A stretch of DNA of 64,000 bases from Cytophagales bacterium (lineage in GTDB: Bacteria > Bacteroidota > Bacteroidia > Cytophagales > UBA9547), in the NCBI GenBank assembly GCA_013297755.1, contig JAAFIH010000023.1:1-64000 (forward strand), written 5' to 3'. This document shows positions 1 to 64,000 of this stretch, piece by piece (position 1 is the first letter of the stretch; every line of letters starts with the position of its first letter). The translations under genes and the position numbers were made by a program. A model generated the notes under the pieces. It searched no databases and was not told where the DNA came from. It saw nothing but the letters and a program-made list of their open reading frames with translations.

Positions 1-1
1 A

Positions 2-448
2 CTTGATTTTGCCATCTGGTCAAGAAAAGCGGTAAAAGAGCTAGTTTATAAAGAATTTGAAATCGAATTAGCTATAACAACTATGGGTGATTATTTACGA
101 AAATGGGGCTTTACACCTCAAAAACCAAAGAAAAAAGCGTATGAGCAACAACCTGCACAAGTACAAAAATGGCTTGATGAGCAATACCCAGCAATAAAAG
201 AAGCGGCCAAAAATGAAGATGCAGAAATACATTGGGGCGATGAGACAGGCGTAAGAAATAATTGCCAACATGGTCGCTCGTATGCTCCTAAAGGCAAAAC
301 ACCTGTAAAATTAAGCATGTCAAAACGATTTTCAATTAATATGATTTCAACTGTTACCAACCAAGGCAAAGTACAATTTATGATTTATGAAAGCAATATG
401 AATGCAGAAAGACTTGTTTTATTTATGACCCAATTAATTAAACCCTAA
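2..448 (+). pseudogene. IS630-family transposase fragment, open at window edge and truncated at 3' end
   Basis: The frame is open from base 2 to the stop at 446-448, so the gene begins before the window. The protein shows the IS630 middle region: FAIWSRKAVKELV, then DYLRKWGFTPQKPKKK, then the first catalytic region HWGDETGVRNN, YAPKGKTP and the block ending in MTQLIK. IS630 transposases continue from here to a second Asp and a final Asp/Glu, which are absent. The last two codons already lie inside the left end of the next element. Removing that element would join the frame to a non-transposase repeat, so the gene was probably already truncated. Non-functional remnant. Confidence 0.85.
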
Positions 449-2025
449 CCCCGAAAATATTTTACGGAATTTATGTTAAAAACCGATTATATGCTTTGTA
501 TAGTCGGTTTTTTTGTTTTTATTTGCTTTCCGTAAATACGTATTAAATATGTCTTCAAATCACACTTACCCTGCTTGGGCTATTGAGCATCGTAAACCTG
601 CTACCGAACTCAGATTCATCAACAACAAGTATTATCTCTATGAAGTGAGTTCGTTTTATGACCCTATTCTCAAAAAGACTAAAAAGAAAACAGGAAGCCT
701 TTTGGGAACTATCAAAGAGGGCATTGGTTTTGTGCCTTCTGGAAAAAAAGAACTCAAAGACAAAGTTGCCAAGTCGCAAATTATTGACCCAAACACCATT
801 TCGGTTAGAGAATTTGGGTTTACAACATTTCTTAATCAATACAATCAGACTATCAAGCTGAAATTAAGCGAGTTTTTCCCAAACCACGTTGAGTTGATTA
901 TTTATATGGCCTATTGCCGAATAGCCCATCAAAGTCCGTTTAGTAGAATGGATTTGCACGTTGCCAAATCGTATTTGAGCGTTGGTGATACTAAAAAATA
1001 TTCAGACAAAGACTTTAGCCAAGCCCTGAAAACGATTGGAAAAAATAGAGATGCCATTACAGCCTATTTGAAAAGTTTTATCAAGCCCAATGAGCATATT
1101 TTGGTAGATATGACCAACATATTTAGTGCTTCCAATCAAATGAGATATTCCAAAGAGGGCTATAATAGCGACATGGTATTTGAGAAACAGTTCAATTTGC
1201 TTTACATTTATTCAGCCACACTTCAACAACCTGCGTTTTACAAAATATACAGTGGCAATATCAAAGATGTGTCAGGTTTTCAACTGTGTTTGCAAGAAAG
1301 TGGTATCAAAGATGCCATAATCATAGCCGATAAAGGCTTTTATTCAGAAGAAAATTTCAAAAAAATTACTGAATCTAACCTAAAAATGATTGTTCCACTA
1401 CGAAGAGACAATAAAGCCATTGACTACACAAAAATCGTTCAACAAGAGATGAGTTATTTCAAATTCGAGGATAGATATATATGGCATGTCAAATATAGGT
1501 TCAACAAAGGCACTATTTTCTTGTTTTTAGACGAAAAATTAAAAGTGAATGAAAAAAAAGATTATTTAGATAGAATAGAAACCTTGCCAGAAACCTTCAC
1601 AAAAGAAGGATTTGCACTCAAATTCAATCAATTTGGCACCATAGCCATGATAACCAACATAGAAGAACCCGAAGCAGAAGATATTTTTACCAGCTATAAA
1701 AGTCGCAACGAGGTAGAAGTAATGTTTGATGGTTATAAAAACATCCTCAAAGCCGACCGAACGTACATGCAAGACGAAGATGCTCTTGAGGGCTATATGT
1801 TCATCAATCACATTGCCTTACAATGGTATTATATCATTTATAAGCTATTGAAAGAAAACAAACTACTCAAAAAATATGCTGTTACTGATTTTATCAAGCT
1901 CTTGGTAGAAATCAAAAAGGTACGCATAAATGAAATTTGGTACACAGAACCTATCATCAAAAGAATCCAAACCATGCTAGACCAACTCAAATTATCTGTT
2001 CCGTAAATTCATTTCGGGGTTAGGG
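443..2025 (+). mobile_element. Complete IS1634-like insertion sequence (IS4 superfamily)
   Basis: The element has 27-bp terminal inverted repeats at 443-469 and 1999-2025. The outer 14 bp (CCCTAACCCCGAAA) and the inner TTACGGAA match; a few middle bases differ. The six bases ATTAAA lie immediately outside both ends (437-442 and 2026-2031), a target duplication of the size expected for this family. One long transposase gene fills the element. Ends, duplication and an uninterrupted transposase suggest a recent insertion. Confidence 0.88.
549..2006 (+). CDS. IS1634-like DDE transposase
   Basis: DDE transposase of the IS4 superfamily, 485 aa from the ATG at 549; the frame is open from 513 but those codons are poorly placed near the IS end. 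The catalytic triad can be read: Asp at codon 1107 in LVDMTNIFS, Asp at 1329 in IIADKGFYS, and Glu at 1710 in SRNEVEVMFDGYKN, the YREK-like region of the family. Length is normal for IS1634-type enzymes. The stop falls inside the right inverted repeat. It looks intact and should cut and paste the surrounding element. Confidence 0.88.
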   Translation: MSSNHTYPAWAIEHRKPATELRFINNKYYLYEVSSFYDPILKKTKKKTGSLLGTIKEGIGFVPSGKKELKDKVAKSQIIDPNTISVREFGFTTFLNQYNQTIKLKLSEFFPNHVELIIYMAYCRIAHQSPFSRMDLHVAKSYLSVGDTKKYSDKDFSQALKTIGKNRDAITAYLKSFIKPNEHILVDMTNIFSASNQMRYSKEGYNSDMVFEKQFNLLYIYSATLQQPAFYKIYSGNIKDVSGFQLCLQESGIKDAIIIADKGFYSEENFKKITESNLKMIVPLRRDNKAIDYTKIVQQEMSYFKFEDRYIWHVKYRFNKGTIFLFLDEKLKVNEKKDYLDRIETLPETFTKEGFALKFNQFGTIAMITNIEEPEAEDIFTSYKSRNEVEVMFDGYKNILKADRTYMQDEDALEGYMFINHIALQWYYIIYKLLKENKLLKKYAVTDFIKLLVEIKKVRINEIWYTEPIIKRIQTMLDQLKLSVP

Positions 2026-2029
2026 ATTA

Positions 2030-2158
2030 AAAACAAATATATGATTAATTTTCAAAAAAACAAAGTAGGTGAAATGAGGCACAACCAACATCGGCTAAAA
2101 AAAGCCCCCGTTTAAGTTGTAGGTCGGGGCTTTTTTTCGCTAGGTGGCTAAATGTTTA
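2030..2158. repeat. Dispersed repeat, copy 1 (5'-truncated), with terminator hairpin
   Basis: This stretch matches two later copies (3956-4140 and 5138-5340) from the words ACAAATATATGATTAATTTT through a GC-rich hairpin to CGCTAGGTGGCTAAATG. Its upstream half is missing; the boundary coincides with the insertion sequence and the transposase remnant. The hairpin at 2097-2137 has arms AAAAAAAGCCCC and GGGGCTTTTTTT and would end transcription in either direction. Confidence 0.75.
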
Positions 2159-2181
2159 GATTTAGTCCCGTCAATTGCTAA

Positions 2182-3780
2182 TTATATCACTTTATTAATC
2201 CTCTCAATTTCAAGAATTGATTGTAAAGAATTTGACACATACTGAATCTCTTCCAAATCTAAATCAGAGAAGAGACATATTTGTATTGTGTTGGAATTTA
2301 TCAAATAATCACTTTTATAATTTACGAAAATTTTTTTCTCTTCTAGAGTTTCTCCGATTATTAGAGAATCAATTGTGTCTGGAAGTTTTAATGTAATAAT
2401 TGCGGGGTGTAAATTTTTGGATGTGATTAAGTTCAAACCTAAAGCACTTATCCTCTTACGAAAAACCTCTCCTGCTACTCTAATTTTTTTATATCTGGAG
2501 TCGATATTTATAAGTTCTAAAGAAGCTCCTAAAGCATAGAGTGCGTTTGAATTAAGTGTAAATGGAATAGAGCCTTTTCTAATATAGTTTCGAATATCTA
2601 AATAAACAGGAATTTCATTTTTAATAGACTCAGACAACTCATTGAAAAACACCATTGACAAGCCAGAATAAGATCCAATTGCTTTTCCGCTACTTGCCGA
2701 AGCCATATATACCTTGCTTAAATCAATAGGAATAATTCCGAAAGTACTTATACAATCCACTATAACACGAATACCTTTTGAATGACATTCTTTTGTTATG
2801 TCATCGAGGTTGTTCAAAATACCAGTTGAAGTTTCACAATGAACAAAAAATATCCAATCTATTTTATTCTTTGTCAATATGGAATTAAGCTCATCACTAT
2901 TAAATTCTTCACCGCTGTTAATTTTATATTCAATAAAATCCAGTTTATGACATGAGGCTTGATGTGATATTCGATTGCCAAATTCTCCATTACTTAAAAC
3001 AAGTCCTTTTTCTGACATAGTTGATAGGTGAGCAAGCATAACTTCATTCGCTAATGTCCCTGTGCCTGTTAATAATTGTACATTTTTAGAGCAAACGAAT
3101 TGACAGAGATTGTTTGAAATCCTCGTGTAATTATATTTAAAGTTTGAAGACCTATGAGATACTGGTGAATTATTAAACTCTTCTTTAATGACAGATTTTA
3201 TATTAACAGGACCAGGTAATAAGTTTATGTTTTGATTTTGACTAGAAAGAGCACTCTGTTTATGTTTGGACTTAAAAAAATAATCAGGTGAAGAGTACAT
3301 TGGTTGAAATTTGACCTCGTCTCCAACCAACGGGCCAAATGGAACAAACCCAATATTCTTGTACAGTTTTTGTTGAGATAAAATGCCAGACATAACAGCG
3401 TAGTCATAGTCGCTTTTAATAAATTCAGAAAACGCTCTTTTGTACAAATAGTAAAAAGCTTGTGTCTTTCTATAATTTGGCTTTACCGCTAGTAGTCTTA
3501 TTTCACATAATGATTTATTAGGAGGTAAATAAGAGTCAATATTTTCCAGCTTTGAATCAAGTGAAAAAGGTCGTATCGCCCTCAGCGCAATCATCCCAAC
3601 AACTTCTCTGTCATTTAAGCAGATTACATATTTGTTTTCTGAATGAAATTTATCGATTAGCAATCCATTAGCAGTTGTAGCATGCTGTAATATCTCCTCA
3701 GAAAAGATTTGATGATTTAATCTACAAATCTCCTCCAACTCCCATAATTTATCTGCAACTTTAGTTGTTAATTTATTCAT
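2182..3780 (-). CDS. GNAT acetyltransferase fused to class V aminotransferase
   Basis: 532 aa with two domains. Residues 1-175 resemble a GNAT N-acyltransferase (CEIRLLAVKPNYRKTQAFYYL is the acetyl-CoA-loop strand, then QQKLYKNIGFVPFG). Residues 185-525 are a fold-type I, class V aminotransferase close to the phosphonate/alanine-glyoxylate group: LLPGPVNI start, LTGTGTLANE phosphate loop, Asp342 in VDCISTFG, and the probable PLP lysine Lys366 in ASSGKAIGS. The substrate is unknown; the fusion suggests an amine is made and then acylated, or the reverse (inference). It sits alone between repeat copies 1 and 2, like a cassette. Confidence 0.75.
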   Translation of the reverse strand: MNKLTTKVADKLWELEEICRLNHQIFSEEILQHATTANGLLIDKFHSENKYVICLNDREVVGMIALRAIRPFSLDSKLENIDSYLPPNKSLCEIRLLAVKPNYRKTQAFYYLYKRAFSEFIKSDYDYAVMSGILSQQKLYKNIGFVPFGPLVGDEVKFQPMYSSPDYFFKSKHKQSALSSQNQNINLLPGPVNIKSVIKEEFNNSPVSHRSSNFKYNYTRISNNLCQFVCSKNVQLLTGTGTLANEVMLAHLSTMSEKGLVLSNGEFGNRISHQASCHKLDFIEYKINSGEEFNSDELNSILTKNKIDWIFFVHCETSTGILNNLDDITKECHSKGIRVIVDCISTFGIIPIDLSKVYMASASSGKAIGSYSGLSMVFFNELSESIKNEIPVYLDIRNYIRKGSIPFTLNSNALYALGASLELINIDSRYKKIRVAGEVFRKRISALGLNLITSKNLHPAIITLKLPDTIDSLIIGETLEEKKIFVNYKSDYLINSNTIQICLFSDLDLEEIQYVSNSLQSILEIERINKVI

Positions 3781-3818
3781 TTATGTATAAAAGCATTATT
3801 AAGTAATAAATCAGGGTT

Positions 3819-3944
3819 GCTGCTAACATTTTGGGGTTTGGCGAAGGTGGGGATTTTCACCACAAATATTGATGCCGTGAAACAAACTTTGATTAATCAA
3901 AAATGAATTTACTCAACAATTAACCCCCTCTTTTGTTATGCACG
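3819..3944. other. attC-like imperfect palindrome A
   Basis: This lies in the 367-bp gene-free stretch upstream of the fusion gene. It starts GCTGCTAAC and ends GTTATGCACG. The inner sequences ATTTTGGGGTT and AACCCCCTCTTTT can pair partly. AAC...GTT outer boxes with a GGCGAAGGTGG box inside are reminiscent of integron attC sites. The match is imperfect and no integrase is in view. Confidence 0.35.
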
Positions 3945-3955
3945 TATTTAACTTT

Positions 3956-4140
3956 CACCCCATCTGTCGTACAATCAGCCAACAATTTTACTATTTTTGC
4001 CTTTCATTTTAAAACAAATATATGATTAATTTTCAAAAAAAACAATGTAGGTAAAATGGGTCTCAACCAACATCAGCTAAAAAAAGCCCCTATTTAAGTT
4101 GTAGGTCGGGGCTTTTTTCGCTAGCTGGCTAAATGTTGTG
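3956..4140. repeat. Dispersed repeat, copy 2, with terminator hairpin
   Basis: It begins CACCCCATCTGTCGTACAAT and ends CTAGCTGGCTAAATGTTGTG. It matches copy 3 (5138-5340) nearly base for base over about 180 bp and copy 1 over its last 125 bp. The hairpin at 4079-4118 (arms AAAAAAAGCCCC and GGGGCTTTTTT) lies at the end nearest the next gene's stop codon and can serve as that gene's terminator. Confidence 0.8.
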
Positions 4141-4149
4141 TGCAGTAGT
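4135..4149 (+). repeat. Left 15-bp inverted repeat flanking the DUF6602 gene
   Basis: GTTGTGTGCAGTAGT here is the reverse complement, at 14 of 15 positions, of ACTACTGCATACAAC at 4997-5011. The two copies sit immediately outside the stop and about 18 bp before the start of the gene at 4149-4979, so the gene is precisely bracketed. Confidence 0.7.
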
Positions 4150-4979
4150 TAATTGTAAGCATTTGGTTCTGGATAATAAATATTTACGTTCATAAGAAAA
4201 TTAGATATTGATGTTAATAAATATATTACAGATTCGTGTTTTCCTAAATTTTGATGACAAATTTCAAAGTTTTTATTTAGAAATGACGGTGTGTACATTT
4301 TTTGATTCAACGGTATTTTCTCGTGAATATCAGTATATTGATTGTTATAGGTAATTATGCCATCGTTTAAACTTAAAATAATATTATGATATAAATATTT
4401 TGGTATTTGATTTAGTTCATAAACCTCTGTCATTTTTGTTTTTAGTTTTTCGAAATTAAAACCAGTTATTTTTTCGCATATTAAAAATGTAAAAATCGTA
4501 TCGTGTGGGTCTAATTCGGGAATATGTTTTTCTTTTTTAACATTATTAACACAAAATAAATTATTTATTTTTTTTAGCTTTTTTACATTTGATAATTTCA
4601 ACAAACTATTACATAAATCATTCATCGTCAATGTAGATTTCATTTCACCAACTGCTAAAACAGGTTCAACTGGAAAGAAACGATTATTATTACCTTCTTT
4701 AATTAATGGAGTATTGTTTAAATCATAAATTACGATATCACATTGAGTAGATATTTCATCATAAGAATTTATTAAAAATCCGGATGAAGTATTAAATTTT
4801 TGAGGAATAGAAAATTCTAATATTTCTTTACATATATTTTCTCTATAAATTCCAAATTCACCTGGATGAAGAAGTTTGTTTCTCTTTTCTAAATTTTCAA
4901 ATAGATTTTTGGTTGAATTAAAATCATAGATAAATTTATCAATTTTATTTATAAGTAATCTTTTATATATCTGATTCAT
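4149..4979 (-). CDS. DUF6602-like protein, putative PD-(D/E)xK nuclease
   Basis: 276 aa. The motif order fits DUF6602: HPGEFGIYRE near residue 38, then STQCDIVIYD with Asp81, then VEPVLAVGEMKSTL with Glu112 and Lys114. An Asp followed about 30 residues later by ExK on a predicted strand is the arrangement of PD-(D/E)xK nucleases, so DNA cleavage or a defence role is plausible but inferred. The C-terminal half (residues 130-276) has no motif I recognise. It is transcribed alone, bracketed by 15-bp inverted repeats, with an attC-like palindrome upstream and a terminator repeat downstream. Confidence 0.65.
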   Translation of the reverse strand: MNQIYKRLLINKIDKFIYDFNSTKNLFENLEKRNKLLHPGEFGIYRENICKEILEFSIPQKFNTSSGFLINSYDEISTQCDIVIYDLNNTPLIKEGNNNRFFPVEPVLAVGEMKSTLTMNDLCNSLLKLSNVKKLKKINNLFCVNNVKKEKHIPELDPHDTIFTFLICEKITGFNFEKLKTKMTEVYELNQIPKYLYHNIILSLNDGIITYNNQYTDIHEKIPLNQKMYTPSFLNKNFEICHQNLGKHESVIYLLTSISNFLMNVNIYYPEPNAYN

Positions 4980-4996
4980 TTTCAGGTTTTTGTGGT

Positions 4997-5011
4997 ACTA
5001 CTGCATACAAC
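4997..5011 (-). repeat. Right 15-bp inverted repeat flanking the DUF6602 gene
   Basis: ACTACTGCATACAAC, the inverted partner (14 of 15) of 4135-4149. Its last nine bases also form the outer box of attC-like palindrome B. Confidence 0.7.
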
Positions 5012-5131
5012 GAACTAGGCTTTGCGAAGTTGTGGAATAAGAAGCACAAATGTTCAATAAACCACAATTGCCAAATAGAATTACAAAGTTCAATAAAGCA
5101 CTGAACCGCCACTTTTGCTAATACCCTGTTG
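5003..5131. other. attC-like imperfect palindrome B
   Basis: Part of a 470-bp gene-free stretch. The outer boxes are GCATACAAC (5003-5011) and CTGTTG (ending 5131). Inner boxes GCGAAGTTGTGG (5024-5035) and CCGCCACTTTTGC (5106-5118) are near-complementary with one or two bulges. Paired outer AAC/GTT boxes and paired inner boxes around a variable loop are the layout of integron attC sites. Only the folding layout supports this. Confidence 0.4.
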
Positions 5132-5137
5132 AACTGA

Positions 5138-5340
5138 CACCCTATCTGTCGTACAATCAGCCAACAACTTTACTATTTTTGCCTTTCATTTTAAAACAAA
5201 TATATGATTAATTTTCAAAAAAAACAATGTAGGTAAAATGGTTCTCAATCAACACTAGCTAACAAAAAAAAGCCCCCATATAAGTTTTAGGTCGGGGCTT
5301 TTTTTTAGGGCTTTTTTTCGCTAGCTGACTAAATGTTGTG
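5138..5340. repeat. Dispersed repeat, copy 3, with extended terminator
   Basis: It starts CACCCTATCTGTCGTACAAT and ends CTAGCTGACTAAATGTTGTG. The hairpin arms AAAAAAAAGCCCC and GGGGCTTTTTTTT lie at about 5264-5302 and are followed by a second AGGGCTTTTTTT tract that looks like a small tandem duplication of the terminator arm. The 110 bp from here to the next gene hold nothing I recognise. Confidence 0.8.
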
Positions 5341-5452
5341 CGTAGTACTAAAATATATGCAAGTTTTCGATTTCATTTTATAATTTTATTTAAAAGCAAT
5401 TTTACCACAATTACCATTACCTTTAGTTTGGTTTCTAAAATAAAAATATTTA

Positions 5453-5692
5453 CTAAGAAAAAAGTTTAAATGCTGCAATTATTAATCCAATAAGTGCCAC
5501 AGATGACAAAAAGAACCATTTAATACTATCTATTTTAGCATTAAGTTCTTTAGAATTTGCATCAATTCTCAATAATATCTTTTCCATATCGTTATTTATT
5601 TTAATATCAATAATACTTAAAAGTGCTTCTCTTTGTTCTGGCAAAAGTGCGTTTAGTTTTTCTATGTTTTTATTTATCTCATTTGCATTCAT
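5453..5692 (-). CDS. Small coiled-coil protein with one C-terminal membrane helix
   Basis: 79 aa from the ATG at 5692. A longer TTG-started frame to 5719 overlaps a TATATTTG promoter (5717-5724) and is unlikely. The N-terminal part is charged and heptad-like (NIEKLNALLPEQ, then LRIDANSKELNAKIDSI); the last 20 residues (WFFLSSVALIGLIIAAFKLF) form a membrane anchor. This tail-anchored coiled-coil layout occurs in several uncharacterised bacterial families; the function is unknown. It is the last gene of the accessory stretch before ilvD. Confidence 0.6.
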   Translation of the reverse strand: MNANEINKNIEKLNALLPEQREALLSIIDIKINNDMEKILLRIDANSKELNAKIDSIKWFFLSSVALIGLIIAAFKLFS

Positions 5693-5716
5693 ATACAAAT
5701 TAAGGAAATTTTCTTG

Positions 5717-5724
5717 CAAATATA
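5717..5724 (-). promoter_or_regulatory. Promoter -7 element of the small coiled-coil gene
   Basis: TATATTTG on the minus strand matches the Bacteroidota TAnnTTTG consensus and lies 25 bp before the chosen ATG, ruling out the longer TTG start. Confidence 0.55.
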
Positions 5725-5872
5725 CATAATTTTTAATTTTATGAGTGAAATAAATTTTAGCTGTTATTTGCTTTTTTTTTCAAACAAAATTAGAAAACTA
5801 AAACCAATAAAAAATCATACTTTTAAAATTGCGTTTTTTGAAAAGGTAGCAAAGTATTGATTTTATAAAATT

Positions 5873-5903
5873 ATTGAGGTTAAATTATAATTTTAACCCC
5901 AAT
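5873..5903 (-). terminator. Probable ilvD terminator
   Basis: On the minus strand ATTGGGGTTAAAATT is followed by a near-complementary arm AATTTAACCTCAAT and then a T-rich tail. It begins 18 bp after the ilvD stop. Confidence 0.5.
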
Positions 5904-5921
5904 AACTTTTAAATCAACATT

Positions 5922-7598
5922 TTATCTATCCGTTAAGCACCCATTGCTGGCATCGTCCACATTTTTGATATATTTCCATAAATACCCAGAGGTAACACGA
6001 TAGGGCGGTTTTACCCAAGTCGATTTTCTTTGAGCCATTTCGGCATCTGATATTTTTACTTCTAGCTTATTATTTGTAGCATCAATCACAATCACATCGT
6101 TGTCTTTGATCAAAGCAATTTCGCCACCTTCCATTGCTTCTGGGGTTATATGGCCTACCACAAAACCATGTGTACCACCCGAAAAACGACCATCTGTAAT
6201 CAGGGCAACACTATTGCCCAAGCCAGCACCCATGATGGCCGAAGTTGGTTTCAGCATCTCTGGCATACCTGGTCCACCTTTAGGCCCAACGTATCTTATT
6301 ACTACTACATGGCCTGGTTTAACGAGGCCTTTGCCAATACCTGCATTTAGGTCGGCTTCTGAATCAAAACAAATGGCTTTTCCTTCAAATAATTCGCCTT
6401 CGTGTCCTGTGATTTTGGCCACAGAACCTTTTTTGGCAATATTACCATACAATATTTGAATATGTCCACTAGGTTTTATTGGATTGTTGAGAGGTCTCAA
6501 CAAATCTTGTCCAGGCGTTAATCCTGGCAACTGAGCTAAATTTTGAGCTACTGTTTTGCCAGTTACTGTCAAACAATGGCCATGCAACATCCCATTTTCT
6601 AACATAAATTTCATAATAGCAGGAATACCACCAATTTTAAACAAATCTTCCATCAAATACTTGCCCGATGGTTTCATGTCGGCAAGTAGGGGAGTATTGT
6701 TTGAAATCTGCTGAAAATCGTCTATTGTCAAGGTAATACCAACAGTGTTGGCAATAGCTATAATGTGCAACACTGCATTTGTAGAGCCGCCCAAAACTGT
6801 AATTACACGCATTGCATTTTCAAAAGCATCTCTAGTCATGATATCTTTTGGCTTTATATCTTTTTCTATCAGATGCAAAATGTGCGAAGCAACCTCTTTA
6901 CACTCATTTTTTTTGGCCTCGCTACGTGCAGGGCTCGAACTAGAATAGGGGAGGCTCATACCCAAAGCTTCTATGGCCGAGGCCATAGTGTTGGCCGTGT
7001 ACATGCCACCACAAGCCCCAGGACCAGGACAAGAATGTTTAATAATTTCTTTAAAATCTTCTGGAGTTATTTTACCAGCCACTTTTTTGCCATGTGCTTC
7101 AAAGGCCGAAACTATATTTAACTTTTCGCCTTTGTATTCGCCACCATTGATTGTGCCACCATAAACCATGATAGCAGGGCGATTGAGCCTAGCCATAGCC
7201 ATAATGGCACCAGGCATATTTTTGTCGCAACCAGCTGTAAATACAACAGCATCATAAAAATGAGCACCAGAAACAGTTTCTATTGAATCGGCAATAATCT
7301 CTCTCGAGGGCAGCGAGTAACGCATACCATCGTTTCCATTGGTGATACCATCGCTCACACCTATAGTATTGAAAACCAAACCCACCATGCCAGTAGCATT
7401 GACACTTTCTTTTTGGAGTGCAGTAAAATTAGTAAGGTGCATATTGCATGGATTACCATCGAAACCAGTACTCCCTATGCCCACAAAAGGTTTTCCCAAA
7501 TCTTCGTAAGCAATACCTGAGCCAATCAGCATGGCCTGAGCTGCAGGCAAAGTTTCGTCTTGAGTCAATACTCTAGAATATTTATTTAAAATTGTCAT
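5922..7598 (-). CDS. ilvD: Dihydroxy-acid dehydratase
   Basis: 558 aa, full length. It dehydrates 2,3-dihydroxy-isovalerate and -methylvalerate to the 2-keto acids in valine and isoleucine synthesis. Three cluster cysteines are visible: Cys51 in GNPCNMH, Cys124 in [10 protein letters not shown] and Cys196 in [14 protein letters not shown]; a three-cysteine set is typical of the [2Fe-2S] enzymes. The C-terminal swivel domain carries GGPGMPEML and [22 protein letters not shown]. It stands alone here, with no other ilv or leu gene in the window. ATG start with a long AT-rich leader. Confidence 0.97.
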
Positions 7599-7772
7599 TA
7601 CGATATTTAATTTTTTTTATTTTAAAATGTAAAAAAATACATTATAAATCACTTTACAAAATTTCAATACATAAAATCTGCTAAAACTCTTAAATCAAAT
7701 AGATTATAGTATCTTGATGTATTTTAGCAAAAAAAACAGCATTCATTTATCCTTAATTTACTCTTTTTTTTA

Positions 7773-7780
7773 TAAATTTG
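7773..7780 (+). promoter_or_regulatory. Promoter -7 element of the toxin-antitoxin remnant
   Basis: TAAATTTG, 20 bp before the first antitoxin ATG at 7800. Confidence 0.5.
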
Positions 7781-7799
7781 TACTAAATAATTTAAAACT

Positions 7800-7982
7800 A
7801 TGGGTTTAAAACATCAATATACAGTAGAAGAAGTAATAGAGATAGTAAATACTTTGTCAGTGAAAGACAGGGAAATTGTAAATAAACAAATAGTAAGTAC
7901 GCTACTCAATACTAAAAATATTTTAGACGTAATATCTCCTTATCACAAAAAATATGAACAAACATATAAAAATTTAGCTTGA
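7800..7982 (+). CDS. Small antitoxin-like protein, copy 1
   Basis: 60 aa beginning MGLKHQYTVEEVIEIVNTLS. It directly precedes a Doc-type toxin remnant, as antitoxins do in phd-doc-like operons, and is repeated 630 bp downstream by a paralogue. I recognise no named antitoxin family; the role is inferred from position. The C-terminal part (LDVISPYHKKYEQTYKNL) could wrap around the toxin. The two copies share the first 25 residues most strongly. Confidence 0.5.
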   Translation: MGLKHQYTVEEVIEIVNTLSVKDREIVNKQIVSTLLNTKNILDVISPYHKKYEQTYKNLA

Positions 7983-7984
7983 TA

Positions 7985-8442
7985 GTGAGGTTATTAACTA
8001 AAAAAGAGATAGTTTTTCTCAATAAAAAAAACATAAAAAGTTTTGCTGGAAATTTTATACCTCCAAGTAATTTTTGTATGAAACTTATTTAGATTATTTA
8101 ATAGAAATAGTAGATGCTGAACTCTTTGGACAACCAATGTATTTGACAATAGAAGATAAAGCAGCTGTATATTTGTTCAAATATAATTTCAAATCATATT
8201 TTTACAGATGGTAATAAAGAAAAGGTTTAGATGCTTGTATTTTGTTTTTAGAATACAATGATTTTCAATTATCAAATAGAGTTACAGATGAAATTCTTAC
8301 ATCATTTATTTTAGAAGTTGCATCTGGTCAGCACACGTTAGAATCTGTGCAAACTTGGATTAAAAATCATGCGGAAAAAAATAAATATATAAATCCTAAC
8401 ACTAGAAATTTAAGTAAAATAATAAAAACACTATGGATTTAA
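7985..8442 (+). pseudogene. Decayed Fic/Doc-type (death-on-curing) toxin
   Basis: A Doc-like protein can be reassembled only by changing frame three times. The pieces are LTKKEIVFLNKKNIKSFAG and NFIPPSN from a GTG at 7985 (stop at 8090); YLDYLIEIVDAELFGQP from about 8086; the Fic core ISNHIFTDGNK from about 8186 (stop at 8228); and GLDACILFLEYND from about 8221 to 8442. Restoring one A in the run at about 8217-8223 would recreate the canonical HIFTDGNKRKGLDA. The Fic His and the DGNK loop survive, but the gene cannot give a full protein. Confidence 0.75.
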
Positions 8443-8606
8443 CACATCAATATACTGTAAAAGAAGTAATAGAGATAATAAATACTTTGACACTAAAAGA
8501 TAGGGGTATTGTAAAAAATTCACTTTTTTTAGAAGAGACTGATTTTGAAATACTTGTAAAAGAAGATTTCAAAAAGTATGATTCTACCTTTAAAGCACTA
8601 GCTTAA
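8433..8606 (+). CDS. Small antitoxin-like protein, copy 2
   Basis: 57 aa beginning MDLTHQYTVKEVIEIINTLT, a paralogue of the 60-aa protein at 7800. Its ATG lies 10 bp inside the 3' end of the toxin remnant in another frame. A second antitoxin after the toxin suggests a tandem duplication in which the following toxin was lost, or an orphan kept as an anti-addiction gene. The 230 bp after it contain only AT-rich sequence. Confidence 0.5.
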   Translation: MDLTHQYTVKEVIEIINTLTLKDRGIVKNSLFLEETDFEILVKEDFKKYDSTFKALA

Positions 8607-8836
8607 TGGTTTTTCTTACAAAAAACAAATTATTGATTATAATAAACTTACACAACAATACAATAAAACGATTTTTTAGAGAATGACTTTTGGTTGTTTT
8701 TAAAGTAAGGATTTTTAAAAATAAAAAGAATTTTTTTTAATTCCCCAGGTATAGGTTTATTACTAATTTTTATTTAAAATTTTAAAATTTAGTAATAATT
8801 AAAAATTATTGAACAAAGCTAAAAAAAATAACATTC

Positions 8837-9982
8837 TTAAAGCCTCGCTTTATACTCATCGTATCCAAAAGATTTTACCAATTGGTAGCTATTATTTTCT
8901 TTCCAGATGGCAATATTGGGCAAATTTACTCCATTAAAAGTTGTTGTTTTTACCATAGTGTAGTGCATCATATCTTCAAAAACAATAATATCGCCTTCAG
9001 TAAGTTTTTTAGGAAACGAATATGGTCCTACATGGTCGCCTGCCAAACAAGTAAGTCCACCCATTTTGTAAGAAAATGTACTATTATCGGCAATTTCGGC
9101 ACCTATTATTTGAGGAGTGTAAGGCATTTCTATACAATCGGGCATGTGAGCAGAAATAGAAGAATCTAAAATGGCTACTTCTTTGCCACCACTTTCTACT
9201 ATATCCAAAACTTTGGAAACCAAATAACCTGTACGCCACCCAAAAGCCGAACCTGGTTCTAAAATTATTTCTTTTATATTGGGGTATTTAATATAAATAG
9301 ATTTTATAAAATCAATCAAATGAGCATGATTATAGCCTTCTTTGGTCATTAAATGTCCGCCACCCATGTTAAACCAAGATATTTGGGAAAGTAAGAATCC
9401 AAATTTTTTCTCGATTTCTAGCCAAGTTCTTTCTAAGGCATAGCTATCTTTTTCGCACAGGTTGTGCATGTGCAAACCTTCTATTCCTTCAGGTAATATT
9501 TTGTCAAAATGATTGGCAGTAACCCCTAATCTTGAGCCTGGTATACATGGATTATATAATTCAGTTTCTACTTCAGAATATTCAGGGTTTATGCGAATAG
9601 CACAGGATATTTTTTTGGGATTTTTTTCAATTTTAGTCTTAAATTTTTCCCATTGAGCCAAAGAATTAAACGTAATATGGCCACAATGTTGCATCATTTC
9701 ATCAAATTCGTTTTCTAAATAGGCTACATTATAGGCATGAACCTCTCCACCAAATTCATAAGCTCCCAATCTGGCTTCGTTGAGCGAGCTAGCAGTAGTC
9801 CCAGGTACATATTTTTTGACTAAATGGAAAGTACTGTACATAGAAAAACCTTTCAAAGCCAATATAATTTTAGCACCAGATTTTTGGGCTACATCAGCAA
9901 TCAATTCTAGGTTTTTTTTGAGTAATTTTTCGTCTAATAAAAAACAAGGTGTAGGTATTTCGTGAAATGGAATGGATGACAT
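8837..9982 (-). CDS. nspC: Carboxynorspermidine decarboxylase
   Basis: 381 aa PLP enzyme of the alanine-racemase-fold decarboxylases; it makes spermidine or norspermidine from the carboxylated precursor. The N-terminal strand IPTPCFLLDEKLL, the PLP lysine in ILALKGFSMY near residue 44, the phosphate loop FNMGGGHLMTKEGY and EPGSAFGWRTGY are all present. The partner carboxynorspermidine dehydrogenase is not adjacent. A TAATTTTG promoter lies 24 bp upstream. Confidence 0.93.
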   Translation of the reverse strand: MSSIPFHEIPTPCFLLDEKLLKKNLELIADVAQKSGAKIILALKGFSMYSTFHLVKKYVPGTTASSLNEARLGAYEFGGEVHAYNVAYLENEFDEMMQHCGHITFNSLAQWEKFKTKIEKNPKKISCAIRINPEYSEVETELYNPCIPGSRLGVTANHFDKILPEGIEGLHMHNLCEKDSYALERTWLEIEKKFGFLLSQISWFNMGGGHLMTKEGYNHAHLIDFIKSIYIKYPNIKEIILEPGSAFGWRTGYLVSKVLDIVESGGKEVAILDSSISAHMPDCIEMPYTPQIIGAEIADNSTFSYKMGGLTCLAGDHVGPYSFPKKLTEGDIIVFEDMMHYTMVKTTTFNGVNLPNIAIWKENNSYQLVKSFGYDEYKARL

Positions 9983-10005
9983 GATTTTAAGAAATATAAT
10001 ATTTG

Positions 10006-10013
10006 CAAAATTA
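10006..10013 (-). promoter_or_regulatory. Promoter -7 element of nspC
   Basis: TAATTTTG on the minus strand, 24 bp before the nspC ATG. Confidence 0.55.
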
Positions 10014-10043
10014 AATAATGGAGAATATTATCAATATTAAATT

Positions 10044-10409
10044 TTAAAATAATCCTTTAATCACTTCAAATACATTGATGTCTTTTTTGATTTTCATCAT
10101 TCCAATAAAAATAAATGTAATAATTATTAAAAATCCAATCGTAATTGATATGTACTGGCTCGATTTTTTTCGTTTATCAGCTTTGATAATTGCTTTTGAG
10201 ATTTTTTCTACAAAAGAGTGAATAAGCCCATAAACAGGATAAAAAACTACTATTGTAAGTCCCATACCTATCAACACATCAAAATATGGATTGTTGGTAC
10301 TTTGAATTACTGGTAATAAATACATCAAACTATCAAAAACTAATTTTGTAATAAGTACTGTAAGTATGTATTCTAAAATTGTAGTAAATTTTGTAAATTT
10401 TGCTGTCAT
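10044..10409 (-). CDS. Hypothetical membrane protein
   Basis: 121 aa. It has three hydrophobic segments at about residues 13-32, 45-66 and 88-108, the last before a short charged tail (MMKIKKDINVFEVIKGLF), and a basic loop KAIIKADKRKKSS facing the cytoplasm by the positive-inside rule. I do not recognise a family. It lies between nspC and dnaG on the same strand, 60 bp from each, and may be co-transcribed. Confidence 0.6.
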   Translation of the reverse strand: MTAKFTKFTTILEYILTVLITKLVFDSLMYLLPVIQSTNNPYFDVLIGMGLTIVVFYPVYGLIHSFVEKISKAIIKADKRKKSSQYISITIGFLIIITFIFIGMMKIKKDINVFEVIKGLF

Positions 10410-10472
10410 GTCAATAATATATATGACCTAAAAATATAAATAAAAAATATAATTGCAAACTAATTTCAATCA

Positions 10473-12437
10473 TTATCCACCTATAACTATGCCCAATTCT
10501 TTTGCATAAATTTGTTGGTATTGTTTTATGACCATATTTTCTTGTAATAAATTTTCGGTTTCATCTATGGCTTCTGAATCAAATTTTCTTAACTTCAAAT
10601 TATTATCTTTTAATCTTTTTCGTAATTTTTCAAAATTTAATCGTGCTAAAGATTTATTGACTAATCCTACTTTATCGGCATCTTTGGCTGGCACAAAGAT
10701 CTGATATTTATCAAACCAAACATCGCTTATTTCGTGTTTATCAGTAAGAATTTCAGTTAATTTAGATTCAAATAATTTATCTGAATGGTTTAAAAAATAG
10801 TTTAATGTTGGTAATTTATTTTCGGCAAGTTCTGCTTTGAATATAGCTATAATCTTTGCACAGATTACATCCTCAAAAACTATATTTTCTAAATAGGTAA
10901 ATAAAAACTGATGTATATTGTTGTCTTCGTCCATCTGATCTTCAGCATATTCGAGTAATATTCTTATGATTTCTTGTTCAGAAATAGAATTTATATCAGT
11001 GATACTTATTTCTGACAAATTTAATGAATATTTTTCGTTTTCATCTATTTGTTCTTGTGTGGGCTGTTGTTCTATATTTTCTTTGTTTTCTATTTTTAGT
11101 TTATCTTGTAGTTTCTTTTTTTCGATTTCAACTGTAACATTATTGTGTTCAAATATAATGACTTGCTCTTCAATATTTAATAATTGACTACATAATTTGA
11201 AATAGACATTTTTTTGAACTGAATCTTTGATTTTTGAAATAGAAATTACAATTTCTCTTACAACTTTAGATTTTTTTACTGGATCATTTTCACAATCTTT
11301 GAGTAATATTTCTGTCTTAAAAGTGATAAAATCTTTAGCATTATTTTTTAAATATTCATTAAATTTTGTAGCTCCAACCTTGTTTACATAGCTATCAGGA
11401 TCTTCTCCATCTGGGAAAACTAAAACCTTGATATTCAGACCACTATCCAATAATAAATCTGTACTTCGCATGGCAGCATTGATACCAGCTTTGTCGCCAT
11501 CATAGAGTACTACTACGCTTTTTGTATATCTCGAAATTAGTTTTGTTTGTGCATCAGTAAGTGAAGTGCCAGAACTTGCCACAACATTGGTAATACCCGC
11601 TTGATATAGTGATAATACATCCATATAACCTTCCACCAAAAGGCAATTTTCTGAGTTCCTTATGGATTGTTTTGCTTGATATAAACCATATAAAACATCT
11701 TTTTTGTGATATAATTCAGTCTCTGGCGAGTTGATATATTTGGCTGTACCTTTGTCATTCCCTAAAATTCTTCCTGCAAGGGCTATAGGTTTTCCAGTGC
11801 TGTTATGGATAGGAAAAATGACTCTATTTCTGAAAAAATCAAAAGTTTTATTATTTTCATTAACTTTTATTACACCAGCTTTTTGTAATAATTCTTTATT
11901 AAATTGATTTTTTTCTGCATCAATCAACAAATTATCCCAACCATCAAGTGCAAAACCTAGTTCAAAATCAGCTATTGTTTTGTCGCTCAAACCCCTTTCT
12001 GTAAAATAAGTTTTGCCAATAGCAATTCCATCTGGGTGCGAACTTAAAATATTTTTATAATAATTTGTAGCATACTCCAAAACGATAAAAAGTGAATCTT
12101 TTTCTGACTGTAATTCCTTTTCTTGGTCATTTAATTCTACTTTATCATAGACTATTTCTATGTTATATTTTTTTGCTAAATATTTTAAAGCCTCAACATA
12201 AGATAGTTTATCTATTTCCATGACAAATTTTATAGCATCTCCACCAATAGTGGTAGAAAAACATTTAAAAATTTGTTTTGATGGCGATACATAAAATGAA
12301 GGTGATTTTTCGTTTGTAAATGGCGATAATGCTGCATAATTGGCACCACGTTTTTTTAAAGTAATAAAATCACTGATAACTTCAACAATATCTATGGCTT
12401 GATTTATTTGTTGAATACTTTGGCTAGAAATTCTCAT
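10473..12437 (-). CDS. dnaG: DNA primase DnaG with degenerate zinc site
   Basis: 654 aa from the ATG at 12437 (a TTG two codons earlier falls inside a TAAATTTG box). It makes RNA primers for replication. The layout is normal: N-terminal zinc-ribbon region, catalytic core with TOPRIM motifs (LLVEGYMDVLSLYQAG, then VVVLYDGDKAGINAA), and a helical C-terminal helicase-binding region. Three of four zinc ligands are replaced: ALSPFTNEKSPSF has Ser and Thr where Cys and His are usual, and FKCFSTTIGGDA keeps only the first Cys of the second pair. Similar losses may be common in relatives; I could not check. Confidence 0.95.
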   Translation of the reverse strand: MRISSQSIQQINQAIDIVEVISDFITLKKRGANYAALSPFTNEKSPSFYVSPSKQIFKCFSTTIGGDAIKFVMEIDKLSYVEALKYLAKKYNIEIVYDKVELNDQEKELQSEKDSLFIVLEYATNYYKNILSSHPDGIAIGKTYFTERGLSDKTIADFELGFALDGWDNLLIDAEKNQFNKELLQKAGVIKVNENNKTFDFFRNRVIFPIHNSTGKPIALAGRILGNDKGTAKYINSPETELYHKKDVLYGLYQAKQSIRNSENCLLVEGYMDVLSLYQAGITNVVASSGTSLTDAQTKLISRYTKSVVVLYDGDKAGINAAMRSTDLLLDSGLNIKVLVFPDGEDPDSYVNKVGATKFNEYLKNNAKDFITFKTEILLKDCENDPVKKSKVVREIVISISKIKDSVQKNVYFKLCSQLLNIEEQVIIFEHNNVTVEIEKKKLQDKLKIENKENIEQQPTQEQIDENEKYSLNLSEISITDINSISEQEIIRILLEYAEDQMDEDNNIHQFLFTYLENIVFEDVICAKIIAIFKAELAENKLPTLNYFLNHSDKLFESKLTEILTDKHEISDVWFDKYQIFVPAKDADKVGLVNKSLARLNFEKLRKRLKDNNLKLRKFDSEAIDETENLLQENMVIKQYQQIYAKELGIVIGG

Positions 12438-12440
12438 ATT

Positions 12441-12448
12441 CAAATTTA
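12441..12448 (-). promoter_or_regulatory. Possible dnaG promoter element very close to the start
   Basis: TAAATTTG on the minus strand ends three bases before the dnaG ATG. If used, the mRNA would be almost leaderless; it may be chance in AT-rich DNA. Confidence 0.3.
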
Positions 12449-12489
12449 CAAGTTTATTCTATAAATTCATTTTTAAGATATAATTTTAA

Positions 12490-15400
12490 ATGTTTATATT
12501 GTTAAAAATTTATTTTGATTTAGTAAAATTGAATCAGTTTGCCGAAATTTTAAAGTCTTATACAAAAAAACTTACTAATCTTACAAGTAATAACAAATCT
12601 TTATTACTTTTAAAATTAAATAAAGACAGTTTTATTGATTTCAAAAAATTAGATTATTCTTATAACCATCAAAGTTGTTCCAATTTATTAGAATCAATTA
12701 TTTTAAGGAAAAACACTATTCCTATTTGTTCACAATTAGACAGCCGTGATAAAATTTCTAATGATTTAAGCAATCATTTATTTAAAATTTATAGAAAAGA
12801 TAGTTTTATATTTGAGGAAAATGGAAGTAAGAATCTGTATTTTGGTTATCCAATAATAGAAGGACAATTATTAGATAAAACATATATTAGAGCACCTCTT
12901 ATTTTTTTTCCTTTAGAATTAAAAAATGAAATTATAAAAAACAAACCCACTTGGTTACTTTCAATAATCACAGATGAGTTCCCGTTTTTTAATCCTAGTT
13001 TTTTATTGGCATATTCTCATTTCAATAAGATTCAATTAGATAAAAATTTATTTGATTTTACTTTTGAAGATTCTTTTACTTCTATCATTGACTTTAAAAA
13101 CAAATTATATGAAATTCTAAAGTTAAGTAAGATTGATATTAATTTCAATTCTGATGTATTTTTATCAAATTTTGAATTTTTCTTAGATTTTAATAAACAA
13201 GATATAGCTTTTAAAACTAGGGTGGGGGAGTTAAAATTACAACCTCAAGCTGTCATTGGAATATTTCCTTTTTCTAATTCTAGTATTGAACAAGATTATG
13301 AAAATTTAGCAAAAAATACATCTTTTGAATCCATAGAGCAATATTTTGAATCTAAATCTACACTTACATCTGTCATTAAGGAAGAAAATATTGTTACCCC
13401 TTTTGAAATAGATGCTTATCAAGAAAATGCACTTTGTGAATTAAAATCAGGGAAATCTATTGTAGTTCAAGGTCCACCTGGCACAGGAAAATCTCAATTA
13501 ATTTGTAATATTATTTCTGATTTTTTAGCAAATAGTAAAAAAGTACTTGTTGTATGTCAGAAACGAGTAGCACTAGATGTTGTTTATAATAGGTTGAAAA
13601 ACAAAGGATTAAGTGATTTTATTGGATTAATTCATGATTATAAATATGACAGAAACTTACTATATTCAAAGATTACTCAACAAGTTGAAAACTTAGATTT
13701 ATATCAAACTCAAAATGGCTCTTATGATACTATTTCATTGGAAAGAGATTTCTTGTCCATATCAAGGCAAATACAACATATTTGCGAAGAACTTGATGGT
13801 TTTAAAATTGCACTTTTTAGTGAAATAGATTTTGGTATTTCTATCAAAAAATTATATCTACATACTAAGATTTCTCAAAATTTTAATCAATATTTTGATT
13901 TTTATGCTAACTTAAATTATTTAAAATTAAACTTATATTTAAACCAAATTAATCAAATATTACCTTATTCTAAAATAATAGAGAACGATAACTTTCCTTT
14001 AAGACATAGGATTTCTTTTGAAAAATTAACAATAATAGACAAAAATAAATTATTGACTATTATAGACGATATATATGAAAATTCAAAAACTTTAGTTTTT
14101 ATTCATTCTTATCTCACTCAGCCCATTTCATTTTTAGAATTAGTGAATTTTAAACCAATAGTAATTGAAATAAATAATATTGAAAAATTACTAATAAATG
14201 AAGAAATTTTTAATATTTTTAGTCATTTTTTTCAATCTAACATTCAGATAAAAAAGTTAAAAATTGAATTAGATTCAATATTAGATTTTATTACTAATAC
14301 TTCATTTGAAAATACTATAAAATCTACTGACTTAGAACAAATTTTATTGATTATAAATGCAACAATTAATTCATGTAAAGGTACTTTATCATTATTATAT
14401 TGGAAAATGTTTAATAAAAATAATTCTATTTTATTACCCATTTTTAAGAAAAATAATTTAGAATTTTCCATTCAAAACTTAATTGTTTTACAAAATCTAG
14501 TCATAAATAGAATCAATATTGAACAAAAAATACAATTCGTTATAAAGAAACTAGGGTATAATGCTGATTATAGATTATACAATTTTTCAAATTTCAATAA
14601 CTTATACCTTGATTGCTCCAAAGCAATAGATGCATATAATATTCATATAGAATTCCAAAAATATATTAATTTTAGAAAAAATAGTACATTTAATTTTAAT
14701 GAATATCTCACTTTTATTAATGATTTAAGAATTAATATATGTCAAGCAAAGACAATCTATGACACATATACATTTTTTTTTACACCTCTAAATGTTGTAG
14801 AAATTTCAAAATCAACTTCATCAAAAGAAAATTTTAAAAATTGTATTCAGTTTCATTTTGAAAATATTATTGCTTATGATACATTACTAAGTAAATTTTC
14901 TTTTATAGAAAGAGAAATTTTTATAAATTACACAAATCAATGTTCAGATTTACAATTAATTTCTACACATATTCAAAATAACGCTTATAATTGTTGGATA
15001 TATTTAATTGAAAAAAAATATCCAATACTTACCTCTTGTACGACTTTAAAATTATCAACTTTAGAAACTAGATTACAACAATTATTACTCGATAAACAAG
15101 ATTTATCAATCAAAATATTACTTTTAAAATTAAAAGAATTTACCTACAAAGACATAGAATATAATAGATTAAATAACATTGTTTCATATCGTGAATTAGT
15201 ACATCAAACAAAGAAAAAACGACTTATATGGCCTGTTAGAAAACTATTTGATTCTTTTATGGATGATATTTTAAAAATTATTCCTTGTTGGCTTGCATCA
15301 CCAGAAACGGTATCAGCTGTATTTCCAACCAATGAATGTTTTGATGTGGTAATTTTTGACGAGGCTTCTCAATGCTTCGCTGAAAAAGGCTTTGCTTCAA

Positions 15401-16437
15401 CTATAAGAGCCAAGCAAATTTGTGTGGTTGGCGATGACAAACAATTAGCTCCAAACGATTTATATCAACCAAGATATGATGAAGTAGATGAAATGTTTTC
15501 TGATACAGAAATTGATTCTTTATTACTCTTATCTGAAAAATATTTAGGTAAATTTATGCTCAAAATGCATTATAGAAGTTTAAATTTTGATTTAATTCGT
15601 TTTTCAAATCAATATTTTTATGAAAAGAAACTACAATTTATTCCTAATTACAGTAATTTTTTTAAAAATTCATTATCAATTGAATACTTAAAATTAGATG
15701 GTATTTGGCACAAAAATACTAATTTAATTGAGGCAAATTATATTGTAAATCTTGTATTTTCCTTACACCAAGATTTTGCATCAAAAAGTTTAGGTGTTGT
15801 TACATTTAATGCAGCCCAACAAACCCTAATTGAGGAGTTACTGTTTCAAAAATATGCTCTTGCTTCATTAAATTTTCCATCCAATATTTTTATAAAAAAC
15901 ATAGAAAATGTACAAGGAGATGAAAGTGATATTATTGTTTTTTCTATAGGTTATGCACCAGACTACTCTGGTAAGTTGTCTATGCAATTTGGAACTTTAA
16001 ATCTACAAAATGGAGAAAACAGACTAAATGTAGCTCTTACGAGAGCCAAAGAAAAAATATATTTGGTTACAAGTATTTTTCCAAACCAACTACAAGTTGA
16101 GCATTCATTAAATCAAGGCCCAAAGTTGCTAAAATTATATTTGGAATATGCTTATAATTTAAGTAATAATATTAAAAATCACAACAATAACTTTATTAAC
16201 GAATCCTACGACAACCTTAGTTCAAAACTAACTGAAAAAAATAGTAATATTTTAAAATTTACCGACTCCTTTGCAGATGCAATTAAAAATGATTGCTTAA
16301 TTCTTACAGATGATAATCAATTTTACCATTCTATTTCAAGTAAAGATTTTTTTGGTTATAAACCTTTATCTCTAAAATCAAAAAACTGGACATTTGAACG
16401 TATTTTCAGTCGTCAGTTTTGGTTAGATTCCAATTAA
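12490..16437 (+). CDS. Large superfamily 1 helicase / AAA domain protein
   Basis: 1315 aa. The helicase core is split: Walker A in VVQGPPGTGKSQLICNII near residue 330, Walker B in VVIFDEASQC near 955 with VVGDDKQLAPNDLY following, then the second RecA domain with VQGDESDIIVFSIGYA and LNVALTRAKEKIYLV near 1180. About 600 residues between motifs Ia and II form an AT-coded, coiled, asparagine-rich insert. This arrangement matches UPF1-like/DUF4011-type SF1 helicases that act on nucleic acid in an unknown process. The start is 52 bp from dnaG, divergent. The 3' end overlaps the IscA-like gene by 15 bp, tail to tail. Confidence 0.85.
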   Translation: MFILLKIYFDLVKLNQFAEILKSYTKKLTNLTSNNKSLLLLKLNKDSFIDFKKLDYSYNHQSCSNLLESIILRKNTIPICSQLDSRDKISNDLSNHLFKIYRKDSFIFEENGSKNLYFGYPIIEGQLLDKTYIRAPLIFFPLELKNEIIKNKPTWLLSIITDEFPFFNPSFLLAYSHFNKIQLDKNLFDFTFEDSFTSIIDFKNKLYEILKLSKIDINFNSDVFLSNFEFFLDFNKQDIAFKTRVGELKLQPQAVIGIFPFSNSSIEQDYENLAKNTSFESIEQYFESKSTLTSVIKEENIVTPFEIDAYQENALCELKSGKSIVVQGPPGTGKSQLICNIISDFLANSKKVLVVCQKRVALDVVYNRLKNKGLSDFIGLIHDYKYDRNLLYSKITQQVENLDLYQTQNGSYDTISLERDFLSISRQIQHICEELDGFKIALFSEIDFGISIKKLYLHTKISQNFNQYFDFYANLNYLKLNLYLNQINQILPYSKIIENDNFPLRHRISFEKLTIIDKNKLLTIIDDIYENSKTLVFIHSYLTQPISFLELVNFKPIVIEINNIEKLLINEEIFNIFSHFFQSNIQIKKLKIELDSILDFITNTSFENTIKSTDLEQILLIINATINSCKGTLSLLYWKMFNKNNSILLPIFKKNNLEFSIQNLIVLQNLVINRINIEQKIQFVIKKLGYNADYRLYNFSNFNNLYLDCSKAIDAYNIHIEFQKYINFRKNSTFNFNEYLTFINDLRINICQAKTIYDTYTFFFTPLNVVEISKSTSSKENFKNCIQFHFENIIAYDTLLSKFSFIEREIFINYTNQCSDLQLISTHIQNNAYNCWIYLIEKKYPILTSCTTLKLSTLETRLQQLLLDKQDLSIKILLLKLKEFTYKDIEYNRLNNIVSYRELVHQTKKKRLIWPVRKLFDSFMDDILKIIPCWLASPETVSAVFPTNECFDVVIFDEASQCFAEKGFASTIRAKQICVVGDDKQLAPNDLYQPRYDEVDEMFSDTEIDSLLLLSEKYLGKFMLKMHYRSLNFDLIRFSNQYFYEKKLQFIPNYSNFFKNSLSIEYLKLDGIWHKNTNLIEANYIVNLVFSLHQDFASKSLGVVTFNAAQQTLIEELLFQKYALASLNFPSNIFIKNIENVQGDESDIIVFSIGYAPDYSGKLSMQFGTLNLQNGENRLNVALTRAKEKIYLVTSIFPNQLQVEHSLNQGPKLLKLYLEYAYNLSNNIKNHNNNFINESYDNLSSKLTEKNSNILKFTDSFADAIKNDCLILTDDNQFYHSISSKDFFGYKPLSLKSKNWTFERIFSRQFWLDSN

Positions 16438-16731
16438 ATTTTCAATTTCTTTAAATACAAAACCTTTTTTTTCGTCTGTTTCTATAAAATCTAGATAATA
16501 TCCAGTAAGGTAAATAAAGTGTTTTTTTTGAATATAAATTTTAAACCCAAAATCAGTAAATATTACATCATCATTTTGTAAGTCATCAAATCCAATAGCA
16601 AAATTTATACCAGAGCAACCAGCACCTTTTATCGCAATTCTTAGTCCATAATTGTTTTCTAAACCTTTAATTTTCAGAAGTTTATTAATTTCGTCTAAGG
16701 CACTTTGTTTTATTTCAATAGGTAATTTCAA
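16423..16731 (-). CDS. IscA/HesB-like protein lacking the C-terminal Cys pair
   Basis: 102 aa. The A-type Fe-S carrier fold is clear: LRIAIKGAGCSGINFAIGFD with Cys39, then DFGFKIYIQKKHFIYLTG, then LDFIETDEKKGFVF. Canonical members end with a Cys-Gly-Cys motif after GFxF; here the chain ends FVFKEIENLIGI without it, so two of three cluster ligands are missing. It may be a structural or regulatory variant. TTG start 4 bp after the pepA stop, so it is probably co-transcribed and translationally coupled with pepA. Confidence 0.8.
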   Translation of the reverse strand: MKLPIEIKQSALDEINKLLKIKGLENNYGLRIAIKGAGCSGINFAIGFDDLQNDDVIFTDFGFKIYIQKKHFIYLTGYYLDFIETDEKKGFVFKEIENLIGI

Positions 16732-16735
16732 GGAA

Positions 16736-18163
16736 TTATTTTTTTCTATTTTTTAAAAATTTATACAATAACCTTACTCCAAAACCAGTTCCATTTTTTC
16801 CTCTATAATTATCTAATGTTTTGTAATAAGCTGTTCCTGCAATATCTATATGAATCCAAGGATATGTTGTAAAATGTTGCATAAACTTACCTGCTGTAAT
16901 TGCACCTGCTTCGGCACCACCCAAATTTTTAAAATCAGCAATATCAGATTTTGTTTGTTCATCGTACTCATCCCAAAGTGGAAATTCTACCAATCTTTCG
17001 TGTACTAAATATCCTGCACGAACCAAATCTTTTTTTATCTCATCATTAGCTGTTCCCATAAAAACTGCTCCTTCTTTGCCAATAGCACGCATAGCTGAGC
17101 CTGTTAATGTGTCCAAATCAATACAAAGTAGTGGATCTAAGTCCGCACAATAGGCTAGGGCATCTGCTAATATTAGTCTGCCTTCTGCATCTGTATTGAT
17201 AATTTCTACTGTTTTTCCATTATACATAGTAATAATATCTCCAGGCACAATGGCATTTCCATCCAATCTATTTTCAGTAGCAGGTATAAATCCCTCTATA
17301 TAAATAGGTAATTTATTTTTAGATATAGCATAAAAAGTACATGCCACAGTTGCAGCACCAGCCATATCACATTTCATCCAATCTAAACTTTCGGCAGGTT
17401 TTAGACTATATCCACCAGTATCATAAACTACACCTTTGCCAACCAAAACGTAAGGTTTTTCATTTATCGCATTTTTGGGTTTATATTTTAGGTGTATAAA
17501 AACGGGTTCGTTTTCGCTCCCTTGATTTACAGCCAATAGTCCACCCATTTTTAGACTTTTTATTTTTGATTTTGAAAAAATTTCAACATCAAATCCAGCT
17601 TCTTTGCCCAATTTTTCAACTTCATTTCCTAATTCTAGGGCAGTTAATTCATTTGAGGGTTCGTTTACCAAATCTCTTGCTTTGTAAACTGCCTCACATA
17701 TATATTGTAATTCTTTTAATTGAGATTTATCAAGCGAAAAATCAAAAATATGTAAGTTTTTTAATTTATTTTTTGGAGTTTCAGTTTTATATTTATTGAA
17801 ATCATATTCACTCAAAACAAGCCCCTCAATTAAATCAAGTATGTTGGCAGTAGTTGGAGTCAAATTTTCAAATTGTAAGTCAATAATTTCTAATTCTTTG
17901 ACAATTTTATGAAGTTCAAAACCAATTTTTCGTAATTTTTCTGATTTTTTTGGTACATCCTCCTCTTGTGGTTTTAGTATAAATATCAAATATTTGTGAT
18001 ACTTATTTAGTACAATTAATTCTTTTTTAGCTGCAAATCTGTCTCTGATATATTTTTCTTCAAATTCGTTGAGTTCTAAATCCGACAAATCTTTAAGTTC
18101 GTTGTATAATATGCAAATATGCATATCATCATTTAGTTTATCAATTTGTTTAATAGTTACCAT
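16736..18163 (-). CDS. pepA: Leucyl aminopeptidase, M17 family
   Basis: 475 aa cytosolic dizinc aminopeptidase. The M17 catalytic set is present: Lys243 and Asp248 in VGKGVVYDTGGYSLKP, Asp266 in KCDMAGAA, and Asp325, Glu327 and Arg329 in INTDAEGRLILADALAY. The N-terminal 140 residues are the variable domain. First gene of a two-gene unit with the IscA-like gene, driven by the TATATTTG box just upstream. Confidence 0.95.
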   Translation of the reverse strand: MVTIKQIDKLNDDMHICILYNELKDLSDLELNEFEEKYIRDRFAAKKELIVLNKYHKYLIFILKPQEEDVPKKSEKLRKIGFELHKIVKELEIIDLQFENLTPTTANILDLIEGLVLSEYDFNKYKTETPKNKLKNLHIFDFSLDKSQLKELQYICEAVYKARDLVNEPSNELTALELGNEVEKLGKEAGFDVEIFSKSKIKSLKMGGLLAVNQGSENEPVFIHLKYKPKNAINEKPYVLVGKGVVYDTGGYSLKPAESLDWMKCDMAGAATVACTFYAISKNKLPIYIEGFIPATENRLDGNAIVPGDIITMYNGKTVEIINTDAEGRLILADALAYCADLDPLLCIDLDTLTGSAMRAIGKEGAVFMGTANDEIKKDLVRAGYLVHERLVEFPLWDEYDEQTKSDIADFKNLGGAEAGAITAGKFMQHFTTYPWIHIDIAGTAYYKTLDNYRGKNGTGFGVRLLYKFLKNRKK

Positions 18164-18176
18164 TGTTTTTTTTCTG

Positions 18177-18184
18177 CAAATATA
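18177..18184 (-). promoter_or_regulatory. Promoter -7 element of pepA
   Basis: TATATTTG on the minus strand, 14 bp before the pepA ATG. The rest of the 267-bp divergent gap to yjbQ is featureless AT-rich sequence. Confidence 0.55.
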
Positions 18185-18431
18185 GTTTTATTTTATTAAA
18201 AAACAGTCATTTGTTACATATTAATTTTGTAATAAAATTTATAAAATAAAATTATTACTAAATTTAATTTTTTTATTTAATTTTTCGTTTGTTTTTAAAT
18301 TTTATGATAATTTAATGTCAAATTTCTTTTTTTATTCAATTATTATTAGCATACTTGCATACGTATTTAATTTTTAGATACATTAAAATTACTTAAAATC
18401 ACAACAAATAGAATAAAAAAGAATAATCTCT

Positions 18432-18854
18432 ATGTGGTATCAAAAAACTTTCAGACTTCCTACACTTGCTAGAGGATTTAATTTAATTACGAAAGAAATT
18501 AAATCTGAATTAGAATCTATTTCAAAAGTAAAGATTGGAATATGTCATATTTTTTGTCATCACTCTACTGCAAGTTTAACTATCAATGAGCAGACAGACC
18601 CTACTGTAAGACAAGATTTTGAAAGTCATTTTAACGAAATGGTGCCCCAAGATGCCACTTATTACAAACATACATCTGATCAGCCTGACAATATGCCAGC
18701 TCATTTGAAATCTTCTATTATTGGTTGTTCTCTCACTATACCTATTACCAACGGTAAATTAGCTCTTGGTACTTGGCAAGGCATCTATTTGTGTGAACAC
18801 AGAACCAACCCACCAGCAAATCGTAAGATTACTATAACTATTAATGGCGAGTAA
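18432..18854 (+). CDS. yjbQ: YjbQ family protein (UPF0047)
   Basis: 140 aa, family-typical length. The signature residues are seen: ICHIFCHHSTASLTINE, the DFESHFNEMVP block, HTSDQPDNMPAHLKSS and LALGTWQGIYLCEHR. Family members form trimers, bind metal through His residues and show weak thiamine-phosphate synthase activity; the true role is unsettled. Single gene, convergent with the methylase downstream (16-bp gap). Confidence 0.92.
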   Translation: MWYQKTFRLPTLARGFNLITKEIKSELESISKVKIGICHIFCHHSTASLTINEQTDPTVRQDFESHFNEMVPQDATYYKHTSDQPDNMPAHLKSSIIGCSLTIPITNGKLALGTWQGIYLCEHRTNPPANRKITITINGE

Positions 18855-18870
18855 TTATTTTATTTATTAC

Positions 18871-19602
18871 TCAATTTAATGCGTTCAACAAAAAAACTGT
18901 AGGTGTTTTGTGTAGTTCTATTTCTAAATTTTTCCATTCTTTAATAGATTTTGTTTTTATCATTTCGTTTTTACCTGTTAAGTCTTTGGCTATACAAATA
19001 TGCGTATTGGGATGACAATTTTTTAATACATCTTCAAATAAACTTTCATTTCTAAAAGGAGTTTCAATCCAAATTTGGGTTTTATTTTTTAGTTTAGATT
19101 CTGACTCAAGTTTTAGTAATATTTTTATTCTTTCAGTTTTGTCTATGGGCAAATATCCATGAAATTCAAAGTTTTGACCATTAAAACCCGAGGCCATAAG
19201 TCCTAAAAAAATGGCACTTGGCCCCACAATGGGTATTACTTTTATATTGTTTTCATGTGCCAATTTTACTGCTACTGCTCCTGGGTCGGCTATTCCTGGG
19301 CATCCAGCTTCTGATAATATACCAAAACTAATTCCATTTTTAATGTCAGTAATAAATTTATTAATTTCTTCTTTTTTTGATTCTTTATTAAGTAATATAA
19401 ATGATAAATTATCAATAATAATATTTGCTTTTAATGAAGCCAAAAATCTTCTTGCTGTTCGTATGTCTTCTACCAAAAAATGTGTAAGATTTGTAATTAA
19501 TGGAACATAATTGGTTGGCAAAACATCTGCATTAGTATATTCTGAAATTACTGTTGGTAATATGTATAAGTAACCATAATCATTATTTAGAGATTCTTTC
19601 AT
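18871..19602 (-). CDS. RsmI-like tetrapyrrole-methylase-fold SAM methyltransferase
   Basis: 243 aa. SEAGCPGIADPGAVAVKLA is the conserved loop of the RsmI (16S rRNA C1402 ribose methylase) family, followed by VIPIVGPSAIFLGLMASG and FEFHGYLP. The N-terminus is unusual (LYILPTVISEYTNADVLPTN instead of a standard GTP-like start), as in the short RsmI variant found in Bacteroidota. Its start overlaps the 3' end of the upstream membrane-protein gene by 20 bp, so it is the last gene of the prmC operon. Confidence 0.82.
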   Translation of the reverse strand: MKESLNNDYGYLYILPTVISEYTNADVLPTNYVPLITNLTHFLVEDIRTARRFLASLKANIIIDNLSFILLNKESKKEEINKFITDIKNGISFGILSEAGCPGIADPGAVAVKLAHENNIKVIPIVGPSAIFLGLMASGFNGQNFEFHGYLPIDKTERIKILLKLESESKLKNKTQIWIETPFRNESLFEDVLKNCHPNTHICIAKDLTGKNEMIKTKSIKEWKNLEIELHKTPTVFLLNALN

Positions 19603-20992
19603 ACAAATTATAATGCTTTGATTTTATGTATTTTTCTTTTATTAAAGGTAGTTTATCAAATATCGAGGGCACTACATTCCAATCATCAATGATTAGTTCT
19701 GGGTTATTTTTTTCAAAAAAAGAATGGAGGTAAATTATTTTATCGTAAGAATTTATATTTTTAAGATATTCAAAACTCAATTTAGGTTCTAAAAATGGCG
19801 ATGCTGATGTATTATCTAAAAATATGTTTAAATCTTTACCAAAATAGGCTATTTTTTTATTTTCTGCTATAATATTCCATTTGTTGCTGGAGCAATATTG
19901 GTTACAAAAATTTGAACTAATAGGAATATTAAAGTTTTCATAAATATTACTAAAATTTAATAAAATAGAGCTGAAAATAAATAAATAAAATAGTATATTT
20001 TTAATTTTTTTATTTTTGTATATTATAAAAATATTGGAAATAAAATAACCTATAAATGGTAATATTAATACAAAATTTGATATTGATTTTGAAAAACTAA
20101 TGCATAAGATTAGAAATGTAATTCCAAACCAAGCTAACATATTTTGAGCACATACTATTTGATAATTTATAAATCTTTTGTAAGAAAAATTTATAAATAT
20201 TCCAAATATAAAAAGTAACATTGGTATAAATATATAAACTAAAAAACTAACGTAGTCATTTATTTCAAATGTATCAATATTGAAATTTAAAATATAATAA
20301 TCGATAAATAAAGTATAGGAATCAAATAAAAAATAATAGGTAAAAATGCTACATACAGGAAATAAAAACCCTAAAAGGCATATCACATAAAATCTAATTT
20401 TTGTTCTTGAAAATAACATAAAAGTAATATTTGCTAAAATAAAAAATATCAAAGTTTGGCTACAAAACATGTAAGCGATTCCTAAATTTATACCTGTAAA
20501 AAATATTTCGTTTTCGGTACTTTCTGATTTTAGATACTTAAAAATTCTTCCTATAGCTATTAATATAAAAGTATTTGCCAAAAATGCAGAAGAAAGACAA
20601 TAGAAATCAGGTAAAATACAATGAATCAAAACGAAAACAAGTGTAGGAATTTCGCCTTTTTCGGTCAGTACATCATTAGAATTGAGCGTAGATTTAAAAA
20701 TTATAGCTTGTATAAATAATAATAGTATAAAAAATAGTTTAAAAGTAATAATTTCGTAATTTGTAACAAAACTAATACTTATATAAACGAGAGCTGCTAA
20801 TGGCGATGTATTATCAATAATGTCTTTATACAAAAAATTACCCTCAAGCATTTTTTGTGATAATATTTTAATGTGCAATTCTTCTAATAAATATGGAATA
20901 TCCAAAAAAAATAGTGGAATTTTTAAAAAAAATAGAATAATAAATAAAATAAAAAGTGGTACTGGCCCCGAGTATTTAAAAATATTTAACAA
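19583..20992 (-). CDS. Polytopic membrane protein, possibly GT-C-fold
   Basis: 469 aa with about ten hydrophobic segments. The early extracytoplasmic loop LLEELHIKILSQKMLEGN then YKDIIDNTSP resembles the loop-1 motif of ArnT/PMT-like lipid-linked glycosyltransferases (gene for a GT-C enzyme is possible, not shown). The last 100 residues are soluble. TTG start two bases after the prmC stop, and a 20-bp overlap with the methylase after it: a tight three-gene operon. Confidence 0.65.
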   Translation of the reverse strand: MLNIFKYSGPVPLFILFIILFFLKIPLFFLDIPYLLEELHIKILSQKMLEGNFLYKDIIDNTSPLAALVYISISFVTNYEIITFKLFFILLLFIQAIIFKSTLNSNDVLTEKGEIPTLVFVLIHCILPDFYCLSSAFLANTFILIAIGRIFKYLKSESTENEIFFTGINLGIAYMFCSQTLIFFILANITFMLFSRTKIRFYVICLLGFLFPVCSIFTYYFLFDSYTLFIDYYILNFNIDTFEINDYVSFLVYIFIPMLLFIFGIFINFSYKRFINYQIVCAQNMLAWFGITFLILCISFSKSISNFVLILPFIGYFISNIFIIYKNKKIKNILFYLFIFSSILLNFSNIYENFNIPISSNFCNQYCSSNKWNIIAENKKIAYFGKDLNIFLDNTSASPFLEPKLSFEYLKNINSYDKIIYLHSFFEKNNPELIIDDWNVVPSIFDKLPLIKEKYIKSKHYNLYERISK

Positions 20993-20994
20993 TT

Positions 20995-21849
20995 TTATTG
21001 CTTTTTACCTACTGCAAATCTACACTTATTATTGAAATCTTTTATTATTTTTATGTCTGAATAATGATATTGATTTAATAAATGCTCGATTTCGGTTGTT
21101 TTTAATGGATTTATTTCAAAAAATACTAATCCATCATTAATCAAATATTTTTTATTAAACTCTAATATTTTTTTATAGAAAATTAAAGGTTCTTCGTTTT
21201 TTACAAAAAGAGCAGAGTGTGGCTCATATTTTAACACATTGTCGTGCATTTCTTTTTTTTCTTGTTCTAATATGTAGGGTGGATTGCTTACTACACAATC
21301 AAATAAATGATTACTTTTTAGCTTCTTGTTATCTAATATATCAAAATCATAAAATGTTACATCGCTTTTTAAATTCAAACTATTAAAATGAGCAATTTCT
21401 AATGCTTCTTTTGAAATATCTAACCCAAATAATTTCCAAGATGGATGTCTTTTTTTTAAACTTATAGGTATACATCCACTGCCTGTACCTATATCCAATA
21501 CATTTATATTTTTAGAATTTTCGTAATAATTTGAAATTAATAGTACTAATTCTTCGGTTTCTTGTCTTGGAATTAATGTGTGTTGATTTACTATAAAAAA
21601 TGAATCCATAAAGTATGCCTTTTGGGCTAAATATTGAATAGGATAATATTGCAATAACTTACTTAAATGATTATCAAAAGTATTTATATCAATGCTTATT
21701 TCATTATTATTTACAATATCAATTTTGTTAATCAACAAAACATCTTCAAAATAAATCATAGCTATACTTCTGGCCTCATCATACAAATAATTGTTTTGTA
21801 GCTTTGATACCAAAGTATTAAAAAGTAATTTAGCACCGAATTTTTCCAT
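20995..21849 (-). CDS. prmC: Peptide chain release factor N5-glutamine methyltransferase
   Basis: 284 aa from the ATG at 21849; a GTG three codons earlier would overlap the divergent neighbour. It methylates the GGQ glutamine of RF1/RF2. Diagnostic motifs: VLDIGTGSGCIPISLKKRHP for SAM binding and CVVSNPPYILEQEKKEM for the target amide, after an N-terminal substrate domain with YYPIQYLAQKAYFMDSFF. First gene of the operon with the membrane protein and the RsmI-like gene. Confidence 0.94.
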   Translation of the reverse strand: MEKFGAKLLFNTLVSKLQNNYLYDEARSIAMIYFEDVLLINKIDIVNNNEISIDINTFDNHLSKLLQYYPIQYLAQKAYFMDSFFIVNQHTLIPRQETEELVLLISNYYENSKNINVLDIGTGSGCIPISLKKRHPSWKLFGLDISKEALEIAHFNSLNLKSDVTFYDFDILDNKKLKSNHLFDCVVSNPPYILEQEKKEMHDNVLKYEPHSALFVKNEEPLIFYKKILEFNKKYLINDGLVFFEINPLKTTEIEHLLNQYHYSDIKIIKDFNNKCRFAVGKKQ

Positions 21850-21852
21850 AAA

Positions 21853-23559
21853 ATGCACACAATATTAAATTTTCCAGATCCTAATTCACATCTTATTCAC
21901 GTAGAATCTGTATATCAAGTACATGATAATCAGCCTTTTACATTGCAATTAGCAACTTGGCGACCAGGTAGATATGAACATCAAAATTATGCACGAAATA
22001 TCACTTTTTTTAAAATAAAAAATAATTTTGGAAAAAATGTTTCTTTTAATCAAGTAAACACAAATCAATGGGAAATTTACCCAGAAGATGATCAAGAGAT
22101 TCATGTTTTTTATCAATACTATGCCAACCAACCTGATGCTGGTGGTAGTTGGTTCAAAGAAGATTTAGTGTATATTAATTTTATTAATTTATTACTTTAT
22201 CGCAAGGGTTCGCTACACACAGAATCATGCACTGTTTTGTTAAATTTAGATTCAAGTTATATCCTAGATTGTGCATTGGAAATAAAATGCAGTAAGAATA
22301 TTTTTTTACTTTCAGCAAATTCTCTTATGCATATTTTTGACAGTCCTTTGTTAGCATCTACTTCCTTAAAATTGCATAATTTTAATGTTGGTGGTGTAAA
22401 TATTTTTTTAAGTTTTTTCGGTAATATTACTCCAATTTTTAATGATTTAGAAAAAGATTTTAGTAAATTTATTAAAATTCAAATTGAAATCTTTGGTATT
22501 TTCCCTGAAACTGAATATCACTTTCAATTTATTTTACCTTGTTTTAATATAACTCATGGAGTAGAACATAGTAAAAGTACTGTAATATTTTTAGGAAATT
22601 TAACAGATTTTAATTTTAATGATAATTATATAAAATTACTAAGTATTAGCTCACATGAATTTTTTCATGCTTGGAATATTTGCAAAATTAGACCCAAAAA
22701 CTTACAACCCTACCATTTTAGTAAATCTCAATTTTTTGAAGAAGGCTTTGTTGTAGAGGGTGTAACCACATATTATGGAGATTTGTGTTTATTAAAAAGT
22801 AAGGTTTGGACATTTGATACATTTATAACTGAATTTTTGGTAAACGTAGAAAATCATTTTCATAGCTCTGCTAGAGAATCAGTTTCTTTGATGGATTCTA
22901 AATTCTTTTTGTGGGTTGATGGTTATCAACCTTCAAATTTATTTCGTAAGGTCTCTATTTATGATAAAGGTGCAATAGCTGCTTTTATATTAGATATTAA
23001 AATTAGAAAAATTACTAATAATATTTTTTCATTAGATGATGTCATGCTTAAATTATGGACAAATTATGGAGCAAATTCAGATGGATATACCACCCAAGAC
23101 TATAAAACAATCATTGAACAAATATGTGAATCCAATTTTGATACCTATTTTGAATCTGTCATTTTTGGCACTTTAAACCTAGAAAATGATTTAAAATCTA
23201 GTTTTGAGTATTTAGGATTTGAACTTAAATTTTTGCCAACGAGTAATTTTTATGAACATTATTTTGGATTCAAAATGACTGCTTCTGGTAGAGTTACAGC
23301 CATTGATATTGAATCTCCTGCCAGTCATATTTTTAATTTGGATGATTTAATTTTAGAAATTAATAATATAAATGTTTCTGAAATTAATACTTTGGTAGAA
23401 TCTAAAAATATAGAGGTCAGATTCCTGAGATTTAATGATTTGTATATTAAAAATATTACTTCTAATGGTAATACATATTTCTTAAATCCAACTGTTATTC
23501 AATTAAAAAATCCAACAGAAGAACAAAATCAAAATTTTAAACTATTTTGTAAACTTTAG
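21853..23559 (+). CDS. M61 family metallopeptidase with C-terminal PDZ domain
   Basis: 568 aa. The catalytic zinc motif is SSHEFFHAWN (His268, Glu269, His272), with EEGFVVEGVTTYYGD about 30 residues on supplying the third ligand Glu. The N-terminal 170 residues are the beta-rich M61 domain (LQLATWRPGRYEHQNYARNI). A PDZ-like domain follows near 470-540 (VTAIDIESPASHIFNLDDLI). No signal peptide is evident. Its ATG is 3 bp from the divergent prmC ATG, so its promoter must lie within prmC. Confidence 0.9.
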   Translation: MHTILNFPDPNSHLIHVESVYQVHDNQPFTLQLATWRPGRYEHQNYARNITFFKIKNNFGKNVSFNQVNTNQWEIYPEDDQEIHVFYQYYANQPDAGGSWFKEDLVYINFINLLLYRKGSLHTESCTVLLNLDSSYILDCALEIKCSKNIFLLSANSLMHIFDSPLLASTSLKLHNFNVGGVNIFLSFFGNITPIFNDLEKDFSKFIKIQIEIFGIFPETEYHFQFILPCFNITHGVEHSKSTVIFLGNLTDFNFNDNYIKLLSISSHEFFHAWNICKIRPKNLQPYHFSKSQFFEEGFVVEGVTTYYGDLCLLKSKVWTFDTFITEFLVNVENHFHSSARESVSLMDSKFFLWVDGYQPSNLFRKVSIYDKGAIAAFILDIKIRKITNNIFSLDDVMLKLWTNYGANSDGYTTQDYKTIIEQICESNFDTYFESVIFGTLNLENDLKSSFEYLGFELKFLPTSNFYEHYFGFKMTASGRVTAIDIESPASHIFNLDDLILEINNINVSEINTLVESKNIEVRFLRFNDLYIKNITSNGNTYFLNPTVIQLKNPTEEQNQNFKLFCKL

Positions 23560-23578
23560 AAATAGATTTATTCTAAAG
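23554..23578 (+). terminator. Small terminator-like hairpin after the M61 gene
   Basis: CTTTAGAA and TTCTAAAG arms around a 9-base loop, followed by CCTTTT. Confidence 0.4.
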
Positions 23579-23617
23579 CCTTTTGTATAAATTATTTTTT
23601 TATTTGCTTTCGATACT

Positions 23618-23625
23618 TATTTTTG
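23618..23625 (+). promoter_or_regulatory. Promoter -7 element of the DUF5686 gene
   Basis: TATTTTTG, 17 bp before the ATG at 23643. Confidence 0.45.
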
Positions 23626-23642
23626 TAGATTAATTTTTTAAA

Positions 23643-26219
23643 ATGAATAAAATTTATAATTTCTTATTATTACTTTTTTTATCAACATCAATTTCAGCTC
23701 AATACACCATTAAAGGTCGTGTAACAGATGCCAATACCAACGAACCTTTGCCTTTTGTAGTGTTGCAATTTAAGGGTACAAACGTAGGAGCTCAAACAGA
23801 TTTTGATGGATATTACACCATTAAGACCAGTTTTATCAAAGATTCCTTAAAAGCAACTTATGTAGGTTACAAAACAAAAGCACGAAAAATTACTGAATCG
23901 CCCTCCCAAACGCTAGATTTTCAGTTAGCCGAAAACACCCAAGAAATAGGTGAAGTGGTTATATTACCTGGCGAAAATCCCGCTTGGGAAATTTTAAGGC
24001 GTGTTCAGGCCAATAAATCAAAAAATGATAAACGAAGTATCAATGCTTATGAATATCAAAGTTATGTTAAAACTCAAATTGATGTAGATAATATTTCGAG
24101 TAAAATGCGAAAAAATAAATTGATGCGAAAAGTCATCGTAGCTATTGATTCAATGAAAAAAGTAAAAAACGATGACGGAAAACCAATTATACCTATTTAT
24201 ATTAATGAAACAATGTCGAATGTCAATGTTTTGAACGAGCCTGTTAGAAGAAAAGAAAATATTATTGCAAGTAAAGTTACAGGTATTTTAGATGAATCAA
24301 ATAGTCAATTTCTTACTCAAATTACGGGTTCTACTTTTACAGAATTTAATTTTTATGAAAATTGGATGCGTTTTTTGGGCAAAGATTTTGTATCGCCCAT
24401 TGCTGAAAGCTGGAAAGGGTATTATACCTACTACTTAGAAGATACAGCAAAAGTAGTTGATGGCGAAGAATGTTACCAAATTGTCATTAAACCAAAACGA
24501 GTAGCTGATTTAGCTTTTTCGGGTAAAATCTGGATTACTAAATCAGATTATGCTCTCAAAAGATGCGATTTGCAAACTGCAAAAGGTACAAATATAAATT
24601 TTGTTGAAAAAATCAAAATTCAACAAGATATGATGCGTACAAATGCTGGTGCTTGGTTGCCTCAAAAACTACGTTTTTTAGTAGATATGGCCGATGTTGG
24701 CGACAGCACTGCTGGTTTATTGATTAAATTTTATGTATCAAATAAAGATGTAAAGATAGAAAACAAAAAACCATTATCTTACTTTGATGCAGCTGTTGAG
24801 GTTTCTGAAGATGCCTTAGATAAAGGAAATTCAAGCTATTTTGATCTAAATAGACATGATTCTCTCACTTCAACTGATAAACAAGTTTTTAAAATGGTAG
24901 ATACTATTAGAAACTTACCTATTGTTAAAACTTACATTGAAGTAGTAGATATTGTCATAAATGGACATAAAAAATTCGGTTGTATAGAGCTTGGGCCTTA
25001 CTTAGATTTATTTAATATCAACAATGTAGAAGGTTTCAGGCTCAGATTAGGATTTCGTACCAATATGAAATTTCACAAAAGACTTCAATTAAAAGGTTTT
25101 GCTGCTTTTGGCACAAAAGATCTGAAATTAAAATATGGACTTGGTGCAGAATATTGGTTTTCTAAGAAAAAATGGGCTTTAATAGGTGCTTCTCATAATT
25201 TTGACATAGATCAAGTAGCTTTGCACAATAATGTGAGAGCACCTGGAACTGCACTTTTTTATACACTTACAAGATTTGGAAATGTGGCCAATAGAAGTCC
25301 ATTTTATTACAGCACAAGCTCTATTTATGGCCAAATGGATGTTTTAAAAGGTGTAACACCCAAAATTCAATTCACTTATGAAGTATTGAACCCAATCGAC
25401 AATGGCGATGCCAGAGCAAATTTTGGATATTTTGATAAACCAACCCCCATTGAAGATCAAAATAGAGCTAATATTTTACGTTATCTTACTAATATGGAAG
25501 TTATGTTTGAGTTAAGACTGGCCAAAAGAGAAACATTTTTGTTTTTAGATCATCGCAGGATAAGTTCTAGGGTAGAGAAGTTTCCTATTGTTACATTACG
25601 TTATCATCATGGGTTTAAAGGAGTGCTTGGAAGTAATTTTAATTATAATAAATTTTCTGTTAATTTATACCAAAAAATTACTGTTGGCAAATTTGGACAA
25701 TCTATTTATAATATAACTGGAATGTATATACCCGAAAATTTACCTTTTCCATTACTTAATGTGCATCTTGGCAATGAATCCATTTTTTATAATCCAGTTG
25801 GGTTTAGTATGATGCGATTTTTTGAATTTGTAAGCGATAAATCAGTTTCATTAAATTACCAACACCATTTTAATGGCTTTTTCTTCAATAAAATACCCCT
25901 GTTTTACAAGTTGAAGTGGCGTGAAGTAATCAGTTTCAATGCTATTTGGGGTACTGCAAGGCAAGAACAATATGATATTTTACCTCATTTTACAAACCCT
26001 GATAAAAGTAAAACAACAAATAATATGCCAGATGGATATGAATACAAACAATTTTCTAGATTAAACACACAAACTCCATATTTAGAAATAGGATATGGTA
26101 TAGAAAATATTTTAAAAATAATAAGAATAGAAGCCTATCATCGATTGACTTACATCAATCCTGCAGATGCTTGGTATAAAAATATCGGCATTAAGATTGG
26201 GTTTCAGCTCAGTTTATAA
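23643..26219 (+). CDS. DUF5686 / CarboxypepD-regulatory-like outer-membrane protein
   Basis: 858 aa. A signal peptide (residues 1-19, LLFLSTSISAQ) is followed by a carboxypeptidase-regulatory-like beta-sandwich (YTIKGRVTDANTNEPLPFVV, GYYTIK, VGYKTKA), then a long DUF5686 region with WEILRRVQANK near 112 and a C-terminal beta-strand-rich part ending in aromatic GIKIGFQLSL, typical of an outer-membrane barrel. The family is common in Bacteroidota; the function is unknown. Single-gene unit. Confidence 0.85.
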   Translation: MNKIYNFLLLLFLSTSISAQYTIKGRVTDANTNEPLPFVVLQFKGTNVGAQTDFDGYYTIKTSFIKDSLKATYVGYKTKARKITESPSQTLDFQLAENTQEIGEVVILPGENPAWEILRRVQANKSKNDKRSINAYEYQSYVKTQIDVDNISSKMRKNKLMRKVIVAIDSMKKVKNDDGKPIIPIYINETMSNVNVLNEPVRRKENIIASKVTGILDESNSQFLTQITGSTFTEFNFYENWMRFLGKDFVSPIAESWKGYYTYYLEDTAKVVDGEECYQIVIKPKRVADLAFSGKIWITKSDYALKRCDLQTAKGTNINFVEKIKIQQDMMRTNAGAWLPQKLRFLVDMADVGDSTAGLLIKFYVSNKDVKIENKKPLSYFDAAVEVSEDALDKGNSSYFDLNRHDSLTSTDKQVFKMVDTIRNLPIVKTYIEVVDIVINGHKKFGCIELGPYLDLFNINNVEGFRLRLGFRTNMKFHKRLQLKGFAAFGTKDLKLKYGLGAEYWFSKKKWALIGASHNFDIDQVALHNNVRAPGTALFYTLTRFGNVANRSPFYYSTSSIYGQMDVLKGVTPKIQFTYEVLNPIDNGDARANFGYFDKPTPIEDQNRANILRYLTNMEVMFELRLAKRETFLFLDHRRISSRVEKFPIVTLRYHHGFKGVLGSNFNYNKFSVNLYQKITVGKFGQSIYNITGMYIPENLPFPLLNVHLGNESIFYNPVGFSMMRFFEFVSDKSVSLNYQHHFNGFFFNKIPLFYKLKWREVISFNAIWGTARQEQYDILPHFTNPDKSKTTNNMPDGYEYKQFSRLNTQTPYLEIGYGIENILKIIRIEAYHRLTYINPADAWYKNIGIKIGFQLSL

Positions 26220-26402
26220 ATATTATTCATTCAATGTCGATTATTTAAGCGTATATATTTCTTCTATTTTAGAATTGTATTATTTTGTTAAACCATAATA
26301 TTAACACTCATTTCTTTAATCAAAAAAATATTACAGATAAATTTACTACATATTTCAATAGCATATACTTGTCTTCCAACTTGCCAAATCAAACTTTTAA
26401 AG

Positions 26403-26410
26403 TACATTTG
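26403..26410 (+). promoter_or_regulatory. Promoter -7 element of the GNAT-like gene
   Basis: TACATTTG. Its final G is the first base of an apparent GTG start, showing that the downstream ATG at 26434 is the real start. Confidence 0.6.
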
Positions 26411-26433
26411 TGAAAAACATTTTAAATAATAAA

Positions 26434-27600
26434 ATGCGATTAATAGAAGTTACAGACTCATCCTCAAAGCGTGCATTTTTAGATTTTCCTGTTCAGTTAT
26501 ACAAAAATGATTTATTTTGGATTCATCCATTGGACAAAGACGTAGAAGCAGTATTTGATACCAAAGAAAATAAATTTTTTAGGCATGGTTCATGTATCAG
26601 ATGGATTTTGGTAGATGATTCTAACAAAACTATTGGTAGAGTAGCTGCATTTGTAAATAAAAAAACTGCCAATACTACCGAACAAGCCACTGGTGGTATG
26701 GGTTTTTTTGAATGTATAGAAAATTATGAAGCTGCCAAAACGCTTTTTGAGGCTTGCAAAGATTGGAACATCACTCAAGGAATGAAAGCCATGGATGGGC
26801 CTATCAATTTTGGAGAACGTGATAAATGGTGGGGACTTTTGGTTGAAGGCCACCAACTAGAACCTAATTATTGTATGCCATATACAAAATTATATTATAA
26901 ATCTTACTTTGAGACGTTTGGTTTTAAAAACTATTTTGAGCAATACACCTATAGTATGCCTGTGCAATCGAAATTGCCAGAAAAATATTTTGAACGAGCC
27001 AATCGTATAGCCAGAGACCCAGCATATAATTTTAAGACTTACAAAAAAAATGAATTAGAAAAATTTGCCGATGATTTTCTGATTATCTACAACAAAGCCT
27101 GGGCCAAACATGGTGGCGTCAAAGGCATGGCCAAAGCACAAGCTATAAGTATTTTTAAAAAAATGAACCCTATTGTAGATACTGATATAGTTATTTTTGC
27201 GTATTATGGTAGCGAACCTATTGGATTTTTTCTGATGATCCCTGAGTTGAATCAAATTTTCAAATATTTGAATGGTAAATTTGATTGGATAGCTAAATTA
27301 AAGTTTTTGTACTATCAAAAAATTAAAAAATCGTGCCGAAAAATGTTTGGTGTAGCATTTGGTATTATCCCAGAATATCAGGGGCGTGGCGTTGAGGGGG
27401 CTATTATAATTGAAGCTGCCAGAATTAATCAACCCAAAAATAAATATGATATTTTTGAAATGAATTGGATTGGCGATTTTAATCCAAAAATGATTCATTT
27501 AGTATCTTCGTTTGGTGCTGATATTGTAAAAAAACATATTACTTATAGACTACTTTTTGATGATTCTTTACCATTTGTAAGAGCAAAAATCATAGATTAA
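26434..27600 (+). CDS. GNAT-superfamily-like protein (YghO type)
   Basis: 388 aa from the ATG at 26434; the longer frame would start inside the promoter. N-terminal LIEVTDSSSKRAFLDFP and LDKDVEAVFDTKENKFF, then DGPINFGERDKWWGLLVEG, then a C-terminal acetyltransferase-like block VAFGIIPEYQGRGVEGAII (acetyl-CoA loop) and FEMNWIGDFNPKMIHLVSSF. This is the pattern of large YghO-like acyltransferases with two GNAT-type halves; the substrate is unknown. Single gene. Confidence 0.75.
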   Translation: MRLIEVTDSSSKRAFLDFPVQLYKNDLFWIHPLDKDVEAVFDTKENKFFRHGSCIRWILVDDSNKTIGRVAAFVNKKTANTTEQATGGMGFFECIENYEAAKTLFEACKDWNITQGMKAMDGPINFGERDKWWGLLVEGHQLEPNYCMPYTKLYYKSYFETFGFKNYFEQYTYSMPVQSKLPEKYFERANRIARDPAYNFKTYKKNELEKFADDFLIIYNKAWAKHGGVKGMAKAQAISIFKKMNPIVDTDIVIFAYYGSEPIGFFLMIPELNQIFKYLNGKFDWIAKLKFLYYQKIKKSCRKMFGVAFGIIPEYQGRGVEGAIIIEAARINQPKNKYDIFEMNWIGDFNPKMIHLVSSFGADIVKKHITYRLLFDDSLPFVRAKIID

Positions 27601-27601
27601 A

Positions 27602-27706
27602 AATCCAATGTCGTTTAATTTAAAATCCAATTAATTTTCTCCTTTGGAGAAAGACTAAGTTAAAGGCTATAAAAAATTCTTATCTAAACGACAATGGATT
27701 AATGGT
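27602..27706. repeat. Nested palindrome between convergent genes
   Basis: The outer arms AATCCAATGTCGTTTA and TAAACGACAATGGATT pair with one mismatch over 16 bp. Inside lies a perfect small hairpin TTTCTCC-TTT-GGAGAAA and the tract AGACTAAGTTAAAGGCT. It sits between the GNAT-like gene and the LUD gene, where it could act as a bidirectional terminator, but it is longer than a terminator needs to be. Confidence 0.6.
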
Positions 27707-27711
27707 ATAAA

Positions 27712-28296
27712 TTATATCAAAATTATTACCAAACTACGGCTTCCATGTGCTCCAATAACTAAACTTTGTTCTATATCAGCAGTTTTGGATGGGCCTGAAA
27801 CAAAAACTCCATACCCCCCCAAATGTTGCATATCAAGTTTTTGATATGCCTGGTGCATATTCCAAACCAAATGTTGCTTTTCTAGCACAAAAACCAAATG
27901 TTGAGTTATAAATGGCAAAGCTCTAAAAGGAAGTGCAGTAGCTGGAATCCAAACGGCTGCATTTTCGGCAACGCCAAATTCGCCTTTTACGATAGCCAAA
28001 TCAATATGAGCCAAATCATGTGGATCTGATATTTGAGAAATATCAACTAAAGGCAGATCAAGTCCACCAAAAGTTGCACAAATGTTTTTTAAATCAGGAT
28101 AAATCTCTCTAATCTTACTTTCTACAGTTTCGCCTTCTACCAATTCTATTGCCATTCCACCTACAAAAGCAAGTACATCTTTAAAATTTTCTAATAAAGA
28201 AATGTCTTTTCTGTCATATTCAACCAAGTTGGGCAAGGGAGATGGTTCAGGTTTGTTGGATTTTATTTTAGAAAGGATTAGTTCTCGAGAATTCAT
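27712..28296 (-). CDS. LUD-domain protein (LutC/YkgG-like)
   Basis: 194 aa from the ATG at 28296; a TTG-started extension overlaps a TACATTTG promoter. The LutC-type signature is at the C-terminus: GPSKTADIEQSLVIGAHGSR then LVIIL. Residues 100-115 (DLAHIDLAIVKGEFGVAENA) match the nucleotide-binding-fold part. LutC is a subunit of the LutABC lactate oxidase; no lutA or lutB is adjacent, so the role here is unassigned. Confidence 0.85.
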   Translation of the reverse strand: MNSRELILSKIKSNKPEPSPLPNLVEYDRKDISLLENFKDVLAFVGGMAIELVEGETVESKIREIYPDLKNICATFGGLDLPLVDISQISDPHDLAHIDLAIVKGEFGVAENAAVWIPATALPFRALPFITQHLVFVLEKQHLVWNMHQAYQKLDMQHLGGYGVFVSGPSKTADIEQSLVIGAHGSRSLVIILI

Positions 28297-28320
28297 TAAT
28301 AATGATTTTATTTTATTATA

Positions 28321-28328
28321 CAAATGTA
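28321..28328 (-). promoter_or_regulatory. Promoter -7 element of the LUD gene
   Basis: TACATTTG on the minus strand, 24 bp before the chosen ATG. Confidence 0.6.
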
Positions 28329-28494
28329 ACTAAAATAGTAAATTTTTGTTATAAATAAAGAATATTTGATTATTTTAAGAGTTTTTTATAAAAATTAAAC
28401 TATTTCTGCCGAAATTGTGTTTAACTTATAATATAGAAAACATAAACAATTTTAGTTTATATTATACTTACAAAAAAAGAATTTGAAATAAAAC

Positions 28495-29166
28495 ATGAAA
28501 GACTTGGATAAATTATTGATTGATATTGATGACATAGGAGAAAATCACATCTCTACTTCTGTTGAAACCCCATTAAGAAAAGACGCTTTTGAATTGGATG
28601 ACACCACAAAAATGGCTTTGATTGAAGAGCATTTTAAAGAAATCATGCAAATTTTGGGTCTCGACCTAGAAGATGATAGTTTGAAAGGTACACCCAAAAG
28701 AGTGGCCAAGATGTATGTTAAAGAAATTTTTAGTGGACTAAATCCAGAAAATAAACCAAAAATTGCTTTATTTGAAAATAAGTATGAATATAAAGAAATG
28801 TTGATAGAAAAAGATATTACTTTTTATTCTAATTGTGAGCATCATTTTGTGCCAATTATTGGCAAAGCTCATGTTTCTTATATTTCGAGTGGCAAGGTTA
28901 TTGGTCTTTCAAAAATTAATAGAATTGTTCAGTATTTTGCAAAACGCCCACAAGTGCAAGAGCGTCTTACGATGCAAATTGGCAAAGAATTAAAAAATAT
29001 TTTAGAAACCGATGATGTGGCTGTTGTGATAGATGCAAAACATTTGTGCGTATCTTCTAGAGGTGTCGAAGACAAAGATTCATCTACCATTACATCTTTT
29101 TTTAGTGGCAAATTCAAGAATGAGGTTACAAAATCTGAATTTTATAGCCAATTGAATTTAAAATAA
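28495..29166 (+). CDS. folE: GTP cyclohydrolase I
   Basis: 223 aa. It converts GTP to dihydroneopterin triphosphate, the first step to folate (and pterins). Zinc ligands are visible: Cys114 and His117 in FYSNCEHHFVPIIG, and Cys184 in KHLCVSSRGVEDKDS. IGLSKINRIVQYFAKRPQVQ is the GTP-binding segment. The first 35 residues are a charged extension. Transcription ends at a strong hairpin shared with the convergent OmpA gene. Confidence 0.96.
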   Translation: MKDLDKLLIDIDDIGENHISTSVETPLRKDAFELDDTTKMALIEEHFKEIMQILGLDLEDDSLKGTPKRVAKMYVKEIFSGLNPENKPKIALFENKYEYKEMLIEKDITFYSNCEHHFVPIIGKAHVSYISSGKVIGLSKINRIVQYFAKRPQVQERLTMQIGKELKNILETDDVAVVIDAKHLCVSSRGVEDKDSSTITSFFSGKFKNEVTKSEFYSQLNLK

Positions 29167-29186
29167 TAGTATTTATTAAAATAATT

Positions 29187-29245
29187 AAAGTTTAAAATAA
29201 AAAAAGCCTACAAAATATTGTAGACTTTTTTTATTTTAAACTTTC
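29187..29245. terminator. Strong bidirectional terminator between folE and the OmpA gene
   Basis: A hairpin with 27-base arms and one mismatch: AAAGTTTAAAATAAAAAAAG plus CCTACAA pairs with its complement across a 4-base loop. A and T runs on both sides give each convergent gene a U-tract. Confidence 0.85.
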
Positions 29246-29254
29246 AAAAAGAAC

Positions 29255-31591
29255 TTATAACTTAAAAAACCTAATCTCAGTCCTTCTATTTTTTGCACGT
29301 GCATCTATATCATCTTGTCCATCTGGGGTTGTTTCTACAAAAAGAGGTTTACTTTCGCCCACACCTTTTACAGATTTTAGTCGTTTTTTGTCTATACCAT
29401 TACTTATTATATAATTTGCAATAAAATTGGCTCTTTTTTGAGACAATTCTTGGTTATAATTTTCGCTACCTATTCCATCTGTATGTGTAGTAATTGCTAA
29501 AGCAATGGTTGGATTTTTGGTTATGATTGCCACCAAACTATCAAGTGTAAGTTTATTTTTGCCATTCAGCTCAATAGATTTATATTCAAAAGTAAGATTT
29601 ACAGTAAAATCTATCTCTTCTACCACTTTTGTTTTGGTGCTATCTTCTTTGTAGGAATCTGTTTTGGGTTCGTTTAGTGCTACATTATTAAATTGTTCTT
29701 TCAATGTAGAAGCAATTTTTATAGTATCTTTTTTGGGTTCAATTTTGACCTCTTCTACATACATTTTTCGGTTTCCTTTGGTTAAAAGCAAAGTGATAAA
29801 TGCTACTTTATCTTTAAACTCATGGATACCAGTTCCAATTAAGTGATTAACACTTTTAGGATTTGCCACAGAATCAGTCATAAACACAGATTTTGCATAA
29901 TTGTAGCCTTCTTTGTTTACACTTAAATTTACTTTCTCGGAGCCACCAATAATATAGTAAGATTCTAGTTTTTCATTTACACCTAACACCTTTAATAAGT
30001 GTTTATCGTCAGAAGCAAACAACGAGTCGAAGTCAAGTGCATCGTCAGCCAAGTTTAAGCTATCTTTAGAGGAGCCATATTTGGCCGATTGTAGAAATAG
30101 AGCATCTTCTATGGGTGCTTTGGTGGCACTATCTATTGCGTTTACGACTAATATAGTTGGTTTTTTGTAATTAAATTGCCAAATATCATCACAACAATTA
30201 GGATGCAACAAACCATAACTGCCTGTACGATTAGAAACCAAAAAGCCTTCCAACTTATTATCAGGTAGCAAAGTATAGTAAGTTTCGTCAAAATTTGAAT
30301 TAATTGGAAGTTTTAGATTTTCATTTTTTTGCCATTTTGATTTCCAACCTTTGATTTTAAAAACATCAAAACCACCAAATCCTGGATGAAAATTTGAGCT
30401 AAAATATAAAGTTCCTGCATCTGAATCATAAAAAGGAGTAACCTCATCTCTTACAGAATTGACATTTTTTCCACAATTGATGGGTTCGCCCACTGTTCCA
30501 TCTTTTTCTATGGGAGCATACCAAATATCTAATCCCCCAACAGAACCTTTGCGGTCTGACACAAAAAACAATATCTCTTCAACAGTTTCTTTTGATTTAG
30601 ATTTTTCGGTTTTAGAGTTTTTGTCTGATTTTTCGTTTTTGTCTGATTTTTTTGACTTGATAATTTTGATACCAACCACTGGTTGTGTGCTAGTATGACC
30701 ACTATGATTGATACCGCCACCTACTTTTTCTGGTTTTGAGAAATTTCCTAAACTATCTACTTTACTTACAACTATCTGACAAGAAACTTTATTTTCAGGT
30801 TTATTTTTACAAACATTAAAATAAAAACGCTTACCATCGGCCGAAAAACTACCGTTTGCAGTATGTCCTTTTTTGTTGTTTATTGATTTTATTGGTTTGG
30901 CTACACCCCAAGCAGAACCATCGTAATCGCTTTCAAATAATTTTACATGTTCAGTATGGCGTTCTCCAAAAGGTATTTCTATGACTGAATCTTGTTGCAT
31001 AGATGCAAATATAAGTGTAGTGTCATTTTTTAGAGTAGGGGCAAAATCAGTATAATTAGAGTTTACATTATTCCCTAAGTGAGAAAAATCTACTTCTATA
31101 TCACTTTGTTTGGCTTGCAAAGCATATTCACATGATTTAACTTCATTTTTGGCTAATGATTTTAAGTTTGCTCCTTTAAAATCTGTATAATTACTTGTCG
31201 AAAATTTTTCAAAAAATTCTCTAGCTTTTTCGTATTGTTTAGTATTTTTTAAACATTCTGCATAATGAAATGATGCTATTGTAACACTTCCATCTTTTCC
31301 ATTTTTAGATGGATTTTCTCCTAATTTAGGATATAATTCAACAGCTTTGGCATAGTTTCTTGATTTATAATATGCTTCTGCAAGTTTAAAAATATATTTT
31401 TTTGAATCTGGATATTTTTTTACTAAATCTTGGAGAATAGGAATGGCATTGTATGGGCTGTTTAGCTCTATCAATTTGTGAGCAACTTTGTGTTTTTTGT
31501 CATCTGACAATTTAGAAATATCTCTTAATTGAGAAAAAGAAAAATTAAAAGATAAAAATAAAATTATTACTAATTTAAAATATAGATTCAT
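29255..31591 (-). CDS. TPR - PD40 propeller - OmpA protein, PorE-like (T9SS/gliding associated)
   Basis: 778 aa, exported (signal peptide 1-20, IILFLSFNFSFSQ). Domains in order: TPR-like helices at 30-150, a WD40-like PD40 propeller at about 165-440 (TLIFASMQQ, SADGKRFYFN, FFVSDRKGSVGGLDIWY, LYFSSNFHPGFGGFDVF), a carboxypeptidase-like sandwich near 470-590, and a C-terminal OmpA domain (ITTHTDGIGSENYNQELSQK, then RAKNRRTEIRF) that binds peptidoglycan. This is the layout of PorE-type type IX secretion components. A lysine/serine-rich low-complexity patch lies near 300-330. It is 9 bp after the PorP-like gene. Confidence 0.88.
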   Translation of the reverse strand: MNLYFKLVIILFLSFNFSFSQLRDISKLSDDKKHKVAHKLIELNSPYNAIPILQDLVKKYPDSKKYIFKLAEAYYKSRNYAKAVELYPKLGENPSKNGKDGSVTIASFHYAECLKNTKQYEKAREFFEKFSTSNYTDFKGANLKSLAKNEVKSCEYALQAKQSDIEVDFSHLGNNVNSNYTDFAPTLKNDTTLIFASMQQDSVIEIPFGERHTEHVKLFESDYDGSAWGVAKPIKSINNKKGHTANGSFSADGKRFYFNVCKNKPENKVSCQIVVSKVDSLGNFSKPEKVGGGINHSGHTSTQPVVGIKIIKSKKSDKNEKSDKNSKTEKSKSKETVEEILFFVSDRKGSVGGLDIWYAPIEKDGTVGEPINCGKNVNSVRDEVTPFYDSDAGTLYFSSNFHPGFGGFDVFKIKGWKSKWQKNENLKLPINSNFDETYYTLLPDNKLEGFLVSNRTGSYGLLHPNCCDDIWQFNYKKPTILVVNAIDSATKAPIEDALFLQSAKYGSSKDSLNLADDALDFDSLFASDDKHLLKVLGVNEKLESYYIIGGSEKVNLSVNKEGYNYAKSVFMTDSVANPKSVNHLIGTGIHEFKDKVAFITLLLTKGNRKMYVEEVKIEPKKDTIKIASTLKEQFNNVALNEPKTDSYKEDSTKTKVVEEIDFTVNLTFEYKSIELNGKNKLTLDSLVAIITKNPTIALAITTHTDGIGSENYNQELSQKRANFIANYIISNGIDKKRLKSVKGVGESKPLFVETTPDGQDDIDARAKNRRTEIRFFKL

Positions 31592-31600
31592 GTATAAAGT

Positions 31601-32641
31601 TTAAAATGTTTGGCAAGGAACTGTAGTTTTGTTTGGAATAGCACGATTTAAAAAGCCTGAATAAAATAAAGATATTTCCCAAGCTCCAGCACCTGATTTT
31701 TTGGCAAATTCGGCTGTAATACCTTTGGCACTAGCAAGCGATGAAACTGTAATGTCATAAGAAAAACCTATTTGAAAGTTGTTATATTTCAAACCTATAT
31801 ATGCAATCATTGCATCTTGTAGTCTGTGCCAGGCCCCAAGAGTAATGGCTGTTTTGTGGTTGGTTTTGGGATCGTTTATTAAATAGTATGAAAAATTAAG
31901 GCCTAGAATTAAATCTTTGGATGATGCTTGTTGTATAAAATTTATGGTAGGAGATAGTTCTATTTTATTACTTAACTTATAATTCATCCCTAATTGTAAT
32001 CCAATTTTTATAGGTGTACTACTTTTGTTTGTAGTAAGGTAATTTTGTTTTGAAGGCAAGAAATTATATGCAGTAAAACCCAAAAATACATCTACACTTT
32101 TGTTAAAATACAGGTCATATACCAATCCAAAAGCTGATTTGAATTGAGTGGTATTTGTCATTTGATTAGATTTATCTGTATTACTCGAAAATTGATTAGT
32201 AGTTTGATCAAAATCTGAAGCAAATTTAGCATCAGACAGATTGAGCGTAGAAAACGCCATACCAAGTTGAAGACCAAACGACAAACGATGCTTTTGAAGT
32301 TCGTCTAGGCTGTAGTGTGTAGCTCCTGATAGCAAAAAACCATTCGTTCCTATTTGTCCATTGCCTTGTCTATCATTGAAAACATACAATCCTGCACCCA
32401 TTTTATCGGTTTTGAGAGGTGTGTTATAGAAATTCAAATCTGCCATGAGTGCAGAATTTGTGTAAGTATTGAAAGCACTTCTATGGATAAGACCAAGTCT
32501 AAAGTCTTTATCAAAACGGCCTGTATTGGCTGGATTAATAATAATAGGGGTATTATAAAATTGCGAAAAATTAAAATCTTGTGTAAATGACTTTGATACT
32601 AAAGTAAGTACTATAATAAATATTGAACGATATGGTTGCAA
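31601..32641 (-). CDS. PorP/SprF family type IX secretion membrane protein
   Basis: 346 aa outer-membrane barrel with signal peptide (SIFIIVLTLVSKSFTQ). The family opening is clear: DFNFSQFYNTPIIINPANTG and later DRQGNGQIGTNGFLLSG. PorP/SprF proteins tether T9SS cargo or adhesins at the cell surface, and paralogues are usually followed by an OmpA protein, as here. TTG start; no better ATG upstream. A TATTTTTG box lies about 105 bp upstream. Confidence 0.9.
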   Translation of the reverse strand: MQPYRSIFIIVLTLVSKSFTQDFNFSQFYNTPIIINPANTGRFDKDFRLGLIHRSAFNTYTNSALMADLNFYNTPLKTDKMGAGLYVFNDRQGNGQIGTNGFLLSGATHYSLDELQKHRLSFGLQLGMAFSTLNLSDAKFASDFDQTTNQFSSNTDKSNQMTNTTQFKSAFGLVYDLYFNKSVDVFLGFTAYNFLPSKQNYLTTNKSSTPIKIGLQLGMNYKLSNKIELSPTINFIQQASSKDLILGLNFSYYLINDPKTNHKTAITLGAWHRLQDAMIAYIGLKYNNFQIGFSYDITVSSLASAKGITAEFAKKSGAGAWEISLFYSGFLNRAIPNKTTVPCQTF

Positions 32642-32746
32642 ATTGATATTTGTTTATTTGTGATACTTTGATAAAAATCTAAAATTGTTTTAAAAAGAAG
32701 AAAATATTTATTCTTTTCAAAATTAATTTTTTATTTCATTGAAACA

Positions 32747-32754
32747 CAAAAATA
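32747..32754 (-). promoter_or_regulatory. Possible promoter of the porP-OmpA operon
   Basis: TATTTTTG on the minus strand, 105 bp before the porP-like start; no closer match was seen. Confidence 0.4.
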
Positions 32755-32886
32755 GTGATTTTTTTTTAAAATTTTAAGATTATTAATACTTTGTAAATAA
32801 AATTCATTAAAATTGTATATCAAAAATGAAATTGCTTTTGAGTGGAGTTCTAAATAGAGTGCATATTTAATACTATTAAAAAAATT

Positions 32887-33090
32887 GTGTATATTATAAA
32901 AGTAAAAGGTAAAGCAAAAATACCAGATTATATTCAGTTAAGGGACGAAAATTTTGTACTTGTTGCTTATTTTAGGGCAGATAGAATAGACAAAAATTTA
33001 GAAAAATATGGGCTTAAAGGCAAAGAGGAGGCTTTTTATCAGATTGTAGAAAACTTACCTTTTGGTAAATTACAATTACTAGAAGTTTAA
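32887..33090 (+). CDS. Small conserved-looking hypothetical protein
   Basis: 67 aa from a GTG: MYIIKVKGKAKIPDYIQLRD, then FVLVAYFRADRIDKN and ENLPFGKLQLLEV. It has a regular strand/helix rhythm and no signal or membrane segment. I do not recognise it. It lies alone between two minus-strand genes. Codon composition resembles its neighbours, so it is probably real. Confidence 0.55.
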   Translation: MYIIKVKGKAKIPDYIQLRDENFVLVAYFRADRIDKNLEKYGLKGKEEAFYQIVENLPFGKLQLLEV

Positions 33091-33117
33091 AAATAAATTT
33101 TAATAGTAATTTCTATA

Positions 33118-33897
33118 TTATTTTCCTTTAAATATTGGATTTCTTTTTTCAATAAAGGCTAGGGTTCCTTCTTTAAAATCACCTGTGCTTATACAAGCTG
33201 CAAAAGCATTGGCTTCTGTCTGAAAACCATCCTGCCCTTTGCTAAAAGCAGTGTTTACACAATCAATAATAAGACCAACAGAAATGGCAGGTTTGTTGAT
33301 AATTTTATGCAATATCTCAAAGCATTTTGGCATAAGTTCGCTTTGGGTTGTAACATAATTGGCCCAACCCATTTCTTTTGCTTCAGTAGCTCCAATCATA
33401 TCTGCTGTGAGCATCAACTCTAGTGCTTTGCCTTTGCCAACCAACCAAGGCAAACGCTGTGTACCACCATAGCCTGGTATGATTCCTAAATTTATTTCTG
33501 GCTGTCCAAATTTAGCATTGTCGGCCATTACTCTAATATGACAGGCCATAGCCAACTCACAACCGCCACCTAGGGCATATCCATTAACAGCAGCTATAAT
33601 CAGTTTTGGACAATTTTCTATCATTTGAAAGATTTCCTGTCCAGTTTCAGCAGCTTTTCTACCATTTATTTCATTGAGTTTAGCAATTTCTGTAATATCA
33701 GCACCTGCAACAAAAGCTTTTTCGCCCTCGCCAGTGATGATAGCACCCATGATTTCTAAATTATCATACAAAAAGCGAATGGCTTTGTGAAGTTCTGCTA
33801 ATGTTTCAAAATTAAGAGCATTAAGCCTTTCTTGCCTAGAAATGGTTATGACCATAATTCCGTTTTGTAGATTAGTTTTGATGTTTTTAAAATTCAT
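33118..33897 (-). CDS. Enoyl-CoA hydratase / crotonase family protein
   Basis: 259 aa. AFVAGADITEIAKLNE and AVNGYALGGGCELAMACH form the oxyanion hole; GQPEINLGIIPGYGGTQRLP holds both catalytic Glu positions (one in INLGIIPG's preceding PE, one in the second loop). Closest to short-chain enoyl-CoA hydratases of beta-oxidation or butanoate metabolism. Monocistronic, with a TATATTTG promoter about 80 bp upstream. Confidence 0.9.
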   Translation of the reverse strand: MNFKNIKTNLQNGIMVITISRQERLNALNFETLAELHKAIRFLYDNLEIMGAIITGEGEKAFVAGADITEIAKLNEINGRKAAETGQEIFQMIENCPKLIIAAVNGYALGGGCELAMACHIRVMADNAKFGQPEINLGIIPGYGGTQRLPWLVGKGKALELMLTADMIGATEAKEMGWANYVTTQSELMPKCFEILHKIINKPAISVGLIIDCVNTAFSKGQDGFQTEANAFAACISTGDFKEGTLAFIEKRNPIFKGK

Positions 33898-33976
33898 TGT
33901 AGTAATTTTTTTATTTATACTATGTTAAATGAAAAAAGATTTTTCCATAATTAATTTAAAAAGAAAAAATGTATGG

Positions 33977-33984
33977 CAAATATA
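33977..33984 (-). promoter_or_regulatory. Promoter -7 element of the crotonase gene
   Basis: TATATTTG on the minus strand, 80 bp before the start, in a 312-bp divergent gap to carA. The rest of this gap is AT-rich with no further recognisable feature except the carA promoter. Confidence 0.5.
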
Positions 33985-34159
33985 AATGAATAATTTATAA
34001 AATTGATTCTAAGTTTTTATAAAGTAAATATAATTAAAATCCCTTCATAGACTTAAATTCTAAAAAAAAATAAATTTAAAATGATTTATAAATTCAATTA
34101 ATTGTTCATTTAATAATTTGGAATGGATAAAACTAAGCTAAACATTCAAAAAATATTTT

Positions 34160-34167
34160 TACATTTG
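34160..34167 (+). promoter_or_regulatory. Promoter -7 element of carA
   Basis: TACATTTG, 43 bp before the carA ATG. Confidence 0.55.
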
Positions 34168-34209
34168 CAATCAAATATTAATTAAAAAATAAAGTCATAT
34201 TTAATAGTT

Positions 34210-35310
34210 ATGAAATATTCTCAAAAACAAAAAGCATATCTGGTTCTCGAAGATGGAACCGTTTTTGAAGGAACACAATGTGGTGCAAAAGGAACTACTA
34301 CTGGCGAAATGTGCTTTAATACAGGTATGACTGGCTACCAAGAAATATATACTGACCCCTCTTATTCAGGGCAAATTATTATAAATACCACCACTCATAT
34401 TGGTAATTATGGTACTACTATGATTGAAAACGAGTCATCAAAAGTTCAATTTAGTGGTTTGGTGTGTAATGATTTTTCGGAAATTTTCTCAAGATTCAAA
34501 AGTGAAGATTCGCTTCAAACCTATTTTGAAAAAAATAATGTTATTGGAATATCTGGTATTGATACACGAAAATTAGTTCGACATATACGCAATCATGGTG
34601 CTATGAATGGTATAATCTCTTCTGAAATTTTAGATATTGATACTTTGAAAGCTACTTTGAAACAAGCCCCATCTATGGAAGGTTTAGAATTATCTTCTAA
34701 AGTAAGTACAAAAGAATCTTATTTTTATGGCACCCCAAATGCTACTTTAAAAGTTGCAGTTTTGGATTTAGGAATAAAAAAAAGTATTTTAGACAACTTA
34801 GTAACTAGGGATATATATTGCAAAGTATTTCCTGCAAAATCAAGTTTTTTGGAAATGAAATCTTGGCAACCCAATGGATATTTTATTTCCAATGGCCCTG
34901 GCGATCCATCTGTAATGGACTATGCAATACAAACTGTAAAGGAAATTTTAAACGAAAATAGCCCTTTGTTTGGTATTTGTTTGGGTCATCAAATTTTAGC
35001 TTTGGCCAATGGCGTAAATACTTACAAAATGCACAATGGACACAGAGGACTTAATCAGCCTGTAAAAAATTTATTAACTGGAAAATCAGAAATAACCTCT
35101 CAAAATCATGGTTTTTCGGTAGTTGCTGCTGACATTGAAAAAAATATCAATGTAGAAGCTACGCACATCAACCTCAACGATGATACCATTGAAGGTATTA
35201 GAATAAAAAACAAAAAAGCATTTTCAGTTCAACATCATCCAGAGGCTGGGCCTGGGCCACATGACTCAAGGTATCTATTTGACGATTTCAAAAATATGAT
35301 GCTTAATTAA
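34210..35310 (+). CDS. carA: Carbamoyl-phosphate synthase, small (glutaminase) subunit
   Basis: 366 aa. It releases ammonia from glutamine for carbamoyl phosphate (arginine and pyrimidines). N-terminal CarA domain with TGMTGYQEIYTDPSYSGQI; C-terminal class I glutamine amidotransferase with nucleophile Cys257 in FGICLGHQILALA and catalytic His343/Glu345 in QHHPEAGPGPHDS. The large subunit carB is not adjacent, which is common in this phylum. Ends at a strong hairpin. Confidence 0.96.
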   Translation: MKYSQKQKAYLVLEDGTVFEGTQCGAKGTTTGEMCFNTGMTGYQEIYTDPSYSGQIIINTTTHIGNYGTTMIENESSKVQFSGLVCNDFSEIFSRFKSEDSLQTYFEKNNVIGISGIDTRKLVRHIRNHGAMNGIISSEILDIDTLKATLKQAPSMEGLELSSKVSTKESYFYGTPNATLKVAVLDLGIKKSILDNLVTRDIYCKVFPAKSSFLEMKSWQPNGYFISNGPGDPSVMDYAIQTVKEILNENSPLFGICLGHQILALANGVNTYKMHNGHRGLNQPVKNLLTGKSEITSQNHGFSVVAADIEKNINVEATHINLNDDTIEGIRIKNKKAFSVQHHPEAGPGPHDSRYLFDDFKNMMLN

Positions 35311-35324
35311 TTATATTTTCTAAT

Positions 35325-35365
35325 AAAAAAGAAAGTAATATTTTAAAAATATTACTTTCTTTTTT
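35325..35365. terminator. Bidirectional terminator between carA and rlmB
   Basis: A perfect 20-bp palindrome: AAAAAAGAAAGTAATATTTT, one base, then its complement ending in a T run. Serves the convergent carA and rlmB genes. Confidence 0.85.
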
Positions 35366-35394
35366 ATTTTATAATAATTTAAAAATAAGTTTAG

Positions 35395-36180
35395 CTATTT
35401 TCTTTGTCTTACGGCTTCGTACATCACAAGAGCAGATGCTACTGATACATTGAGCGAATTTATTTGCCCTACCATAGGTATACTTACTATTTGATCGCAC
35501 ATTTTGAGAAATTCTGGCGATATTCCATCCTCTTCAGAACCAATCAAAATAGCGGTAGGCCCTGTAAAATCAGTTTTGTACATCCAAGTATCTGATTTTT
35601 CGGTACACCCTATGAGTTGAAGACCAGATTCTTTCAGAAAATACAAGGCTTGTTTTAGATTTTCTTCTCTACAAACAGGTATAAAATTTAGAGCCCCAGA
35701 CGAAGTTTTGATAGCATCTGAAGTAATTTGAGCAGCACCTTTGATAGGTAAAACAATGGCATCTATGCCAGCAGCCTCTGCACTACGAGCTATTGCCCCT
35801 AAATTTCGCACATCAGTGATTCTATCAAGTACCAAAATTAGTGGATTGCGTGCTTCGCTAAAACATTTGTGAACAATATCATCCAGTTTTGAATAAATAA
35901 TAGGCGAGGCAAAAGCCACTACTCCTTGATGATTTTTGGGAGTAAGTCCATCAATTTTTTCGATAGGAACGATACTAAAAGGTATGTTGTGCTCTCGAGC
36001 CAGTTCTTTTAGTTCTATTAAATTTCCTTGCCCTTTAGCAAAATAAATTTTTTCGATTTCCTTACCAGCAGCTATGGTTTCTTGCACAGCATGAATACCA
36101 AATACCAAAGCATGTAATTCTACTTTTTTTTGTTCCGAAAACCTACTGTTGTTTAGCGGAAATTGTCTCCTCTTCTCCAT
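35395..36180 (-). CDS. rlmB: 23S rRNA (guanosine-2'-O-)-methyltransferase RlmB
   Basis: 261 aa SpoU-class (SPOUT) methylase. Substrate-binding domain (ALVFGIHAVQETIAAGKEIE), then motif 1 LDRITDVRNLGAIARSAEAA, motif 2 ILIGSEEDGISPEFL and motif 3 SIPMVGQINSLNVSVASALV. The start overlaps the 3' end of the GWxTD gene by 28 bp, so the two are co-transcribed. Confidence 0.94.
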   Translation of the reverse strand: MEKRRQFPLNNSRFSEQKKVELHALVFGIHAVQETIAAGKEIEKIYFAKGQGNLIELKELAREHNIPFSIVPIEKIDGLTPKNHQGVVAFASPIIYSKLDDIVHKCFSEARNPLILVLDRITDVRNLGAIARSAEAAGIDAIVLPIKGAAQITSDAIKTSSGALNFIPVCREENLKQALYFLKESGLQLIGCTEKSDTWMYKTDFTGPTAILIGSEEDGISPEFLKMCDQIVSIPMVGQINSLNVSVASALVMYEAVRQRK

Positions 36181-37394
36181 ATTTCTATTGATTTATACCA
36201 CAAAGTGGTGTAGTTGTTATTGTTTTGCAATTCGTAATAAATATCACCAAAAGGGCTCAATTTTTTAACAAACAAAAATCGTATTGGCATTGATTCAAAA
36301 CTTTTTTGATAATACCAAGTTTCGCTTATGTCTGTTTTCAAAACTTTTTCTGGAGGGCCAAATATAATAAAAATCATACCCATATCCATTTTCCAGCCTT
36401 CTTTGTGGCCAGAAAAAAGTAAGTTAGCTTTCAAAACTTGATTGTAATATTCTCGTATCATTTTTCGAGTTTTGTCCTTATTCATTCCAAGTCTTATCCA
36501 AAATTCATCTAATTTTAATTTGGGTTTAGAGGCCAATTTTACAGAACTTCGTTCGGCATCTGATGCAATATAAATAATAGGATCGACAAGTTCTTTTATT
36601 TTGCTTGGTCGTGGAAACTTGTTGTCAAAGGCTACAAAATTGGTTCTTTGATTGTCAATATTAAAACTATAATTGCCTTTTTTGGGGATAAAAAATGTAT
36701 TATTTGACAACTGTATTGTAGAATCAACTTCTAAAAATAATCCTGCATCGTAAGTTGCATTTTCGGCCATGGGTGGATTGGCAGCCTGAAAAGTATATTT
36801 ATAGTAAGAAATTGTGTTTATAGAGGCATTATTTTTTTTAACTAAAATCGTATCTTTTGATTTTAAAAATTTATCAAAAACGATGTCATTGCTTTTTTTG
36901 TTAGTAATAATTGTGTTTTTAATTAAAAATTCTCCTAGTGATTTTATAGGAATATCTATAACAAATTCTTCGGAATTGGTACTAATACCCACAAATAAAA
37001 ATGCAGATTCAGATGCAGGAGTAGGAATTTTAAATTTTAAATAAACATTATTGTCCGTTTTTTTGTAAGGATTTATATATATAGTATTTTCATACATTGA
37101 ATTAGAACTCTCATAACTTTCGCAAATTCTTAGTCCTAAAGTCCAACTAGATTGCTTGACCAAACTAAGATATTCTCTCACAGATTTATTGACTTGTAGC
37201 TTCAAAAACACATCAATACTATCGGTTTGCAAAACAGCAACAGATTGAGCAAAAATAGTAGCATTGAGATTATATTGATAATCAAAGCTCCATTTTGAAA
37301 ACTTACCTTGAGCGGCAACATTCAAAAATGAAAAAGAAAAAAAACATATTAAAATCTTGCAATAATATTTCAATGAATATTTGTATTTTTGCAC
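36153..37394 (-). CDS. GWxTD domain-containing exported protein
   Basis: 413 aa with a signal peptide (CKILICFFSFSFLNVAAQ). The C-terminal GWxTD domain shows the eponymous motif as KEGWKMDMGMIFIIFGPPEK, followed by ETWYYQ. The central 250 residues are beta-rich. The domain is common in Bacteroidota and gliding relatives; the function is unknown. GTG start; upstream partner of rlmB. Confidence 0.86.
   Translation of the reverse strand: MQKYKYSLKYYCKILICFFSFSFLNVAAQGKFSKWSFDYQYNLNATIFAQSVAVLQTDSIDVFLKLQVNKSVREYLSLVKQSSWTLGLRICESYESSNSMYENTIYINPYKKTDNNVYLKFKIPTPASESAFLFVGISTNSEEFVIDIPIKSLGEFLIKNTIITNKKSNDIVFDKFLKSKDTILVKKNNASINTISYYKYTFQAANPPMAENATYDAGLFLEVDSTIQLSNNTFFIPKKGNYSFNIDNQRTNFVAFDNKFPRPSKIKELVDPIIYIASDAERSSVKLASKPKLKLDEFWIRLGMNKDKTRKMIREYYNQVLKANLLFSGHKEGWKMDMGMIFIIFGPPEKVLKTDISETWYYQKSFESMPIRFLFVKKLSPFGDIYYELQNNNNYTTLWYKSIEIWRRGDNFR
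37384..37391 (+). promoter_or_regulatory. Promoter -7 element of the 2OG oxygenase gene
   Basis: TATTTTTG, 27 bp before the ATG at 37419. It overlaps the start of the divergent GWxTD gene. Confidence 0.45.
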
Positions 37395-37418
37395 AAATTA
37401 AGTTCTTTTTTTTAAAAT

Positions 37419-38210
37419 ATGCAGTTTCTCAATCCAATTCATACAGAAAAATCTGTCATCGATTCATATTTAAAGTCATTTACAGATGCAAAACCCTATA
37501 AACATATCGTATTAGATAGTTTTTTAGAACCTGCTATGGCCGAAAATTTGGCAAATAAATTTCCTGATTATGAATTGTTTAATAAAAAATATGATGGAAT
37601 GAATGAAAAAAAAGCCGAAGGCTCTAACTTTGAAGACTTTGATGCTTCTTTTACAGAACTCCGAAATTTTGTAATGTCCCCAAGTTTTTGTTCGTATATT
37701 TCAAGTATTACAGGCGTAGAAAATACTTTTGTAACCAACGATGCCTTAGGGGCAGGCCTACATCAGGGCAAAAATGGTAGTTTCTTGGATATTCATATTG
37801 ATTTTAGTATGCACCATATCAATAATGTGTATAGAAGACTCAATTTATTGATTTTTTTTAATAAAAACTGGCAAGATGCCTGGGCAGGTCACACAGAACT
37901 ATGGAACGATGATATGACTGAATGTGTAAAAAAAATAAGACCAGATTTTAATAGAGCAATTATTTTTCAAACAACTGGCAAATCTTATCATGGATATGGC
38001 AAAATAAATCCACCTATGGATGTTACTAGAAAATCGTTTTATACTTACTTTTATACCAATACTCCTGGCGAACAAAATGATTCTTATAATGACACTATTT
38101 TTAAAGCACGACCAGACGATAGTAATATTAAAAAAATTACTACTGATTTAAAAGAAACTGCTAAAAATTTTATAAAAATACAATTTAAAAAGTTTGGAAT
38201 AAAATTTTAA
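37419..38210 (+). CDS. 2OG-Fe(II) oxygenase
   Basis: 263 aa. The double-stranded beta-helix metal triad is visible: HxD in SFLDIHIDFSMHH, and the distal His in KSYHGYGKI, followed by TRKSFYTYFYTNTPGE with the 2-oxoglutarate-binding Arg. Resembles the prolyl-hydroxylase-like group that acts on proteins or small molecules; the substrate is unknown. A pair with the acyl-CoA reductase 41 bp downstream is possible. Confidence 0.82.
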   Translation: MQFLNPIHTEKSVIDSYLKSFTDAKPYKHIVLDSFLEPAMAENLANKFPDYELFNKKYDGMNEKKAEGSNFEDFDASFTELRNFVMSPSFCSYISSITGVENTFVTNDALGAGLHQGKNGSFLDIHIDFSMHHINNVYRRLNLLIFFNKNWQDAWAGHTELWNDDMTECVKKIRPDFNRAIIFQTTGKSYHGYGKINPPMDVTRKSFYTYFYTNTPGEQNDSYNDTIFKARPDDSNIKKITTDLKETAKNFIKIQFKKFGIKF

Positions 38211-38251
38211 TTTTTCATATTTAACTTTTTAATAAATTAACACATCTTAGT

Positions 38252-39265
38252 ATGAAAAAATCAGAAATATTACAAATATTTGATACCCTACGCATACAAT
38301 TACAAAATATTTCTGAGAAAGATTTAAATGATGTATCTACTATTGCATATCAAAATAATTTGTGGTTTACAAAAGATAGCATACTCAGAAGCATTGCTGG
38401 AATGATAGCCATGTTAGAGCCAAAAATGCTAGAAAAATGGATTGAAAATTACCAAATAAATCATAATAATCCCAAAAAGATTGGCGTAATCATGGCAGGC
38501 AATATACCATTTGTGGGTTTTCATGATGCTATTTGTGTGATAGCTTCTGGCCATATTTTGTATGCAAAATTGAGTTCCAACGACAAAATATTACCCACTT
38601 TTATACTCAATTTATTAAAAAAAATTGACCCTCGTTTAGAATCAAAAATTATAATAACAGACAAGTTAAACGACATAGAGGCCCTTGTGGCCACTGGCAC
38701 TGATAATTCTGCTAGGTATTTTGAGTATTATTTTGCTAAAATACCTAGAATTATACGTAAAAGTAGAACTTCTTTAGCTATCATTGATGGTACAGAAACT
38801 AAAGAAAATTTTACTTTGTTAGGAGAAGATATTTTTTCGTATTTTGGGCATGGCTGTCGCAATGTTTCTAGTGTGCTTGTGCCACAAAATTACAAATTAG
38901 ATACATTTTTTGAAGCCATGCTTCCTTTTGGCGAAACTTTACTCAACAACAATAAATATTGTAATAATTACGATTATCACAAAGCCATTTTTTTGATGAA
39001 TATGGATAAATTTTTGGACAATAATTTTTTGATGTTGCGAGAATCATCCAATGTGTATTCGCCCATTTCGGTAGTACATTATCATAGATATATAGCTGAT
39101 GCAGACATAGAAAATTATATATCATCTAATACAGAAAAAATACAATGTATAGTTGCTACAAAACCAAATAAATGGACAAATATTACTTTTGGCCAAGCCC
39201 AAAACCCAACCATTTTTGATTATGCTGATGGTATTGATGTGATGGATTTTTTAAAAAATATTTAA
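38252..39265 (+). CDS. Acyl-CoA reductase, LuxC-like
   Basis: 337 aa. GVIMAGNIPFVGFHDAICVI is the cofactor-binding start; YFAKIPRIIRKSRTSLAIID and FGHGCRNVSSVLVPQNY contain the nucleophilic Cys of the LuxC/aldehyde-dehydrogenase-like family. In Bacteroidota this short form is widespread and presumably reduces an acyl-CoA or acyl thioester to the aldehyde; no luciferase genes are present. The 190 bp after it are AT-rich and empty. Confidence 0.85.
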   Translation: MKKSEILQIFDTLRIQLQNISEKDLNDVSTIAYQNNLWFTKDSILRSIAGMIAMLEPKMLEKWIENYQINHNNPKKIGVIMAGNIPFVGFHDAICVIASGHILYAKLSSNDKILPTFILNLLKKIDPRLESKIIITDKLNDIEALVATGTDNSARYFEYYFAKIPRIIRKSRTSLAIIDGTETKENFTLLGEDIFSYFGHGCRNVSSVLVPQNYKLDTFFEAMLPFGETLLNNNKYCNNYDYHKAIFLMNMDKFLDNNFLMLRESSNVYSPISVVHYHRYIADADIENYISSNTEKIQCIVATKPNKWTNITFGQAQNPTIFDYADGIDVMDFLKNI

Positions 39266-39457
39266 TTTAATTATCAATATATATTACTTTAATTTTTGTA
39301 ATTTGCAAAATAAATATAGAATATAATTTAATCTAGATTATATACTTTAGATTAATTTGTGTAATAATATGTATTTTTTATCTAATAATAAAAATTTTTA
39401 AAAGAATCATTTAAGTAAAAATATTATTATTTTAATTAAAATACTTTTTATTGAACT

Positions 39458-40228
39458 ATGAAAGCAGAAATACAAAAAGAATTATCAAAATTAGAAATCC
39501 AAAAAGATATTAAAATATTGTTTGCAGTAGAGTGTGGCAGTAGAGCCTGGGGATTTGCCTCAGAAGATAGCGACTGGGATGTAAGATTTGTATATATCCA
39601 CAAAAAAGAATGGTATTTTAAAATTGATAATTTAGATGATGCTTTAGAAATTAAATTGCCAAACGATATAGATATGTCGGGATGGGAACTAAAAAAAACA
39701 TTGCGATTGTATAGAAAATGTAATCCTTCCTTGTTGGAATGGATCAAAAGTCCGCTTGTTTATGTAGATAATTATGGTTTTAAATCTAATTTAGATAAAT
39801 TGAGCAAAGAATTTTTTAATTCAAAATCATATTTGTATCATTATTTACACATGGCAGAGGGAAATTATTACGATTTTCTGGTAAAAGATATGGTAAAAAT
39901 AAAAAAATATTTTTATGTGCTAAGACCCATTTTGGTATGTGAATGGATTTTGAAATACAACACCATAGCTCCTGTAGAATTTAATCTTATCTTGGCTAGT
40001 TTAGAAATTGACAAATCAGTAAAAGCCGAAATTGACTTAATTATTGATAAAAAAATCAAAAATTATACACTAGGTTTAGAGCCTAGAAATGAAATTTTAA
40101 ATAATTATTTAATCAGTAAAATTAATTTTTTGAAAGAATATTTAAAAAATAAAGTTGAGCAAACGCCCAACAACACTCCAATTTTGGATAAACTTTTTGT
40201 GGAAACGATAGAAAAAGTTTGGCCTTGA
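39458..40228 (+). CDS. YcgL-like nucleotidyltransferase
   Basis: 256 aa. The Pol-beta-fold active site is FAVECGSRAWGFASEDSDWD with Asp38 and Asp41, then RFVYIHKKEWYF. The remainder is helical with LSKEFFNSKSYLYHYLHMAEG and LRPILVCEWIL, as in COG3541 predicted nucleotidyltransferases. Family members are often near mobile or defence genes; the target is unknown. It marks the left edge of the defence island. Confidence 0.82.
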   Translation: MKAEIQKELSKLEIQKDIKILFAVECGSRAWGFASEDSDWDVRFVYIHKKEWYFKIDNLDDALEIKLPNDIDMSGWELKKTLRLYRKCNPSLLEWIKSPLVYVDNYGFKSNLDKLSKEFFNSKSYLYHYLHMAEGNYYDFLVKDMVKIKKYFYVLRPILVCEWILKYNTIAPVEFNLILASLEIDKSVKAEIDLIIDKKIKNYTLGLEPRNEILNNYLISKINFLKEYLKNKVEQTPNNTPILDKLFVETIEKVWP

Positions 40229-40264
40229 GGGTTAAGAAATTATGAGAATTTAGTCAAAAAAAAG

Positions 40265-40280
40265 TAAATTTGTGAAATTT
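40265..40280 (+). promoter_or_regulatory. Island-type promoter TAAATTTGTGAAATTT, orphan copy
   Basis: The same 16 bases recur before the MNT gene (46153) and its duplicated stump (41925). Here no complete gene follows for 200 bp, so it may be a relic of a lost cassette. Confidence 0.4.
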
Positions 40281-40390
40281 TTAAAAGGTAAAATGCTGTA
40301 AAGAAAAAATAATTTTTTTAAAATCAATAATTTTGGAGGATTAAAATCATATAGACGTAATAAAGCATTTTGACTTATAGCATTTTTTAA

Positions 40391-40398
40391 TACATTTG
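40391..40398 (+). promoter_or_regulatory. Promoter of the RelE toxin-antitoxin pair
   Basis: TACATTTG with TTG at 40370-40372 18 bp upstream, matching the Bacteroidota two-part consensus. It lies 77 bp before the antitoxin ATG. Confidence 0.6.
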
Positions 40399-40474
40399 TA
40401 GAGTATTTGACTGTAATTAATAAAAGATATTGTAGATATTATTTGTAGAAATAAACATAATTAAACATAAGCAA

Positions 40475-40681
40475 ATGAAACTAATACTTGAAATTAAAGA
40501 TGATAAAGGTCCTTTTATAATGGATTTACTTGGTGGCTTTTCGTTTGTAAAAACTACACCAATTAGCAGTAATAAAGCTCAAGTTTTAAAAGATTTAAAA
40601 TTAGCTGTTAATAACTTAAATTCTGTTAAAAAAGGGAAAATTAAAGCTATTTCAGCAAAGGATTTGTATAATGAATTATAG
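40475..40681 (+). CDS. Antitoxin of a RelE-type pair
   Basis: 68 aa: MKLILEIKDDKGPFIMDLLG, a middle FVKTTPISSNKAQVLKDLK and the C-terminal AISAKDLYNEL. Its stop overlaps the toxin start by 11 bp, giving translational coupling. The antitoxin call rests on order, size and overlap; the C-terminal helix probably wraps the toxin. Small antitoxins of this type usually repress their own promoter. Confidence 0.7.
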   Translation: MKLILEIKDDKGPFIMDLLGGFSFVKTTPISSNKAQVLKDLKLAVNNLNSVKKGKIKAISAKDLYNEL

Positions 40682-40997
40682 TGTAGTGGCCATACCACCA
40701 TTTAATAAACAATTAAAAAAACTTTCTAAAAAATATCCTTCTTTAAAAGAAGAGTTTTTGAATTTAGTCTTAGAACTAGAATTAAACCCAATGAAAGGTA
40801 TTTTATTAGGTAATAATTGTTTTAAAATTAGAGTTGCTATTTCATCAAAAAATAAAGGAAAATCAGGAGGTGCTAGGGTAATTACAAATTTAAAAATTGA
40901 AGATAATGTTGTTTATTTATTGAGTATTTATGATAAATCAGAACAAGACTCAATAACTGACAAAGAATTAAGTGAACTTTTACAATTAATTCAATAA
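40671..40997 (+). CDS. RelE/ParE-family toxin
   Basis: 108 aa. VVAIPPFNKQLKKLSKKYPS is the usual N-terminal helix pair, then CFKIRVAISSKNKGKSGGAR and VVYLLSIYDKSEQDSITDKE, the pattern of the RelE/ParE fold subgroup with a KxGKSGG-like loop. RelE types cut ribosome-bound mRNA; ParE types poison gyrase; this cannot be decided here. Intact and coupled to its antitoxin. Confidence 0.85.
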   Translation: MNYSVVAIPPFNKQLKKLSKKYPSLKEEFLNLVLELELNPMKGILLGNNCFKIRVAISSKNKGKSGGARVITNLKIEDNVVYLLSIYDKSEQDSITDKELSELLQLIQ

Positions 40998-41229
40998 TTT
41001 AAAAACATTGAATATAAAAAAATCAAATTTATGTTTTTGAACTTCTAAAAATTTTAATTACCTTAAATGGCTTAATTTTGGAATGTTGGCGTTGTTTAGG
41101 TAATAAATTAAAATATAACTTTTAAAAATATTTTTGGGGTTTTTAAAAGATAAATCCATAAAAAACTAAATTTCAACCTAAAAATCTATTGAAATAGTTT
41201 TTATCTTGTATATAAAAATATGTCAAAAA

Positions 41230-41808
41230 ATGAATTATAAAAATTCAATATTTATAGATTCAAAAGTATTATTTATTCTATTTTTAGTTACTATTATTGT
41301 AGTTTCTATTACTGTATTTGTTACAGGAATAGATATTAAAAGAAGTATCTATTTTAATACATTTATTACTATTTCTATCTTATCTTTTTGTTTTTTTGCA
41401 TTCTTATTTATCAGTTTGTATTTCGGGATTAGAATAAAAGAAACAGTAGGGAATTTGTCAAAACAAGTACAAATTTTTAATGTTGGTTCTCCAACAATAG
41501 ATTTAGATTTCCCTGACTTTGCTGATGATTTTGAATCAGGAGTTGCTGCAATTATCCTTTGGTTAGGGGCAACAATTTCAATAATTTTACTATTTTTTTT
41601 CTTCGAAACTATACTTTGGGGTGGAATTGTTATAATAAGTGCAGGATTGTACTGGATTTTTTATAGAGCAACTAAATTTGTCTTCAGAAAAAATATAATG
41701 TGCAAAAACAATCTTTTAAAATCATTATCTCAAAGTTTTTTATATACTTTTATGTATTCCAGTTGGATTTATGGATGCGTATTTGTTGTGTATTATTTTA
41801 AAAATTAA
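41230..41808 (+). CDS. Four-helix membrane protein of the defence island
   Basis: 192 aa from the ATG at 41230 (a TTG frame starts at 41206). Hydrophobic segments at about 10-32, 40-65, 105-145 and 168-190 flank a soluble loop with GSPTIDLDFPDFADDFESG. No motif I recognise. Its position inside the island suggests a membrane effector, but that is only inference. It ends nine bases before the first ileS fragment. Confidence 0.6.
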   Translation: MNYKNSIFIDSKVLFILFLVTIIVVSITVFVTGIDIKRSIYFNTFITISILSFCFFAFLFISLYFGIRIKETVGNLSKQVQIFNVGSPTIDLDFPDFADDFESGVAAIILWLGATISIILLFFFFETILWGGIVIISAGLYWIFYRATKFVFRKNIMCKNNLLKSLSQSFLYTFMYSSWIYGCVFVVYYFKN

Positions 41809-41817
41809 TTTAAAAAA

Positions 41818-41891
41818 GTGAAATACCCATAATACAAAACCAGTCCTAATTATCAAGAAATTGCAGCCAAAATTTTGCAATATTGGAACGA
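41818..41891 (+). pseudogene. ileS 5'-end fragment 1
   Basis: From 41821 it matches codons 3-26 of the intact ileS (48924 onward) at 68 of 71 bases. It opens with GTG-AAA-TAC rather than ATG-AAC-AAA-TAC and has a stop at codon 5, so it codes for nothing. It immediately precedes a duplicated MNT stump and the Septu-like pair. Confidence 0.92.
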
Positions 41892-41892
41892 T

Positions 41893-42035
41893 ATATGACG
41901 TTAGAACCTTAAAATTAAATGAAGTAAATTTGTGAAATTTATAAAAACATGAAACCCAAAACAGAAAAAATGATTGCTAAAATAAGGGCATATTTTTCTG
42001 GTAAAATAATATTGTATGGATATATCAAGAATTAA
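41893..42035 (+). pseudogene. MNT antitoxin 5' stump with its promoter
   Basis: Bases 41893-41996 repeat 46121-46224 with about two mismatches, including the promoter TAAATTTG at 41925. The frame from ATG 41949 reads MKPKTEKMIAKIRAYFSGK and stops at 42035 after 28 residues, before the catalytic GSYSRG motif. It overlaps the ATPase start by 20 bp and may now supply the promoter for the Septu-like genes. Confidence 0.88.
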
Positions 42036-43323
42036 AATACAGAATTTTAAGAATTTTTCAGATGTAGAAGTTGAATTTGCACCAGGAGTAAATCTTTTTG
42101 TAGGTGGAAATGGATGCGGAAAAACTAGTATTTTAGAGGCTATTAATGTTGTACTGGGCAGTGTTTTGACTAATCTTAATCCCGAATTTGATAGAAAAAT
42201 ATATTTTAGTGAAATTAAAATTACAAATGGGATTAGAGAGGATGATGCAATTATCAAGTGTGAATTTAAAAATAAAAGTATAAATGTAGTTTTTATAAGA
42301 GAATTTAAACCAGAAACTGGAATTTTTAAAAATAATAAAGCTTACGGTAAGCCAATTTCAAATGAAAAAAATTTAATTGAAAACGATTACTTTGAAAATC
42401 TATTTGGTAATTTTAATAAAAGTGAAACAATAGTACCACTAATTGCCTACTATTCAACCCAACGACTTTTCAAAGACGATACATTATCTCAACGAAATAT
42501 TTATGATCCTGCAAATGGAAAATTAAATGGCTATATTGATTGCTTAAAAGAAAATTCTATTAAAAAATTACTAAACGATTGGCTTGGCAAGGCTGTAACC
42601 ACCAGAGCAACATTGGCAATAAAAGAAATTGATAAAATAAATGTTATACTTGAAAATGTAGAGGTAGCTATTCGCAAAACTTTAATTTTATTTTTGGATT
42701 TACCTTTAGATTTTAAACTAAAAATTTACTTAGATTCTGAAACAAACGAAGTTTTTGTCAATTATGATTCAGAGCATGATTTACCTCTAAATTATTATTC
42801 AGATGGATTAAGAAACCTTATTTATTTGGTTTTTGATATGGTTTGGCGTTCATCACAACTCAATCCTTGGCTAACTTTAGATGAAATTACCGAAAAAGTA
42901 AATGGAGTTGTAACTATTGATGAAATAGATTTGCACCTGCACCCTCGTTGGCAAACTAAGGTTATAAAAGTTTTACAAGATTTTTTTCCTAATGTACAAT
43001 TTTTTATCACTACACATAGCCCAACAGTGGTTGCAAATTTTGAAAATGGTACTTTGTATGTGATAAATGACAATAAAATTGAAAGATTTACTGGAAAATA
43101 TTTTGCAAGAGAAATTAATGATGTTTTAATAAATGTGTTGGGTGCATCAGATAGACATAAACCAACGCAAGAAAAAATAAATTTATTATTGAGATTAATT
43201 GACGATGATGATAAAGAAAAGTATGAGCCATTGCTACAGAAATTAACAAAAGATTTAGGTGCTGATGATTTTGAGTTAATGCAAGCAAATACACTAATAG
43301 AAATGAAAAACTGGAAAATATAA
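42016..43323 (+). CDS. Septu-like ATPase (PtuA type)
   Basis: 435 aa ABC/SMC-like ATPase. Walker A FVGGNGCGKTSI (residues 28-39) follows the opening IKIQNFKNFSDVEVEFAPG; the C-terminal half has LPLNYYSDGLRNLIYL (signature), VVTIDEIDLHLHPRWQTKV (Walker B and D loop) near 300, and FFITTHSPTVVANF (switch His). The next gene, directly adjacent with no gap, is an HNH nuclease: the PtuA-PtuB order of Septu systems and of retron-linked relatives. No reverse transcriptase is present. It probably senses phage and activates the nuclease. Confidence 0.82.
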   Translation: MDISRIKIQNFKNFSDVEVEFAPGVNLFVGGNGCGKTSILEAINVVLGSVLTNLNPEFDRKIYFSEIKITNGIREDDAIIKCEFKNKSINVVFIREFKPETGIFKNNKAYGKPISNEKNLIENDYFENLFGNFNKSETIVPLIAYYSTQRLFKDDTLSQRNIYDPANGKLNGYIDCLKENSIKKLLNDWLGKAVTTRATLAIKEIDKINVILENVEVAIRKTLILFLDLPLDFKLKIYLDSETNEVFVNYDSEHDLPLNYYSDGLRNLIYLVFDMVWRSSQLNPWLTLDEITEKVNGVVTIDEIDLHLHPRWQTKVIKVLQDFFPNVQFFITTHSPTVVANFENGTLYVINDNKIERFTGKYFAREINDVLINVLGASDRHKPTQEKINLLLRLIDDDDKEKYEPLLQKLTKDLGADDFELMQANTLIEMKNWKI

Positions 43324-43992
43324 ATGGAATTTATTTCTAAAAATATACTACCTGAAAATTGGAATAGTTGGTTTTCAGTAAATGGAGCTAGAACTTTTGA
43401 TTATTTACATGCTCAAAATAATAGAGCTAATCTTGAAGAGGTTAGGAATTATTTACTTAACGAACAAAATTATTTGTGTGCATATTGCCAAAAAAAAATT
43501 ACAACAAGTGATTCTTCGATAGAACATGTTATTGCAAAGTCTTTGAACATAGCACTTTCTACAGATTATTATAACTTAGTGGCTGTTTGTAAAAGTCAAA
43601 AAAATGACCCTATTACAAACAGATTGCATTGCGATAAAGAGAAAGAAAACAAAGAAATTACCCCATTTGTGTTTTTTAATAAATCTAAAGTTGAGATTAA
43701 TAAAAATAATTCTTATTTTGATGTAGAATCAAATGGATTAATCAAACCAAAAGACAATTTAACTACAGAATTATATAATCAAGTTAAATCATTCATAGAA
43801 ATACTAAATTTGAATCATTCTGCACTTGTAGAAAACAGGAAAAATAAATTATTTGCTTTAATTAAATCATTAAAATCAAATTCAGAAGTAGTTAAATGGG
43901 AAAATATTTTTAATTACATCTATCACAATCACTCATTAGAATACAAACAATTTTTATTGATATATTTTGCAAAACGTAAAGGATTAAATTAA
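43324..43992 (+). CDS. Septu-like HNH endonuclease (PtuB type)
   Basis: 222 aa. The zinc-HNH core can be read: Cys52 and Cys55 in YLCAYCQKKI, His68 in SIEHVIAKS, Asn84 and Cys89 in DYYNLVAVCKSQKND, and a following LHCDKEKENKE, as in TIGR02646-type HNH proteins. The ATG follows the ATPase stop without a gap, so the two are expressed together. Expected to cut nucleic acid when the ATPase is triggered. All motif residues are intact. Confidence 0.82.
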   Translation: MEFISKNILPENWNSWFSVNGARTFDYLHAQNNRANLEEVRNYLLNEQNYLCAYCQKKITTSDSSIEHVIAKSLNIALSTDYYNLVAVCKSQKNDPITNRLHCDKEKENKEITPFVFFNKSKVEINKNNSYFDVESNGLIKPKDNLTTELYNQVKSFIEILNLNHSALVENRKNKLFALIKSLKSNSEVVKWENIFNYIYHNHSLEYKQFLLIYFAKRKGLN

Positions 43993-44015
43993 TAAAATTT
44001 CAAAATACACAAAAA

Positions 44016-44047
44016 GTGAAATACCCAGAATACAAAACCAGTCCTAA
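44016..44047 (+). pseudogene. ileS 5'-end fragment 2
   Basis: After GTG, 29 bases from 44019 are identical to ileS codons 3-12, then the match stops abruptly. The upstream spacing and GTG start are like fragment 1 (both read AAAAAGTGAAATACCC). It is located 23 bp after the HNH gene and 100 bp before the OLD gene. Confidence 0.88.
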
Positions 44048-44121
44048 AATTCTAGTAATTAGAATGAGGTGAGAGTTATGATAATTAGATTTGTTATTTT
44101 AAATTACATTAAATAAATAAG

Positions 44122-44129
44122 TAAATTTG
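44122..44129 (+). promoter_or_regulatory. Promoter -7 element of the OLD nuclease gene
   Basis: TAAATTTG, 20 bp before the TTG start at 44150. Confidence 0.5.
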
Positions 44130-44149
44130 CAATCATTTAATTTTATACT

Positions 44150-45961
44150 TTGCAGCATATATCGTATTTAAAAATACAAAATTTTAAGATTTTTGGAGAT
44201 GAAATTGTCATTCATTTCGATACTACAACTGTACTCGTTGGCCCAAACAATGCTGGTAAGACAACCATTATTCAGGCTTTGGCCATTTGGCAATTAGGAA
44301 TTAGAGCTTTTGTAGATTCTAAAACTGTTGTTGGAATTGATAAAAAATTAAAATTTAAAGGTAAATTAGATGACAAAACTGGTATTGGTATAAATAGACG
44401 AGATATTGAACAAGTTCCACATACTGACACCAGACAATTATTTAACAAAAATAAAATTAGAGCTGGCAAAGATAATATTTCAATAAAAATATCAGTAGGA
44501 ATTACTTTTAATAATGTTGTAGAAGAGTGTAGTGTTTTTTTTAAATATTTTAAGTCTGAAATCATTTATGCTTATTTAAGTACTAATTTATGCAATGAGA
44601 TAGAATTGTTAAAAAAATCTAGCGACTTGCAAATCAATTTATTGTATCCTATGTCTGGCTTAGAGCGAGAAGAAACTTTGTTGCAAGAGGGTGCTATACG
44701 TAAACAAATAGGAAGAGGTATAACAGCAGGGTTGCTCAGAAATGTATGCTATAATCTTTATATAAACCAACCCAAAATATGGGAAGAGTTGGTAAAAATG
44801 ATGGAAAAATTATTTTATATAAAATTGAATTCTCCTCAAAGGTTAGCCAACGATGACTTAATTTTAGACTATAATTACATAGATATTACTCAAAAATCAG
44901 AAAATCATCTTGATATATTACAAGCTGGTCGTGGGCAGCTACAAATTTTACTCATTCTGGCATTTGCTATGGCTCGAAAACAATCGGTGATTATGATTGA
45001 TGAGCCAGATGCACATCTTGAAGTGTTGAGACAAAGTCAAATCATGGAAGTTTTAAAATCTGTGTCTGACAAATTTCAATGCCAAATTATTGTAGCTACA
45101 CATTCTGAAATAGTAATGAATGAAGCTAATTCGCTCAACTTGATTCATCATGGAAAAAAAATAGAACTAGATGAGAATAAGAAAAAATCTATAAAAAGTA
45201 GCTTAGGGGAATTTGGAATTGAGCAATTTTACAAAGCCACTCTCACTAAATTTGTGCTATATTTAGAAGGTACAACCGACAAACAAAATCTAGTTGGATT
45301 GGCCAAATACCTTAAACACCCACTTGAAGAAATACTTAATGATAGGTTTTTTGTGTATTATACTCAAAGTCCTGATGCATTGAACAGTGAATTTGAAATA
45401 ACCCCAGGCTACTACCAAACGCATAAAAAACATTTTTCTGCATTAAAGCCATTAGTGGAAGACCTTAGAGGAATGGCTTTATTTGACAGTGATAATCAAA
45501 ACCGTGAAAATGAAGATATGGGAAATGGTTTGAAAATTCGATTTTGGAAAGAATATGAATTAGAAAATTATTTTATTACACCAGAAAGTGTTGAGAAATA
45601 TATTGAACATTATTACAAAGAAGATGGAAATGATGGCCTTTTTTTAGAAAATGATATGAACAATTTTAGATCTATTTTTGAATCAAACTTTTTGTTTCCT
45701 ATTTTTGATAAGAATGAAGTGTTATTAAATATTTATAGAAACAGTAACCCTATTGAAAAAAAAGCACTTTACAACAACTCTAGTAAAAGTAAAAAAGTTA
45801 GTTTATTACTAGAAATAGTTTTTCAAAACCTAGCCCAACAAAGTAATAGTAAAATTATTTTGAGAAAAAATGATTTTTATAAAATCATACCTTTTTGTAA
45901 TGAAGTAAAGGAAGAAGTCAAAGTAATGTTAGATGAAATATTTCATTCAATAGTTAATTAA
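44150..45961 (+). CDS. OLD-family ATPase-nuclease
   Basis: 603 aa. ATPase half: Walker A LVGPNNAGKTTI (residues 30-40), signature region LDILQAGRGQLQILLILA, Walker B IMIDEPDAHLEV near 282 and IIVATHSEIVMNEA. TOPRIM half: VLYLEGTTDKQNL near 370, MALFDSDNQN and WKEYELENYFITPES near 465, giving the acidic metal-binding set. No UvrD-like gajB partner follows, so this is a solitary (class 1-like) OLD rather than a Gabija pair. TTG start placed after a TAAATTTG promoter; no ATG lies upstream in frame. Confidence 0.85.
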   Translation: MQHISYLKIQNFKIFGDEIVIHFDTTTVLVGPNNAGKTTIIQALAIWQLGIRAFVDSKTVVGIDKKLKFKGKLDDKTGIGINRRDIEQVPHTDTRQLFNKNKIRAGKDNISIKISVGITFNNVVEECSVFFKYFKSEIIYAYLSTNLCNEIELLKKSSDLQINLLYPMSGLEREETLLQEGAIRKQIGRGITAGLLRNVCYNLYINQPKIWEELVKMMEKLFYIKLNSPQRLANDDLILDYNYIDITQKSENHLDILQAGRGQLQILLILAFAMARKQSVIMIDEPDAHLEVLRQSQIMEVLKSVSDKFQCQIIVATHSEIVMNEANSLNLIHHGKKIELDENKKKSIKSSLGEFGIEQFYKATLTKFVLYLEGTTDKQNLVGLAKYLKHPLEEILNDRFFVYYTQSPDALNSEFEITPGYYQTHKKHFSALKPLVEDLRGMALFDSDNQNRENEDMGNGLKIRFWKEYELENYFITPESVEKYIEHYYKEDGNDGLFLENDMNNFRSIFESNFLFPIFDKNEVLLNIYRNSNPIEKKALYNNSSKSKKVSLLLEIVFQNLAQQSNSKIILRKNDFYKIIPFCNEVKEEVKVMLDEIFHSIVN

Positions 45962-46042
45962 AAACTTAAACAAATCAAAATAATTAAAATCAAATTAAAC
46001 CATTGTCTATCTAAAATTAATTAAAATATCATATTAAATTTA

Positions 46043-46126
46043 ATGAACAAATACCCAGAATACAAAACCAGTCCTAATTATCCTGAAATAGCTTCAAATG
46101 TGTTGCAATATTTAAAAGAAATATGA
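46043..46126 (+). pseudogene. ileS 5'-end fragment 3
   Basis: Starts with the same ATG as intact ileS; the first 38 bases are identical, then similarity falls through 46112 (CTGAAATAGCTTCAAATG versus the intact version). The frame gives a 27-residue peptide opening MNKYPEYKTSPNYPEIA before a TGA. It precedes the MNT-HEPN-GmrSD block by 50 bp. Confidence 0.92.
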
Positions 46127-46152
46127 CGTTAGAACCTTAAAATTAAATGATG

Positions 46153-46168
46153 TAAATTTGTGAAATTT
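46153..46168 (+). promoter_or_regulatory. Promoter of the MNT gene, TAAATTTGTGAAATTT
   Basis: Contains TAAATTTG and lies 9-24 bp before the MNT ATG; the same 16 bases are found at 40265 and 41925. Confidence 0.55.
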
Positions 46169-46176
46169 ATAAAAAC

Positions 46177-46476
46177 ATGAAACCCAAAACAGAAAAAATG
46201 ATTGCTAAAATAAAGGCATATTTTGTTGATAAACCCATTGTGAGGGCTTATCTTTTTGGCTCTTATTCAAGAGGTGAAGAAAAAAAAGGTAGTGATGTTG
46301 ATATTTTGGTAGAACTAGAACCAAAGAATGATATTACACTTTTTACTTGGGTAGAAATGCAGGATGAAATTAAAAAAAAAATAAGACACAAAGTGGATAT
46401 GGTTGATAATTTGGGTCTATCTAAATTTGTAAGACCTTTTGTAGAAAAAGATAAAATATTGATATATGAAAAGTGA
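46177..46476 (+). CDS. MNT-domain nucleotidyltransferase antitoxin
   Basis: 99 aa minimal nucleotidyltransferase: YLFGSYSRGEEKKGSDVDIL with Asp40 and Asp42. Such proteins (MntA type) inactivate a partner HEPN RNase by adding AMP to it. The HEPN gene starts 10 bp inside the MNT 3' end but is broken, so the antitoxin has outlived its toxin. A duplicate stump of this gene lies at 41949. Confidence 0.86.
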   Translation: MKPKTEKMIAKIKAYFVDKPIVRAYLFGSYSRGEEKKGSDVDILVELEPKNDITLFTWVEMQDEIKKKIRHKVDMVDNLGLSKFVRPFVEKDKILIYEK

Positions 46477-46824
46477 AATAGGGGATTTTGCAAGGCTGAA
46501 TCATATACTAGATGCTATCCAATTAATTGAAATCTTTACCAAAGATATTAATCCAGAAAATTTGATGAAAACAAACTTGTTGCTTCTGGTTGTATGTATC
46601 AATTATTGATTATTGGAGAGGCCTGCAAACATATTTCTGAAGAAACTAAAACTAAAAATCCAAATGTCAAATGGCGTCAAGCCTATACATTAAGAAACAA
46701 ATTAGCATAAGAATATCATATTATAATTTTAGAAACAATTTACAAAACCATTAAATTAGAATTTCCAGTTTTCAAAAAACAAATAAATGATATATTAACT
46801 CAATTAGAAAATAAAAATAAATGA
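46466..46824 (+). pseudogene. HEPN (HepT-like) RNase toxin, disrupted
   Basis: The start MKSEIGDFARLNHILDAIQL is in frame with ATG 46466 but runs to a stop at 46609. The rest is in another frame after a shift at about 46550-46560: FDENKLVASGCMYQLLIIGE, ACKHISEETK, WRQAYTLRNKLA, then TAA at 46708, then EYHIIILETIYK to TGA at 46822. The stop replaces the His of the expected R-x4-H-x-Y active site (RNKLAHEY). Both lesions disable the toxin. Confidence 0.82.
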
Positions 46825-48887
46825 TAGCAACACAATCAAGAGTAGAAGACTTTTTATCATCTAATAAAACTCAATTTATAATTCCAGTTTACCAACGAAA
46901 TTATGACTGGACAGTTGGGCAATGCAAACAATTGCTAGATGACATTTTGGAAGTTGGTTACAGCAAAAAAATGAATGCTCATTTCATTGGGAGTATTGTT
47001 TATATACATGATGATGCCTATACAACATCAAGAATTAAAGAACTAACAATCATTGACGGACAACAAAGACTTACGACTTTAACTCTGATTTATTTAGCAC
47101 TTTATAGACTTGCAAAAGAAATTAAAGACGAAGGTTTGGTGAATGAGATTAACGAAACATATTTAATTAACAAGTTTGCTGCGGAAGAAGAAAAACTAAA
47201 ATTAAGACCAACAGAAAATAATGATAGAGCTTTAAAATTTCTATTAAGAAGTGACGAAACAGAAGAGTTTAATGATTTTTCAAAACTTATTGCAAATTTT
47301 GATTATTTCAAAGAAAGGATAAACAAGGATATTTATCCAATAGTTTTAAAGGGTTTGTCAAAATTAATGTTCGTAGAGGTTTCGCTCGAAAGAGGAAAAG
47401 ACGACCCACAAAGAATTTTTGAAAGCCTTAATTCAACTGGTTTAAAATTAGAGGAAGGCGATTTAATTCGTAATTATATTTTAATGGGCCTTAACCCCAA
47501 AGACCAGAATAAAATTTACCAGTCTTATTGGGAAATAATTGAAAAATTAGCAAAAGATGATATTTCAAACGAAAGCAAAGTATCTGATTTTATTCGAGAT
47601 TATTTAACGCTTGAAAACAGAAGTATTCCAAATAAAGGCAAAGTATATTTAGAATTTAAAGCCAAATACCCAACTTCAACGCTTGAAGAATTAGAAGCAA
47701 ATTTATTGGCTATTAAATCATTAGTAAAACATTACAACAAGCTAATAAATCCTAAAAACGAAACCGACAAAGATATTAGGTTGCAGTTAGAACATATCAA
47801 TAGACTTGAAATAAATGTGGTATATCCATTTCTTATGAAAGTTTACGATGATTTTTTCAATAAACTAATTGATAAAGATACTTTCATAAAAGTTTTAGAT
47901 TTAATTCAATCCTATTGTTGGAGGAGATTTATTGTTGGTTTGCCTACAAGCTCGCTAAACAAAATTTTTATGAGTTTTTACAAAGAAGTTGATAGTAGCA
48001 ATTATTTACATTCTGTGCAAAAAGCACTTTTGAAATTGCCAGGAACAAGTCGTTTCCCAAGAAACAAAGAACTTATTGACTCATTGAGAATAAAAGATGT
48101 TTACAACATCAAATCAAAAAACAGAACATACTTGTTAGAAAAGTTAGAGAACTTTGAAAACAGAGAACCTGTAATGATAGAAAGCAATACAGACATAACA
48201 ATTGAACATATTTTTCCTCAAAATCCAGACCCTAAATGGAAAATTGAATTAGGAACTGACGACTACAACTACATTAAAGAAAATTATCTAAACACCATTG
48301 GAAACTTAACACTTTCGGGAAATAATGGCAAACTTGGGAACAAACCATTTTTAGACAAAAGAGATTTAGCTGATGCTGGTTACAAAGACAGCAGACTTTG
48401 GTTAAACAAATATTTGACGATAATTGACAAATGGGACAAAGTCGAATTAGAAAGACGATTTGATTTTATTGCTGAAAGAGTTTTAAAAATATGGGACATA
48501 CCAAATATTACTATTGACGACAAGATAGATAGTAATGTCATAAATATATTTGATGCAGAAGACCCGACATTTAAGAAACTTGAATACGCTATATTTTTCG
48601 ACAATAAATTAGAAGTAAACCAAGTTGCTAAACTTTATATTGAGGTTTTTAAACAACTTTTTGATTTGCAACCTGAAACGTTTTTCACAACAGAGATAGG
48701 AGTAAAAATTGGTTTAACAAAAGCCCCCGAACAAACCAAAACTAGAAGTCCAACAATGTTGAATGACACATATTATATTGATGCAGGATATTCAAACAAA
48801 GACAAATTTGACAGAATAAAACTTGCTTTGACGACTTTTGGCTTTGAGGACGAATTAATGATAAAGTATGCAGAAGAAGATAATTAA
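46821..48887 (+). CDS. GmrSD-like DUF262/DUF1524 protein
   Basis: 688 aa in one chain. The N-terminal DUF262 (GmrS-like, ParB-fold nucleotidase) has FIIPVYQRNYDW at 19-30 and IIDGQQRLTTLTLI with the DGQQR motif at 79-83. DUF1524 (GmrD-like, HNH-type) has ITIEHIFPQNPDPKW near 460 and LNTIGNLTLSGNNGKLGNKP. A C-terminal segment of about 90 residues after 590 resembles a small extra binding domain (YIDAGYSNKDKFDRIKLAL). Type IV restriction of modified DNA is the known role of the family. Its ATG overlaps the HEPN stop by ATGA. Confidence 0.86.
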   Translation: MIATQSRVEDFLSSNKTQFIIPVYQRNYDWTVGQCKQLLDDILEVGYSKKMNAHFIGSIVYIHDDAYTTSRIKELTIIDGQQRLTTLTLIYLALYRLAKEIKDEGLVNEINETYLINKFAAEEEKLKLRPTENNDRALKFLLRSDETEEFNDFSKLIANFDYFKERINKDIYPIVLKGLSKLMFVEVSLERGKDDPQRIFESLNSTGLKLEEGDLIRNYILMGLNPKDQNKIYQSYWEIIEKLAKDDISNESKVSDFIRDYLTLENRSIPNKGKVYLEFKAKYPTSTLEELEANLLAIKSLVKHYNKLINPKNETDKDIRLQLEHINRLEINVVYPFLMKVYDDFFNKLIDKDTFIKVLDLIQSYCWRRFIVGLPTSSLNKIFMSFYKEVDSSNYLHSVQKALLKLPGTSRFPRNKELIDSLRIKDVYNIKSKNRTYLLEKLENFENREPVMIESNTDITIEHIFPQNPDPKWKIELGTDDYNYIKENYLNTIGNLTLSGNNGKLGNKPFLDKRDLADAGYKDSRLWLNKYLTIIDKWDKVELERRFDFIAERVLKIWDIPNITIDDKIDSNVINIFDAEDPTFKKLEYAIFFDNKLEVNQVAKLYIEVFKQLFDLQPETFFTTEIGVKIGLTKAPEQTKTRSPTMLNDTYYIDAGYSNKDKFDRIKLALTTFGFEDELMIKYAEEDN

Positions 48888-48917
48888 CAACTTTATACAA
48901 TTACACAAATTTAATAA

Positions 48918-51900
48918 ATGAACAAATACCCAGAATACAAAACCAGTCCTAATTACCCAGAAATTGCAGCCAAAATTTTGCAATATTGGAACGAAAACCA
49001 AGTTTTTGAGCAATCTGTAAGCTCTCGTGAGGGCAAACCAACTTTTACTTTTTATGAAGGTCCACCATCGGCCAATGGCACTCCTGGCATACATCATGTG
49101 ATGGCTCGTACTATAAAAGATATTTTTTGTAGGTACAAAACGATGCAAGGTTTTCAGGTAAAACGTAAAGGCGGCTGGGATACCCACGGCCTGCCTGTAG
49201 AACTACAAGTTGAAAAAGAATTGGGCATCACCAAAGATGATATTGGTAAGAAAATATCCATTGCCGATTATAACCAAAAATGCAGAGAAACAGTCATGCG
49301 TTTCAAAGCAGAATGGGACGACATGACCCTCAAAATGGGCTATTGGGTTGATTTGGATAACCCATACATCACTTTTGAAAATTCTTACATAGAATCTTGT
49401 TGGTACATTCTCAAAAAGTTCTTTGATCATGGGTTTTTATATAAAGGATTTACTATACAACCTTACTCGCCAGCAGCTGGCACAGGGCTTAGCTCTCATG
49501 AATTGAACCAACCAGGGTGCTACAAAATGGTAAAAGATACTTCTATTGTGGCTCAATTTAAGGTCATTCGCAACTCGGTTTCTGAAAAATTATTTACTAA
49601 TCTTACCAATGATACCAAAGCACTGTCGCATCGTGAGTTGATAAAATCTATCAACGACCCTGATGTTACTGATGCTGTCAAAAACATAGATTGGTCTAAT
49701 GTGTATATATTGGCTTGGACTACCACACCCTGGACTTTGCCCTCGAATGCTGCATTGGCCGTTGGCGATAAAATTACATATATTAAAGTAAAAACTTACA
49801 ATCCATACACATTCAAACCTGTAGTAATTTTACTTGCCAAAGACTTATTGGCCAAATATTTTCATCCAAAATCGGCAGAAATTTCGCTCGAAAGTTATTT
49901 GCCAGGCGATAAAATTATTCCATACCAACTATTAGAAGAGTACAAAGGAAAAGATTTGTTGGGTATTTCTTATGAACAATTGATGCCGAGCCCCCTAACC
50001 CCCGAAGGGGGAAATTCCGACAACCCCACCAAAATTGGAGGCTTAAAAGCCGAATCAGAATGGAGAAACTTAGGTGCCTTTAAAGTAATATCTGGCGATT
50101 TTGTAAGTACCGAAGATGGCACAGGAGTTGTCCACATTGCCCCTACTTTTGGGGCTGACGATGCCAGAGTGGCCAAGCAGGCAGGTGTGCCAAGCATTAC
50201 TATTTTGGATGATACAGGAAAAGAAGCCCCTTTGGTAAATAAAAAAGGTCAATTTGTGGCTCAAATGGGTGAATATGCAGGTTTGTACGTAAAAAATTAT
50301 GACAAACAGGATGAAACAAATCCCATGTATAAGTCTACAGATGTGCTTATTTCAATCCAATTGAAGACAGAAAACAAAGCTTTTAAGGTAGAAAAATATG
50401 AACATAGTTATCCACATTGTTGGCGAACTGATATGCCAGTATTGTATTATCCAATGGAAAGTTGGTTTATCAAAACCACTGCCGTAAAAGATAAAATGGT
50501 GGCCATGAATAAAACCATTCACTGGAAACCAGAAAGTACAGGAACTGGTAGATTTGGTAATTGGCTCGAAAATTTAGTAGATTGGAATCTCTCTCGATCA
50601 AGATATTGGGGAACTCCTTTGCCCATTTGGATAAGCCAAGATGGTGGCGAAATGAAATGTATTGGTAGCATTGAAGAGCTTAAAAATGAAATAAAAAATG
50701 CTAATAAATTACTGAATTTAACTCAACCACTTGAGCTAAAAGACCTTCATCGTCCTTTTGTTGATGACATATTTTTGGCTGATAGTCGTGGGCAAAAAAT
50801 GGTTCGTCAACCAGATTTAATAGATGTGTGGTTTGATTCTGGGGCCATGCCTTATGCCCAATGGAACTATCCATTTTCTAAAAATACTTTGGATGGAGTA
50901 TATCCTGCTGATTTTATTTCTGAGGGTGTCGATCAAACGAGGGGATGGTTTTTTACTTTACACGCCATTGCTGTGATGTTGCACGAAATAGATCCAAAAA
51001 CATTTGGTGGAATAGCCTATAAAAATGTAGTTTCTACAGGACTTGTTTTGGATAAATTTGGCGAAAAAATGTCGAAAAGAAAAGGAAATGTGGTCAATCC
51101 ATTTGAAACAATCGAAAAATATGGCCCAGATGCTACACGTTGGTATTTGGTGGCTAACGCAAATCCTTGGGACAATCTCAAATTTGATTCAGAAGGAATC
51201 AGCGAAATTCAACGCAAATTCTTTGGTACATTACACAATACTTACAATTTTTATGCACTTTATGCAAATTTAGATAATTTCAGTCCTAGCTTCACAACTA
51301 AAAATAACTTACAAAGTCTTACTGAAGCCGACAAATGGATTTTATCAAAACTCAATTCGTTGATTGCAGATGTTACCCAATCTTACGATGACTACGAGCC
51401 AACAAAAGCAGCTCGAGCTATGACTGATTTTGTGTGCAACGACCTTAGCAATTGGTATGTGAGATTAAATAGAAAGCGTTTTTGGCTTACAAAACTAAAC
51501 GATGACAAAATTGCTGCTTACGCCACTCTTAGCACTTGTATAGAAACAGTGGCCAAACTTTCGGCTCCAATTGCACCATTTTATGCTGAAGAGATTTACA
51601 AAAATATTACCTTCTCTTCAGATTTATCTGTTCACTTGGCCGATTTTCCAGTGTCTAATCCTAATGTAATAGATTTAGCACTCGAATCAAGAATGGCTTT
51701 GGCCCAAACCATAACTTCTCTGGTTCATTCTATTAGAAAAAATAATGCTATAAGAGTAAGATTACCATTAAACAAAATTTTAATTCCTGTTTCAAATATT
51801 GACATTAAAAATCAAATTTTAGCTGTTCAGGATTTGATAAAAACAGAAGTAAATATCAAAAATATTGATTTTATAGAAGATACAACTGGTATTGTAACCA

Positions 51901-52421
51901 AAAAAGTAAAACCAAATTTTCAAACCTTAGGAAAAACTTATGGTAAGTTTTTGAAAGATATTGGTACAAAAATTGCTCAATTAAATCAATCTCAAATTGC
52001 AAGTATCGAAAACGGAACTCCTTTGGAGTTTATAGTTTCTGAATCTAAAATCATTATTTCAAAAGAAGATTTATTGATAACCACCGAAGATATACCTGGC
52101 TGGAAAGTGGCAAACGAAGGCGATTTGACAGTAGCTTTGGATGTTCATATAACAGATGAATTAAAAAAAGAAGGAATAGCTAGAGATTTTGTAAATCGAG
52201 TGCAAAATTATAGAAAAGATACTGGTTTTGATGTTGTTGATAAAATTAAAATTTTAGTCGAAAACAAAGACTCGCTCATTGATGCAGCACTAGGCGCTAA
52301 TATGGCTTATATCTGTGCCGAAACCCAAGCCCTAGATTTCAAACTTATTACTAAAATAGCAGAACCAACAATTTTTGAAATGGAAGATTTTGAGTTACTT
52401 GTTAGTATATCAAAAGTATAA
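48918..52421 (+). CDS. ileS: Isoleucyl-tRNA synthetase
   Basis: 1167 aa class I synthetase. The HIGH-type motif is SANGTPGIHHVMARTIKDIF (residues 51-70), KMSKRKGNVVNPFE lies near 716, and the CP1 editing domain shows WTTTPWTLPSNAALAVGD and DGTGVVHIAPTFGADD. In the editing domain, residues about 356-385 are an in-frame insertion whose start (PSPLTPEGGN) is the translation of a GC-rich palindromic repeat. The C-terminal anticodon-binding part is present. Three partial copies of its 5' end lie upstream; this is the only complete one. Confidence 0.96.
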   Translation: MNKYPEYKTSPNYPEIAAKILQYWNENQVFEQSVSSREGKPTFTFYEGPPSANGTPGIHHVMARTIKDIFCRYKTMQGFQVKRKGGWDTHGLPVELQVEKELGITKDDIGKKISIADYNQKCRETVMRFKAEWDDMTLKMGYWVDLDNPYITFENSYIESCWYILKKFFDHGFLYKGFTIQPYSPAAGTGLSSHELNQPGCYKMVKDTSIVAQFKVIRNSVSEKLFTNLTNDTKALSHRELIKSINDPDVTDAVKNIDWSNVYILAWTTTPWTLPSNAALAVGDKITYIKVKTYNPYTFKPVVILLAKDLLAKYFHPKSAEISLESYLPGDKIIPYQLLEEYKGKDLLGISYEQLMPSPLTPEGGNSDNPTKIGGLKAESEWRNLGAFKVISGDFVSTEDGTGVVHIAPTFGADDARVAKQAGVPSITILDDTGKEAPLVNKKGQFVAQMGEYAGLYVKNYDKQDETNPMYKSTDVLISIQLKTENKAFKVEKYEHSYPHCWRTDMPVLYYPMESWFIKTTAVKDKMVAMNKTIHWKPESTGTGRFGNWLENLVDWNLSRSRYWGTPLPIWISQDGGEMKCIGSIEELKNEIKNANKLLNLTQPLELKDLHRPFVDDIFLADSRGQKMVRQPDLIDVWFDSGAMPYAQWNYPFSKNTLDGVYPADFISEGVDQTRGWFFTLHAIAVMLHEIDPKTFGGIAYKNVVSTGLVLDKFGEKMSKRKGNVVNPFETIEKYGPDATRWYLVANANPWDNLKFDSEGISEIQRKFFGTLHNTYNFYALYANLDNFSPSFTTKNNLQSLTEADKWILSKLNSLIADVTQSYDDYEPTKAARAMTDFVCNDLSNWYVRLNRKRFWLTKLNDDKIAAYATLSTCIETVAKLSAPIAPFYAEEIYKNITFSSDLSVHLADFPVSNPNVIDLALESRMALAQTITSLVHSIRKNNAIRVRLPLNKILIPVSNIDIKNQILAVQDLIKTEVNIKNIDFIEDTTGIVTKKVKPNFQTLGKTYGKFLKDIGTKIAQLNQSQIASIENGTPLEFIVSESKIIISKEDLLITTEDIPGWKVANEGDLTVALDVHITDELKKEGIARDFVNRVQNYRKDTGFDVVDKIKILVENKDSLIDAALGANMAYICAETQALDFKLITKIAEPTIFEMEDFELLVSISKV
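49987..50016. repeat. GC-rich palindromic repeat inside ileS
   Basis: AGCCCCCTAACC then CCCGAAGGGGGAAATT, with the perfect stem CCCCC-GAA-GGGGG at 49999-50011. Its base composition is wholly unlike the surrounding AT-rich gene. It is read in frame as PSPLTPEGGN. Confidence 0.8.
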
Positions 52422-52425
52422 AATA

Positions 52426-52462
52426 AAATTCACTACCTTACGAAAATTAAGGTAGTGAATTT
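52426..52462 (+). terminator. ileS terminator
   Basis: A perfect 15-bp stem, AAATTCACTACCTTA paired with TAAGGTAGTGAATTT across a 7-base loop, begins five bases after the stop codon. The following 186 bp to the next gene hold nothing else recognisable. Confidence 0.8.
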
Positions 52463-52648
52463 CAGTAATTTCTAAAAAATAACATTGTATTTTTTCTAGT
52501 TACCTCAGTAAATAACAAAGGTTTATAAATATTCTATGTATATAAGGTTATTTTGCAATTTTGAAAATAAATAGGGGAGTACTAAAAATTCTATATTTGT
52601 AAGATTATATTAAATTTAATTGTTACCTAATAGTAATTTTATACAATT

Positions 52649-53080
52649 TTAGTTTACTTTTCTTGGCCATTTCAAAGCAAAATAGATAATTAGACCTAAA
52701 AGCAAAACTTCTATAAAAGCAGCTATATACATGTGTACCCAAGCCACTCCAACCAAATTAAATATAGTATAGGGAATATACACAAAAGCAACAATTAAAT
52801 TTGCTAAACGATTTATTTTTGCGGGTAAAGCAACTGATAAGAAAATCATCAATACAGGAATCAATATTGATACAAAAGCAGTCAATAAAAATGATTGACT
52901 TATTTCAAATACAAATACTTTTCCTGCCAAAATTTCTTTGATGCAACCAGGCATATACAAATGAAAATAATCTACATAAATATAGAGAAACATAAAACTT
53001 GTCCATAGACTTGCAATTTTTAGTTTTACATGTATTTTAATGTCTTCTAGTACATTTTGGGTGGTTTTTTGAATATTCAT
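52649..53080 (-). CDS. DUF6326-like membrane protein
   Basis: 143 aa with four hydrophobic segments at about 22-42, 60-85, 90-108 and 112-135. The N-terminal VKLKIASLWTSFMFLYIYVDYFHLYMPG and LSVALPAKINRLANLIVAFVYI fit the DUF6326 pattern (function unknown). It is followed upstream by two other minus-strand envelope genes that may form a unit with it. Confidence 0.7.
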   Translation of the reverse strand: MNIQKTTQNVLEDIKIHVKLKIASLWTSFMFLYIYVDYFHLYMPGCIKEILAGKVFVFEISQSFLLTAFVSILIPVLMIFLSVALPAKINRLANLIVAFVYIPYTIFNLVGVAWVHMYIAAFIEVLLLGLIIYFALKWPRKVN

Positions 53081-53134
53081 TTGAATAATTTAATTTAAAG
53101 ATTTAATAATTTAAAATTTGAAATATTACTTTTT

Positions 53135-53506
53135 TTATTTAATAAATTCAATCACCTGAGCACTTACAGTAATAGTTCGTCTGACATAAAATGGTGCAAA
53201 ACCACTGAAATGTTCCTCTGTCATTACATTAATAATGGCTTTGGAGCTGTTTATCAAATTCGCTTTTTTCAACATATTAGAATAAGCATTTTCGTATAAT
53301 TGTCTTTTCGACATTCCACCAATAGCAAACACATAAGGTGCTTCTGAACTTCCACTTACCTGTTCAATAACTTTAAAATTGTTTTCTTTTAAATGAACTT
53401 CTGTAGCGTTTTGATTGTGGTTGGTTACATACGCTATACCTATGCCACATGATACAAAGATGGCAACAAGTAATAATAATAAGGAATAAATACCGATTTT
53501 TTTCAT
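53135..53506 (-). CDS. DUF6567-like lipoprotein
   Basis: 123 aa. The signal peptide ends in a lipobox (LLLVAIFVSCG, Cys20). The mature part, NHNQNATEVHLKENNFKVIE, AIGGMSKRQLYENAYSNMLKK and SSKAIINVMTEEH, matches small Bacteroidota lipoproteins annotated as DUF6567. The role is unknown. Between the DUF6326-like and barrel genes on the same strand. Confidence 0.7.
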   Translation of the reverse strand: MKKIGIYSLLLLLVAIFVSCGIGIAYVTNHNQNATEVHLKENNFKVIEQVSGSSEAPYVFAIGGMSKRQLYENAYSNMLKKANLINSSKAIINVMTEEHFSGFAPFYVRRTITVSAQVIEFIK

Positions 53507-53541
53507 TGTAATAATTATTTGTTTATGTATAGTTTAATGTA

Positions 53542-54165
53542 TTAAAAGTTAAATCCAAAGTGAAGTCCAGGCTCAAATGCAAAATATCCTGGCCATTTAT
53601 TTTCTTTTTCTTTAAAAGATTTTGGAGTATTGGTTTTAATAGGCCAATGTGTAAAACCAATGGAAGGTTCTATAAAAAATCTGTTTTTAAATAACTTAAA
53701 CTGGTATCCCAAACGATATGTCATAAACAATGTAAAGCCATTTGTAATCTTTGATTTATCATCGTTTCTATATGTTTGAAAAGCATTCATAGCATGTATG
53801 CCAGTATATAATCCTTTCCACCAAAAATGATTATAAGCTAATCCAATGATGTATTGGCGCACATATCCAGGAAAATTTTCTTTAGGATCATCAAACGATG
53901 GCCCCCAAGGAACTCCTAAAGGCCAGTTAAATTTTGATGTTTTAAATTCTAAGAAAACCACATTTTTAGGTGTAATCCTATATCCAATATTTATTTGAGC
54001 AAATTCTGGATTATTTACTGTAGAAAAATTTCCTAACATCAAAAGTGTACTCCCAATAAAACATGGTCTGTAGTTAGTAGTATCTTTCTTTACTTGTTTT
54101 GAATTGGCATGAAAACTAAGAGTAAAGATAAAAGCAATTAGAAGGTTTAAAAATTTATTTTGCAT
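53542..54165 (-). CDS. Outer-membrane beta-barrel-like protein
   Basis: 207 aa with signal peptide (LLIAFIFTLSFHANSKQ). Alternating aromatic strands (FAQINIGYRITPKNVVFLEF, YIIGLAYNHFWWKGLYTGIH, LFMTYRLGYQFKLF, FAFEPGLHFGFNF) end in a C-terminal Phe, as in small barrels. No named family recognised. First gene of the probable three-gene envelope unit. Confidence 0.65.
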   Translation of the reverse strand: MQNKFLNLLIAFIFTLSFHANSKQVKKDTTNYRPCFIGSTLLMLGNFSTVNNPEFAQINIGYRITPKNVVFLEFKTSKFNWPLGVPWGPSFDDPKENFPGYVRQYIIGLAYNHFWWKGLYTGIHAMNAFQTYRNDDKSKITNGFTLFMTYRLGYQFKLFKNRFFIEPSIGFTHWPIKTNTPKSFKEKENKWPGYFAFEPGLHFGFNF

Positions 54166-54318
54166 ATCTATTTTATTTAATTGTTAAAAGATATGCAAAA
54201 GTACAGTGGCACTTTACTTAAATTCGTTCACTAAAGTTAATAAATGAATTAATTTCTATAAAAGCCCATTTATTTTTTATAAATTCAAAAAAAATGAATA
54301 TATGTAATATTTCTTCCT

Positions 54319-54395
54319 AAAAAAAAGTCCCTCTCCTTGTATTCTGCGAAATAGTAGCAGAAATTAGATGTAGGGTGGAGCTTTTATTATTTAAA
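54319..54395 (-). terminator. Possible terminator of the Crp-like gene
   Basis: On the minus strand AAAAGCTCCACCCT pairs loosely with AGGAGAGGGACTTTTTTTT; an inner CTGC/GCAG pair also forms. The T run is good; the stem is imperfect. The rest of the 255-bp gap is empty. Confidence 0.4.
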
Positions 54396-54421
54396 CAACT
54401 AAATGGGCTTTTCTATAATTT

Positions 54422-54997
54422 TTACTTTTTTTCTGAAATTCTTGCTCTAAGCCTGCTTAATGACTGAGGTTTTATTCCTAAATAACTTGCCAATTGGTGC
54501 TGAGGAACTCGTTGGATAAGGTCTGGTCGTTTTTGGATTAAATTGAGGTAGCGTTGTTCGGGCGATGAAGTTTTAAACTCATCAAAATTAATTTGTTGTT
54601 TGGCTAGCAATTCTTCTGACAAAAGTTTACACATGATTTCAAATTTTGGAAATTTATTGTTCACTTCTATCGACATTTCATTGTTTGAAACCGCCAAAAA
54701 GCAATCTTCAACACAACTGATATAATATTCAGAAGGAGAATTATGTATAGCACAATGTGGTGTTAGCCCCTCCATTTCAGTAAAAAAAGCGGTAGTTTTT
54801 TCTTCTCCATCAATAATATAATATTTTCTTATACATCCTTTTAGTACAAAGTAACCATCTTTTGACTTCTGACCTTCATTAAGTAAGATAGTACCTTTTT
54901 TTACAGAATGAAAAAGATTTAATTCAATTAAAGCGTTTTTTTCTTCTTCTGTTAAAGTAATGTATTTAGAGATAAACTCAAATAATAAATTTTGCAT
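54422..54997 (-). CDS. Crp/Fnr-family transcriptional regulator
   Basis: 191 aa from the ATG at 54997; a GTG-started extension is possible but lacks support. N-terminal cyclic-nucleotide-binding-like fold (GTILLNEGQKSKDGYFVLKG) and C-terminal winged helix (HQLASYLGIKPQSLSRLRAR, whose SLSRLRAR helix would contact DNA). The cAMP-contacting RxS-type loop is not evident, as in most Bacteroidota members. It may control the three envelope genes just downstream (inference). Confidence 0.85.
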   Translation of the reverse strand: MQNLLFEFISKYITLTEEEKNALIELNLFHSVKKGTILLNEGQKSKDGYFVLKGCIRKYYIIDGEEKTTAFFTEMEGLTPHCAIHNSPSEYYISCVEDCFLAVSNNEMSIEVNNKFPKFEIMCKLLSEELLAKQQINFDEFKTSSPEQRYLNLIQKRPDLIQRVPQHQLASYLGIKPQSLSRLRARISEKK

Positions 54998-55164
54998 TTT
55001 ATCTTTGGTTGAAATAGTTTTTATGGTAACTATCTTCACAATCTAGTCTTTAAAAATAATTTTTATATTTAATATACTAAAATGCTAGTTGATAATTATT
55101 TTAATAATTTGATATTTATTACTTTTATAAACCTTGTAAAAGATAGTTTTAATAATTATAACTT

Positions 55165-56214
55165 CTAAAAATATTCTTCTGATTTATCTTTGCTTAGGGT
55201 AAGAGCAGCCCAAGAATAAATGCCAAGAATAATATTATATAGCGTTACAGAACCATGATTGATGATAGCATAAGCATATCCCACAGGGTTGGCTATGCCA
55301 AACAATAATAAGGCAGCACTTACCAAATAATGGTAAGCTCCCATGCCACCACCCTGCACAGGCACTGATTTGCCTATATTGCTCACTACAAATATCACAA
55401 ATACTACTCCCAATGCCAATACTTTGGTTTCGGCAAAGGCCAACAACCAAAAATAAGATGTGATGCCATACATTATCCAAATAAATAAAGAATAGGCTAT
55501 GAATAGGGGATAGTTGTTGATTTTAGTAAAACTCATCAGCCCATCCCATACCTCGTTGGTCATATTGTCGAGCTTAGTTTGTGGTTGCGATTCATTTGTA
55601 GATGTGTTTTTGTATAAATAATAAAATAAATAACCAATCCCGAACACAATCAATCCTAAAACAATAGGTTTATCTAAGATATTTTTTTGAACCAAACCCC
55701 ACAATGGAGCAAAAATATTTTCTTTAAAAAATTGAGAAATTGTGGCATATTCTAGGTAAAATGCTATACAAACAGTAATTACCAAAAACAACATATCTGC
55801 CATTCGTTCTACCATAACAGTGCCAAAGGCAGTGGCAACAGGTATATTTTCTTTCTTTTTGAGCGAAAAACAACGACTAAATTCGCCCAATCTAGGTATA
55901 CCTAAATTGACAAAATAGCCAAACATCAATGAATTGAATAAATTAAAAAAACTGGACGAATAGTTCAACGAGGCCAAAATGAGTTGCCAACGCAAAGTTC
56001 GTAATATGCTACCACAAATGAGAGCAAAAAAAACTGGAACTATCCACCAAAGATTAGCAGTTTTGAGTACTTTCCAAATATCATCAAAATTTTGATTTTT
56101 AAACACCATATATATGATGCCAAAACCAATAACTAAGAAAATAATATTTCTTATATATTGGATATTCTTAGTTTTTTCAACAGGGCTTTCCTTTGTAGAT
56201 TTTATTTCTTGCAA
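55165..56214 (-). CDS. Flippase-like (LPG synthase transmembrane region) protein
   Basis: 349 aa, about eight membrane segments. GSILRTLRWQLILASLNYSS, FGYFVNLGIPRLGEFSRCFS and FGTVMVERMADMLFLVI are the conserved blocks of the UPF0104/AglD-MprF membrane region; VSNIGKSVPVQGGGMGAYHY near 285 is another. These proteins move or modify lipids. TTG start 29 bp after ybeY, so it is part of an operon with ybeY and the peptide-binding protein gene. Confidence 0.85.
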   Translation of the reverse strand: MQEIKSTKESPVEKTKNIQYIRNIIFLVIGFGIIYMVFKNQNFDDIWKVLKTANLWWIVPVFFALICGSILRTLRWQLILASLNYSSSFFNLFNSLMFGYFVNLGIPRLGEFSRCFSLKKKENIPVATAFGTVMVERMADMLFLVITVCIAFYLEYATISQFFKENIFAPLWGLVQKNILDKPIVLGLIVFGIGYLFYYLYKNTSTNESQPQTKLDNMTNEVWDGLMSFTKINNYPLFIAYSLFIWIMYGITSYFWLLAFAETKVLALGVVFVIFVVSNIGKSVPVQGGGMGAYHYLVSAALLLFGIANPVGYAYAIINHGSVTLYNIILGIYSWAALTLSKDKSEEYF

Positions 56215-56243
56215 TGGTAATCAGTTTTATATTTTGATAAAAA

Positions 56244-56714
56244 TTAGTTTATTTGGAGCATTTGAATGGCCAAATTTTCTTGTTTTGTCATTTCAAGCGT
56301 TTCTTCCTCTGTTTTATCAGAATATCCACACAAATGCAACAATCCATGCACCATCACTCTTTTGAGCTCTGTGGCAAAATCGACTCCATTTGTAGCAGCA
56401 TTTTCTAACACACGCTCTATACTTATATATATGTCTGATTTTATTTTTTTGTCATCATCAGTATATTCAAAAGTAATAATATCTGTAAGAGTGTCGTGGT
56501 TTAAAAATTCTTGGTTTATTTTTACCAAAAAATCGTCATTACAAAACACATAATTTACATAATCTATTTTGTAATTTTTTGCTTTTGCAACAGTCAGAAG
56601 CCACAAACGATACATTTTTTTTCTTTTAAACTTAAATACTATTCCTTCAGAATGGAACTGTATTTTGCGTAATTCTTTGTCAGAAAAACTATTTTTTATC
56701 AAAGTATACTTCAC
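56244..56714 (-). CDS. ybeY: Endoribonuclease YbeY
   Basis: 156 aa. It matures 16S rRNA ends and takes part in ribosome quality control. The metal motif reads VMVHGLLHLCGYSDKTEEET: the first two His of H-x3-H-x5-H are present, while the third His position is Asp or Ser, a change I recall as usual in this phylum. DTLTDIITFEYTDD and SDIYISIERV are the other family blocks. GTG start overlaps the preceding gene by 26 bp. Confidence 0.92.
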   Translation of the reverse strand: MKYTLIKNSFSDKELRKIQFHSEGIVFKFKRKKMYRLWLLTVAKAKNYKIDYVNYVFCNDDFLVKINQEFLNHDTLTDIITFEYTDDDKKIKSDIYISIERVLENAATNGVDFATELKRVMVHGLLHLCGYSDKTEEETLEMTKQENLAIQMLQIN

Positions 56715-58440
56715 TTAAATCGCGATATTGCATAGGGTTGTTAGGAAAATTTTGAACATAAGGTTGTAGCAATCTATAACCTTCGTCATACCAAAGTACA
56801 ATCACTCCAGCATCGTTCATTAATGTTTGCTCTGCTTTTTGAAAATGTGATACAATTTCTTTTACATCTGTTGTGGCCATAGCTTTATCATAAAAAGAAT
56901 CAAAAATAGGATTTTTGTATCTCGATAGATTTGGAAAAGCTGGTTCTTTTGGTCCATTGGGTACTGTTTTACCATAAAATAAATAAAGAAAATTCTCTGG
57001 ATTTGGAAAATCGGCCATCCAGCCCATTCTGAAAAATGGAGTTTTGCCATTCATGGCGTTGTCTATGTGTTGTGCCAAAGGTACTACATTCAGTTCTATA
57101 TCAATATTGAGGTTATCTTTCAATTCTTTTTGCACTTCGGTTGCCACAGCTACATTTCTTTCAGCATCTGAATTAAGTTCTAATGTAATTTTTGGAAATT
57201 TTTTACCATCAGTAAATCCCGCTTTTGATAAGTAATATTTTGCAGAATCTATATTCAAATCATAACCTTTAATACTGTCAATAGGGTAGCTATCAAAAAC
57301 AGGTGGCGTTATCCCATTGATACCTGCCTTGAAGCCCTCGCCTTGTAGCACATACTCCAAAATTTTTGTTCTATCAATGGCAAAATTAAATGCTTTTCTT
57401 ATGTTAATGTCCTTAAATAAAGTATGTTGATGATTAAACATTAGAAAGTGTGTACTCATTTCGGCTTCTCTTTGTAGTTGATATTTTTTGTATTCACTAT
57501 CAGGGGCATCGTCTGCATGGCTTTCTACTATTTCGATGATTTTATCAGTTGGCAAACGATAAATTAAGTCAAAATTTCCATTTTTAAATTCAAAAAGTTC
57601 TGTTTTTCTGTCTTTCAAAAATTTAATCTCAAGAGCATCTAAAAAAGGAAGATCATTGCCCAAAGAGTCTTTTCCATAATATTTGTTATTTCTTTTTAAC
57701 ACCATAGCAATATCCTCTTCAACAGCTGAAAGATAAAATGCACCAGTACCAACTGGCTTGATTCTCATATCGTTACCATATTTTAGCAATGCTTCTTTAG
57801 GATAAATATAGGCAAAAGATCTGGCCAAATTGTATAAAAAAAGTGATGATTTTTTTTCAAGAGTAAACGAAATGGTATGGTTATCTATAACTTTTATTCC
57901 CTCTATATCAAAATTTGGTTTTGCTCCATTTTTGGTAGCATCAAAATAGGTTCTAGCACCTTTGAGCACACCATCAAAAATCTCGAAACCCAAGTTTTGG
58001 GGTACATTGGTACACAAATAAGTAAAACATTCTTTTACATCTTGGGCAGTCATCAAACGTCCTTTGCCATCAGCAAAACAGTCAGCATCGTGGAAAAATA
58101 CATCTTTTTTTATTTTAAAAGTATAAGTCAATCCACTTTCGTCTATGGTATAGCTTTCGGCCAAGCCATTTTTGAGGGTAAGATATGTTTGGTCAAATTT
58201 TAATAATCCTTCATAAATTTGGTTGGCTATTCTGTAAGAAAAAGCGTCTGTAATTGAGGGTGGAAATAGGGTTTTGATATATTCAGATTCATTCATTTTG
58301 AAAATTCCACCATATTTGCGACCACCTACACCCACATTAGTAACTTCGTTTTCGTTGTTTACTGCTGATTTATTGCCACAACCCTGCAAAAAAATAAAGA
58401 GGGTCAAACAAACAAGATATAAAATTTTTATTTTAAACAT
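56689..58440 (-). CDS. ABC transporter peptide-binding lipoprotein (SBP family 5)
   Basis: 583 aa from the ATG at 58440, which gives a clean lipoprotein signal (LVCLTLFIFLQGCGNKS, Cys near 19); the 21-residue upstream extension is rejected. DPP/OPP-type blocks: FSYRIANQIYEGLLKFDQTY, YTFKIKKDVFFHDADCF, FNFAIDRTKILEYVLQGEGF and PFFRMGWMADFPNPENFLY. No permease or ATPase genes are adjacent. First gene of the operon with ybeY and the flippase-like gene. Confidence 0.9.
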   Translation of the reverse strand: MFKIKILYLVCLTLFIFLQGCGNKSAVNNENEVTNVGVGGRKYGGIFKMNESEYIKTLFPPSITDAFSYRIANQIYEGLLKFDQTYLTLKNGLAESYTIDESGLTYTFKIKKDVFFHDADCFADGKGRLMTAQDVKECFTYLCTNVPQNLGFEIFDGVLKGARTYFDATKNGAKPNFDIEGIKVIDNHTISFTLEKKSSLFLYNLARSFAYIYPKEALLKYGNDMRIKPVGTGAFYLSAVEEDIAMVLKRNNKYYGKDSLGNDLPFLDALEIKFLKDRKTELFEFKNGNFDLIYRLPTDKIIEIVESHADDAPDSEYKKYQLQREAEMSTHFLMFNHQHTLFKDINIRKAFNFAIDRTKILEYVLQGEGFKAGINGITPPVFDSYPIDSIKGYDLNIDSAKYYLSKAGFTDGKKFPKITLELNSDAERNVAVATEVQKELKDNLNIDIELNVVPLAQHIDNAMNGKTPFFRMGWMADFPNPENFLYLFYGKTVPNGPKEPAFPNLSRYKNPIFDSFYDKAMATTDVKEIVSHFQKAEQTLMNDAGVIVLWYDEGYRLLQPYVQNFPNNPMQYRDLSEVYFDKK

Positions 58441-58692
58441 GAAATTAAAATTTTGTAATTTTCTAAATAGTGAATTTAAAACAATAATTACACAAAGTGC
58501 CAAAAAATTGACTTGTAATTTTGCACGAATATAAAATGATTTAGTTATAAGTCAAATAAAAAAAGAATTAATCTTAAAATTATGCTACAAAATTAAGATT
58601 TAAAGTAATAAATATATTAAAAATGTATAAAAAAAATGTCATAAAAATCAAATATAAAAATAAATACATTCTTTTTTAATCAATAATTTTTA

Positions 58693-58700
58693 TACATTTG
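58693..58700 (+). promoter_or_regulatory. Promoter -7 element of the DUF1573 gene
   Basis: TACATTTG, 23 bp before the ATG at 58724. The remaining 250 bp of the divergent gap are AT-rich and empty. Confidence 0.6.
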
Positions 58701-58723
58701 TAATCAAATTTAATGTTAAAAAA

Positions 58724-59491
58724 ATGTTCAAAAAGATAATTTTAATACTATTATTTTTAAATTTGGGAATGGCATTTGCACAGCCAAGTTTTAAATTTGA
58801 TACAGAATCTTTTGATTTTGGTGAATTAAAAGAAGATGACGAGGCAGCACATACTTTTACAATTACCAACACTGGCGATACGCCACTTATTATTTCAGAA
58901 GTTCGTCCCTCGTGTGGATGCACAACTCCAGAATGGTCTCGAGAACCTATATTACCAGGCAAAACTGGTGCCATCAAAGCCACCTACGGCACACATGGTA
59001 GAATAGGTTTTTTCAATAAATCGATTGCTGTAACCACCAATGCTACGCCAGCTACTGCCAATTTATATATCAGAGGTATTGTAAATGCAAAAACTGAAGC
59101 CAATTTTACCGAAAATGAAATTAAATTATCTCCTAAATTAATTATCGAAAAATCAGTTTATAATTTTGGAAAAATAGAAAAAAACACAAAAATACCTGTA
59201 AGAATTACTGTATCTAATCTTGGAAGAAGTGATTTAAAAATTTCATCCATTTCTGCTTCTTGTAGTTGTGTATCTTACACAAGCAAACAAGAATATATCA
59301 AAAGTGGCGAAAATGCTACCATAGAATTGGTGTATGCACCCTCAGGTTTTGGTGCTCAAACAGATTTGGTGTATATCAAAACCAATGATTTGATAAAACC
59401 ATCTCAAAAGTTGATGTTTTTTTCTGAAATTGTAGAATCTTTGCAACCTTCTCTTTTGAAAGTCAATACCAATGAAAGTATTTTTAAGTAA
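58724..59491 (+). CDS. DUF1573 exported protein
   Basis: 255 aa with signal peptide (LILLFLNLGMAFAQ). Two Ig-like DUF1573 domains: FDFGELKEDDEAAHTFTITN with EVRPSCGCTTPEWSREPILP near 60-80, and YNFGKIEKNTKIPVRITVSN with SSISASCSCVSYT near 185. The conserved Cys pairs are kept in both. Such proteins are abundant in Bacteroidota and sit in the periplasm or at the cell surface. First of a likely run with aroQ, the aminotransferase and the TPR gene. Confidence 0.9.
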   Translation: MFKKIILILLFLNLGMAFAQPSFKFDTESFDFGELKEDDEAAHTFTITNTGDTPLIISEVRPSCGCTTPEWSREPILPGKTGAIKATYGTHGRIGFFNKSIAVTTNATPATANLYIRGIVNAKTEANFTENEIKLSPKLIIEKSVYNFGKIEKNTKIPVRITVSNLGRSDLKISSISASCSCVSYTSKQEYIKSGENATIELVYAPSGFGAQTDLVYIKTNDLIKPSQKLMFFSEIVESLQPSLLKVNTNESIFK

Positions 59492-59539
59492 TAATTTAAA
59501 AATATTGATTTTAGTTATTATTACATTGTAGTGTAAGTT

Positions 59540-59968
59540 ATGAAAATATTAATTATAAATGGGCCAAACTTAAACTTACTAGGCAAGAGAGAACCCGAAA
59601 AATACGGAAATCGCACTTTTGAAAATTATTTTGAAGAATTAAAATCAACATTTGAATCTATACAACTGTCTTATTATCAGTCGAATAACGAGGGATCATT
59701 GATAGACAAAATACATGAAGTTGGTTTCGATTACGATGGAATCGTCTTAAATGCTGGTGCATATACACACACATCAATTGCTTTGGCCGATGCCATAGCT
59801 GCTGTACCAACCCCAGTGGTAGAAGTTCACATTTCAAACGTACATGCTCGAGAAGAGTTTAGGCACCACAGCCATTTGTCTAGGGTTTGCAAAGGCGTAA
59901 TTGTAGGTTTTGGTTTAGATAGCTACTCGTTGGCATTACAATATTTTAAAAATAAAATAATCAAATAA
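59540..59968 (+). CDS. aroQ: Type II 3-dehydroquinate dehydratase
   Basis: 142 aa. It dehydrates 3-dehydroquinate in the shikimate pathway. INGPNLNLLGKREPEKYGNR holds the active-site Asn/Tyr lid region (Arg and Tyr of the lid), SNNEGSLIDKIHE, LNAGAYTHTSIALADAI, VEVHISNVHAREEFRHHSHL (catalytic His near 102) and GVIVGFGLDSYSLAL complete the family set. 48 bp after DUF1573 and 15 bp before the aminotransferase. Confidence 0.95.
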   Translation: MKILIINGPNLNLLGKREPEKYGNRTFENYFEELKSTFESIQLSYYQSNNEGSLIDKIHEVGFDYDGIVLNAGAYTHTSIALADAIAAVPTPVVEVHISNVHAREEFRHHSHLSRVCKGVIVGFGLDSYSLALQYFKNKIIK

Positions 59969-59983
59969 TATTACTATTTTACC

Positions 59984-61039
59984 ATGATTACATTCAATGT
60001 AGGGCCATCAAAAATCAATCCCAAAGTACGTCAATATCTAACTGATGCTTATGATAATCATATTTTGAGCATAAGCCATAGAAGCAAAGAATTTGATGAT
60101 TTTTCAGAAAAATGCTTACAATTATTACATCAAAAACTAAATATCCCCTCTGATTATAAAATTTTATATACTGGTTCGGCCACAGAATCATGGGAAATAA
60201 TAGCTCAAGATATTGTTTCGAGCAAAGCTATCCATTTTTTTAATGGAGAATTTGGTAAGAAATGGTTTGAATATGCAAAATTTATAAATTCTGAAACTGT
60301 TGGGCACAAATACAATGAAAAAGAACCTATACAGCTATCAAATTATACTATTGCAAACGATACAGAAATGCTTGGTTTTACCTTAAATGAAACCTCTACT
60401 GGTACCAAAGTCGATAAAAATGTTATCCTTGAAGCCAAAAAAATATGCCCTAATGCTTTGATTTCTATTGACACAACATCTTGTATAGGTGGCGTAGCCA
60501 TCGATTTTGAGTTGTATGACATTATTTATGGTTCTGTGCAGAAATGTTTTGGCCTTCCTGCTGGTTTAGGTTTATTGATAGTTTCGCCAAAAGCCATAGA
60601 AAAAGCCAAACAAAAAAATGTGGTAGGTCGCTACAACAGTCTGCTAACAATGCTTGAGCAAATAAAGAAATTTCAAACAAATTATACACCCAATGTGCTG
60701 AATATCTATTTGTTGTATCGAGTGCTTGACAACAGTATGCCTATCAAAGAAATAGATACTTTAGTAAGAAATAGAGCCTATAATTTATATCATTTTGTAT
60801 CTACACTCCAGGGATTTCATTTGCATGTAAACAATAAAGAAGTTCAATCTGACACTGTTTTGACTGTTGGATCAACCCCTGAAAATATCATTAAAATAAA
60901 AAAAGAAGCCAAATTAGCAGGTATTGAGCTTGGTTCTGGGTATGGTTCACTCAAAGATACTACATTTAGAATAGCAAATTTTCCATCAATTACAGAGGAG
61001 GAAATAGAAACTCTGAAATCATTTTTAAGTAATATTTAA
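59984..61039 (+). CDS. SerC-like class V aminotransferase
   Basis: 351 aa PLP enzyme, fold type I. MITFNVGPSKINPKVRQYL, HRSKEFDDFSEKCLQLLHQK, YTGSATESWEI, IDTTSCIGGVAIDFELYDI and the PLP lysine in YGSVQKCFGLPAGLGLLI resemble phosphoserine aminotransferase, but FNGEFGKKWF and sequence around residue 200 are divergent. It may act as SerC in the serine pathway or on a related substrate; I leave it unnamed. Co-transcribed with aroQ. Confidence 0.82.
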   Translation: MITFNVGPSKINPKVRQYLTDAYDNHILSISHRSKEFDDFSEKCLQLLHQKLNIPSDYKILYTGSATESWEIIAQDIVSSKAIHFFNGEFGKKWFEYAKFINSETVGHKYNEKEPIQLSNYTIANDTEMLGFTLNETSTGTKVDKNVILEAKKICPNALISIDTTSCIGGVAIDFELYDIIYGSVQKCFGLPAGLGLLIVSPKAIEKAKQKNVVGRYNSLLTMLEQIKKFQTNYTPNVLNIYLLYRVLDNSMPIKEIDTLVRNRAYNLYHFVSTLQGFHLHVNNKEVQSDTVLTVGSTPENIIKIKKEAKLAGIELGSGYGSLKDTTFRIANFPSITEEEIETLKSFLSNI

Positions 61040-61076
61040 AAATTTATATTCAATTAAAATTAGTTATTTCTTATAG

Positions 61077-62276
61077 ATGGCACTCAAGGATAGATATGGT
61101 TTAGAAATTTCTACAAGTTCTGAAAAGGCTGCAAATTTTTATATACAAGGTATTGATACAGCCATTGCCGCCAATGCCAATGCCGAACAATTTTTATTGA
61201 AAAGTATAAAAGAAGACGAAGATTTTGCACTTCCTTACGCAGCTTTGGCTATGCTTTCAGATATGTGGGGACATCAAGAATTGAAAAATAAATACCTACA
61301 TCAAGCAAAGAATCTGGTCGTCAATGGTACAATTAGGGAAAAAAATCATGTTTTAATAGTAGATTTAATCTTAAAAAATCAACAAAATGATGCTTTTTTA
61401 AGATTAAAAAGTCATATAAATTCTTACCCGAATGATGTTTACCTTTTATCTCAAATCACTGGAGCTTATGGTATACTTGCTTTTAGCGGTAACCCAAACT
61501 TTGAAAATGAAAGATTATTAATTTTAGAAAATTGTAAAAGATTTTATCACAATGATTGGTGGTTTGATGCCATGTATGCCTATTCTCTCACTGAAGTAAA
61601 CAAACATACTGAAGCTTTAGAACTAGCCGAAAAATCATTATCCTTACATTATCATTGTGGACATACAGCTCACACGTATGCTCATATACTATACGAAACA
61701 AAAAAATGGAATGAAGCTGAATTATTCTTACAAAAATGGTTTGTTGGATACGATGAATCAAGCCCTATTGCTGGTCATTTGAGATGGCATCAAGCATTGA
61801 CAGAACTGGCTTTAAATAAACCCCAAAAAGCATTAGAAATATACTACAACAAAATAAAACCAGCTGTGGCTACCTCTCCCAATTATGGAAAAGGCATAGA
61901 TGCAGCAGCCTTGCTTTGGAGAATTTCTTTAAAAAATAATAGTATAGAGCATCATTTATGGCAAGAAATTACTTCATTTTTTAAATCTAATTTTTCAAAT
62001 GTTGGTGATCCATTTTTAGATGTTCACAAATCATTTGCTTTCAACGCCTCTAAAAATGAAATTGATTTATCAAATTTTGATTTTAATCTAGCAAAATATT
62101 ATCTCAATAATGAATCAACCTCAAGCCATGTAGTATTGAAAATAAATACATTAATAAAAAATACTTTAGATAATAATAAAAATAAAAGTAATTTTTTAGA
62201 TTTAATTAGTCAATTACCCTGCCTTGGTGGAAGCCATGCTCAAAGAGATATTATCATTGAAACCCTTGAATGTTAG
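61077..62276 (+). CDS. TPR protein, TTC38-like
   Basis: 399 aa, cytosolic. The opening KDRYGLEISTSSEKAANFYI and QFLLKSIKEDEDFALPYAAL, then WFDAMYAYSLTEVNKHTEAL, HTAHTYAHILYETKKWNEAE and SPIAGHLRWHQALTELALNK, follow the TTC38/YfbE-type helical repeat family in which a conserved His-rich middle (HYHCGHTAHTYAH) recurs. The role is unknown. Last gene of the run; 233 bp of AT-rich leader separate it from glmS. Confidence 0.8.
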   Translation: MALKDRYGLEISTSSEKAANFYIQGIDTAIAANANAEQFLLKSIKEDEDFALPYAALAMLSDMWGHQELKNKYLHQAKNLVVNGTIREKNHVLIVDLILKNQQNDAFLRLKSHINSYPNDVYLLSQITGAYGILAFSGNPNFENERLLILENCKRFYHNDWWFDAMYAYSLTEVNKHTEALELAEKSLSLHYHCGHTAHTYAHILYETKKWNEAELFLQKWFVGYDESSPIAGHLRWHQALTELALNKPQKALEIYYNKIKPAVATSPNYGKGIDAAALLWRISLKNNSIEHHLWQEITSFFKSNFSNVGDPFLDVHKSFAFNASKNEIDLSNFDFNLAKYYLNNESTSSHVVLKINTLIKNTLDNNKNKSNFLDLISQLPCLGGSHAQRDIIIETLEC

Positions 62277-62434
62277 ATTTTTTTCTTAATTATTTTTTTC
62301 AACATAATTTCTAAAATAATATGTTTATTACATAGTTTTAAAAAAAGATGGATGATTATGATTTTATATCATGGATTATTCCTTACATGTGCATAAAAAA
62401 AGTTGCTTTTTTTTACCAAATTAAATTTAATGTT

Positions 62435-62442
62435 TAGATTTG
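62435..62442 (+). promoter_or_regulatory. Promoter -7 element of glmS
   Basis: TAGATTTG, 68 bp before the glmS ATG; a purine-rich AAGGAAAT precedes the ATG directly. I see no glmS ribozyme-like structure. Confidence 0.45.
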
Positions 62443-62509
62443 AACTGAAATATACCAACGAAAGTTTACAAAAATCAAATTTACAAAAATCATTAATTTT
62501 TAAGGAAAT

Positions 62510-64000
62510 ATGTGTGGAATAGTAGCCTATGTTGGGCATCGTGAGGCTTATCCTATTATTATAAAAGGATTAAAAAGATTAGAATATCGTGGTTATGATA
62601 GTGCTGGAGTAGCACTCATCAATGGCGAGTTGAATATCTACAAAAAGAAAGGCAAAGTAGCTGATTTAGAGCATTTTATCAATGGTAAAAACCTTAAAAG
62701 TACCATTGGTATAGGCCATACTCGCTGGGCAACCCACGGAGAACCAAGCGATAGAAACGCCCATCCTCATTATTCTGAAAACAAAAATCTGGCTATTATT
62801 CATAATGGAATTATCGAAAATTACGCCTCTCTCAAACAAGATTTAGAAAATCGTGGCCATGTGTTTCATAGCGATACTGACTCTGAAGTTTTTATACATT
62901 TTATAGAAGATATACAACAAAATGCCAACTGTTCGCTCGAAGAGGCAGTACGTTTGGCACTTTCTAAAGTAGTAGGGGCGTATGCCATCGTTATTATTGC
63001 CAGAGACAATGCTAACCAATTGATAGCAGCACGCAAAGGTAGCCCTTTGGTCATAGGTGTAGGCAAAGACGAGTTTTTTTTAGCCTCTGATGCAACTCCA
63101 ATTATTGAATATACCAAAGAAGTTGTTTATGTAAATGATTTAGAAATAGCTATAATTAGAGATAATAAGCTCACTATCAAGACAATAGAAAATACCGATA
63201 ACATACCTTACATTCAAAAACTAGAGCTAGAACTAGAAGCCATCGAAAAAGGGGGCTACGACCATTTTATGCTCAAAGAAATTTTTGAGCAACCTAAGTC
63301 TATAAAAGATGCCATGCGTGGACGCATCAATTCTGAAACCAATCATTTGCATTTGGGTGGGTTACAAGAATATATGAATCGCTTGTTATCAGCAAAGCGA
63401 ATTGTGATAATAGCCTGTGGTACTTCTTGGCATGCTGGCTTAGTGGCCGAGTATATTTTTGAGGAGCTTGCTCGAATTAATGTAGAAGTAGAATACGCAT
63501 CAGAGTTTCGTTATCGAAATCCAGTTATCAACGAAGGCGACATCATCATTGCAATATCTCAATCAGGCGAAACTGCCGATACACTAGCTGCCATTTCGTT
63601 GGCAAAATCAAAAGGAGCAACTATCTTTGGAGTCTGCAATGTGGTAGGTTCGTCTATCCCAAGGGCCACTCACGCAGGTGCTTACTTGCATGCAGGTCCA
63701 GAAATAGGGGTGGCCAGCACAAAAGCTTTTACTGCTCAGGTTACTGTACTTACTATGATGGCCATATCTTTGGCTCAAAAAAAAGGGACAATTACAGAAA
63801 GTATTTTTCATCAATTATTGGTAGACTTAGAGCAAATTCCTACTAAAGTAGCCCAAATTTTAGATCAAAATGACAAAATAAAAGCCATTGCAAAAGAATT
63901 TACTTCTGCCAAAAATTTCCTTTATTTGGGTAGGGGAGTAAACTTCCCTGTGGCATTGGAGGGGGCTTTGAAACTAAAAGAAATATCTTACATCCATGCC
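62510..64000 (+). CDS. glmS: Glutamine-fructose-6-phosphate aminotransferase, 5' part
   Basis: 497 codons before the window ends; the family is about 610 aa. It makes glucosamine-6-phosphate for peptidoglycan and LPS. N-terminal glutaminase with Cys2 nucleophile (MCGIVAYVG), GYDSAGVALINGEL, GHTRWATHGEPSDRNAHPH and IIHNGIIENYASLK. Isomerase half begins with ACGTSWHAGLVAEYIFEE, IIAISQSGETADTLAAISLA and ASTKAFTAQVTVLTMMA. The reading frame is open to base 64000. Confidence 0.96.
   Translation, partial: MCGIVAYVGHREAYPIIIKGLKRLEYRGYDSAGVALINGELNIYKKKGKVADLEHFINGKNLKSTIGIGHTRWATHGEPSDRNAHPHYSENKNLAIIHNGIIENYASLKQDLENRGHVFHSDTDSEVFIHFIEDIQQNANCSLEEAVRLALSKVVGAYAIVIIARDNANQLIAARKGSPLVIGVGKDEFFLASDATPIIEYTKEVVYVNDLEIAIIRDNKLTIKTIENTDNIPYIQKLELELEAIEKGGYDHFMLKEIFEQPKSIKDAMRGRINSETNHLHLGGLQEYMNRLLSAKRIVIIACGTSWHAGLVAEYIFEELARINVEVEYASEFRYRNPVINEGDIIIAISQSGETADTLAAISLAKSKGATIFGVCNVVGSSIPRATHAGAYLHAGPEIGVASTKAFTAQVTVLTMMAISLAQKKGTITESIFHQLLVDLEQIPTKVAQILDQNDKIKAIAKEFTSAKNFLYLGRGVNFPVALEGALKLKEISYIHA

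Follow-up and report, generated by a model that had tools for sequence, protein, structure and literature searches.

The genes that precede ileS in this Cytophagales genome form an array of putative defence and toxin-antitoxin cassettes which was probably built up by successive insertions at the starts of ileS and of an MNT nucleotidyltransferase gene, each insertion having duplicated the piece of target that it struck. The array is found in a 64,000-nt stretch of DNA that was analysed at its full length (hereafter the window), taken from a genome of 4.24 Mb in 70 contigs whose closest named relatives come from lake metagenomes and bear the label Cytophagales or Bacteroidetes. It starts with a membrane protein gene, followed by a stump of ileS (S1), a stump of the MNT gene and the PtuA- and PtuB-like genes, then by a second ileS stump (S2) and an OLD/NsnB-like gene, and then by a third ileS stump (S3), the MNT gene, a broken HEPN gene and a GmrSD/DUF262 gene, before reaching ileS itself (Table 1). 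All array genes have the same orientation as ileS.

Table 1. Features of the array upstream of ileS, with positions in the window
Feature	Position	Strand	Evidence or remark
Membrane protein gene	41206..41808	+	G002 homologue, 68% aa identity; junction alignment
Stump S1, first ~77 nt of ileS, GTG-start allele	41812..41889	+	96% match with the real gene over 71 nt
Copy A of repeat	41893..41996	+	104 bp; differs from 46121-46224 at 2 positions
TAAATTTG, weak candidate for the -7 element of a Bacteroidota promoter	41925..41932	+	
MNT 5' stump ORF, 28 codons, first 16 MNT-derived	41949..42035	+	
PtuA-like ATPase of the Septu-like pair	42016..43323	+	PADLOC PtuA 2e-88; PDB PtuA 8ee4 3e-34
PtuB-like HNH nuclease	43324..43992	+	PADLOC PtuB 1e-33; Pfam HNH
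Stump S2, first ~31 nt of ileS, GTG-start allele	44011..44047	+	
OLD/NsnB-like ATPase gene	44150..45961	+	PADLOC NsnB 2e-22; GajA/Old weaker
Stump S3, first 77 nt of ileS, ATGAAC-start allele	46042..46119	+	
Copy B of repeat	46121..46224	+	upstream of and inside the intact MNT gene
Intact MNT nucleotidyltransferase (antitoxin-like), 99 aa	46177..46476	+	Pfam NTP_transf_2 4e-13; PADLOC PDC-S09
HEPN partner, broken	46466..46824 (about)	+	three-frame translation
GmrSD/DUF262 gene	46821..48887	+	Pfam GmrSD_N 4e-37, GmrSD_C 7e-23
Real ileS, intact, 1167 aa, target of insertions	48918..52421	+	

Based on their matches, the adjacent PtuA ATPase and PtuB HNH genes are predicted to form a Septu-like pair. 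The window does not hold an MNT-HEPN toxin-antitoxin pair with both members intact: the HEPN gene is frameshifted and the codon for the catalytic His of its RNKLxH motif is a stop, and the MNT gene therefore stands without a working partner. No transposase, integrase or recombinase family was detected above the curated cut-off among the scanned array proteins (Pfam, PADLOC), and the Phage_integrase (PF00589) matches in the genome are on other contigs only. An RlaP-family nucleotidyltransferase gene (39458-40228; Pfam 2e-76) marks the upstream edge of the array, and a RelB/RelE-like pair (40475-40997), also upstream, is homologous to RelBE pairs that are bracketed by target duplications elsewhere. 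Far from the array, direct repeats (2027-2156/4008-4137/5190-5305 and 3922-4161/5104-5361) surround the genes at 2182-3780 and 4149-4979; these repeats are possibly further target duplications.

The preliminary description of this DNA had drawn attention to a block of about 104 bp, repeated with two mismatches and composed of the end of an ileS fragment, a promoter motif and the opening 16 codons of MNT. All of these elements are present in the repeat, and the two copies are identical except at 41923 (A/T) and 41986 (G/A). They form the core of a longer repeat (41821-42005 and 46049-46233, 185 bp at 90%), for which an E-value of 1e-66 within the whole genome excludes chance. The ileS fragment is real, but belongs to a larger set, being one of three copies of the ileS start that lie upstream of the real gene. 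As had been stated, the PtuA ATG (42016) falls inside the span of the MNT stump ORF, which it overlaps by 20 nt, but it is read in a different frame (+1). The TAAATTTG motif is likewise found in the block, yet a TTG is missing 17-24 nt upstream of it and the motif is frequent, with 87 occurrences of TAnnTTTG on the + strand of the window, so that it argues only weakly for a promoter at 41925. Capture of the MNT promoter by the Septu-like genes, as had been proposed, is possible, with a half-matching motif in its favour.

The start of ileS (its first ~30-77 nt) thus recurs three times among the defence genes, making four copies in the window with one cassette between each neighbouring pair. S1 is mismatched to the real ileS at 4 positions, while S3 is identical to it over 38 nt and then carries 12 mismatches in the next 40 nt. 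S1 and S3 meet the MNT sequence at the same ileS codon, and their ileS parts differ by 18%. From the mosaic structure of S3, and from its start allele, which differs from that of S1 and S2, it follows that the copies must have exchanged sequence at least once, whatever the order of insertions.

Comparison within the genus shows where genes entered. In the same-genus genome G002, the membrane protein gene lies directly before an intact, GTG-started ileS, and in the window the same gene lies before the GTG-started S1. The alignment of the two runs from the membrane gene into ileS up to codon ~26, where it is lost as the window goes over to the MNT region. The genes were therefore inserted inside the start of ileS, and this start was duplicated. 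G002 hence provides an empty site for the ileS start at the junction of membrane gene and ileS. The membrane gene of G002 is itself bracketed by copies of the ileS start, each of 48 bp and differing by 1 mismatch. The genes taken as targets are whole in the window (ileS, 1167 aa; MNT, 99 aa), and the repeats, of 29-185 bp in the window and 48 bp in G002, are much longer than the target duplications made by transposons. As a separate observation, the ileS of G002 (L192:10871-15013) contains a long insert that keeps the reading frame, has LTPxPSPxER-type repeats on its flanks and resembles a DUF559-type endonuclease domain, and the window ileS has a short similar insert (SPLTPEGG).

A second genome of the genus, G001, carries before its ileS an array of MNT, PtuAB, HEPN and RelBE genes, a truncated GmrSD gene and two MNT 5' stumps; no ileS stump was found at its ileS locus. 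The 84-nt starts of its MNT copies are 89-98% alike. Among the genus genomes, identity is 77-82% for ileS (cleanly aligning parts), 73-77% for RelBE, 68% for the membrane gene, 59% for PtuA and 51% for PtuB. The cassettes before ileS thus differ among the three genomes of the genus while being related, with stumps separating them, and the turnover of cassettes that had been proposed for this site is well supported.

The form of this turnover seems to be another one than first suggested. The Septu-like genes had been thought to replace the body of an MNT cassette, but the MNT gene is still complete downstream (46177-46476), and a block ending in the middle of a gene is the form that a target duplication takes, as at many RelBE loci in the order (see below). 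The best reading of the MNT 5' stump is that it represents the second half of a target duplication; the MNT gene would then never have been replaced. Replacement would start from two tandem MNT cassettes, the body of the first being swapped for the Septu-like genes, which would then use its promoter. G001 lends this some plausibility, with its several tandem MNT genes having near-identical 5' ends, its two MNT stumps and its PtuAB genes directly behind a complete MNT gene. Yet it requires a tandem duplication as well as a replacement where one insertion suffices, and leaves the recurrence of the same form at unrelated target genes unexplained; we therefore regard it as improbable. A search of 391 genomes did not find the block upstream of PtuA-like genes in genomes lacking MNT-HEPN genes: it occurs twice in its own genome only, its MNT part is also present in G001, and the remaining matches are short (1e-4 to 1e-5). 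One genome (G004) has a PtuAB pair with neither MNT nor the block. IMG/VR, plasmids and phages, searched for a carrier, gave no match to the block or to the ileS start. Counting against the insertion reading, no empty site was found for the MNT-PtuAB step, and the pattern is absent from PtuAB loci elsewhere (1/23, that one being G001).

Beyond the genus, bracketing repeats of the ileS start or leader were found in the window, in G002 and in Fibrella forsythiae only, among 121 ileS loci searched (G002 being included twice, and other repeat matches being judged tandem or unrelated). The idea of ileS as a general hotspot was consequently rejected. In F. forsythiae, a RelBE pair is bracketed by 54-bp copies of the ileS leader. 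Both flanks match in its relative G195, where the matches overlap by 53 bp; this relative therefore has a single copy of the repeat and no RelBE, and represents a second empty site. These data also bear on site-specific integration, in which the ileS start would serve as attachment site for cassettes that exist as small circles, and the stumps would correspond to attL and attR. The repeated use of the ileS start, the common orientation of all cassettes and the mosaic that S3 forms with the real ileS, which resembles a crossover, would agree with such a process, and a fixed insertion site would also give the ileS-MNT junction that S1 and S3 share. However, the repeats vary in length (29 to 185 bp) and so do the junctions (ileS codons ~10 and ~26, MNT codon 16), other genes are used at other loci, no integrase was recognised in the array, no fixed core site was found and 117/121 ileS loci (G002 counted twice) have no such stump, which makes site-specific integration very unlikely.

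The same arrangement recurs around toxin-antitoxin genes across the order. Using RelE homologues as anchors, direct repeats that reach at least 45 bits and span the RelBE pair were found at 17 of 64 usable loci, versus 3 of 404 random anchors (Fisher p 2e-13), the latter being drawn from ileS neighbourhoods and not from other accessory regions. The repeats measure 46-450 bp. By inspection, about ten of the 17 correspond to gene ends or borders, and the target gene is intact where it falls within the stretch read; these ten clearer cases, a count itself picked by inspection, give p 2e-7 alone. The repeated pieces, with target-gene names mostly read off translations, are the 3' ends of a transketolase gene (L280; 108 bp at 97%), of an OmpA-like gene (L287), of a ClpB-like gene (L196) and of other neighbouring genes (L264, L284), the 5' end of an M20 peptidase gene (L208), terminators or leaders (L219, L223, L262) and MNT copies in G001 (L201). 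In the search for empty sites, the flank of the transketolase case matched dispersed sequence and gave no clear one. The repeats at L198, L199, L203, L209 and L213 are dispersed palindromes or ambiguous, and are not claimed as target duplications; at L198:345-3030 (genome G132), four copies of a ~157-nt palindromic repeat, a dispersed element, lie between small genes including RelBE. At MNT loci the pattern was seen in 2 of 28. Elsewhere, at L244:1091-1859, an MNT-HEPN pair lies behind a rimO-like gene, 68 bp of whose 3' end are repeated on the far side.

The molecular mechanism and any order of the insertions are inferred here. Each insertion would duplicate 29-185 bp of the target, the duplicated piece holding the start of the gene that is struck, so that downstream this gene remains complete, while upstream a stump of it is left. 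The MNT-HEPN-GmrSD unit would have entered ileS at about codon 26, and PtuAB, or PtuAB together with the OLD gene, would have entered the MNT gene at codon 16 with a duplication of about 104-185 bp. The foreign DNA was most likely joined in the course of repair or transformation, either by template switching or by homologous recombination on one side; selection would retain only those insertions that leave the target gene intact, and the stumps might then supply homology for later exchange between copies. Such exchange could in principle account for more of the array, if homologous recombination among existing stumps shuttled whole cassettes between relatives and the first insertions arose otherwise. 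The mosaic S3, the two ileS start alleles in the array and the near-identical MNT 5' ends in G001 all point to it, but it would explain neither how the first duplication arose nor isolated insertions like that of the RelBE pair in Fibrella. We consider it doubtful as a substitute for insertion with target duplication, in addition to which recombination among stumps may well act.

These observations touch on the question of how small defence genes without mobility genes get into chromosomes. We tentatively suggest, as a possibility that we hold less probable than its opposite, that duplication of gene ends is a general route by which toxin-antitoxin and defence cassettes without a recombinase of their own spread in Cytophagales, perhaps through a dedicated, unrecognised function of the host or the element, the starts of core genes such as ileS serving as repeated landing places. 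If long target duplication were a common route, stumps of core genes could be used to locate and date acquisitions, and empty sites in relatives would allow tests of the mechanism. A gene stump should in any case not be read straight off as the remnant of a replaced cassette.

Several known systems resemble parts of this array. The integrative and conjugative element SXT inserts at the 5' end of prfC, to which it gives a new 5' end, and it brings along an integrase together with a fixed att core. The insertions in the window similarly strike the 5' end of a housekeeping gene, but unlike for SXT neither an integrase nor a fixed att core was found at the array. Integron cassette arrays consist of short co-oriented genes with repeats between them, a description that also suits the short genes of the window, which run in one direction with repeats between. 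Here, however, the repeats are gene starts and not attC, no IntI is present in the window and the targets vary; integron attC sites were set aside, the repeats being coding starts of ileS. Most likely, the array fits insertion with long target duplication, a phenomenon already known from the restriction-modification genes of Helicobacter pylori (Nobusato et al., 2000, Gene 259:99-108; as reported in PMC1643837, PMC4978471 and PMC2749054). As far as these reports describe it, both cases have selfish or defence genes lying between long direct repeats of the target, and in both the repeats far exceed the target duplications of transposons. Compared with the restriction-modification genes of those reports, the genes found here are of toxin-antitoxin, Septu-like, OLD-like and GmrSD types and belong to Cytophagales, and the cassettes of the window differ from the H. 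pylori case, as so reported, in being stacked several deep at one essential gene.
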